This document shows, piece by piece, positions 1 to 36,187 of a stretch of 36,187 bases of DNA; the stretch's first letter is position 1, and each line of letters opens with the position of its first letter. The translations under genes were made by a program, and so were the position numbers. Source of the DNA: Nitrosomonadales bacterium (GTDB lineage: Bacteria > Pseudomonadota > Gammaproteobacteria > Burkholderiales > Gallionellaceae); contig CANJMS010000015.1 in assembly GCA_947475825.1 (NCBI GenBank), positions 1 through 36,187 of the forward strand, given 5' to 3'. Under the pieces are notes generated by a model, which made no database searches, was not told where the DNA came from, and was given only the letters and a program-made list of their open reading frames with translations.

Positions 1-90
1 ACCAATTCCTTTGCGATGCAGCCGCACGACCTGCTTGCGTCTCTCGTGCAACCGCTCCAATGTCTGAAATCTAGCATCTTCTTTGTCCAT
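1..90 (-). CDS. IS630-type transposase, N-terminal fragment cut by the window edge
   Basis: The minus strand from 90 down to 1 reads 30 codons from an ATG, beginning MDKEDARFQTLERLHERRKQ and continuing through VVRLHRKGIG. This charged opening, leading into a helix-turn-helix, resembles from memory the N-terminus of IS630/Tc1-mariner-type transposases, which bind the element ends before DDE-catalysed transposition. Only the start is present, so the catalytic domain and intactness cannot be judged. The start is the only ATG in frame near the conserved opening. The bases just upstream (91-190) probably include the end of the element, but I could not identify a terminal repeat with confidence. 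Confidence 0.6.
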   Translation of the reverse strand, partial: MDKEDARFQTLERLHERRKQVVRLHRKGIG

Positions 91-494
91 GCGTATCGGA
101 CTGAAATGCGCGACAAAAGTTCAAACTTCATCGTGCCGAGTCTATAGTCGTCCCTGAGCAACTCTAAAGTAGAGTCAGTAGAGTCCGGTTAAATGAAGGA
201 GTGAATCGCTGAAAACCATAGCTGACACAGGACTTTAAGCGATGAAGGATGTTTCCTGTTTGAACGGCGACAAGCGCTTCTGGCAGTCTTTCGCAGCCTG
301 TGCCTGGATGAACCGACCCGTGATGCCCGGGCTGCATTACCTGACCACGCCTTCGATCTGTTGGATAAAGAAGTGGTCAAGTCCTAGATAGAGAATCCCT
401 ACAGGCAATACTCCTGTGGACAGACGTAAAATGCGACTTCATGTTGCCATAAGCAATCAGATAGAATGGTTTCCTTCGTTACTTAAGAAACAAT
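91..494. other. Intergenic stretch between IS630 fragment and gshA; contains an unassigned ORF remnant
   Basis: There is a perfect tandem duplication of the 9-mer AGTAGAGTC at 168-185. On the plus strand an open frame without an ATG runs from 226 to 387 (about 53 codons, ending FDLLDKEVVKS then TAG). Its composition looks protein-like (charged, few rare residues), so it may be the tail of a truncated gene, but I do not recognise it. The final 100 bases before gshA must hold its promoter; I see TAGAAT at 462-467 but no convincing -35 at the right distance. Confidence 0.35.
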
Positions 495-1772
495 ATGGTT
501 CCCCATCTTACAACTGCACAAAACGGCACAGTGCTTGATTTAGAGCGCCGCATACTGAATGCTCAACCAGCTATCGAACATTGGTTTCGCTCGCAGTGGT
601 TGGAGCATTCGATTCCTTTTTATACTTCGGTTGATTTGCGTAACAGTGGTTTTAAGCTGGCTCCCGTTGATACCAATTTATTTCCCGGCGGCTTCAATAA
701 TTTAAGTAATGATTTTTTACCCCTGTGTATACAAGCGGCACAAAGCGCCATTGAAAAGATTTGTCCGGAAGCGCGCGGCGTGTTGCTAATCCCGGAAAAT
801 CACACGCGTAACGTGTTTTATCTGCAGAACGTCGCGCAACTGGCTTTGATTCTTAAGCAGGCCGGGATGAAAGTACATATCGGTTCCTTGTTGCCGGAAA
901 TTACTCAGCCCACTGAACTATCCTTGCCGAATGGCGCAAACATAACCTTAGAGCCGATGCAGCGCAAAGGGAATCGCTTGATGGTGGAAGGTTTTGATCC
1001 GTGCGTAGTGTTGCTGAATAATGACCTTTCCGCAGGCGTGCCCGATATTCTAAAAAATCTGGAGCAAGCTACCATGCCACCTCTTGCAGCAGGTTGGACG
1101 ACACGGCGTAAATCGCAACATTTCAGCGCCTATGATGCAGTGGCCAGCGAGTTTGCAGCCTTACTCGAGATTGATCCCTGGTTAATTAATCCTTATTTTT
1201 CCAGTTGCGGAAAAATTGATTTTATGGCGCGTGAGGGCGAAGATTGCCTAGCTAACGAGGTCGATAAAATACTGAAAAAAATTCGTTTGAAATATATTGA
1301 ATATGGTGTCAAAGACGAGCCATTCGTCATCGTTAAAGCCGATGCCGGAACCTATGGTATGGGTATCATGACAGTTAAAGATGCCAGTGAAGTACGTGAC
1401 TTGAATCGCAAGCAGCGCAATAAAATGGCTGTGGTTAAAGAGGGCTTGCATGTATCCGATGTGTTGGTGCAAGAGGGTGTGTACACCTTTGAAAGTATCA
1501 ATGCAGCGGTGTCAGAGCCTGTGGTTTACATGATCGATCATTTTGTGGTGGGCGGTTTTTATCGTGTGCATACCGAACGCCGCATTGATGAAAATCTGAA
1601 TGCGCCAGGTATGCATTTTGTGCCACTGGCTTTTGATACCAGTTGCAATTTACCTAACCACGCGGGTTTGCCCGATGATGCGCCAAATCGTTTTTATGCC
1701 TATGGTGTAATCGCCAGACTAGCTATGCTGGCTGCAGCCGTTGAGCTGGAACACATGGAAGAATCGGCTTGA
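495..1772 (+). CDS. gshA: Glutamate-cysteine ligase (proteobacterial gshA_ferroox type)
   Basis: This enzyme makes gamma-glutamylcysteine from glutamate, cysteine and ATP, the first step of glutathione synthesis in the cytoplasm. The 425-residue protein matches the length and motifs of the family first described in Acidithiobacillus ferrooxidans, which is unrelated in sequence to E. coli GshA. Visible landmarks are the opening PHLTTAQNG, the ground FKLAPVDTNLFPGGFNNL, the middle VIVKADAGTYGMGIM (ATP-grasp-like, about residues 278-292) and the C-terminal PNRFYAYGVIARLAMLAAA. The ATG at 495 is chosen because the family opening starts there, although the upstream bases lack a good Shine-Dalgarno. 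The stop lies 16 bases before the apbE start. gshB, a frequent neighbour in related bacteria, is not in this window; apbE follows instead. Confidence 0.9.
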   Translation: MVPHLTTAQNGTVLDLERRILNAQPAIEHWFRSQWLEHSIPFYTSVDLRNSGFKLAPVDTNLFPGGFNNLSNDFLPLCIQAAQSAIEKICPEARGVLLIPENHTRNVFYLQNVAQLALILKQAGMKVHIGSLLPEITQPTELSLPNGANITLEPMQRKGNRLMVEGFDPCVVLLNNDLSAGVPDILKNLEQATMPPLAAGWTTRRKSQHFSAYDAVASEFAALLEIDPWLINPYFSSCGKIDFMAREGEDCLANEVDKILKKIRLKYIEYGVKDEPFVIVKADAGTYGMGIMTVKDASEVRDLNRKQRNKMAVVKEGLHVSDVLVQEGVYTFESINAAVSEPVVYMIDHFVVGGFYRVHTERRIDENLNAPGMHFVPLAFDTSCNLPNHAGLPDDAPNRFYAYGVIARLAMLAAAVELEHMEESA

Positions 1773-1788
1773 TGGTGAGGTTACTAGC

Positions 1789-2823
1789 TTGATTGGATTG
1801 AAATGGGTGATCTTGAGTTTGATGGTATGGGTCACGGCAGCCTGCAGCAACCCTCCGTATTATCAGGAACAAGGTTTTGTGTTTGGCACGCGGGTTGAAA
1901 TCAGCATTTACGGCGAATCTCATGCGCGCGCCCAGTCAGCCATAGCGGAGGTTATGCAGGAATTTCGACGCTTACATAACATGTTGCATGCATGGAAGCC
2001 CAGTGAACTCAGTGAGCTGAACGCCGCTTTTGCTCAGGGTAAAAGCAAGGAGGTTACGCCCGAGTTGGCAAATATATTGACCAATGCAACACAATTATCG
2101 GCTCAATCCGGTGGGCTGTTTAATCCAGCAATCGGGGGCATCATTAAACTATGGGGCTTTCATGCCGACGAAGTTAAGCTTACGCTGCCCGACCATAAAG
2201 AATTATTGACATGGGTGTCGAAACGGGCGCAAATGAGCGATATAAATATGCGCACGTCGCAAGTGAGTAGTCGCAACCAGGCGGTGCAGCTTGATCTGGG
2301 GGGCTATGCAAAAGGTTATGCGCTGGATCGGGCAGCACAGATGCTTAAGCAACAAGGAATCAACCATGCGCTCATTAACATAGGTGGCAATCTGTTGGCA
2401 CTGGGTAAACATGGCGAACGCGCCTGGCGGGTGGGTATTCAACATCCACGCAAACCCGGACCCATTGCTACACTGGAATTAAACGATGGTGAAGCCATTG
2501 GCACCTCGGGCGACTATCAGCGGTATTTCATGTTGGGAGGTGAACGTTATTGTCATTTGATCGACCCGCGCAATGGACAGCCTGTGCAGGGCGTCCAGGC
2601 GGTGACAGTGCTAACGCAAGGTGCAGATGCAGGGGTAAAATCAGATGCCAGTTCCAAGCCATTATTTGTTTCTGGCGTTAAAAATTGGCGCAATGCGGCG
2701 AAGCAAATGAATTTAACCACCGCGTTGCTGGTTGATAACAACGGTACTGTCCATTTAACGGCCACCATGCACCAGCGGCTGGAGTTGACCGACCCACAAA
2801 CAAAATTTGAAGTTGTGCCGTAA
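1789..2823 (+). CDS. apbE: FAD:protein FMN transferase (ApbE family), lipoprotein
   Basis: ApbE-type enzymes use FAD to attach FMN covalently to threonine residues of periplasmic or membrane flavoproteins such as Nqr or Rnf subunits. The conserved blocks are present: LDLGGYAKGYALD, INIGGNLLALG, IGTSGDYQRYF and HLIDPRNGQPVQG, with the metal-binding Asp in KSDASSKPLFVSG. The N-terminus has a short hydrophobic segment ending VTAAC, a plausible lipobox, so the protein should be anchored to a membrane on the periplasmic side. No ATG lies near the front of the domain. I choose TTG at 1789 because GGTGAGG (1774-1780) sits 8 bases upstream and it gives a normal signal peptide (344 residues). The frame stays open back to 1741 inside gshA. 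No Nqr/Rnf target is encoded in the window. Confidence 0.88.
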   Translation: MIGLKWVILSLMVWVTAACSNPPYYQEQGFVFGTRVEISIYGESHARAQSAIAEVMQEFRRLHNMLHAWKPSELSELNAAFAQGKSKEVTPELANILTNATQLSAQSGGLFNPAIGGIIKLWGFHADEVKLTLPDHKELLTWVSKRAQMSDINMRTSQVSSRNQAVQLDLGGYAKGYALDRAAQMLKQQGINHALINIGGNLLALGKHGERAWRVGIQHPRKPGPIATLELNDGEAIGTSGDYQRYFMLGGERYCHLIDPRNGQPVQGVQAVTVLTQGADAGVKSDASSKPLFVSGVKNWRNAAKQMNLTTALLVDNNGTVHLTATMHQRLELTDPQTKFEVVP

Positions 2824-2852
2824 CTGGCAACCGCTTAATAAAGGAAGCTGAA

Positions 2853-3251
2853 TTGATCGGAATTTTACTCATCACTCATAATGGGCTAGGTGACAGCCTG
2901 ATAGACTGTGTCAAGCATGTTATGGGTGATGTGCCGCCCAATCTCAAATCTATAGCTGTTTTAGCTGACGATAATGTGCAACAAAAAAATTTTGCGGGTC
3001 GCGCGTTGATCGCACAACTCAATACAGGTGAGGGAGTATTGCTACTGACAGATTTGTTTGGTGCCACCCCGTGCAACATTGCCCAGCAGCTCTGCCAGAC
3101 CGGACAGGTGACCTGCGTGACAGGCGTAAATTTGCCCATGTTGCTGCGCGTGATGGGATGTTGTCAGCAAACGCTGGCTGAAGTGACGCAAAAAGCGTTG
3201 ACGGGTGGGCGTGAAAATATTATTTCGATTGATGCCTCTTTGCCAAAATAA
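2853..3251 (+). CDS. PTS mannose-type EIIA domain protein (regulatory PTS)
   Basis: A stand-alone 132-residue EIIA of the mannose/fructose family. The phosphorylated histidine is His9 in LLITHNGLGDSL, followed by the typical LLTDLFGATPCN block (about residues 62-73). With HPr and EI directly downstream and no EIIB or EIIC permease, it fits the incomplete regulatory PTS common in betaproteobacteria. There phosphate flows PEP to EI to HPr to EIIA and signals metabolic state rather than driving sugar uptake. The start is TTG at 2853 with AAAGGAAG just upstream. It begins 29 bases after apbE and is probably cotranscribed with it. Confidence 0.88.
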   Translation: MIGILLITHNGLGDSLIDCVKHVMGDVPPNLKSIAVLADDNVQQKNFAGRALIAQLNTGEGVLLLTDLFGATPCNIAQQLCQTGQVTCVTGVNLPMLLRVMGCCQQTLAEVTQKALTGGRENIISIDASLPK

Positions 3252-3324
3252 TTTTTTTCCCCGAATAATTCATTAAGAAAGCATTGAACAAATTGACTCT
3301 ACTCATGCCTCAATAAACTCACCA

Positions 3325-3407
3325 CGAACGGAACAAAATACTTGCCGTTCGCCCAATCTCCCAATATTTGTAAACACGGAGGCCAACTAATGAGTAGCCC
3401 GAATTAA
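3325..3407 (+). promoter_or_regulatory. ptsH leader: hairpin followed by a five-codon ORF
   Basis: Between the EIIA stop and ptsH there are 165 bases. CGAACGG (3325-3331) can pair with CCGTTCG (3345-3351) across a 13-base loop. Next comes a very good ribosome site, GGAGG (3378-3382), placed 7 bases before ATG 3390, which opens a tiny frame Met-Ser-Ser-Pro-Asn with TAA at 3405-3407. The ptsH ribosome site follows immediately and ptsH starts 9 bases after that stop. The arrangement suggests a translated leader coupled to ptsH, but it could also be the remnant of a lost gene start. I see no clear promoter. Confidence 0.4.
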
Positions 3408-3416
3408 GAGGAAGTC

Positions 3417-3686
3417 ATGCTGCAACAAGACGCACAAATTATCAACAAACTTGGGCTACATGCACGTGCCTCGTCAAAATTAACACAACTTGCATCGCGT
3501 TTTCCATGCGAAGTTTGGATGTCGCGCGCAGGGCGAAGGGTTAATGCAAAAAGTATTATGGGAGTCATGATGCTGGCGGCAGCGCAAGGCAGCACCATCA
3601 ATATTGAAACCAGTGGTGAAAAAGAGAACGAAGCAATGCAGGCGATTCTGTCATTAATCAATAATTATTTTGGGGAGGGTGAATGA
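3417..3686 (+). CDS. ptsH: Phosphocarrier protein HPr
   Basis: HPr carries phosphate from EI to EIIA. The 89-residue protein has the active-site GLHARAS with His15 and the regulatory site NAKSIMGVM with Ser46 in the canonical position, so it could be a target of an HPr kinase; none is encoded here. The ribosome site AAGAGGAAG lies just before ATG 3417. Its TGA overlaps the ptsI start (ATGA), indicating translational coupling. Confidence 0.95.
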   Translation: MLQQDAQIINKLGLHARASSKLTQLASRFPCEVWMSRAGRRVNAKSIMGVMMLAAAQGSTINIETSGEKENEAMQAILSLINNYFGEGE

Positions 3687-5407
3687 GTGTAACGCTACAC
3701 GGCATTCCTGTTTCTGGCGGCATTGCCATTGGTCACGCCCACTTGCTGTCACACATTACGCTGGAAGTGGCGCATTACATCCTACCAAAAAAATTGGTGG
3801 CGGAAGAGGTGGCACGCTTCGATGCCGCGCTGGAAGCCACGCGCTTAGGGTTGCTGGCGTTGCGCAGTAATCGGCCTGTGCAAGCAGCGGCAGAGTTTGA
3901 TTCTTTTTTAGAGCTACATTTAATGATATTGGCGGATGTGCATATCAGCCAGGCTCCGCGTGAAATGATAGAACGCGAACATTGCAATGCCGAGTGGGCA
4001 CTCAAGGTGCAAATGGATACGTTGGCGACGCAATTTGAATCGTTTGAAGATGCTTATCTGCGCGAAAGAAAAGCCGATGTCGTGCAAGTGGTCGAGCGCA
4101 TACTCAAAACTCTGTCCGGGCAACCAGGGCATGTACCGCGCGCTACCCGACATGACGTGAGTGCGATTTTGATAGCGCATGACATCAGTCCGGCAGATTT
4201 AATACAGCTTAAGCCACAACAATTTACTGCCATTCTTACCGATCTGGGTGGAGCCACTTCGCATACTGCGATTATTGTGCGCGGGTTAAATAAACCGTGC
4301 GTCATGGGCTTGCATCAGGCACGCAAGCTTACTCAGGAAAATGATTTGCTGATTGTTGATGGCACGCAGGGTGTAGTCATTATTAATCCTGATAAGCAAA
4401 CACTGGCCGAGTATAAACAGCGGCAAGGTCATTGGGAAAAAGCGCAGCAGAAACTTCGCCTGCTCAAGACTACACCCGCTATCACACAAGACGGCACAAC
4501 CATAGAGCTGCATGCTAACATTGAATTGCCGCATGATCTTGCTGAGGTACATGCAACAGGCGCAACGGGCATCGGTTTGTTTCGCAGTGAATTTCTGTTC
4601 CTTAATCGCGACAACTTGCCGGACGAAGAAGAACAATTTGAGGCATTCAGATCTGTAATGGAGGGCATGGCTGGCAAGCCGGTCACCATACGCACATTTG
4701 ATTTAGGTGCAGATAAACAAATAAACGGCGCACAACGTGTAGCCAACAATCCGGCTTTGGGTTTGCGCGCTATTCGCTTGTGCTTAACTGAGCCAGCATT
4801 ATTTCACACCCAATTACGCGCACTGTTGCGGGCATCGGTTTACGGCAATATGAAAATTTTAGTGCCGATGCTATCTGGCGCACATGAGATTAATCAGACG
4901 CTGAAATTCATTGCGGATGTAAAAACCAGTTTGGATCGCGAGCGCATTCCCTACAATCCCGACACAAAAATTGGCGGCATGATAGAAATTCCAGCCGCCG
5001 CCCTGGCATTAAATGCGTTCACCAAAAAAATGGGTTTTCTTTCCATTGGCACGAATGATCTGATTCAATATACCTTGGCGATAGATCGCACCGATGAAGA
5101 TGTGGCACACCTGTACGACCCGCTGCACCCTGCGGTATTGTACTTATTGGCACATATCATCAGCACCGCGAACAAGGCCAAAATTGAAATTTCCGTGTGC
5201 GGCGAGATGGCGGGTGAAGTAGCCTATACGCGCTTATTGCTGGGTTTGGGATTGCGCCAATTTTCTATGAACACCGCACAGCTACCCGGCATCAAGCACC
5301 GCATCCTGCACACCAATCTGGCGGATACGATGCCCATTGCACAAAAAATATTACGCGCCGACGACCCGATTAAAATACGCGAGTTGCTGGATAGATTGAA
5401 CGCCTGA
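3683..5407 (+). CDS. ptsI: PTS enzyme I (phosphoenolpyruvate-protein phosphotransferase)
   Basis: EI autophosphorylates from PEP and passes phosphate to HPr. The 574 residues match the usual length. The HPr-binding and phosphohistidine domain is N-terminal with the active His194 in LGGATSHTAIIVRG. The C-terminal PEP-binding barrel shows GIGLFRSEFLFL, the arginine loop TIRTFDLGADK, GGMIEIPAAAL, FLSIGTNDLIQYTLAIDR and the catalytic Cys in ISVCGEMAGE. There is no sign of decay. It is the last gene of the rightward cluster; the next 67 bases hold only A/T runs and no convincing hairpin terminator. Confidence 0.95.
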   Translation: MSVTLHGIPVSGGIAIGHAHLLSHITLEVAHYILPKKLVAEEVARFDAALEATRLGLLALRSNRPVQAAAEFDSFLELHLMILADVHISQAPREMIEREHCNAEWALKVQMDTLATQFESFEDAYLRERKADVVQVVERILKTLSGQPGHVPRATRHDVSAILIAHDISPADLIQLKPQQFTAILTDLGGATSHTAIIVRGLNKPCVMGLHQARKLTQENDLLIVDGTQGVVIINPDKQTLAEYKQRQGHWEKAQQKLRLLKTTPAITQDGTTIELHANIELPHDLAEVHATGATGIGLFRSEFLFLNRDNLPDEEEQFEAFRSVMEGMAGKPVTIRTFDLGADKQINGAQRVANNPALGLRAIRLCLTEPALFHTQLRALLRASVYGNMKILVPMLSGAHEINQTLKFIADVKTSLDRERIPYNPDTKIGGMIEIPAAALALNAFTKKMGFLSIGTNDLIQYTLAIDRTDEDVAHLYDPLHPAVLYLLAHIISTANKAKIEISVCGEMAGEVAYTRLLLGLGLRQFSMNTAQLPGIKHRILHTNLADTMPIAQKILRADDPIKIRELLDRLNA

Positions 5408-5474
5408 AATTTTTTTATTTAGAAATTTTAGGCAACAAAAACGCGCATTCAACCTGCACGCAAAACCACTTTCA

Positions 5475-5661
5475 TCAAAAGGAATAATTTATCCCAGCCT
5501 GAACCAACCGTGGACTACCGGGTAAAATTCCGCGTGTGCGATCCACGATATATGTCTTGTCAGCAAGATTTTTCACTGCAAAAAACAGTTTGATATGTTG
5601 TGGTTGGAAATGGTAGTTGAGCGTGGCATTAAATATAGTGTATGCCGCAAATACGTAAATT
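5475..5661 (-). pseudogene. TonB-dependent receptor, C-terminal remnant
   Basis: The minus strand encodes about 62 codons ending VKNLADKTYIVDRTRG, ILPGSPRLVQAGINYSF and stop. This is the pattern of the last beta-strands of a TonB-dependent outer-membrane receptor: a conserved 'NLxDKxY' segment, a 'GxPR' turn and a terminal Phe. The similarity ends exactly at the boundary of the inverted-repeat element at 5662; upstream codons of the open frame are just translated repeat. The plug domain and most of the barrel are absent, so this is a truncated gene. The lost part may have been removed by the repeat or by the IS4-type element beyond it. Confidence 0.7.
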
Positions 5662-5913
5662 ATTCCATTTCTCATTAGAAACAACATGTGTGTAGGAGCG
5701 GCTTTAGCCGCGAAACCCAAATAATTCCATTTTGCGTTAGAAAGGAGAACAAGACGGCAAGGATGAGGTGACGAAGACAGTACATTTGAGTACGGCTAGG
5801 AGCCGAGGACGATGCCAACACAGTTATCGTTTTTAACGCGAATTGGAATAAATCGCGGCTAAAGCCGCTCCTATACCCGATAAATTATTGTAGTTTTTAA
5901 CGAGAAATGGAAT
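5662..5913. repeat. Nested palindromic repeat: outer inverted repeats, inverted REP pair, inner short element
   Basis: The outer arms are ATTCCATTTCTCATTAGAAA (5662-5681) and its near-perfect inverse ending AACGAGAAATGGAAT at 5913. Inside each arm is a copy of a REP-like palindrome in opposite orientation: GTAGGAGCGGCTTTAGCCGC (5692-5711) and GCGGCTAAAGCCGCTCCTA (5855-5873). Between them sits a 126-base member of the short element family found twice more in this window. The outer arms resemble the inner element's own ends (both start ATTCCA and continue to a GTTA-A-rich stretch), so one family member appears nested in another. It forms the breakpoint of the TonB receptor remnant. Confidence 0.75.
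5724..5849 (-). repeat. Short inverted-repeat element (MITE-like), copy 1, internally deleted
   Basis: Read on the minus strand, this copy begins ATTCCAATTCGCGTTAAAAA and shares with copies 2 and 3 the blocks TCGGCTCCT and GTACTCAAATGTACTGTCTTC, then CCTCATCCTTGCCG. The left end on the plus strand is ATTCCATTTTGCGTTAGAAA, an imperfect inverse of the other end. It lacks the internal bulged hairpin of the other two copies: GGCTCC is joined directly to TAGCCGTACTC. It encodes no protein. Confidence 0.75.
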
Positions 5914-5917
5914 TAGT

Positions 5918-6807
5918 TCACTGCTGTCCGGTTAAACCGCGAATAGATTTAATTGGTTGCATTGCACCCCATCGATAGTTTTGTAATCGTTGCCAGCAAA
6001 GGCCTGCTGAATGGGTATCTTATTGAAAATTGTGAGGGGAAAAACCTGTAACAAAGTGTAGAATGAGGCATCCAGATTGAGGCGCTTTTTGACGATGGCG
6101 ACGAGGACGTAGACCGACACGGCGATCCATATTTGCGACTTCACCACGTTCTCGGAATTGCCGTAGAACTTCTTGATACGAAGATGCTGCTTGATCCACT
6201 TGAAGAACAATTCCACCTGCCAGCGTGCCTTGTAGAGTGCGCATACTGTCGCAGCCAACAAGGTAAAATTGTTGGTCAGGAATACCAGCGTTTCCCCGAT
6301 CTCTGGATCCTTGAATCGGATACGGCGCAAATGCTCCAGATAGCCCTGGCGGCTGGTGATGCCGATGAGTGCAATGCTCTGATCGCAGATGATGCCTGTG
6401 CTGCGATTTACCGGAGCCGAATAGACGCGCTTAAGCCTGGTGTTCGACTTGGCGCGGGTAACGAAGAAGACCTGTGCCTGATGCATCGTGTAAAGCCGCT
6501 CGAAATCCAGATAACCCCGATCCATGACGTAAATCGCCCCAGCCTCCAGCACCAAGATGTCGAGCGCTTTGACGTCGCCCAGTTTACCGTCGGAGATGTG
6601 GATGAAGCTGGGGAGAGCGACAGACACAGATCGATAGTCGTCGAGGCCAACGCGTAGACAGTGTTCGAAAGCTCGATGCCAAAGCTGTCGCCCGCATAGA
6701 GCTTGCATGCTTGCTCGATCAGGCGCTGGGCAAATTCGGCGTGAATACGCCAGTCTCGCGCCTCGTTGGTATCGGCCAGCGTCGAGCGTTTGACCGGACA
6801 GCAGTGA
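5918..6807 (-). mobile_element. Decayed IS4-type insertion element bounded by 20-base inverted repeats
   Basis: TCACTGCTGTCCGGTTAAAC at 5918-5937 is matched by its inverse GTTTGACCGGACAGCAGTGA at 6788-6807 (one mismatch). Between them lies a transposase remnant on the minus strand. The right-hand repeat runs directly into transposase codons for VKRSTLAD, which normally lie well inside the gene. So the 5' third of the element has been lost, probably by deletion between the terminal CCGGT(T/C)AAA and a similar internal sequence. I see no clear target-site duplication. The left end lies only 4 bases from the nested repeat. Confidence 0.6.
5932..6793 (-). pseudogene. IS4-family (DUF4372-type) transposase, truncated and frameshifted
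   Basis: Two minus-strand frames together give a recognisable IS4-type transposase. The first frame reads VKRSTLADTNEARDW to YALASTTIDLCLSL. The second resumes at LPSFIHISDGKLGDVKALDI and continues through VMDRGYLDF and ARWQVELFFKWIKQH (DDE Asp and Glu) to the end. About 25 codons usually found at the junction (near 6610-6620) are missing and the frame shifts there. From memory of the family, the first catalytic Asp should sit in 'ALDSTTID'; here it is ALASTTID, a one-base change. The start and roughly the first 110 codons are gone. It cannot make active transposase. Confidence 0.75.
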
Positions 6808-6841
6808 TTTTCGATGTACTTTCATTTACACGCCACACCTT

Positions 6842-8263
6842 CTATCGTTCTGCTAAGCTCAACAACAATTTTTCATGTATCCCGCCAAAACCGCCGTTAC
6901 TCATGATGAGTATATGATCGCCGGGCAGTGCTACGTCAGCAATCAAACTAATTAATTCCGGCAGGTCATCGCTCACATGTAATTTTTTGCCTAATGAGCC
7001 CAGCACGACTCGTGCATTCCAACCTAACCCCGCGCTGTAACAAAATACCTGATCGGCAGCTTGCAAACTCTGCGGCAATGCATCTTTCATTATGCCGAGC
7101 CTCATGGTATTGGAGCGCGGTTCCAGCACTGCCAAGATACGTGCCTTGCCTACCTTGTCACGCAGGCCTTGCAGCGTGGTGGTAATAGCGGTGGGATGGT
7201 GCGCGAAATCATCATAAATGGTGATGTCTTTAATAATCCCGCGCACTTCCATGCGCCGCTTAACATTTTTAAATTCAGCTAAGGCATCCAAAGCATGCTT
7301 CACTGACACTCCCACATGGCGTGCAGCAGCAATGGCTGCCAGCGCATTCATACGATTATGCTCACCGAATAAATTCCAGTGCAGCGTGCCTTGCGGCTGA
7401 CCATTCAATGTAATAAGGTTGGATTGATTTATATTCCAACCTTGCACGTTGCCAAGTTTTTCACCAAATTTCTCAATCGGTGTCCAGCAATCGCGCTCCA
7501 ACACCCGTTGCAAGGATGCTTCGCGCCCATTGCTCACAATTAACCCATGTCCGGGAATAGTACGCACCAGATGGTGAAACTGCGTTTCGATAGCGGCTAA
7601 ATCAGGGAAAATATCGGCGTGATCGAATTCCAGATTATTGAGTATCGCCGTGCGCGGATGATAATGAACAAACTTAGAACGCTTGTCGAAAAATGCCGTG
7701 TCGTACTCGTCCGCTTCGATGACAAAAAAGCCGCCTGCATAACCCCCACTCCCATCGGGAGCGGGCTGGGGTGAGGGAGCAACTGAGAGATTTTCACCAC
7801 TTGGCAAGAATAGAGGCAGTCGCGCCGACACGCCAAAATTTTGCGGTATTCCACCAATTAAAAATCCCGGTTGCATACCCGCGTATTCCAGTATCCACGC
7901 CAACATTGAAGCGGTGGTGGTTTTACCATGAGTACCCGCCACAGCCAGCACCCATTTATCTTGCAGCAGATTTTGCGATAACCATTGCGGCCCGGAAATA
8001 TAGGGAAGATTGCGATTCAAGATTGCTTCCATCAGTGGATTGCCGCGCGACACCACGTTGCCGATGACGTAAATATCCGCACCCAACGTCAGTTGTGCAG
8101 GATCAAATCCCTCGATTAGCTCGATACCCTGCGCTTCTAATTGCGTGCTCATCGGCGGATAAACGTTGGCATCGCAACCCGTCACGCGATAGCCAGCTTG
8201 CTTGGCCAGCACCGCAACGCCCCCCATGAAGGTGCCGCAAATTCCTAAAATATGGATATGCAT
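6842..8263 (-). CDS. mpl: UDP-N-acetylmuramate:L-Ala-gamma-D-Glu-meso-Dap ligase
   Basis: Mpl reattaches the recycled tripeptide L-Ala-D-Glu-mDap to UDP-MurNAc, saving peptidoglycan precursor; ampD at 30961 supplies this tripeptide upstream in the pathway. The 473-residue Mur ligase shows the opening MHIHILGICGTFMGG, the ATP loop GTHGKTTT (110-117), FFVIEADEYDTAFFDKRSK, NNLEFDHADIF and the C-terminal YDDFAHHPTAI block. Between ARLPLFLP and FFVIEADEYD it carries about 20 extra residues rich in Pro, Ser, Ala and Gly, encoded by an inserted repeat. The frame is kept. It starts 15 bases after the FKBP stop and is probably the last gene of the metH-DUF486-FKBP-mpl operon. Its stop lies 34 bases from the IS4-type element. 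Confidence 0.93.
   Translation of the reverse strand: MHIHILGICGTFMGGVAVLAKQAGYRVTGCDANVYPPMSTQLEAQGIELIEGFDPAQLTLGADIYVIGNVVSRGNPLMEAILNRNLPYISGPQWLSQNLLQDKWVLAVAGTHGKTTTASMLAWILEYAGMQPGFLIGGIPQNFGVSARLPLFLPSGENLSVAPSPQPAPDGSGGYAGGFFVIEADEYDTAFFDKRSKFVHYHPRTAILNNLEFDHADIFPDLAAIETQFHHLVRTIPGHGLIVSNGREASLQRVLERDCWTPIEKFGEKLGNVQGWNINQSNLITLNGQPQGTLHWNLFGEHNRMNALAAIAAARHVGVSVKHALDALAEFKNVKRRMEVRGIIKDITIYDDFAHHPTAITTTLQGLRDKVGKARILAVLEPRSNTMRLGIMKDALPQSLQAADQVFCYSAGLGWNARVVLGSLGKKLHVSDDLPELISLIADVALPGDHILIMSNGGFGGIHEKLLLSLAER
7743..7779. repeat. Palindromic repeat inserted in frame inside mpl
   Basis: The plus strand reads CCCCCACTCCCATCGGGAGC then GGGCTGGGGTGAGGGAG. CTCCC and GGGAG form the core hairpin. 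This CCCTCACCCC-AGCCC-CTCCC type sequence is, from memory, a common dispersed repeat between genes in proteobacterial genomes. Here it encodes roughly mpl residues 162-174 (APSPQPAPDGSGG) without breaking the frame, in a surface-loop position just before the FFVIEADEYD strand. Confidence 0.6.
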
Positions 8264-8278
8264 AACGGGTTATAAAAC

Positions 8279-8731
8279 TCAGCGCACGCCCAGCAACTCA
8301 ACATCAAACAACAGTGTTGCATTCGGTGGAATTACCCCGCCCGCCCCGCGCGCGCCATAACCCATTTCTGCCGGAATAGTCAGCGTGCGCTGTCCGCCCA
8401 CCTTCATGCCTTCTACGCCCTGATCCCAACCTTTGATGACTTGTCCCGCGCCCAGTTGAAAAACAAATGGTTCATTGCGATCACGCGAGCTATCAAATTT
8501 TTTGCCCTTGTGATCTGCCGTTGCAGCATCGTACAGCCAGCCAGTGTAATGCACGGTCACCGATTGCCCGGCCTTGGCTACCGCACCGTCACCCAGTTTG
8601 ACATCTGTTTTAATTAATTCACTCATGCCACTACTCTCCATTTTAATAACGGCCTTTTCTGAACACGCCGTGGTTGAAAAAATACTAGCGATTAAAATTA
8701 ATGCCAGTGATGCAAAATTAAGTTGTTTCAT
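8279..8731 (-). CDS. FKBP-type peptidyl-prolyl cis-trans isomerase, lipoprotein
   Basis: A 150-residue protein with an N-terminal signal ending FSTTAC (lipobox, Cys at about 23) and a complete FKBP domain. Visible motifs are [53 protein letters not shown] and [25 protein letters not shown]. It should speed proline isomerisation in proteins of the periplasm. A strong ribosome site, AAGGAGG, precedes the ATG by 6 bases. It starts 9 bases after the DUF486 gene stop, consistent with one transcript. Confidence 0.92.
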
Positions 8732-8740
8732 GATGCCTCC

Positions 8741-9088
8741 TTATGCGCTACGAAAAATAAAATACACCGCTCCCAATAAACACAGCCCTGCATATAAATA
8801 ATCCATCTTCAACGGCTGATTCATATACCACAGAGAAAATGGCACAAACATGGCCAGCGTGATGACCTCCTGCATAATTTTTAGCTGGCCTAAACTCATC
8901 GTGCCGTAGCCTATACGATTTGCAGGAACCATTAACAGGTATTCAAAAAAAGCAATACCCCAACTCACCAACGCGGCCACGTACCAAGGTGACGCACTCA
9001 GATTTTTAAGATGCCCATACCACGCAAAGGTCATAAAAATGTTGGAGACGATCAACAATAAAGCAGTTAATACGAGTGGTTGCAACAT
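8741..9088 (-). CDS. DUF486 / DMT-type small membrane protein
   Basis: The 115-residue protein has four predicted hydrophobic segments (about residues 5-24, 37-54, 70-88 and 95-112). It carries the family phrases FMTFAWYGHLK, WGIAFFEYLLMVPANRIGY and LKIMQEVITLAMFVPFS that I recognise as the DUF486 family (drug/metabolite transporter-like, half-size). Its substrate is unknown. It lies 35 bases after metH and 9 bases before the FKBP gene on the same strand. Confidence 0.85.
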   Translation of the reverse strand: MLQPLVLTALLLIVSNIFMTFAWYGHLKNLSASPWYVAALVSWGIAFFEYLLMVPANRIGYGTMSLGQLKIMQEVITLAMFVPFSLWYMNQPLKMDYLYAGLCLLGAVYFIFRSA

Positions 9089-9123
9089 GGACTTTTACCC
9101 CAGCTAAAAAATAATGACTGCTA

Positions 9124-12100
9124 CTAATTATCGTAATTCAGCACCGGTGCTAACCATCGCTCGGCCTCTTGCAGTGTCCAACCTTTGCGCCTAGCGTAAT
9201 CTTCCATTTGGTCTTTATCTATTTTTGCACTGGCAAAATATTGCGCTTGCGGGTGTGAAAAATAAAATCCACTGACTGCTGCGGTGGGCAACATAGCATA
9301 ACTTTCAGTGAGTGTAATTTTTGCACGGCGCGGCGCATCTAACAGTTCAAACAACCCCGCTTTTTCAGTGTGATCGGGGCAGGCCGGATAGCCAGGTGCC
9401 GGGCGGATGCCGCGATATTTTTCATCGATCAACGCTTCGTTACTCAAATCTTCATCCGCCGCATAGCCCCAGAATTCGCGGCGCACACGCGCATGCAGCA
9501 ATTCGGCAAAGGCTTCCGCTAAACGATCCGCCAAGGCTTTCAGCATGATGCTGTTGTAATCATCATGATTTTTTTCATACGCCGCCACGCGCTCATCAAT
9601 GCCGATGCCCGCAGTAACCGCGAACGCGCCGATATAATCGGACACACCTGTACTTTTAGGCGCAATAAAATCCGCCAGACACAAATTCGGTTTATCTTCA
9701 GGCTTGGCCATTTGTTGGCGCATGTTGTGCCAGGTCATGGCGACTTTTCTGCGCGACTCGTCGGTATAAATTTCAATATCGTCGCTGTCGACGCTATTGG
9801 CCGGATATAAACCATACACCGCATTTGCCTTCAACCATTGCCCTTCGATAATTTTCTTGAGCATGGCTTGTGCGTCTTTGAATAAATTGGTCGCTGATTC
9901 GCCGACCACTTCATCTTGCAAAATTTTCGGATAGCGACCAGATAATTCCCACGTTTGAAAGAACGGTGTCCAATCAATGTACGCGCTGATTTCTTGCAAA
10001 GAATAATTTCGTAATTCGCGCGCACCCAGCAACTTGGGCTGGGGCGGCGTATAGTTTTTCCAATCCATTTTTAAGCCATGCGCCCGCGCATCGGCGATGC
10101 TGTAGCGCGCACCCTGTCCTTTTTTCCCGGCATGTTGTTGGCGTGCTTTAGCGTATTCAGCTTTCAGCCCGGCCACATAGTTATCACTCAATGTGTTGCT
10201 CAATAAATTATTACACACGCCCACCGCACGAGACGCATCGGTAACATACACCGTCGTACCGCTCGGATAGTTTGGCTCAATTTTGACTGCTGTATGGATG
10301 CGCGAAGTGGTCGCGCCGCCGATTAGCAGCGGCACTTTAAAACCTTGCCGCTCCATCTCCTTGGCAACGTGCGCCATTTCTTCCAGCGACGGGGTAATCA
10401 GCCCGGACAAGCCAATGATGTCGGCTTTATGCTCGCGCGCCATGTCCAAAATCTGCTGGCATGGCACCATCACGCCCATATTGATTACCTCAAAATTATT
10501 GCACTGCAAAACAACCGTGACAATATTTTTGCCGATGTCATGCACGTCACCTTTAACGGTGGCAATGACAATTTTTCCCTTGGTTTTGCTGTCGCCGGAA
10601 CGTAGTTTTTCGGCCTCGATAAACGGCACTAAATGCGCGACGGCTTGCTTCATCACGCGCGCAGATTTCACCACTTGCGGTAAAAACATTTTGCCTGCGC
10701 CAAATAAATCACCGACCACATTCATGCCCGTCATCAGCGCACCTTCGATTACTTCAACAGGGTAGTTTGCCTGTAAACGCGCTTCCTCTGTGTCTTCCAC
10801 AACAAACGTATTCACGCCGCGCACTAATGCATGGGTCAAGCGTTCTTGCACCGTACCTTGTCGCCAGGCTAAATCTTCAACCTGCACCTTGCCGCCGCCT
10901 TTCACATTTTCGGCCAGCGCGACCAAACGTTCGCCGGAATCTTTGTTGCGATTCAGCACCACATTTTCCACTGCCTCGCGCAGCTCACACGGAATTTCGT
11001 CGTACACGCCAAGCTGTCCGGCATTGACGATGCCCATATTCATGCCCGCTTGAATGGCGTGATACAAAAATACAGTGTGAATCGCTTCGCGCACTGCATC
11101 GTTGCCACGGAATGAAAATGACACATTGGACACGCCGCCGCTAATCTTGGCGTAAGGCAAATTTTTTCTAATCCAACTTGTCGCCTCAATAAAATCGACC
11201 GCGTAATTATTGTGTTCTTCGATGCCCGTAGCGATGGCAAAAATGTTCGGGTCAAAAATAATATCTTCCGGTGCGAAGCCGACTTGGTTCACCAAAATGT
11301 CATAACTGCGCTGGCAAATTTCTATTTTGCGCTGAAAGGTATCGGCCTGACCCTTTTCATCAAAGGCCATCACCACTGCCGCTGCGCCATAGCGACGTAC
11401 CAGCTTGGCGTATTTTATAAACTCGGCTTCGCCTTCTTTCATGCTGATGGAATTCACAATCGCCTTGCCTTGCACGCACTTTAGCCCAGCCTCGATCACC
11501 GACCATTTCGATGAATCAATCATGATCGGCACACGCGAAATATCTGGCTCGGACGAAATTAGATTCAGATATTTCACCATCGCTGCCTGCGAATCAAGCA
11601 TGGCTTCATCCATGTTGATATCGATTACCTGCGCGCCGCTCTCTACTTGTTGTCGTGCAACATTCACTGCGGTGGTGTAGTCGCCGCTGAGAATGAGCCG
11701 TGCAAACATTTTAGATCCGGTCACATTGGTGCGCTCACCTACATTCACAAACAACGATTCATCGCTGATGTTAAATGGCTCCAAGCCAGACAAACGACAC
11801 ATCTTAGGCAGATTGGGAATTTTGCGCGGCGCAATGTCGTGTAGCGCATCGGCAATGGCTTTGATGTGTGCAGGCGTCGTGCCGCAACAGCCACCCGCAA
11901 TATTCAAAAACCCACTGGTGGCAAACTCTTTTATTACGCTGGCGGTGTACGCTGGCGATTCGTCATAACCAGTCTCAGACAAAGGATTGGGCAGACCCGC
12001 ATTCGGATGCGCGCTCACAAACACACTTGCCACACGCGACAATTCTTCTACATAAGGGCGGATTAAATCGCCGCCCAGCGCGCAATTCAAGCCTATCGAC

Positions 12101-12879
12101 AAGGGCTTAACATGGGATAGAGAATTCCAAAACGCCTCGGTGGTTTGGCCGGATAAGGTGCGGCCCGAAGCATCGGTGATTGTGCCAGAAATCATGATTG
12201 GCACAGATACATTGTGGTTTTCAAAATATTGCTCGATCGCAAATAACGCGGCTTTGGCATTCAAGGTGTCGAAAATGGTTTCCACCATTAAGATGTCCGC
12301 ACCGCCATCGAGTAGCCCGCGTATGGCTTCGGTATAGCCTTCGACCAGCGCATCAAAAGTAATATTACGAAAGCCAGGGTCGTTTACGTCTGGCGAAATC
12401 GAAGCAGTACGCGTAGTCGGGCCTAACACGCCTGCCACAAAGCGCGGCTTGTTCGGCGTTTTTAATTTAAACTCATCGCACACATCACGCGCTAATTTTG
12501 CCCCCGCCACGTTCAGCTCATACACCAGATGCCCCATCTGATAATCATCCATCGACACGGCGTTGGCATTAAAGGTATTGGTCTCTAAAATGTCCGCGCC
12601 CGCCGCCAGATATTGCGCGTGTATGCCGCGAATAATCTGTGGTTGGGTCAGAGTCAACAGATCATTATTGCCTTTGAGATCAAGCGGATGGTCGGCGAAG
12701 CTACGGCGCGTGATTTTATTATCTGCAAAATTCCGGGCATCATCACCATGCGCTTCCACACCGCGATATTGCGCTTCGTTTAATTTATATTGCTGAATCA
12801 TCGTGCCCATCGCGCCATCCAAAATCAGAATGCGTTCGGCCAGATGTTTTTCAATTGGGTGGGTGGAGTGTTTAATCAT
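9124..12879 (-). CDS. metH: Cobalamin-dependent methionine synthase
   Basis: MetH transfers the methyl group of 5-methyltetrahydrofolate to homocysteine through cob(I)alamin. The 1251 residues contain all four modules. The homocysteine domain has zinc ligands Cys266 (GLNCALGG) and Cys331-Cys332 (AGGCCGTTP). The folate barrel spans roughly 370-630 ([29 protein letters not shown]). The cobalamin cap and Rossmann domain carry the axial ligand His780 in [10 protein letters not shown]. The C-terminal activation domain has the S-adenosylmethionine motif [15 protein letters not shown]. Length and motifs are those of a full enzyme. The ATG at 12879 begins the family opening. I see no cobalamin riboswitch in the 75 bases between the gene and the repeat element upstream. 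The DUF486, FKBP and mpl genes follow closely. Confidence 0.96.
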
Positions 12880-12954
12880 GCCAGGCTCAAAAAATAAGCG
12901 CGGATTTTACCATGTATCTACTGCTGCGCTGAGTTGCCCAGATTTGTTCATGCC

Positions 12955-13141
12955 ATTCCAATTTCTGATAAAAACGATCACAGTGTTGGCTTCGTTTTTG
13001 GCTCCTGAGTGAAACAACTAGCCCTCCCACTAAGCAACCAAAAGACGGTTGCAAAGTGGTTGGTTATAGCCGTACTCAAATGTACTGTCTTCGTCGCCTT
13101 ATCCTTGCCGCCTTGCGCTCCTGTTGATCAGAAATTGGAAT
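12955..13141 (+). repeat. Short inverted-repeat element (MITE-like), copy 2, with structured core
   Basis: The copy has perfect 15-base terminal inverted repeats: ATTCCAATTTCTGAT at 12955-12969 and ATCAGAAATTGGAAT at 13127-13141. The interior shares with copy 3 GATAAAAACGATCAC, GGCTCCTG-GTGAAACAACTAGCC, GGTTATAGC and GTACTCAAATGTACTGTCTTC, plus CCTTGCCGCCTTG. No ORF of note lies in it. It occupies the gap between the metH start and the DUF6279 gene. No clear target duplication is visible. Confidence 0.8.
13019..13066. ncRNA. Covarying bulged hairpin in element copy 2
   Basis: Three helices stack. TAGCC (13019-13023) pairs with GGTTA (13062-13066, one G-T pair). CCACT (13027-13031) pairs with AGTGG (13055-13059). 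GCAACC (13034-13039) pairs with GGTTGC (13047-13052). The loop AAAAGAC (13040-13046) caps them. The equivalent in copy 3 (23637-23684) keeps the fold but has TGACT/AGTCA and CCCAGC/GCTGGG, with the same loop. The strand that acts is unknown; the structure could form in RNA or in single-stranded DNA. No known RNA family is claimed. Confidence 0.55.
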
Positions 13142-13209
13142 CAGATCATGCCTGCCAATTTTAATTAAGCAAGAAATGCGCGCAATCCGATGAAGAGGTG
13201 TGGCAGGTG

Positions 13210-13272
13210 CTAGATTTTAAAACGGCGTAACAGCTTGGGCAATTTCTTCTTGAGAAACGACAGCCAGGTCAT
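13210..13272 (-). CDS. Possible 20-residue cationic peptide downstream of the DUF6279 gene
   Basis: On the minus strand an ATG three bases after the DUF6279 stop opens 20 codons: MTWLSFLKKKL followed by PKLLRRFKI, then TAG. It has seven Lys/Arg, no acidic residue and alternating hydrophobics, so an amphipathic helix is possible. No good Shine-Dalgarno of its own is present, but reinitiation after the neighbouring stop is possible. It may equally be chance or the frayed end of that gene. The rest of 13142-13209 shows nothing I can name. Confidence 0.2.
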   Translation of the reverse strand: MTWLSFLKKKLPKLLRRFKI

Positions 13273-13275
13273 TCT

Positions 13276-14160
13276 TTAGCGTGTGGGTTTGGGCAGAATC
13301 GCCTTATGTAATTTTTGAAAATCTTTAATGTAGCTGGCGATATTTTTTTGCAAAGTTAGTTTTTGGTTGGCACGCAGCAGTACATAAGATTTTGCAACCA
13401 ACTCATCGCTCTCTCTTTTAAATTGCTCGATCAAGACTTGCTCGTTGGGCATGCGTGCCAACTCTGGGGTTAAAATCAGGTTCTTTAGAAATTCGGTGAT
13501 TGTTTCAGCAGTAGCCCGGTTGTGTAACAAGTTCAGGAGTTTGACCTGGCTGGCTTTTCTCTGATTGAGAAAAATTTCGGTAATAAAAGGTAAACGCAAA
13601 CTAGCGGCGCGAATTTTTTCTTCCTGATCTGTATTCAGATTGCCTACAAATTTTTCAAAAAAATCTATCGTTCGTTGCGCTCTTTTTTCAAGTGTTTTTT
13701 CAATCTCGTGGTCGAGTAATTCCTGTTCCAGCTCGGTATTTTCTTCGGCTAATTTTTTTTCCAACTGGTTAATCTGTGACTCATCAAGAGTACTCAAAAC
13801 ATTTGCTGCGGGCGTGATGGCAGGCAGAATACTTGTTATATACAGCGTGTTCACTTGTGCTCTGAGGCGCGCAATATCAGTGCTGGAGGGAGGTTGTGTC
13901 TGCCGGGTAAGCAGTTCTACATCTTTTAAAAAAGCAATATATTCCGGTAGTGCATGTTGGCGATGCCAAGCCATGTAGTCAGCCACTTCCTGCCGGATGA
14001 TGGTTTGCTGTGATGTGGTAAAAGAGGCGTAGCTCCCAATCTTATAACGCAAATACACATCAAAATTGTTGTACCCCATGGTCACCCAACTGCAACCTTG
14101 GAGAAGTAACGCAAAAATAATAATGATCACGAATCTCGGGGCGTTCATCATGGTGGGCAT
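13276..14160 (-). CDS. DUF6279-type lipoprotein
   Basis: The 294-residue protein has a signal peptide ending LLLQGC (lipobox, Cys about 23) and continues WVTMGYNNFDVYLRYKIGSYASFTTSQQ. This opening and the helical, charged remainder (long Glu/Lys/Gln stretches at about 110-180 suggesting coiled coil) match what I remember of the DUF6279 lipoprotein family. Its function is not known to me. The start is uncertain: ATGs at 14160, 14151 and 14148 all precede the hydrophobic segment and none has a strong ribosome site. It stands alone, with 180 bases between it and ksgA. Confidence 0.75.
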   Translation of the reverse strand: MPTMMNAPRFVIIIIFALLLQGCSWVTMGYNNFDVYLRYKIGSYASFTTSQQTIIRQEVADYMAWHRQHALPEYIAFLKDVELLTRQTQPPSSTDIARLRAQVNTLYITSILPAITPAANVLSTLDESQINQLEKKLAEENTELEQELLDHEIEKTLEKRAQRTIDFFEKFVGNLNTDQEEKIRAASLRLPFITEIFLNQRKASQVKLLNLLHNRATAETITEFLKNLILTPELARMPNEQVLIEQFKRESDELVAKSYVLLRANQKLTLQKNIASYIKDFQKLHKAILPKPTR

Positions 14161-14340
14161 TATGCGTTAGTTTATGCATACAATAGTGCGATACTGGTTA
14201 ATTTTTACCATTTCACCCATGCTGTGTAAACCCAATTTATGGGTAATCTTGCCGTATAAATTGAACTTGAAATTAGCATTGATTGGCGCAAGGGTCAGTC
14301 GTTGTTAAAGGGGTTATCGCTCTCCTTAGCTGTGCTGTGG

Positions 14341-15123
14341 TTAATCTCTTTTTACAAATACGGCAATCCGCGCGAATTCTTCCACGCTTAAATTTTCTGC
14401 CCGCTGTTGGGCATCGATTTTTAAGTGTTCAAAGTCTGTCTCAGTTAAATAATTTTTAAGGGTGTTGCGCAATGTTTTACGGCGTTGGCCGAAGGCAGCC
14501 GCGACAATTTTGGCGAATAAAACTTCGTCCTGCACCAATATTTCACTTGGAGGCAACGAAATCATGCGAACTATGGCGGAGTTTACTGCGGGAGCGGGAC
14601 GGAATGATTCGGGTGGTACGTCCATTAATTTTTCCATGTTAAAACGATATTGCAGCATAACAGACAACCTTCCATAAGCGGGCGTGGAAGGCACGGCCAC
14701 CATGCGTTCCACGACTTCGTTTTGTAGCATGAAATGCATATCCTGTATTCGATTGGCGAATTTCGCAAAATGAAAAAGTAGGGGGGTAGAAATATTATAT
14801 GGCAAATTTCCGACCACACGTAGTGGTGCGGGCAGTGTGGCAAAATCAAATTGCAGTGCGTCCTGTGCGTGAACGATGAGCGGAGTGTTGGCGTTACCCT
14901 GTGGATAGTCATTCTCCAGCCGCGCAATTAAATCCCGGTCAATTTCTATGACGTGTAATTTTTTTAGCTGTTGCAAAAGCGGCCTGGTCATCGCGCCCAG
15001 ACCGGGGCCGATTTCCACCATGTGATCATCGAGCTTGGGCTGTATGCAGCGAATGATGTCGGCAATGATGTGTGTATCAACCAGAAAGTTTTGCCCGAAC
15101 CTTTTTTTGGCCTTATGAGACAT
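14341..15123 (-). CDS. ksgA: 16S rRNA dimethyladenosine transferase
   Basis: KsgA/RsmA dimethylates two adjacent adenosines in the 3' hairpin of 16S rRNA late in 30S assembly, using S-adenosylmethionine. The 260 residues show the opening KAKKRFGQNFLVD, the SAM site VEIGPGLGAMTRPLL, the acidic VIEIDRDL, the catalytic NLPYNIS and the C-terminal QRRKTLRNTLKNYL. Length is normal. The ATG at 15123 begins the conserved opening. tag lies 108 bases upstream on the same strand; the usual partners pdxA or surA are not adjacent. Confidence 0.95.
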   Translation of the reverse strand: MSHKAKKRFGQNFLVDTHIIADIIRCIQPKLDDHMVEIGPGLGAMTRPLLQQLKKLHVIEIDRDLIARLENDYPQGNANTPLIVHAQDALQFDFATLPAPLRVVGNLPYNISTPLLFHFAKFANRIQDMHFMLQNEVVERMVAVPSTPAYGRLSVMLQYRFNMEKLMDVPPESFRPAPAVNSAIVRMISLPPSEILVQDEVLFAKIVAAAFGQRRKTLRNTLKNYLTETDFEHLKIDAQQRAENLSVEEFARIAVFVKRD

Positions 15124-15231
15124 GGCGGGCTTTGTGCATTATGGAACCTTTAATAATCCTGCAAACCGCAATTGAAACCACACAAATCGACGTTAAATGA
15201 CTTGGTGGTTCAGTTGTTTGTGCCGTGCATT

Positions 15232-15834
15232 TCAGTAATGCTTAAAGTTATTTTTTAGTTCCAAATAACGAAAGCAATTGTTGGTGTGATCGTTTACCAT
15301 GCCCACCGCCTGCATATAGGCATAACAAATGGTAGAGCCAACAAATTTAAATCCGCGTTTTTGCAATGCCTTACTCATCGCATCCGACTCGGCAGTTTTT
15401 GATGGTATATCGGTATGCTGACTCCACCTATTCTGCAGCGTCCCACAAGGGGACAATGTCTTGCCCTGCACAAAACTCCAGATAAATCGATCAAAATTGC
15501 CAAATTCTTTTTGCACGGCCAGAAATTTTTGTGCGTTAAGAATGGCTGATTGTATCTTCAACCGATTACGCACAATGCCCGCATTCTGCATCAAGGATGC
15601 AATTTTATCGGCATCATAACTGGCTACGCGAGCCACTTCAAAGTTATCAAAAGCCGCGCGATATGCGTCGCGCTTTTTCAAAATGGTGATCCAACTTAAA
15701 CCCGCCTGCGCGCCTTCTAAAATTAAAAATTCAAACAGTAAGCGGTCATCATGCACCGGCACTCCCCATTCCCTATCGTGATAAGCCTGATATAGCTCAG
15801 TATCGCCTGCCCAAATGCAACGAATGTTAGACAT
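15232..15834 (-). CDS. tag: DNA-3-methyladenine glycosylase I
   Basis: Tag removes 3-methyladenine from alkylated DNA. The motifs are RCIWAG near the start, YHDREWGVPVHDD, FEFLILEGAQAGLSWITIL, GFKFVGSTICYAYMQA and the C-terminal VNDHTNNCFRY. The Cys and His near the N-terminus and the His and Cys in HTNNC are the zinc ligands of the family. The frame is open from 15855, but I choose the ATG at 15834, which gives the family start MSNIRCIW and 200 residues. It overlaps the stop of the CoA-binding gene by 8 bases, so the two are likely coupled. Confidence 0.93.
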   Translation of the reverse strand: MSNIRCIWAGDTELYQAYHDREWGVPVHDDRLLFEFLILEGAQAGLSWITILKKRDAYRAAFDNFEVARVASYDADKIASLMQNAGIVRNRLKIQSAILNAQKFLAVQKEFGNFDRFIWSFVQGKTLSPCGTLQNRWSQHTDIPSKTAESDAMSKALQKRGFKFVGSTICYAYMQAVGMVNDHTNNCFRYLELKNNFKHY

Positions 15835-16279
15835 TATTTGATATTTTTGGCGCACACAAAGTTGAAAAGTCGCGCCACATACAACGATCCATCACCACGG
15901 TGATTCCGGCTGCCTGTGCGCGCAAGGCCGCCTCCTCATGAATGACACCGTCTTGTAACCATAAATTTTTAATGCCCAATTTAATACAACTATCGACGAT
16001 GGCAGGAACGTGTTCGGCTGCGCGAAACACATCCACTACATCTACTTTACCAGCCCCCCCTTCAAGATAAAGGCTTTCAAGGTTTGCATACGCTTTTTCG
16101 CCCAACACTTCCTGCACCAATGGCCGCACCGGAATAATTTTATAACCGTGGCTTTGCAGTGCTTGCGCGACCCGATAACTGGGGCGAACCTCGTTTGGCG
16201 ACAACCCCACCACCGCAATGGTGTGAATGCCGTGCAAAATTTTGCAAATCTCGGTAGGGGTTGGATTATGGAAGCTCAT
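15827..16279 (-). CDS. CoA-binding domain protein (YccU type)
   Basis: From ATG 16279 the protein has 150 residues: a small Rossmann-fold CoA-binding domain with TIAVVGLSPNEVRPSYRVA, YKIIPVRP, VDVVDVFRAAEHVPAIVDSCI, LWLQDGVIHEEAALRAQAAGI and VVMDRCMWRD. The role of this family is not settled. The frame stays open to 16432, but upstream codons look non-coding and the conserved domain begins right after the chosen Met. It overlaps tag by 8 bases. Confidence 0.85.
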   Translation of the reverse strand: MSFHNPTPTEICKILHGIHTIAVVGLSPNEVRPSYRVAQALQSHGYKIIPVRPLVQEVLGEKAYANLESLYLEGGAGKVDVVDVFRAAEHVPAIVDSCIKLGIKNLWLQDGVIHEEAALRAQAAGITVVMDRCMWRDFSTLCAPKISNNV

Positions 16280-16420
16280 GGGTGAAACGATAACATTTTT
16301 TGCAGGGATATGTTGCGGGCGTTTAAAAAGCACAAGTAGTTTTGTGCCAACTTTTAAATCATGCTGTATTCGACAATCGATGTGTTGAGAGGGGTTGGAA
16401 GACCTCCCAAAATGATATGC

Positions 16421-16448
16421 TTGACACCCCAAATAGTTTTTCTACAGC
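16421..16448 (+). promoter_or_regulatory. Candidate sigma70 promoter for the broken gene at 16469
   Basis: A perfect -35 box TTGACA (16421-16426) lies 16 bases before TACAGC (16443-16448), a weak -10. A ribosome site TAGGCGG then precedes ATG 16469. The position fits, but the -10 match is poor. Confidence 0.3.
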
Positions 16449-16468
16449 TTCTTTAGGCGGTACTGCTC

Positions 16469-17218
16469 ATGTATCCTCGCGACTTCTTAGATTCATATTG
16501 GCGTCCGACATTGAAGGACATTGTTTTCGTCGCAATGCCTTTTCACGACGAGTTTTCCGGAGTATGGGAACAGGCCATACGACCCGCAGCGGAGCAGGAC
16601 CTTACACCGCCCCTAGCAGCAGTCCGCGTCGATATATCTTCACTGTCTGGAAGTGTTGTTACGGACATCCTCGATGGAATCGCGCACGCAAGAATCGTTC
16701 TAGCAGATATTTCCATCGCCCAAGGCGGGAAATGGCGTGGATAAAGCAATGCGAACGTCATGTAGGAGGTTGGGTTAGCGCATGCCGTCCGACAAAACAC
16801 AGAGGTGATCTTGATTCGGGCGGATAAGGAGGAAATCAATTTCGACCTTGCGGGAATACGGATGCAGTCATACGATCAAGCTGATCTTCCTAGGGCTAGA
16901 GTGCTTATACATACCTTGTTAAGAGATGCACTAAAGCAGATAGACCAGTCCAAGAGTTTGTTAGTCCGAAAGGCTCTGGATGCCTTCGACGCAGATGCCA
17001 TGGAGTTCATCACCCGCTGGGCTACAGAGCCAGGGTTTCATGGGCCATCGGCAGACTACATTGGAGCTGCGTTACTCTCGATTAATAAGTCAGCAGCCCT
17101 ATCTAGACTACAAACACTAGGTATTGTTCGTTGTGTCCCCAACCATCCGAGCGGACAACCTGCATTTTTCTGGACTAAATTCGGAAATGCGGTCATTGCC
17201 GCATTCCGCGCCCTCTAA
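16469..17218 (+). pseudogene. Nucleoside deoxyribosyltransferase/TIR-like gene with two in-frame stops
   Basis: One continuous frame of 250 codons runs from ATG 16469 to the stop at 17218, interrupted by TAA at 16742-16744 and TAG at 16760-16762. Read through, it gives DIVFVAMPFHDEF, a GSVVTDILDGIAHARIVLADIS segment, then SNANVM-stop-EVGLAHAVRQNTEVILIRADK. This is the layout of nucleoside 2-deoxyribosyltransferase-like/TIR-like nucleotide-hydrolysing domains, where the second stop replaces the Tyr of 'NVMYEVGLAHA'. The remaining C-terminal 130 residues are helical and end in a winged-helix-like segment. Such domains often occur in defence or signalling islands, but no partner is adjacent. A GTG at 16805 could start a shorter product, which I doubt. 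Confidence 0.65.
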
Positions 17219-17423
17219 TCAGCCAACCGAGCGGATGCACACACAAGCATGGCGACTACTTTTACCCTCAGCACGGGAATAATAAGAGCTAGCTCATCTT
17301 TCCCGCTAACATAACAACGCTCCTCTGACCCCTTCCCCTGCAGTCTTGTAGTGTTCCTTGAGTTTTTCTGGCACGCCTTTTCTGATACAGTGCCTGCACT
17401 CAAAAATCCCCGAACTATTCTCC

Positions 17424-19238
17424 ATGACCAGCACTCAGCTTTACCTGCGCCTACTCAGTTACGTTAAGCCGTACTGGCGGATTTTTGCCGCCTCATTGTT
17501 GGCGATGGTGGTTGCTGCGTCCACTGAGCCAATGTTGCCTGCACTGCTAAAACCCATGCTGGACGGGGCTTTTGTTAAAAAAGATGACACGCTTATTCGG
17601 CTTATTCCCATTCTGATTCTGCTGATTTTTCTGGTGCGCGGCATTGCTACCTTCATCAGCACTTACACTATTAGCTGGGTCGGTAATAAAGTGGTGATGG
17701 ATTTACGCGAAGAAATGTTTCGCAAGCTGCTGACGTTGCCCACTCGCTATTATGACGATCACGCCAGCGGTAACCTTATTTCCAAGCTTACTTTTGATGT
17801 GACGCAGGTCACCGCAGCGGCTACCAATGTGGTGACGGTGTGCATACGCGATTCGATTATTGTTTTAGGGTTGCTGGGCTGGCTGTTTTATCTGAATTGG
17901 AAACTCACGCTGCTCGGCTTGGTGGTTGCGCCGGTGATTGTGCTCATTATAAAAGCTATCAGTGGGCGTTTGCGTACCTCCAGCCGCGCGGCGCAGCAGG
18001 CCATGGGCGACATTACGCAGGTGATTGAAGAAGGGGTGGCCGCACATAAAGTAGTTAAACTTTTTGGCGGGCAGCAATATGAAAGCCAACGCTTTGGCGA
18101 GCAAGTTAATTGGTTGCGGCGGCATACCATGAAGCAAGCGGCGGCGGCGGCGGCGAATGTGCCCATCGTGCAAATGGTGGCAGCGGTGGCCTTGTCCGGC
18201 GTAATTTACATGGCAACTGAACAATCGCGCGCCGATGAAACCACGGTGGGTGGTTTTCTATCTTTCGTCGCTGCCATGCTGATGTTGATCTCGCCCTTGA
18301 AACGCCTGACCGGGGTCAGTGAACATTTGCAGCGCGGGTTGGCCGCATCGGAAAGTGTGTTTGCTTTGCTGGATACGGCAGGAGAAGCAGACACAGGTCA
18401 AATTGAAATTGCACGTGCCGCTGGCGCGCTCTGTTTTGAGCAGGTGAGCTTGTCCTACCAACCCGACGAGCAGGCCGAAACAAATAATATTTGGGCGTTG
18501 CATGATATCAATCTGGAAATTGCCGCCGGACAAACTGTCGCGCTGGTGGGCGCATCCGGCAGCGGCAAAAGTACGCTGGCCAATTTAGTGCCGCGCTTTT
18601 ATATTCCGAGCAGCGGGCGTATTACCTTAGATGGTCAAGATTTAAGTGAGCTTACTTTAGCCAGCTTGCGTGCCAATATTTCTTTGGTCAGTCAAGAAAT
18701 TGTGCTGTTCAATGACACCGTTGCCGCCAACATTATTTATGGGCAAAGCAGGGAGGTGACGGAAGCGGAAATCATAGCTGCCGCAACGGCCGCCCACGCG
18801 ATGGAATTTATACAAGAGATGGCACAAGGTTTGAACACTCTGGTCGGTGAGCGCGGTGTGCGGATGTCTGGTGGGCAACGACAACGCATTGCTATTGCCC
18901 GCGCCATATTAAAAAATGCGCCCATACTTATTTTGGATGAAGCCACTTCAGCGTTGGATAGCGAGTCTGAAAGACATGTCCAAGCCGCGCTGGAAACGCT
19001 GATGCAGGGACGCACGACGCTGGTTATCGCACATCGATTATCTACGATTGAAAAGGCTGATCGTATTGTGGTATTACACCGGGGCCGCATTGTCGAAACG
19101 GGCACGCATCAAACACTGCTGGCAAAAAAAGGCACATATGCTCAACTATATTCTGCTCAATTACATTTTGCTGATCTTGCGCCTTCCACGAGTCAAAGCT
19201 TGCGTGCTGCGTCGAATGCGGATTTAGATGAAGGCTGA
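17424..19238 (+). CDS. msbA: Lipid A export ATP-binding/permease protein
   Basis: MsbA flips lipid A-core across the inner membrane. The 604-residue half-transporter has an N-terminal six-helix domain (about residues 20-320) opening YLRLLSYVKPYWRIF. The ATPase domain has Walker A VGASGSGKST, Q-loop, signature RMSGGQRQRIAIARAIL, Walker B ILILDEATSALD and H-loop VIAHRLSTIEKAD. The frame is open from TTG 17358, but ATG 17424 (MTSTQLYLRLLSY) fits the family start. No LPS kinase gene (lpxK) follows. The 205 bases upstream hold no gene; a clear promoter was not found. Confidence 0.92.
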   Translation: MTSTQLYLRLLSYVKPYWRIFAASLLAMVVAASTEPMLPALLKPMLDGAFVKKDDTLIRLIPILILLIFLVRGIATFISTYTISWVGNKVVMDLREEMFRKLLTLPTRYYDDHASGNLISKLTFDVTQVTAAATNVVTVCIRDSIIVLGLLGWLFYLNWKLTLLGLVVAPVIVLIIKAISGRLRTSSRAAQQAMGDITQVIEEGVAAHKVVKLFGGQQYESQRFGEQVNWLRRHTMKQAAAAAANVPIVQMVAAVALSGVIYMATEQSRADETTVGGFLSFVAAMLMLISPLKRLTGVSEHLQRGLAASESVFALLDTAGEADTGQIEIARAAGALCFEQVSLSYQPDEQAETNNIWALHDINLEIAAGQTVALVGASGSGKSTLANLVPRFYIPSSGRITLDGQDLSELTLASLRANISLVSQEIVLFNDTVAANIIYGQSREVTEAEIIAAATAAHAMEFIQEMAQGLNTLVGERGVRMSGGQRQRIAIARAILKNAPILILDEATSALDSESERHVQAALETLMQGRTTLVIAHRLSTIEKADRIVVLHRGRIVETGTHQTLLAKKGTYAQLYSAQLHFADLAPSTSQSLRAASNADLDEG

Positions 19239-19266
19239 TGTATTTAAGGAAACGCTAAATAGGCCA

Positions 19267-19296
19267 TTCGACAAGCTCAGGACGAGCCTTGTCGAA
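19267..19296 (+). repeat. REP-like hairpin after msbA
   Basis: TTCGACAAG (19267-19275) pairs perfectly with CTTGTCGAA (19288-19296) around CTCAGGACGAGC. From memory, TTCGACAAGCTCAGGACGA is a widespread intergenic repeat in proteobacteria. Placed 28 bases after the msbA stop, it could protect the 3' end or slow transcription. There is no T-run, so it is not a typical terminator. Confidence 0.55.
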
Positions 19297-19387
19297 CCAC
19301 GAGTAGAATCAAATCTGGCACTGGGAAGCTGTTATTTCGTTGTAAACACTATGCGTTTGTATATCCATGTTCAAGTTTCCGTAATTT

Positions 19388-19597
19388 TTATGCACCAACC
19401 AAAACAGACAGCAAGCCTGATTCATGTCCTTTGGCTTTTGGGCGAATGATAATTTCAACATCCTTGTCCAGCAGGGTGATGAAGTGAATCAGTCGCTCGG
19501 AAGAAAAGCGACTCAGTTTGTAATGGTTGAGATCAGAAATATGTGGCTGTGGAATACCAAATAGCACCTGCGGATTTGCAGCAGATTCATAACACTT
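19388..19597 (-). pseudogene. XRE-type antitoxin/regulator remnant
   Basis: The minus strand encodes about 69 codons without a start: ANPQVLFGIPQPHISDLN, YKLSRFSSERLIHFITLLDKDVEIIIRPKAK and a short tail to TAA. The phrases 'GIPQPHISDL', 'KLSRFSSERL' and 'LDKDVEIIIRPK' are those of the helix-turn-helix antitoxins that pair with RelE/HigB-type toxins. An in-frame TAA precedes the fragment, so the N-terminal part is missing, and I could not find a toxin gene beside it. Bases 19598-19820 hold nothing I recognise. Confidence 0.55.
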
Positions 19598-19820
19598 TTA
19601 GTGAAACAGAAATTTTCAAGGCTTGCTTGCTAGGCGTGTGGGCGTTGGTTGACGCTATGCACATAGAAACGACCCGCATACTACAGAACATTCCACTAAT
19701 AGTTTGAAGGCTTACGAAGAATAGAAAACAGGTGCTGGTGGCAGACCATTTTGTGAGCAAACTCGCACCACACGAAATACTAATAAATTTTAATGCTATC
19801 GATTTAAAGACAGTCAGGCT

Positions 19821-20681
19821 TTAAAACCCATAGCGCCCGGATAGCATGAATGCACGCTGAAGCCCCGATTGAAATTCAGCGGTTAACCCTAAGTTATCAT
19901 CTGGATGCACACTCAATCCCAAGACTCCGGTGAAAAACTTGCTTCCAGACAAATCGGCTTGGGCATTATACGTTACACGCTCGCTGGTCGTGGTGACCGC
20001 CCCACCACCCACAGGAAAGGAGTTTACGTTACCTGTATCGTTCAAAGCCATTGTGTCCGTTCCAGAAAGCTTGGTGAGACAGAGTCCTCCATAAGGACGA
20101 AAAGTTCCTGTATTTCTACTCGCTCCAAAAAATGCATCCAAGCGTGTGTATTTGACTTGCTCAGTTCCATTTACAATACCGAAAAACTGATGAATAGTAG
20201 TGCCATCATTTATTGTGGTCTGCAAGAAAAATGGCCCATCTACATTTATTTCTACCTGCTGTGCGCGCAACGTCAATCCCATTCTTACTTCTGATGTATC
20301 CGACTCTGGGGATATTTGGAGACCGATGGCACGGCTGCTGGACTTTTGGCCGGGAGCTTTCCCATTGCCAAAATTGGCGAATAGTTGAGTCTTGGTGTTA
20401 ATGGCATAGGTTGCGCCTATAAAAACCTGGTCTTCACTATTTGTCCCAACAATGGCGGGTTCCAATTCAACTCCCGACAGATTCCCCATAGTTACTGTCG
20501 CTGTTGTTTTTTCTATGTCTACAGAAAAATTTGAAGACTTTCCTCCACCAATCTCAATCGCGACTTATCCTGGAGTCCCGATGAATGTTGGGTTTCCAAG
20601 CATATCCGCAGCATATGAATCAGTAAAACATGCAGCTAGCAAAATCAATCCACAAAGTTTGTTTTTACAGTCTAATCTCAT
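19821..20681 (-). pseudogene. Outer-membrane beta-barrel protein gene with a premature stop
   Basis: One minus-strand frame from ATG 20681 to the stop at 19821 would encode 286 residues. It has a signal peptide (MRLDCKNKLCGLILLAACF then TDSYAADM), then alternating polar/hydrophobic strands such as AIGLQISPESDTSEVRMGLTL, FFTGVLGLSVHPDDNLGLTAEF and the end MLSGRYGF with the terminal Phe of barrel proteins. Codon 39 is TAA (20565-20567), just after the signal peptide. An internal Met at 20489 could start a 222-residue product, but it would lack a signal peptide. I cannot name the family. It is probably a recently broken gene. Confidence 0.6.
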
Positions 20682-20795
20682 GTCCACTCTCCCTTGGTTA
20701 TTTTTTAGTTCGACATTGCATTACTATAGAAAAAGCAGACACTTAGGTCAAATTTTTTACCACAGGTTCACGCGATTTTTTTATTACTAAAATTT

Positions 20796-21569
20796 TCACC
20801 CCCCCAAATACGCCGCAATTACTGCTGGATTATTTCGCACCTCGCTCGGCACACCTTCGGCAATTTTTTTGCCGTAATCCAGCACCGCGATGCGGTCACA
20901 TAGTCCCATCACCAATTTTACATCGTGCTCGATGAGTAACACAGTTACACCATGACTACGTATGGTTTGCAGCAATGTTTTTAAGCTATCTGTTTCGGTG
21001 GCGTTCATGCCTGCGGCGGGTTCGTCCAAGGCTAATAATTTTGGATTGGTGGCCAATGCGCGGGCAATTTCCAGGCGGCGTTGTTCGCCATAAGATAAAT
21101 TTTTTGCCAGCATGTGGTGGGCGCGGGTGATGCCGACGTAGGCCAGCAATTCTGCGGCGCGCTGCGTGATTTGTTGTTCTTCGTTACGCGCATTTTTATG
21201 TCGCGTTACCGCGCCCCAAATGCCCGTGTGGGTGTGGTGGTGACAGCCGACCATGACGTTTTCCAGAATACTCATGTTGGCAAATAAGCGAATGTTCTGG
21301 AAGGTGCGCGCAATGCCCGCTTTAGCCAGAATATGCGGCTTGCTGCGACCAGCATATTCAATATCGCTGAATAAAAATTTTCCACCATCGGCTTGATACA
21401 GCCCGGTGAGAATGTTGAACAGCGTGGTTTTGCCCGCACCGTTGGGGCCGATCAAGCCGTATATTTCGCCCGCTTGTATATGTAGCGAAACATTACTCAG
21501 CGCGGATAATCCGCCGAAGCGTTTTTCAATGCCGGATATTTTCAGCAGGGTTGCGGCAGGCGAGGTCAT
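20796..21569 (-). CDS. livG: Branched-chain amino-acid ABC transporter ATPase LivG
   Basis: The 257-residue ATPase has Walker A GLIGPNGAGKTT, the LivG-typical GIARTFQNIRLFANMSILENV, signature NLSYGEQRRLEIARALA, Walker B LLALDEPAAGMN and LLIEHDVKLVMGLCDRIAVLDYG. The start ATG 21569 overlaps the livM stop (ATGA). The frame stays open to 21641 but only inside livM. It would power the LivHM channel. The second ATPase, LivF, which normally follows, is not encoded downstream; the next item is the broken barrel gene. Confidence 0.92.
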   Translation of the reverse strand: MTSPAATLLKISGIEKRFGGLSALSNVSLHIQAGEIYGLIGPNGAGKTTLFNILTGLYQADGGKFLFSDIEYAGRSKPHILAKAGIARTFQNIRLFANMSILENVMVGCHHHTHTGIWGAVTRHKNARNEEQQITQRAAELLAYVGITRAHHMLAKNLSYGEQRRLEIARALATNPKLLALDEPAAGMNATETDSLKTLLQTIRSHGVTVLLIEHDVKLVMGLCDRIAVLDYGKKIAEGVPSEVRNNPAVIAAYLGG

Positions 21570-22660
21570 ACACTGGGTGGTGCGGAAGCAGTTAATTCCC
21601 GGCGACGTTGGCTGGATGGCCACAAGCCAGCGGGTCGCCACAGCATGATTAAAATGAGTGCCAGGCCGAACATCAACATGCGTAAACTTTCCGGGTCAAT
21701 CACGGTTTTGCCGAGCAGTGCTTGTTGCGCAGTGCCTGCGAGATGGCGAGTTAATTCTGGAATGACGACCAACAATATGCCGCCAAAAACTACGCCGCCA
21801 ATGTTGCCCATGCCGCCGAGTACGACCATGCATAAAATCATGATGGATTCGGTCAGGCCAAAACTTTCCGGGCTGATGAATCCTTGAAAACCTGCGAATA
21901 AGCCACCTGCCAAGCCGCCGAAAGTGGCACCCATGGCGAAGGCCAATAATTTAATATTGCGCGTGTTGATGCCCATCGCGCTGGCCGCGATTTCATCTTC
22001 GCGGATCGCCGCCCACGCTCTGCCGATGCGAGAATCTTGTAAGCGTAGCGAGACAAAAATAACCAGCAGCGTGAAGATTAAAAACAAGTAGTAATGCAAA
22101 TGCACGGCAGGAAAAGCGATGCCGAATATTTCTTGCGCGCGCCCCAAAGAAAATCCGCCGACGTGGATGGAATCAATTATGCTGATGCCTTGCGGGCCGT
22201 TGGTGATGTTGATGGGCGCGTTTAGATTATTGAGAAAGATGCGGATAATTTCGCCGAAGCCGAGTGTGACGATTGCTAGATAATCGCCGCGCAAGCGCAG
22301 CGTGGGTGCACCTAACAGTACGCCAAAAAAACAGGCGAGTAATGCGCCCAAGGGTAAGACAATCCAAAAAGGCAGGTGAATACCAAATTGCGGCGAGCCG
22401 AGCAAGGCATAGCAATATGCGCCCACAGCGAAAAATGCCACGTAGCCTAAATCGAGCAAGCCCGCGTAACCCACGACAATGTTCAACCCTAGTGCAAGCA
22501 TGATGTATAGCAGGGCAAAGTCCAACACGCGTACCCAGCCACGACCAAACAGACCATCTATGGCAAAGGGCAGGGCCAATAAAATAATGGACAGCAGGGC
22601 AAATGCTAACCAAGCATTGCGCTTATCAATCATTAAAAATCGTTCAAGCGCGTTCCGCAA
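21566..22660 (-). CDS. livM: Branched-chain amino-acid ABC transporter permease LivM
   Basis: The 364-residue inner-membrane permease has many hydrophobic helices and the family blocks ALGLNIVVGYAGLLDLGYVAF, PTLRLRGDYLAIVTLGFGEI, GRAWAAIREDEIAASAMGIN and VVLGGMGNIGGVVFGG. I choose TTG 22660 because AGGAG lies 7 bases upstream. The next candidate, ATG 22633, has no ribosome site. This start overlaps the livH end by 17 bases. Confidence 0.92.
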   Translation of the reverse strand: MRNALERFLMIDKRNAWLAFALLSIILLALPFAIDGLFGRGWVRVLDFALLYIMLALGLNIVVGYAGLLDLGYVAFFAVGAYCYALLGSPQFGIHLPFWIVLPLGALLACFFGVLLGAPTLRLRGDYLAIVTLGFGEIIRIFLNNLNAPINITNGPQGISIIDSIHVGGFSLGRAQEIFGIAFPAVHLHYYLFLIFTLLVIFVSLRLQDSRIGRAWAAIREDEIAASAMGINTRNIKLLAFAMGATFGGLAGGLFAGFQGFISPESFGLTESIMILCMVVLGGMGNIGGVVFGGILLVVIPELTRHLAGTAQQALLGKTVIDPESLRMLMFGLALILIMLWRPAGLWPSSQRRRELTASAPPSV

Positions 22661-23567
22661 CTCTTTCTCCTAACAAGCCAGATGGCCGGAAAATAAGCAC
22701 GGCAATCAATACAAAAAATGCGAACACATCTTGATAGTGACTGCCTAAAAATCCACCGCTTAAATCGCCGATGTAGCCTGCACCCAGACTTTCAATCAAG
22801 CCTAATAATAATCCCCCCAACATTGCGCCACGCAGATTACCTATGCCGCCGAGTACCGCTGCGGTAAAGGCTTTCAGCCCGAGCAGTGCGCCCATTAAAT
22901 AGTGCGCGATGCCGTAATTCGCGCTAATCATAATGCCCGCTATGGCAGCGAGCGCCGAACCCAGCACGAAGGTTATAGAGATGACGCTGTTGCTGTTTAC
23001 ACCCATCAATGCCGCTGCGGAGGGATTTTCTGCCACGGCGCGCATGGCGCGACCCAGGCGGGTGCGATGAACCAGCATCAACAATCCGCCCATCATCGAC
23101 ATAGCAACGATAATAATAATAATTTGCACTTCGGTAATTATCGCGCCCGCAATGTGGACGGAATCATTCGTAAACAATGGTGGAAAGGAATGATATTCGC
23201 GCCCCCAAAACATCATCGCCAAAGTTTGCAAAACTATGGAGAGGCCGATTGCGGTGATGAGTGGCGCGAGGCGTGGGGCGTTGCGTAGCGGACGATAGGC
23301 GATGCGTTCCATGCTGTAGCCGATTATCATGCACACAATCATGGACAGCATCAGGCTGATGAGCAATATAAAAAATATGGGGAAGCCCGCACCCGTGAGT
23401 AATTGAATGACAGACAGCGCGACCATTGCACCTATCATGACGATTTCGCCGTGCGCGAAATTGATTAAGCCAAGTATGCCGTACACCATGGTATAGCCTA
23501 GCGCGACCATCGAATAGACGCTGCCTTGCACGAGGCCGTTGATGACTTGTTGCAGAAAAATATCCAC
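22644..23567 (-). CDS. livH: Branched-chain amino-acid ABC transporter permease LivH
   Basis: The 307-residue membrane permease begins MDIFLQQVINGLVQGSVYSM and contains MVYGILGLINFAHGEIVMIG, RAMRAVAENPSAAALMGVN and AVLGGIGNLRGAMLGGLLLG. It partners LivM. The start codon is GTG (23565-23567). Only 5 bases separate it from the end of repeat copy 3, and the GGAAT of that repeat's terminal ATTGGAAT is the only Shine-Dalgarno-like sequence. livH, livM and livG overlap and must be one transcript. Confidence 0.92.
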   Translation of the reverse strand: MDIFLQQVINGLVQGSVYSMVALGYTMVYGILGLINFAHGEIVMIGAMVALSVIQLLTGAGFPIFFILLISLMLSMIVCMIIGYSMERIAYRPLRNAPRLAPLITAIGLSIVLQTLAMMFWGREYHSFPPLFTNDSVHIAGAIITEVQIIIIIVAMSMMGGLLMLVHRTRLGRAMRAVAENPSAAALMGVNSNSVISITFVLGSALAAIAGIMISANYGIAHYLMGALLGLKAFTAAVLGGIGNLRGAMLGGLLLGLIESLGAGYIGDLSGGFLGSHYQDVFAFFVLIAVLIFRPSGLLGERVAERA

Positions 23568-23636
23568 TGGTTATTCCAATTCCCGATAAAAACGATCACT
23601 GTGTTACTTACGTCTTCGGCTCCTGTGTGAAACAAC

Positions 23637-23684
23637 TAGCCATATGACTAACCCAGCAAAAGACGCTGGGCAAGTCATTGGTTA
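23637..23684. ncRNA. Covarying bulged hairpin in element copy 3
   Basis: TAGCC (23637-23641) pairs with GGTTA (23680-23684), TGACT (23645-23649) with AGTCA (23673-23677), and CCCAGC (23652-23657) with GCTGGG (23665-23670), capped by AAAAGAC (23658-23664). Helix lengths, internal loops (3/2 and 2/2 bases) and the cap are the same as in copy 2, while five base pairs differ by paired substitutions. Confidence 0.55.
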
Positions 23685-23710
23685 TAGCTGTACTCAAATG
23701 TACTGTCTTC

Positions 23711-23818
23711 ACCCGCAAGCACTAAAAGTACGCAATCCGCTATGGGCTCAAGCCCATGCGGAGTTGTCAGGGGTAGACCGTGGTTGTAAAGCCGATGAAT
23801 CGGCAACAACCACGCACC
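23711..23818. repeat. 108-base double-hairpin block nested in element copy 3
   Basis: It is absent from copies 1 and 2, where ACTGTCTTC runs straight into GTC(A/G)CC. It contains two strong palindromes. CCGC-T-ATGGGCT (23737-23748) pairs with AGCCCATGCGG (23751-23761). GTGGTTGT (23780-23787) with GCCGAT (23791-23796) pairs with ATCGGC (23799-23804) and ACAACCAC (23806-23813). It looks like a small palindromic element that inserted into the larger one. It encodes nothing recognisable. Confidence 0.6.
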
Positions 23819-23910
23819 GTCGCCTCATCCTTGCCGCCTTGTGCTCCCTTTTATCGGAAACTGAAATTACTCGGCTTGATGTTTACTCGAACGGAAAAAA
23901 TTACACGCAA

Positions 23911-23937
23911 ATAAAAAGCGACACGCAGTGTGTCGCT
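23911..23937 (-). terminator. Rho-independent terminator after livK
   Basis: On the minus strand AGCGACAC-ACTGC-GTGTCGCT forms an 8-bp stem with a 5-base loop and is followed directly by TTTTTAT. It begins about 22 bases past the livK stop. It should end most livK transcripts before livHMG. Confidence 0.8.
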
Positions 23938-23958
23938 CGATTGTTTTAGCTTGATTCA

Positions 23959-25155
23959 TTAGCGCGTGCTGGTAATGGAATCATTGTCTATCGTTTGCAA
24001 CGCCTGCCACTTACCTTTTTGAATTTGGTATAGGGTAATCGCACTGTTTTTTAAATCTCCCTTTTCATCGAATTCAATTTTTGCGGTGATACCGTTATGT
24101 GTGAGCTTGGCTAATTCGGGCAGATATTTGGCGGGCTCGATCGACGCGGCTTTTTGCATGGCGGCGATCATCACGTTGACCGCGTCATAGCAGTACGGCG
24201 CATAGTTCTGGATGGGCTGCTGAAATTTCGCTTGATAGCGCTTGGAAAAATCCGTACCGCCAGGCATTTTGGTCAGCGGCACGCCGGGTAGCGAAGCATA
24301 GACACCCTCTGCCGCCGCGCCCGCTAACTCAGCTAGCTTGGGAGTATAGCCGCCATCGCCCATCATGAATTTAGCTGTTAGGCCGAGTGCGCGCATTTGC
24401 TTAATCATCGGCACACCTTGCGGATCCATGCCGCCAAAGAAAATCAATTCCGGGCGTTTACTCTTGAGCGAAGTCAGCACCGCTGTGAAGTCGACCGCAC
24501 GATCTGTCGTGTATTCATGTGCGATGATTTGCGCACCGCCCGCTTGTGCAGCTTTGATAAATTCCCGCGCTAAACCTTCGCCGTAGGCGGTGCGATCATC
24601 TACGACTGCAATTTTTTTCGCATCCAGCATTTGTGTGGCATAGTTGCCGAGCACTTTGCCCTGTTGCACGTCATTTGCCATCACTCGGAACGTGGTCTTA
24701 AATCCGCTGGCTGTATAACCCACAGCCGTAGCGGAAGGGGAAATTTGTACGATGCCGTTGTCGCTATAAATTTTGGAGGCAGGGATCGAAGTGCCAGAGT
24801 TGAGGTGACCGATCACGCCGCTGACTTTCGCATCTACTAATTTTTGCGCCACGATGGTGGCGGTTTTGGGATCAGCTTGATCGTCTTCACTCAATAATTC
24901 AAACTTCACCTTACGCCCCGCAATTATGATGCCTTGTGCATTCGCATCTTCGATCGCCATGCGCGCGCCGTTTTCATTGTCTTTGCCAAGGTGTGCTTGC
25001 GCGCCCGTGAGCGGTGCAGCCGCGCCAATTTTAACCACCAGATCACCGCGTCCATACTCCGATGCGGTGGGTGTTTCTGGTTTGTTACAAGCGGTTAGTG
25101 TGGAAACTATAAATATGAATAACGCTGGAGAGGAAGGGGAGTGTATGCGTAACAT
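23959..25155 (-). CDS. livK: Branched-chain amino-acid ABC transporter substrate-binding lipoprotein
   Basis: The 398-residue periplasmic binding protein has a lipoprotein signal ending STLTAC (Cys about 23) and the type I fold of the Leu/Ile/Val family. Landmarks are VKIGAAAPLTGAQAHLGKDNENGARMAIEDAN, GVIGHLNSGTSIPASKIYSD, KIAVVDDRTAYGEGLAREF and PELIFFGGMDPQGVPMIKQM. The real ligand cannot be read from the sequence. ATG 25155 has no visible Shine-Dalgarno and follows a hairpin. A terminator and repeat copy 3 separate it from livHMG, about 390 bases downstream, so its expression is probably independent. Confidence 0.9.
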   Translation of the reverse strand: MLRIHSPSSPALFIFIVSTLTACNKPETPTASEYGRGDLVVKIGAAAPLTGAQAHLGKDNENGARMAIEDANAQGIIIAGRKVKFELLSEDDQADPKTATIVAQKLVDAKVSGVIGHLNSGTSIPASKIYSDNGIVQISPSATAVGYTASGFKTTFRVMANDVQQGKVLGNYATQMLDAKKIAVVDDRTAYGEGLAREFIKAAQAGGAQIIAHEYTTDRAVDFTAVLTSLKSKRPELIFFGGMDPQGVPMIKQMRALGLTAKFMMGDGGYTPKLAELAGAAAEGVYASLPGVPLTKMPGGTDFSKRYQAKFQQPIQNYAPYCYDAVNVMIAAMQKAASIEPAKYLPELAKLTHNGITAKIEFDEKGDLKNSAITLYQIQKGKWQALQTIDNDSITSTR

Positions 25156-25161
25156 AACGTG

Positions 25162-25186
25162 GCGAGTCTGATAATTTAGGACTCGC
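25162..25186 (-). promoter_or_regulatory. Hairpin immediately upstream of livK
   Basis: GCGAGTC (25162-25168) pairs with GACTCGC (25180-25186) around an A/T-rich 11-base loop. It ends 6 bases before the livK ATG, in the place where a ribosome site would be, and no Shine-Dalgarno is visible. It may modulate livK translation or be an operator. The remaining bases to 25355 show nothing I can assign. Confidence 0.35.
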
Positions 25187-25355
25187 AGATTATGCGTAGC
25201 TCAGGTTGGCTTGTCAATTTGACGCACGGATAATTTAGCGTGAGGCGTGTTGCTGAAGGTTTTACTTAAAGGACATCTCTAAAAATCCAACTTACGTTGT
25301 CACACTGTGTTGTGCTCAAAAGTGTATCAATTAAATATATGCGTCGCCACACAAT

Positions 25356-25723
25356 TTATTTGGCGAGGTTTAAGATAAATTTCACCAACTCTTTAATGTC
25401 TGCTTCGCTTACAGCGGGAAAATTGGCAGGCATGGGCATGGTTCCCCAAATACCGGATCCGCCCTTCGCTACCTTTGCGGCCAGTCCGTCTTCGAGCGTA
25501 TATTCTTTATCCTTGTAAACATATCGGGTCACGCCCTTATATTTTTTTGAGACATCCATCCATGCTGGACCCAGCAACCTTTTATCAATTTTATGGCAGG
25601 CAGTGCATTGACTTGGCTAGGCTAGGCTAGGGGAGGCATGTCAGTAGCCCCGGCGTTGCTCAAAACCAAAGTACCAAACCACAGGCAGTGTAGAGCGAAT
25701 GTTGCGATCGTGATGATTTTCAA
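25356..25723 (-). pseudogene. Class I cytochrome c gene broken at a 5-base tandem repeat
   Basis: A TTG start at 25723 (AAGGTG upstream) opens a signal peptide, KIITIATFALHCLWFG, TLVLSNAGATDMPPLA, which hits TAG inside the repeat. The heme part follows in another frame: SQCTACHKIDKRLLGPAWMDVSKKYKG, then KVAKGGSGIWGTMPMPANF with the distal Met, and ILNLAK at the end. The expected intact join would be near 'MPPLAKS..QCTACH'. The repeat GGCTA x3 (25615-25629) lies exactly at the break, and simple gain or loss of units does not restore an open frame. The intact cytochrome gene at 25854 lies upstream on the same strand. Confidence 0.7.
25615..25629. repeat. GGCTA tandem repeat (three units) inside the broken cytochrome gene
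   Basis: Three perfect 5-base units lie between the signal-peptide and heme-motif coding parts. A 5-base unit shifts frame with each slip, so this is the probable cause of the gene's disruption. Confidence 0.75.
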
Positions 25724-25853
25724 GGCGGTGTCACCTTAGGAATTATCAAACAAGAAGTGTTGAATAACTTTAAACGAAGCGTAAAACTGAAATCGGCATT
25801 AACGCCGACTTCAGACTTAGTACATGATGCCTCATGCGTGATGCGTGATGCGG

Positions 25854-26366
25854 TTACGGGGCTAAGCTCAAAACGAATTCAACCATGGCTTTAATAGCTG
25901 CTTGTTTCTCACCCTTAGGATCATTTGCCAGCATGGGCGCTTTAATTCCATGCGATTCTTTCCAATTGCCTATGCCGCCACCGTTACCACCAAACGAAAC
26001 TTTCTTCACCAGACCATCTACCAAGGGCAGCGTTTCTTCCGGATGATCCTTGCCTTTGAAGTCTTTGTAAGTTGGACCACCGAAAGTATAGGTTGTTTGG
26101 CCTTTGTATTTTGCGGCGACAGCCATCCAAGGCGGGCCAATCAATTTGCCTTCAATCATGTGGCAAGTATGGCAAAGGAGTTTATTTTCCTTGATAAACG
26201 CCATTCTGTCTTCAGGTATTGCCACTTTGCCTGTTGTAAAAGCAGGCGCATCAGCCGCAGGTGCAGCTGCAGCTGCAGCTGCAGGTGCAGGTGCATCCTC
26301 CGCCAATACACTTCCTGCAACCGTCAAGCTTATTGCCGTCATTACACCTAAGATGATAGATTTCAT
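25854..26366 (-). CDS. Class I cytochrome c, periplasmic
   Basis: The 170-residue protein has a signal peptide (MKSIILGVMTAISLTVAGSV, cut after VLA), a low-complexity Ala/Pro linker (about residues 24-42, encoded by GCAGCT-type repeats), and one heme site CHTCH (about 65-69). The proximal GPPWMAVAAKYKG segment follows, and a distal Met in KAPMLAND. It should carry electrons in the periplasm; the partner is unknown. An insertion between helices (TTYTFGGPTYKDFKGKDHPEE) makes it longer than standard cytochrome c551/c552. It is a paralogue in layout of the broken gene next to it. Confidence 0.88.
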   Translation of the reverse strand: MKSIILGVMTAISLTVAGSVLAEDAPAPAAAAAAAPAADAPAFTTGKVAIPEDRMAFIKENKLLCHTCHMIEGKLIGPPWMAVAAKYKGQTTYTFGGPTYKDFKGKDHPEETLPLVDGLVKKVSFGGNGGGIGNWKESHGIKAPMLANDPKGEKQAAIKAMVEFVLSLAP

Positions 26367-26658
26367 GTGTTATATTCTCCGTTGAATTAATAATAATAAT
26401 AAAATACTTACAGTAATAACAAAAATACTTACAGCTTCTTTTTACAGCTATTAAAAATTTAGGACATCGCTGTCCAATGGCATTCTAACAAACTTTATCT
26501 TGTTTGCAACCTTATTATGTTGGTACTGTCTTGGTCAAATATAACCCTACTTAACACCTACTGGTGGTGTTACCACCATCATTACTTAATGAAGCCAGTG
26601 GCTTATGTGAAGTTCATTTCAGGGTCAAACTTTTCTTCTCTAATCTGAAGACACCACT
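26367..26658. promoter_or_regulatory. Divergent control region between the cytochrome gene and lgt
   Basis: The region is A/T-rich near the cytochrome gene with a direct repeat AAAATACTTACAG (from 26400, and again about 20 bases on). Two inverted repeats could be operators: GGACA-TCGC-TGTCC (26462-26475) and TGGTGGT-GTT-ACCACCA (26562-26578). I cannot assign a regulator or a definite promoter. Confidence 0.35.
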
Positions 26659-27444
26659 ATGCTTACCCATCCTCAAATTGATCCTGTCGCCATCCACTTA
26701 GGGCCGCTTACTGTGCATTGGTATGGTTTGATGTATCTGGTAGGATTTGGTTTTTTCCTATGGTTGGGTAGGATACGTATTCGCAAACTGAACCAATCCG
26801 GTTGGCACAATAAGATGCTGGATGATTTGCTGTTTTATGGTGTGCTTGGGGTAGTTTTAGGTGGGCGGTTAGGTGAAGTATTGTTTTATCACCCTGGCTA
26901 CTACATACAACATCCCCTGGAGATTTTTGCAGTATGGCGTGGTGGGATGTCGTTTCATGGCGGATTTTTAGGGGTGTTGGTCGCTATGGGTTGGTTTGCG
27001 CGCAGCCATCACATACCGTGGCTGAAGCTCATGGATTTTATTGCACCGTTGATTCCGCTGGGCTTGGGCGCGGGACGCATCGGTAATTTTATCAACGCAG
27101 AGTTATGGGGCAGACCCACCACCGTCGCTTGGGGCATGGTGTTCCCGAATGTGGACAATGTGCCACGCCATCCATCCCAGCTTTATCAGTTCGCACTGGA
27201 AGGATTGCTGTTATTTTTTATATTATGGGTTTACTCCAGTAAGCCTCGTCCGATGGGAGCCGTATCGGGATTGTTTTTAATCGGGTATGGCAGCTTTAGA
27301 TTTATAGCCGAATTCACGCGCAATCCGGATGATGGCATTTTTGGGCTGTTAACGTTTGGTATCAGCATGGGACAATGGCTCAGTTTGCCTATGATTGTTG
27401 CGGGAGTCGGGCTGATGGCGTGGGCGTTGCGGCAGCGTAAGTAA
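26659..27444 (+). CDS. lgt: Phosphatidylglycerol-prolipoprotein diacylglyceryl transferase
   Basis: Lgt attaches diacylglycerol to the lipobox Cys of prolipoproteins in the inner membrane. Several candidate substrates are encoded here (ApbE, FKBP, DUF6279, LivK). The 261 residues have about seven hydrophobic segments, the N-terminal [11 protein letters not shown], the active-site [13 protein letters not shown], the signature [20 protein letters not shown] and [16 protein letters not shown] 26659 fits the family start; the ribosome site is weak. Confidence 0.95.
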
Positions 27445-27544
27445 GAGACGCAGATAGTTACAGTTGCCTATTTCAATGAAAACCCAGCTTTGCTGCTAAA
27501 ATCGGGTTCTGCATTACGCGGGTTTATGTTTATGGAGTGTCTGA

Positions 27545-27811
27545 ATGAGTCGAGTATTATTCTTCATTGCAATATTTGTCATTGTTTTTCTATTGCTTAA
27601 GTATTACCGTAAGCAAAAAATTAAAGACGGTGATGCTGAAAAAAATGCTGCAACCACAGCCAAGTCCAAGCAGACTGAGGATATGGTGCGCTGTGTCCAA
27701 TGTGGCGTTCACTTGCCCAAGGGAGAAAGCCTGGTCACGGGTGAAGCCAGCAAAACGAAATATTTTTGCAGCGAGGCACATCGCCGTGCATATTCAGACC
27801 AAGCCCAATAA
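27545..27811 (+). CDS. PP0621-type small membrane protein
   Basis: The 88 residues have one N-terminal membrane helix (about 4-19), a charged linker, and a short zinc-finger-like tail CVQCGVHLPKGESLVTG followed by YFCSEAHRRAY. I recognise this as the PP0621 family, commonly found beside pilS. Function unknown. It lies 100 bases after lgt and 64 bases before pilS. Confidence 0.8.
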   Translation: MSRVLFFIAIFVIVFLLLKYYRKQKIKDGDAEKNAATTAKSKQTEDMVRCVQCGVHLPKGESLVTGEASKTKYFCSEAHRRAYSDQAQ

Positions 27812-27875
27812 CACGCTGCAAATTAGAAAGCCAGGCGGGTTGGTAAGTGTTGCTGCATTTTGCAGGTGAATCTGG

Positions 27876-29510
27876 ATGAGTGACAGTGTCTCTCAAACAA
27901 GCTGGAATTTATTAGAGTCCCAGCCTCATTGGACAGCTGCGCCGCAAGCTTTGTGGCGCTCAATTTTTCTATTCAATGTTTATCGGCTGATTTTGGGTGG
28001 TTTGCTGGTTACGTTCGCCAGCTATTTTAGTAGTGCACTATCTGAAATTCCGCGTCACCAAACCATATTCTTATATACCAGCCTGATCTATTTAGTTTTG
28101 ACGTTGGCTGCGTTTGTAACAATCAAGTTGCGCTCCCCACGCTTTAACTGGCAGTTGTCTATTTTAGTGAGCACGGACATTATTTGCGTAACCATTCTGT
28201 CGCACGTGAGCGGCGGTATGCAGGATAGCATGGGGCTGTTGTTATTCGTGTCACTGGCCGCAGCCGGGATGGTCAGCCGGGGTAAAATCACTTTATTTTT
28301 TGCCGCGCTAGCCAGTATTGCGACTTTGCTGCAACATTCTTATGAAATTCTGACGCAAGATGCAGCTGCCACCCAGTATTTGCAAACCGGTATGCTCAGC
28401 GCCACCTATTTTGCCATTGCTTGGCTGGCACATGTTCTGGCTAAATATGCGATTGCCAGTGAGAAGCTGGCGGCTAGGCGTGGTGTGGATTTGGCCAATA
28501 TGGCCGAAGTTAATCGTTTGGTAATTCAAGATATGCCTGATGGAGTGTTGGTGATTGATGAGCTCGGCATTATTCGCCAACATAATCCCAGTGCTGAGCG
28601 ATTGCTGGGACGACATTTTCAGAATGTACAAGAGGTAACACTGGAAGAATGCGCGCCAGAACTGGCGGGCAGACTTGCCTTGTGGCGGGATGATCCCAGC
28701 CGCCAATATGAACCGCTCACTTTAACGAACCTACCCTATCAAACACAAGCGCGGTTTTTGTCCGTGCAAAGCGAAGCGTTTTGGGGGGCGGTGGTGTTTC
28801 TGGAAGATATGCAGCGGGTGCAGGCGCAGGCGCAACAAATTAAACTGGCGGCGTTGGGGCGGTTAACGGCCAACATCGCACACGAGGTGCGCAACCCCTT
28901 GTCGGCCATTAGTTATGCAACAGAATTGTTGCGCGAAGAAAAACATGACCCCGAGCAGACGCGATTATTTGAAGTGATATTGGAAAACACCACCAGACTG
29001 AATAATATAGTACGGGACGTAATGCAATTAAATCGTCGAGATCGTGCGCAGCGGGAAAAAATTAATTTGGCGGATAAACTGCGGAGCTTTGTGGAAAGTA
29101 TCAGGCTTACGGAAAATGTGGCAGAGGGCATATTTTTATTTAAAATTGTGCCGGATTGGCAAATCAATTTTGATCGTGGACACCTTGATCAGGTGTTATG
29201 GAACTTATTCCGCAACGCTTTGCGCTACTGTCAAAGGCAGCCCGGGAGCGTGCATCTACAAGCTTGGAGAGGTGATAAAGGCCAAGTTATATTGGATATT
29301 ATCAATGATGGACCTATAGTTTCTCCAGATGTGCTTCAGAAGCTGTTCGAGCCGTTTTTTACCACTGCGACAGGCGGCACGGGTTTAGGTTTATACATTG
29401 CACGCGAATTGTGTGATGCCAATGGCGCAAAATTAGAATATCGCGAAGCAGGTTTGAAAACATGTTTTCGCATTCAGTTTGCCGACCCTAATGAACTGTC
29501 CTTTCAATAA
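27876..29510 (+). CDS. pilS: Sensor histidine kinase PilS
   Basis: PilS senses pilin in the membrane and controls phosphorylation of PilR. The 544-residue kinase has six hydrophobic N-terminal segments (about 28-190), a PAS-like region (LVIQDMPDGVLVIDELGIIRQHNPSAERLLG, about 210-320), the phosphoacceptor His in NIAHEVRNPLSAISYATELL, and an ATPase domain with NLFRNALRYC and GGTGLGLYIARELCDANGA. A ribosome site AGGTGA precedes ATG 27876. Its TAA overlaps the pilR ATG (TAATG). Confidence 0.9.
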   Translation: MSDSVSQTSWNLLESQPHWTAAPQALWRSIFLFNVYRLILGGLLVTFASYFSSALSEIPRHQTIFLYTSLIYLVLTLAAFVTIKLRSPRFNWQLSILVSTDIICVTILSHVSGGMQDSMGLLLFVSLAAAGMVSRGKITLFFAALASIATLLQHSYEILTQDAAATQYLQTGMLSATYFAIAWLAHVLAKYAIASEKLAARRGVDLANMAEVNRLVIQDMPDGVLVIDELGIIRQHNPSAERLLGRHFQNVQEVTLEECAPELAGRLALWRDDPSRQYEPLTLTNLPYQTQARFLSVQSEAFWGAVVFLEDMQRVQAQAQQIKLAALGRLTANIAHEVRNPLSAISYATELLREEKHDPEQTRLFEVILENTTRLNNIVRDVMQLNRRDRAQREKINLADKLRSFVESIRLTENVAEGIFLFKIVPDWQINFDRGHLDQVLWNLFRNALRYCQRQPGSVHLQAWRGDKGQVILDIINDGPIVSPDVLQKLFEPFFTTATGGTGLGLYIARELCDANGAKLEYREAGLKTCFRIQFADPNELSFQ

Positions 29511-30922
29511 TGAGTATTATTTCAAAAATGGGTTCAACCTCTAAAATAAATGTGAACAAGCGCAAAATTCCTCGGGTATTGGTGGTGGATGATGAACCGG
29601 ATATACGCGAGATGATAGAGCGTGTGCTACTGCGAATGGGTCTGGAAGTGGTGCAAGCAGACAATGTACAGGATGCATTGCAAAAACTGGATAGCGCACT
29701 CTTTGATCTTTGTCTGACCGATATGCGTTTGCCGGATGGGGAGGGTTTGGAGGTTGTGCGGTACATCACTGAGCGCAATATGCATGTGCCCGTGGCGGTT
29801 ATTACCGCGCATGGCAATATGGAAAACGCAGTTTCCGCGCTTAAGTTTGGTGCATTTGATTATTTATCTAAACCAGTCGCGCTGGAGCAACTACGCGCTG
29901 TAGTCAAAGCCGCGCTGGAGCTGCCACCACCGTTGCTGGCAGTGCGTGAGGGCGTGCGTGTGCTGTTGGGAAATTCATCGGCCATTGCCAATGTGCGCGA
30001 CATGATAGAGCGAGTCGCCCGCAGCCAAGCACCTGTTCATCTGAGTGGTGAATCAGGCACGGGCAAGGAGTTGGCGGCGCGTTTGATCGTGGAAAAAAGT
30101 GCGCGACGTGATGCGCCGTTTGTAGCGGTAAATTGTGGTGCGATCCCTGAAAATTTAATGGAGAGCGAGTTTTTTGGCTATCGCAAAGGCGCATTTACTG
30201 GTGCAGATAAAGATCACGATGGATTTTTTCAGGCAGCTAATGGTGGGACACTGTTCCTCGATGAAGTGGCGGATTTGCCATTGTCCATGCAGGTCAAATT
30301 ATTGCGTGTAATTCAGGAGAAGAAGGTACGCAGGATAGGTGCGACGCAGGAAGAAAATGTAGATGTGCGAATTTTGAGTGCGACCCATCATTCGCTAACC
30401 GAGCGTGTGCAGCAGGGTAAATTTCGGCAAGACTTATATTACCGCTTGAATGTGATTGCCATGACTATGCCCTCATTGCGCGAAATGCGCGATGATATTG
30501 CGGACTTGGCGCAACAATTGTTAATAAGGCTGCGCGGTCAAAATGCCGCTGAATTTACGCCCGAGGCACTGGCGATTTTGCGGGCGTATGACTTCCCTGG
30601 CAATGTGCGCGAGATGGAAAATATTATCGAGCGCGCGCTGGCGTTATGTTCAAACAATCTCATCACGCCGGCTGACTTGCAGATTAATGTTGCGGGTGCG
30701 ACTAAGATTAAAGCCACCTTGTTTGATAGCCAGTCTAATGAAGCCGAACAATATTCGTTGACCGAATATCTGGATGGAATCGAACGTCGGGCAATATTAA
30801 ACGCATTGCACAATACCGCCTTTAATCGCACCGTCGCGGCTAAAAATCTCGGCATTACATTTCGCGCCTTGCGGCATCGCATGGCCAGATTGAATATCAC
30901 CGAGCGGGATCGCCAGACGTGA
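29510..30922 (+). CDS. pilR: Sigma54-dependent response regulator PilR
   Basis: PilR activates sigma54 promoters, classically pilA; no pilin gene is in this window. The 470 residues have a receiver domain (VLVVDDEPDIREMIE, phosphoacceptor Asp in LTDMRLPDG, Lys in DYLSKPV), a AAA+ domain with GESGTGKELAARLIV and the sigma54-contacting GAFTGA, and a C-terminal Fis-type helix-turn-helix RTVAAKNLGITFRALRHRM. The start overlaps pilS by one base. Confidence 0.93.
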   Translation: MSIISKMGSTSKINVNKRKIPRVLVVDDEPDIREMIERVLLRMGLEVVQADNVQDALQKLDSALFDLCLTDMRLPDGEGLEVVRYITERNMHVPVAVITAHGNMENAVSALKFGAFDYLSKPVALEQLRAVVKAALELPPPLLAVREGVRVLLGNSSAIANVRDMIERVARSQAPVHLSGESGTGKELAARLIVEKSARRDAPFVAVNCGAIPENLMESEFFGYRKGAFTGADKDHDGFFQAANGGTLFLDEVADLPLSMQVKLLRVIQEKKVRRIGATQEENVDVRILSATHHSLTERVQQGKFRQDLYYRLNVIAMTMPSLREMRDDIADLAQQLLIRLRGQNAAEFTPEALAILRAYDFPGNVREMENIIERALALCSNNLITPADLQINVAGATKIKATLFDSQSNEAEQYSLTEYLDGIERRAILNALHNTAFNRTVAAKNLGITFRALRHRMARLNITERDRQT

Positions 30923-30954
30923 GATACCAAACGTGAAATGCCAGATGTGAGATA
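30913..30954. repeat. Three 14-base tandem repeats spanning the pilR stop
   Basis: The units are CCAGACGTGAGATA, CCAAACGTGAAATG and CCAGATGTGAGATA; a weaker fourth, CGCGCCGTGAAAAT, follows at 30955-30968 and contains the ampD GTG start. The pilR TGA falls in the first unit. Copy number changes would alter the gap between the two genes, not either protein. Confidence 0.7.
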
Positions 30955-30960
30955 CGCGCC

Positions 30961-31494
30961 GTGAAAATAGACCATCTAGGCTGGGTTAGCGGCGTGCGGC
31001 GAATTGCTTCGCCGAATCAGGATGTGCGGCTACATGGCACGGTCATCGAGTTACTTGTCATCCACAATATCAGCCTGCCGCCGGACGAATTTGGTGGGGC
31101 GGCGATTACACAATTATTTTGCAATACCCTGAATACCGACGCACATCCCTATTACACGCAATTGAAAGGCGTGAAAGTTTCCGCACACTTTTTAATTCGC
31201 CGCACTGGCGAAATTATTCAATATGTCGCGTGTAGAAAACGCGCTTGGCATGCTGGCGCATCAATCTGGCGTGAGCGTACCGCATGTAACAATTTTTCGG
31301 TCGGAGTGGAGCTGGAAGGTTGCGACACCATTGCTTTTGCCGATCTGCAATATGCTGCTTTGGCCAAGCTAACTCGACGGCTGAAGCGTGCATACCCTAT
31401 ACGCGATATTGTCGGACATTCCGATATTGCTCCTGGCCGTAAAACTGACCCGGGGCCGTGCTTTGACTGGCAACGATACCTCGCCTTGCTTTAA
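30961..31494 (+). CDS. ampD: 1,6-anhydro-N-acetylmuramyl-L-alanine amidase AmpD
   Basis: AmpD cleaves the peptide from recycled anhydro-muropeptides in the cytoplasm, feeding tripeptide to Mpl. The 177 residues carry the zinc ligands His35 (LLVIHN), His153 and Asp163 (GHSDIAPGRKTDPGPCFDW) and Glu117 (VGVELEG). Length is normal. The start is GTG 30961. It lies 38 bases after pilR and may be cotranscribed. A weak hairpin (CGTGCG 31505-31510 with CGCACG 31525-31530) follows the stop but lacks a T-run. Confidence 0.93.
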   Translation: MKIDHLGWVSGVRRIASPNQDVRLHGTVIELLVIHNISLPPDEFGGAAITQLFCNTLNTDAHPYYTQLKGVKVSAHFLIRRTGEIIQYVACRKRAWHAGASIWRERTACNNFSVGVELEGCDTIAFADLQYAALAKLTRRLKRAYPIRDIVGHSDIAPGRKTDPGPCFDWQRYLALL

Positions 31495-31799
31495 CCGTCA
31501 TTATCGTGCGCGGGGTAATCTACTCGCACGTTCCTGCTCCAAAACTTCATCTCTCCCGCCACTTTAAATCTTGCCGCATTATTTTTTTGCGCGTATTACG
31601 TTGTAGTAAAAAAGTTCAAATATTGCTTGCATAAATTTTATGCTGTACTACAATTAGCGAAAATTAAGTCAAAGAACACTATAGGTTGTGGTTGAGATGT
31701 TTTTTGATTTGCTCCGGTAGGGTAACTTTTTGAGGAGTGTTTAATAAAATTCTATATCGGCGCAATCGTGCGCTGGTGGTTTGTTAAGGGAGTGGTTGT
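31495..31799 (+). promoter_or_regulatory. nrdAB promoter region with nested palindromes
   Basis: A good sigma70 promoter is visible: -35 TTGCAT (31627-31632), 16-base spacer, -10 TACAAT (31649-31654). A perfect palindrome GCATAAA-T-TTTATGC (31629-31643) fills the spacer. A wider inverted repeat TTGTAGTA (31601-31608) / TACTACAA (31646-31653) brackets the promoter and overlaps the -10. Further down ACACTATAGGTTGTGG (31676-31691) resembles half-matched NrdR boxes. The transcript would have a leader of about 140 bases. The nrdA ribosome site GGGAG lies near 31790. Confidence 0.5.
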
Positions 31800-34655
31800 A
31801 TGCAGCATACATCTGAACGTGTTTTATCCTCCGTCATGCCTACGCGCGAAATCGAAAATATCTCTGCCTCTCCCAGTAATGCTTACGATCAATATAGGGT
31901 AATCCGGCGAAATGGTTCGGTTGTCCCTTTTAATCCATCCAAAATCGTTATCGCTATGACCAAGGCGTTTCTTGCCGTTGGCGGCGGGCAAGGTGCGGCC
32001 TCAGCGCGTGTGCGGGAGATGGTTGAAAAGATGTCGGCGACGGTTGTGGGAGCCTTGTTGCGTAGTCAACCGCATGGCGGGACGCTGCATATTGAAGACA
32101 TTCAGGATCAGGTCGAATTATCGTTAATGCGCTCGGGTGAGCATGACGTGGCGCGTGCCTATGTGCTGTATCGTGAAGATCGCTCACGCGAGCGTGCCAA
32201 AGCAAGAGAGAAAGAGGCCACTTCTAGAGCCACGCTTAATATCTTGCATGTATTGGATAAGGGAGTGTCTCGTCCATTGGATGTGGTGGGCTTGAAGGAT
32301 ATGATTCAAGCGGCTTGCATCGGATTGGGCGATGCAGTAAGCGCAGATCAAATATTAAAGCTGACCCTGAAAGATTTGTACGATGGCGTGCCACTTGATG
32401 AGGTGCGTAAGTGTGTAGTGTTATCGGCGCGTTCGATGATTGAGCAAGAACCTGCTTACAATTATGTAACGGCGCGTTTGTTGCTGAACAATATTTGCTG
32501 CGATATTTTAGGTGAGGCAGTGAGTGCTGCCGACATGGTCATGCGCTATGCTGAAAACTTCCCCTTGTTTATCAAGCGCGGGGTGGAAGCTGAATTGCTG
32601 AATGATGAAATGCTGCAATTTGATCTGCCGCGTTTAGCCAAGGAGTTAGATGCCAGCCGCGATTTTCAATTCGGCTACCTAGGTCTGCAAACACTGTATG
32701 ACCGTTATTTCATTCATATCAATGATGCGCGTATTGAATTGCCACAAGCGTTTTTTATGCGTGTGGCGATGGGTTTGGCACTGAATGAGGCTGACCGTAA
32801 CGCTCGCGCTATCGAGTTCTATCATTTGTTGTCCAGCTTTGATTTTATGAGTTCAACGCCCACCTTATTTAATTCAGGGACGCAGCGTTCGCAACTATCG
32901 TCATGCTACTTGACCACTGTGCCGGATCATTTGGATGGAATTTTTGAAGCCTTCAAGGAAAACGCTTTGCTAGCTAAATATTCCGGTGGCTTGGGTAATG
33001 ACTGGACCCCAGTGCGCTCGTTGGGTGCGCACATCAAGGGTACGAATGGTAAATCGCAAGGCGTGGTGCCGTTCCTGAAAGTAGCCAACGACACCGCAGT
33101 GGCGGTTAATCAAGGTGGCAAGCGCAAAGGCGCGGTGTGTGCCTATCTGGAAACTTGGCATTTGGATGTGGAAGAATTTTTAGATTTACGCAAAAACACT
33201 GGCGATGATCGTCGTCGCACACACGACATGAATACTGCGAACTGGATTCCAGACTTGTTTATGAAGCGCGTCATGGAAGGGGGCGAGTGGACGCTGTTTT
33301 CGCCGTCCGATTGCCCGGATTTGCATGACAAATTTGGCGCGGAGTTCGAGCGCGCCTATCTCGGACACGAAGCCCGTGTTGCAAGAGGTGAGTTGTCTTT
33401 GTTCCGCAAAGTGTCAGCGGCCAGCCTGTGGCGCAAGATGTTGACCATGCTGTTTGAGACTGGTCATCCGTGGATCACTTTCAAGGATGCCTGCAACGTG
33501 CGCTCCCCGCAGCAGCATGTTGGTGTGGTGCATAGCTCAAATTTATGTACCGAAATAACATTGAATACCTCGGATACCGAAATTGCGGTATGTAATCTGG
33601 GCTCGATCAATTTGTCGGCACACTTGCATCCAAAAGGGCATGCAAAATTCGGTCAGATCGATCACGAAAAATTGCAGCGCACCGTCACGACCGCCATGCG
33701 TATGCTGGATAACGTAATCGACATTAATTACTACGCGGTGGAAAAAGCGCGCAATTCCAATCTCAAGCATAGACCTGTGGGCTTGGGCGTAATGGGTTTC
33801 CAGGATTGCCTGCATGAAATACGCATACCCTACGCCTCTGCCGCTGCGGTGGAATTTGCTGATCGCTCGATGGAGGCGGTGTGTTACTACGCTTACTGGG
33901 CTTCGACCGAATTGGCGCAAGAGCGCGGCTGTTACGCCAGCTATCAGGGCAGCTTGTGGGATCAAGGCATACTTCCACAAGATACCTTGGAGTTGCTACG
34001 TAAGTCGCGCGGTGGTTACGTCGAAGTAGATCATTCGACCAGCATGGATTGGGATGCTTTGCGCGCGCGCCTCAAAGAGCATGGTATGCGTAATTCAAAT
34101 TGCGTAGCGATTGCACCGACCGCCACGATTTCAAACATTATCGGGGTGTCGGCGTGCATCGAGCCGACCTATCAAAATCTATTCGTTAAGTCGAATTTAT
34201 CGGGCGAATTTACCGTTATCAACAGTTATCTGGTTAAAGACTTAAAGCGTCTGGGCTTGTGGGATGAGGTGATGATTGCTGACCTGAAATATTTCGATGG
34301 TTGCCTCGCCAAGATTGATCGGATTCCGTTGGAGTTGCGTAATTTGTATGCCACCGCATTTGAGGTGGAGCCGCAATGGATTATTGAAGCGGCATCACGT
34401 CGGCAAAAGTGGATCGACCAAGCGCAGTCGCTGAATATTTACATGGCAGGGGTGTCTGGGCGCAAGCTGGATGAGACGTATAAATTGGCTTGGTTGCGCG
34501 GTCTCAAGACCACGTATTACCTGCGTACCATGGGCGCGACTTCGGCGGAGAAATCCACCTCACGCATCGGCGGCGGGCTGAATGCGGTAGCCGTGGAAGA
34601 TGCCAGTGTCAAAATGTGCTCTATAGATACACCCGATTGTGAAGCCTGCCAATAA
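31800..34655 (+). CDS. nrdA: Ribonucleoside-diphosphate reductase alpha subunit (class I)
   Basis: NrdA reduces ribonucleoside diphosphates, using a radical delivered from NrdB. The 951 residues start with an ATP-cone regulatory domain (about 32-130, [16 protein letters not shown]). The catalytic barrel has Cys369 (SSCYLTT), Cys583 and Glu585 (NLCTEI) and Cys598 (VCNLGSIN). The spacing Cys369-Cys583 equals that of E. coli Cys225-Cys439. The C-terminal CEACQ provides the shuttle thiols. The protein is longer than E. coli NrdA because of an N-terminal extension that includes the ATP-cone. It is cotranscribed with nrdB, 50 bases downstream. Confidence 0.95.
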
Positions 34656-34705
34656 CGCTTAACAAAAATGCAGAATTAATAAAAACAAGAATGTGGGAGA
34701 AAGAA

Positions 34706-35848
34706 ATGTTGACTTTTGAAGATGAAATGATGCCAGCCGGATTGCTGACCGGATCGTTTGTATTTGGTGATAGTGCCCATGCAGAAAAAATCGTGCGGGC
34801 GGATAATTACACGATTGCATCTACGTCGGTAGGACGTATCCGGGTGGAGGATAAGCGCATTATTAATTGCAGTGCAGATGTCAACCAACTGGTGCCATTC
34901 AAATACAAATGGGCGTGGGATAAATATTTATCCGCTTGCGCTAACCACTGGATGCCTCAAGAGGTAAACATGTCAGCCGATATAGCCTTATGGAAAAATC
35001 CTAATGGTCTGACCGATGACGAGCGCTTGTTGGTGAAACGCAATTTAGGATTTTTTACCACAGCAGACAGCCTAGCTGCTAACAACATCGTACTCGGCAC
35101 CTATCGCCACATTACTAATCCCGAGTGCCGCCAGTACTTGCTGCGCCAGGCATTTGAAGAGGCCATTCATACCCACGCCTACCAATACATAGTAGAAAGT
35201 CTGGGGCTGGATGAAGGTGAAATTTTCAACATGTATCACGAAGTGTCCAGCATACGTGAGAAGGATGAATTCCTGCTGCCCTTCATTGACACGCTGACCA
35301 ACCCAAACTTTAAGACCGGTACTATGGAGGCTGATCAGCAATTGCTGCGTAGCTTGATCGTGTTTGCCTGCATCATGGAAGGATTGTTTTTCTATGTGGG
35401 GTTTGTACAAATACTGGCCTTGGGTCGGCAGAACAAAATGACGGGTGCGGCAGAACAGTACCAATACATTTTGCGCGATGAATCCATGCATCTGAATTTT
35501 GGCGTGGATGTCATTAACCAGATCAAATTGGAAAATCCAAATCTGTGGACTACCCAATTCCGCGAGGAAATTCGTGGCCTCATGCAAAAAGGCGTGGAGT
35601 TGGAATACCGCTACGCCGAAGACACCATGCCGCGTGGCGTATTGGGGTTGAACTCCGGTATGTTTAAAGAATACCTGCGCTTTATTGCGAACCGTCGTTG
35701 TCAGCAAATTGGTGTAGATGTGTTGTATCCGGGAGCAAGCAATCCGTTTCCGTGGATGGCAGAAATGATTGATCTCAAGAAGGAGAAAAATTTCTTCGAA
35801 ACCCGTGTCACCGAGTACCAAACCGGTGGTGCGCTTTCTTGGGATTAG
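34706..35848 (+). CDS. nrdB: Ribonucleoside-diphosphate reductase beta subunit (class I)
   Basis: NrdB houses the dimetal site and radical. The frame is open from ATG 34691, but ATG 34706 has GGGAG (34695-34699) 6 bases upstream and gives the family start MLTFEDE; I choose it (380 residues). The metal ligands are Asp121, Glu152, His155, Glu225, Glu259 and His262. The radical tyrosine is Tyr159 in [12 protein letters not shown]. The overall sequence resembles the Chlamydia-type R2 (for example [11 protein letters not shown] and [16 protein letters not shown]). That type has Glu and Phe where this protein keeps Asp and Tyr, so the normal tyrosyl chemistry is expected. Confidence 0.94.
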
Positions 35849-35943
35849 AGGGCTTTGGCATGGCCGGGAATAACGGTGTGCTGGAGGTGTAGTAGTTGTT
35901 GTATTGTATTTTCTTTGATTTTTAATTACCAAAGGAGGTTGAA

Positions 35944-36187
35944 ATGGCAGCAAAAGCGAAACCAGCAGCAAAAAAGGCTGTAGCCAAGAAGGCAGCACCT
36001 GCTAAAAAAGCAGCGCCCGCCAAGAAGGCTGTAGCCAAGAAAGCAGCGCCTGCTAAAAAAGCAGTAGCCAAAAAAGCGGCTCCAGCTAAAAAAGCAGCGC
36101 CTGCTAAAAAAGCAGTAGCCAAAAAAGCGGCTCCAGCTAAAAAAGCAGCGCCTGCTAAAAAAGCAGTAGCCAAAAAAGCGGCTCCAG
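35944..36187 (+). CDS. Histone H1-like Lys/Ala/Pro-rich protein, cut by the window end
   Basis: The frame opens MAAKAKPAAKKAVAKKAAP and continues with repeats of the kind KKAVAKKAAPAKKAAPA to the edge. Such proteins bind DNA nonspecifically and resemble AlgP/HctB-type bacterial H1-like proteins. The start is firm: AAAGGAGG (35931-35938) lies 5 bases before ATG 35944, a near-perfect Shine-Dalgarno suggesting high expression. The C-terminus is unknown. Confidence 0.85.
   Translation, partial: MAAKAKPAAKKAVAKKAAPAKKAAPAKKAVAKKAAPAKKAVAKKAAPAKKAAPAKKAVAKKAAPAKKAAPAKKAVAKKAAP
36061..36187. repeat. 51-base tandem repeat inside the H1-like gene
   Basis: Two identical 51-base units (36061-36111 and 36112-36162) and the start of a third (from 36163) encode a 17-residue Lys/Ala/Pro block. 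The units are identical at the DNA level, including synonymous positions, so they arose or were homogenised recently. Confidence 0.85.

Follow-up and report, generated by a model that had tools for sequence, protein, structure and literature searches.

A hairpin unit inserted in a carrier repeat

The window analysed here, a stretch of 36,187 nucleotides from a Gallionellaceae genome, contains two copies of a 48-nt hairpin (TAGCCA..TGGTTA), read directly in the sequence at 13019-13066 and 23637-23684 on the plus strand. Each hairpin belongs to a unit of ~60 nt composed of a leader with the consensus GATGAAACWAC (11-12 nt), the hairpin itself and a T. In the first copy the leader (GAGTGAAACAAC, 13007-13018, plus) has 12 nt against the 11 nt of the consensus, as judged from the sequence and from a leader profile of 179 placements; the hairpin, made of an outer helix, a 5-bp helix, a 6-bp helix and an AAAAGAC loop, scored 63.1 bits in the search of its own genome, and the T at 13067 (plus), an extra base with respect to empty carrier copies, is either the last base of the unit or a target duplication of one base. 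The second copy comprises the leader GTGTGAAACAAC (23625-23636), the hairpin (68.2 bits) and a terminal T at 23685, all on the plus strand.

Both units are held by a MITE-like carrier element with terminal inverted repeats (12955-13141 and 23573-23867, plus), which measures about 126 bp without the hairpin and has many hairpin-free copies in the same genome. One of these, at 5724-5851 on the minus strand, provides the empty site, with the junction CCT|AGCC at 5798|5797. The existence of the carrier in this form implies that the hairpin unit is an insertion. The original prediction, which counted this empty carrier as copy 1, considered the hairpin to be part of the inverted-repeat element. It does sit there, and many copies of this genome share one fixed position in the carrier, at CCT|AGCC, but it constitutes a unit of its own with its own target rule, which in relatives stands alone, outside the carrier, in many other places.

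The second carrier also harbors further hairpin-like inserts at about 23711-23817 (CACCCGCAAG..GTGGTTGT..ACAACCACGCAC), in which GCAATCCGC..GCGGAGTTGTCA is nested; other carrier copies hold the outer insert at this same position, and the inner one represents a third hairpin family (GCAATCC..GGARTTGWCA) with four distinct matches within the fetched loci. Overlapping direct repeats with a 33/18-base spacing occupy 35970-36173 of the window.

Compensatory changes maintain the hairpin helices

The inner helix reads GCAACC/GGTTGC in the copy at 13019 and CCCAGC/GCTGGG in that at 23637, and the middle helix CCACT/AGTGG and TGACT/AGTCA, respectively; five of the eleven pairs of these helices differ, each change is compensated, and the AAAAGAC cap is common to both, so that the hairpins, helices and cap described in the original prediction were found exactly as proposed. 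The outer helix TAGCCA/TGGTTA contains one G-T pair; in the copy at 13019, which reads TAGCCC, the innermost pair of this helix is not formed.

Genomic copies were collected, and covariation was assessed by stem-pair counts compared with shuffled and slid structures. For 18 distinct units, 97.7% of the stem cells were paired, eight pairs had changed on both sides, and the covariation score was 0.378, as compared with 0.129 (sd 0.018) for shuffles and at most 0.083 for slid structures. One of five measures, further pair types, was not above shuffles in this set, since 295 of 500 were as high. In a larger set of 134 model matches (119 distinct), 97.1% of the cells were paired and 11 pairs had changed on both sides; four measures were reached by none of 500 shuffles and further pair types by two. 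The alignments of 18 and 119 distinct units therefore agree except for further pair types in the smaller one, and both sets are biased towards paired sequences. A less biased test used a pattern fixing only TAGCCAT, ACT, AGT and TGGTTA, with no fold filter; it gave 126 distinct matches in the fetched records, 92 of which are 48 nt long. In these 92 48-mers the free stem cells were paired in 692 of 736 cases (mean 506 and maximum 531 in 1000 shuffles of the 3' sides), 53 were fully paired, and stem 2 showed 31 different 5' arms.

Together, these results exclude chance as the source of the pairing, now that more copies are considered, and show that the helices are maintained by compensatory change. 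Two outcomes would have spoken against a conserved structure, namely other copies with unpaired substitutions in place of pairing and a fold restricted to the two window copies, and neither is what the 134 matches and the 92 unfiltered 48-mers show; the proposal that the structure itself matters is thus upheld, the fold having been kept by selection over many copies. At hairpin positions 8 and 42, in the internal loop, 57 of the 92 units carry T opposite C and 31 carry C opposite T, almost never anything else being found, that is, a swapped pyrimidine mismatch.

The question of which strand folds received a mixed answer. Among 64 distinct stem-2 arm pairs, chosen by the leader alone, A-C mismatches outnumbered G-T ones by 30 to 6 (p = 7e-5), and by 19 to 6 (p = 0.015) when the loop-closing pair was left aside, related arm pairs not being independent in either count. 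Because an A-C on the given strand is a G-T on the other, it may be the complementary strand whose fold is maintained. The outer G-T pair, present in 133 of 136 cases, speaks against this, being a wobble on the given strand. For 124 of 131 units DNA folding energies were more favourable on the complementary strand, a difference that perfectly paired controls largely reproduced. The form that matters may be either the RNA or the DNA.

Borders, target and self-insertion

The borders of the unit are sharp. Over 179 placements the leader is preceded by Y (C 0.77, T 0.21) and T (0.86), with little conservation outside, and a T directly follows the hairpin in 93% of 159 non-tandem placements. Insertion thus occurs after YT, always in one orientation relative to the target, and the target duplication amounts to at most one T. 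A junction-spanning homologue without the insert was found in the fetched loci for 140 of 196 placements, a few of these being spurious (e.g., 164_G and 57_T); among the matches listed, the empty sites included the carrier, CCCTCT|CCCGC..GCGGGAGAGGG palindromes and GTCATT|CCCGC..GCGGGAAT repeats. A second variant, with the leader GCTTTGCA or GCTCTGCA, accounted for 17 placements; its insertion sites mostly have a purine on one side and AC on the other, no extra base being added, and include the loop (AAAAG|AC) of a different unit as well as GGCGGATA|ACGCTACGCTCATCCGCC repeats.

The unit enters its own foot as well as its own loop and stem; it also enters other repeats and, in frame, protein genes. 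Nested copies were found at L017, where one unit lies in the apical loop of a second, and at L049, where the stem is entered at ACT|AA; tandem copies also occur, and the foot TAGCCA/TGGTTA is present in almost all copies. Insertion of a new unit at the CT|AGCC of an older one must yield the order leader-leader-hairpin-hairpin. In agreement with this order, 14 of 16 tandem dimers had at least two leaders (two in 13, three in one). The remaining two were scored as having none, although by eye one of them (L069) has two degenerate leaders, the other (L098) having none. The 193 single units had one leader in 156 cases, none in 25, two in 11 and three in one.

Targets are often palindromic repeats. 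Raw folding energies differed strongly between insertion sites and controls (126 vs 922), but the sites are also G+C-richer; after correction for composition, a foldability z below -2 was seen in 25% of insertion sites and 17% of controls, a small effect (p = 3e-4). The insertion point was enclosed by a helix in 102 of 119 sites and in 404 of 461 controls, which is no difference. Orientation with respect to the replication fork showed no significant bias (64 to 43, p = 0.053) in a lagging-strand test that used rounded genome lengths and placed the terminus opposite dnaA.

Distribution of the unit

A covariance model (R1; 48 positions, 17 pairs) matched 37 times in the genome of origin. Within the Gallionellaceae, matches were present in 132 of 150 sampled genomes and 14 of 15 genera; because 40 candidates were scored per genome, the copy numbers are lower bounds. 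Genomes in a single contig contained 34, 33, 25, 10 and 5 hairpins. Among other genomes of the class, with 16 candidates scored per genome and stricter filters, matches occurred in only 3 of 368. Two of these (G472 and G305) are true units, that of G305 showing the pairing changes TAACCA/TGGTTA and CCT/AGG, absent from the seed set. The third (G517, 36 bits) is doubtful, as on inspection it lacks the TAGCCA/TGGTTA foot.

A wider genome scan gave at least 120 matching stretches, the titles among the matches listed being Gallionella, Gallionellaceae, Gallionellales, Sideroxydans, Ferrigenium, Nitrosomonadales, Sulfuricella and Proteobacteria. Three matching stretches were found in IMG/VR, and none in plasmid and phage collections with one 61-base query each. 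Rfam gave no match in the window at gathering scores, nor, with E values of up to 10 allowed, in a stretch of 501 bases that contains several units, in line with the original statement that no named family with this shape was known to its author. We found no earlier description of hairpin or palindromic repeats for Gallionella or Gallionellaceae in a search that was thin on subscription papers, so an earlier account may exist.

Search for the mobiliser

The Y1 transposase domain (PF01797) was undetected in the genome of origin (G000), in the single-contig genomes G080 (34 hairpins) and G090 (10 hairpins), and in the hairpin carriers G022, G066 and G062, among others. It was present in 117 of the 150 family genomes; 18 of the 20 Y1-negative genomes listed (13 more are unlisted) carry hairpins, and one genome (G008) has 13 Y1 matches and no hairpin. 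Of the 30 best Y1 loci one had a hairpin near the Y1 gene, and the 20 RAYT-like regions had none; these loci and regions are part of all Y1 matches. Five of 14 genomes with hairpins and 5 of 8 without them have a reverse transcriptase domain (RVT_1), which was undetected in the other nine carriers, among them G080, G089, G090, G093 and G019. The IS110 DEDD recombinase (PF01548) was found in 2 of 14 and 6 of 8, respectively. The presence of RAYT/Y1, reverse transcriptase or IS110 does not track that of the hairpins, and each was undetected in several hairpin-rich genomes. These families are not the mobiliser, or at any rate not one that resides in each hairpin-rich genome; a Y1 transposase could still act from outside the genome.

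In-frame insertions in protein genes

In one sense frame the 60-nt unit stays open and gives 20 codons (about DETTSHSTKLSKDDSQVAGY). A survey of 228 placements yielded 89 open-frame rows long enough to list, from which ten ORFs were picked by eye for a domain scan. In the genome of origin EarP has 40 extra residues, that is, 120 nt or twice 60, and residues 1-73 and 114-446 adjoin in the EarP of a sister genome (G004). The earP gene of this sister lacks exactly these 120 nt, corresponding to two units, at CACACT|GCAGAAG, with flanks 93.2% and 90.8% identical and the frame kept. Mobility, which had been offered as one possible use of the hairpin, is real.

Compared with solved homologues, there are 47 residues in EarP at a place where 4 would be expected, in IspE (L230) 56 extra residues against 0, and in MutS (L179) 64 against 8. 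The inserts in IspE and MutS consist of the unit plus further in-frame inserted sequence, and for this reason a single tolerated site may collect inserts from several repeat families. In a methyltransferase (L228) the unit lies inside the domain. Likely additional cases are an AAA ATPase (L227), a metalloprotease-like ORF whose Pfam match is weak (L187) and an oligopeptidase A (L113), for which the alignment covers only the part that follows the insert. Three ORFs were set aside: in CoaE (L157) and MiaA (L160) the insert is upstream of the domain, probably before the true start, and may be non-coding, and L219 had no Pfam match. At two other loci (L229, around 7364 on the minus strand, and L260, around 5608) the unit occurs in a second open frame (MKxLAIRL..), in a signal-peptide-like context. 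The in-frame copies are, by analogy with Rickettsia palindromic elements, best seen as tolerated selfish insertions.

Discussion

We consider it probable that the unit is a non-autonomous mobile palindrome of ~60 bp. Its hairpin would serve as a handle for an enzyme acting in trans, and the unit, taken up as folded single-stranded DNA, would be joined 3' of YT, by analogy with the hairpin handling of the IS200/IS605 or REP type. This single-strand route, taken as a mechanism step by itself, is put forward more tentatively, a little short of an even chance. We are similarly cautious about a wider account, somewhat less than probable, according to which the unit is a transposon reduced to a 20-codon hairpin: carried through most genomes of the family by an enzyme or by host functions, it would keep its fold as its bases change, telescope into itself at one internal CT|AG site and repeatedly add 20-residue blocks to housekeeping proteins whose frames stay open.

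The failure of any tested transposase family to track the copies, together with the frequency of palindromic repeats among the targets, would also agree with the absence of a dedicated mobiliser, host replication and repair (template switching at palindromes, topoisomerase joining) copying the hairpin into YT sites. The structural preference of the targets is, however, modest, and the conserved foot and leader, the exact and repeated borders, the constant orientation and the lack of target duplication favour a sequence-specific enzyme acting on the hairpin, so that we regard the host-function explanation as doubtful, while giving it some weight. Less likely still is movement through RNA, in which the transcribed unit would fold and be copied by a reverse transcriptase into a nicked YT site. 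The compensatory changes are RNA-like, and insertion is oriented and its 3' end defined; yet no RVT_1 was detected in nine of the 14 hairpin carriers examined, and 133 of 134 matches span a compact unit, all reporting model positions 1-48, with no 5'-truncated series among these full-model matches.

Two further readings appear very improbable. If the hairpin stayed in place as a functional RNA, or as a regulatory element belonging to the carrier repeat, selection for that role would account for the covarying helices and for the many copies at one fixed carrier position in the genome of origin. It would not account for carrier copies lacking the hairpin, nor for copies in unrelated targets, protein genes and other units, and for the copies outside the carrier it is contradicted by the empty earP orthologue. 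An integron-type attC site, recombined by the integron integrase, is just as hard to sustain: it would also be a single-strand hairpin with a conserved foot and could yield nested and tandem copies, but the foot TAGCCA/TGGTTA does not give the attC core boxes RYYYAAC/GTTRRRY. A hammerhead ribozyme, whose core is CUGANGA..GAAA, was considered because the leader holds CTGATGAAAC, and was rejected as there is neither a stem II nor a closing stem and Rfam gave no match.

The preferred reading, a mobile palindrome handled in trans, bears on a wider problem. To our knowledge, the movement of very small palindromic elements such as those of Rickettsia is an open question, and we know of no identified mobiliser for the latter. 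The present family represents a clean system: the length is fixed at 60 nt, the borders are exact, the target is defined and one orthologous site is empty; its internal self-target records successive insertions, hundreds of copies are available across one bacterial family, and the in-frame copies constitute a natural series of 20-residue insertions in housekeeping proteins.

By sequence, the unit matches nothing that was searched; by kind, it groups with Rickettsia palindromic elements and REPs. Like MITEs it is short, non-coding and multicopy, and its carrier is itself MITE-like; unlike them, it has no terminal inverted repeats beyond the hairpin foot, its leader and T ends not being inverted repeats, and no multi-base target duplication. 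It differs from IS110/bridge-RNA elements and from retroelement or group II derivatives in that the DEDD recombinase accompanies only 2 of 14 hairpin carriers and the reverse transcriptase 5 of 14. Derivatives of IS200/IS605 insert in one orientation 3' of a short target without duplication and have a hairpin near the end. The unit likewise inserts in a fixed orientation behind a short target, duplicating no more than one T, and departs from them in having a single hairpin, no left and right pair and no resident Y1 in several carriers. By description it can also be likened to the small dispersed repeats of Nostoc (SDR5) and to mitochondrial double-hairpin elements, very small hairpins that, like the unit, are nested in other repeats.

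As with REPs and REPINs, many short hairpins with a conserved foot occur per genome in one bacterial group. In contrast to REPs with a RAYT, several hairpin-rich genomes have no detected cognate RAYT/Y1 and the 20 RAYT-like regions are hairpin-free; the copies, moreover, insert into genes and into each other, unlike REPs or REPINs, and the GTAG is found only where the leader is of the T variant, on the complementary strand of the unit and 3' of its hairpin. The Rickettsia palindromic elements are described, in the portions of the sources available to us, as small palindromic mobile repeats, ~150 bp in size according to a review, that lie in frame in protein genes and encode a conserved peptide (PMC10969869, PMC3733652). 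The Gallionellaceae unit is likewise a palindrome with a conserved fold that inserts in frame into protein genes (earP and those of IspE, MutS and the methyltransferase). As far as these descriptions extend, its length of ~60 bp, its apparently different sequence and its Gallionellaceae host set it apart from the Rickettsia families, as do its exact YT target and its telescoping self-insertion.
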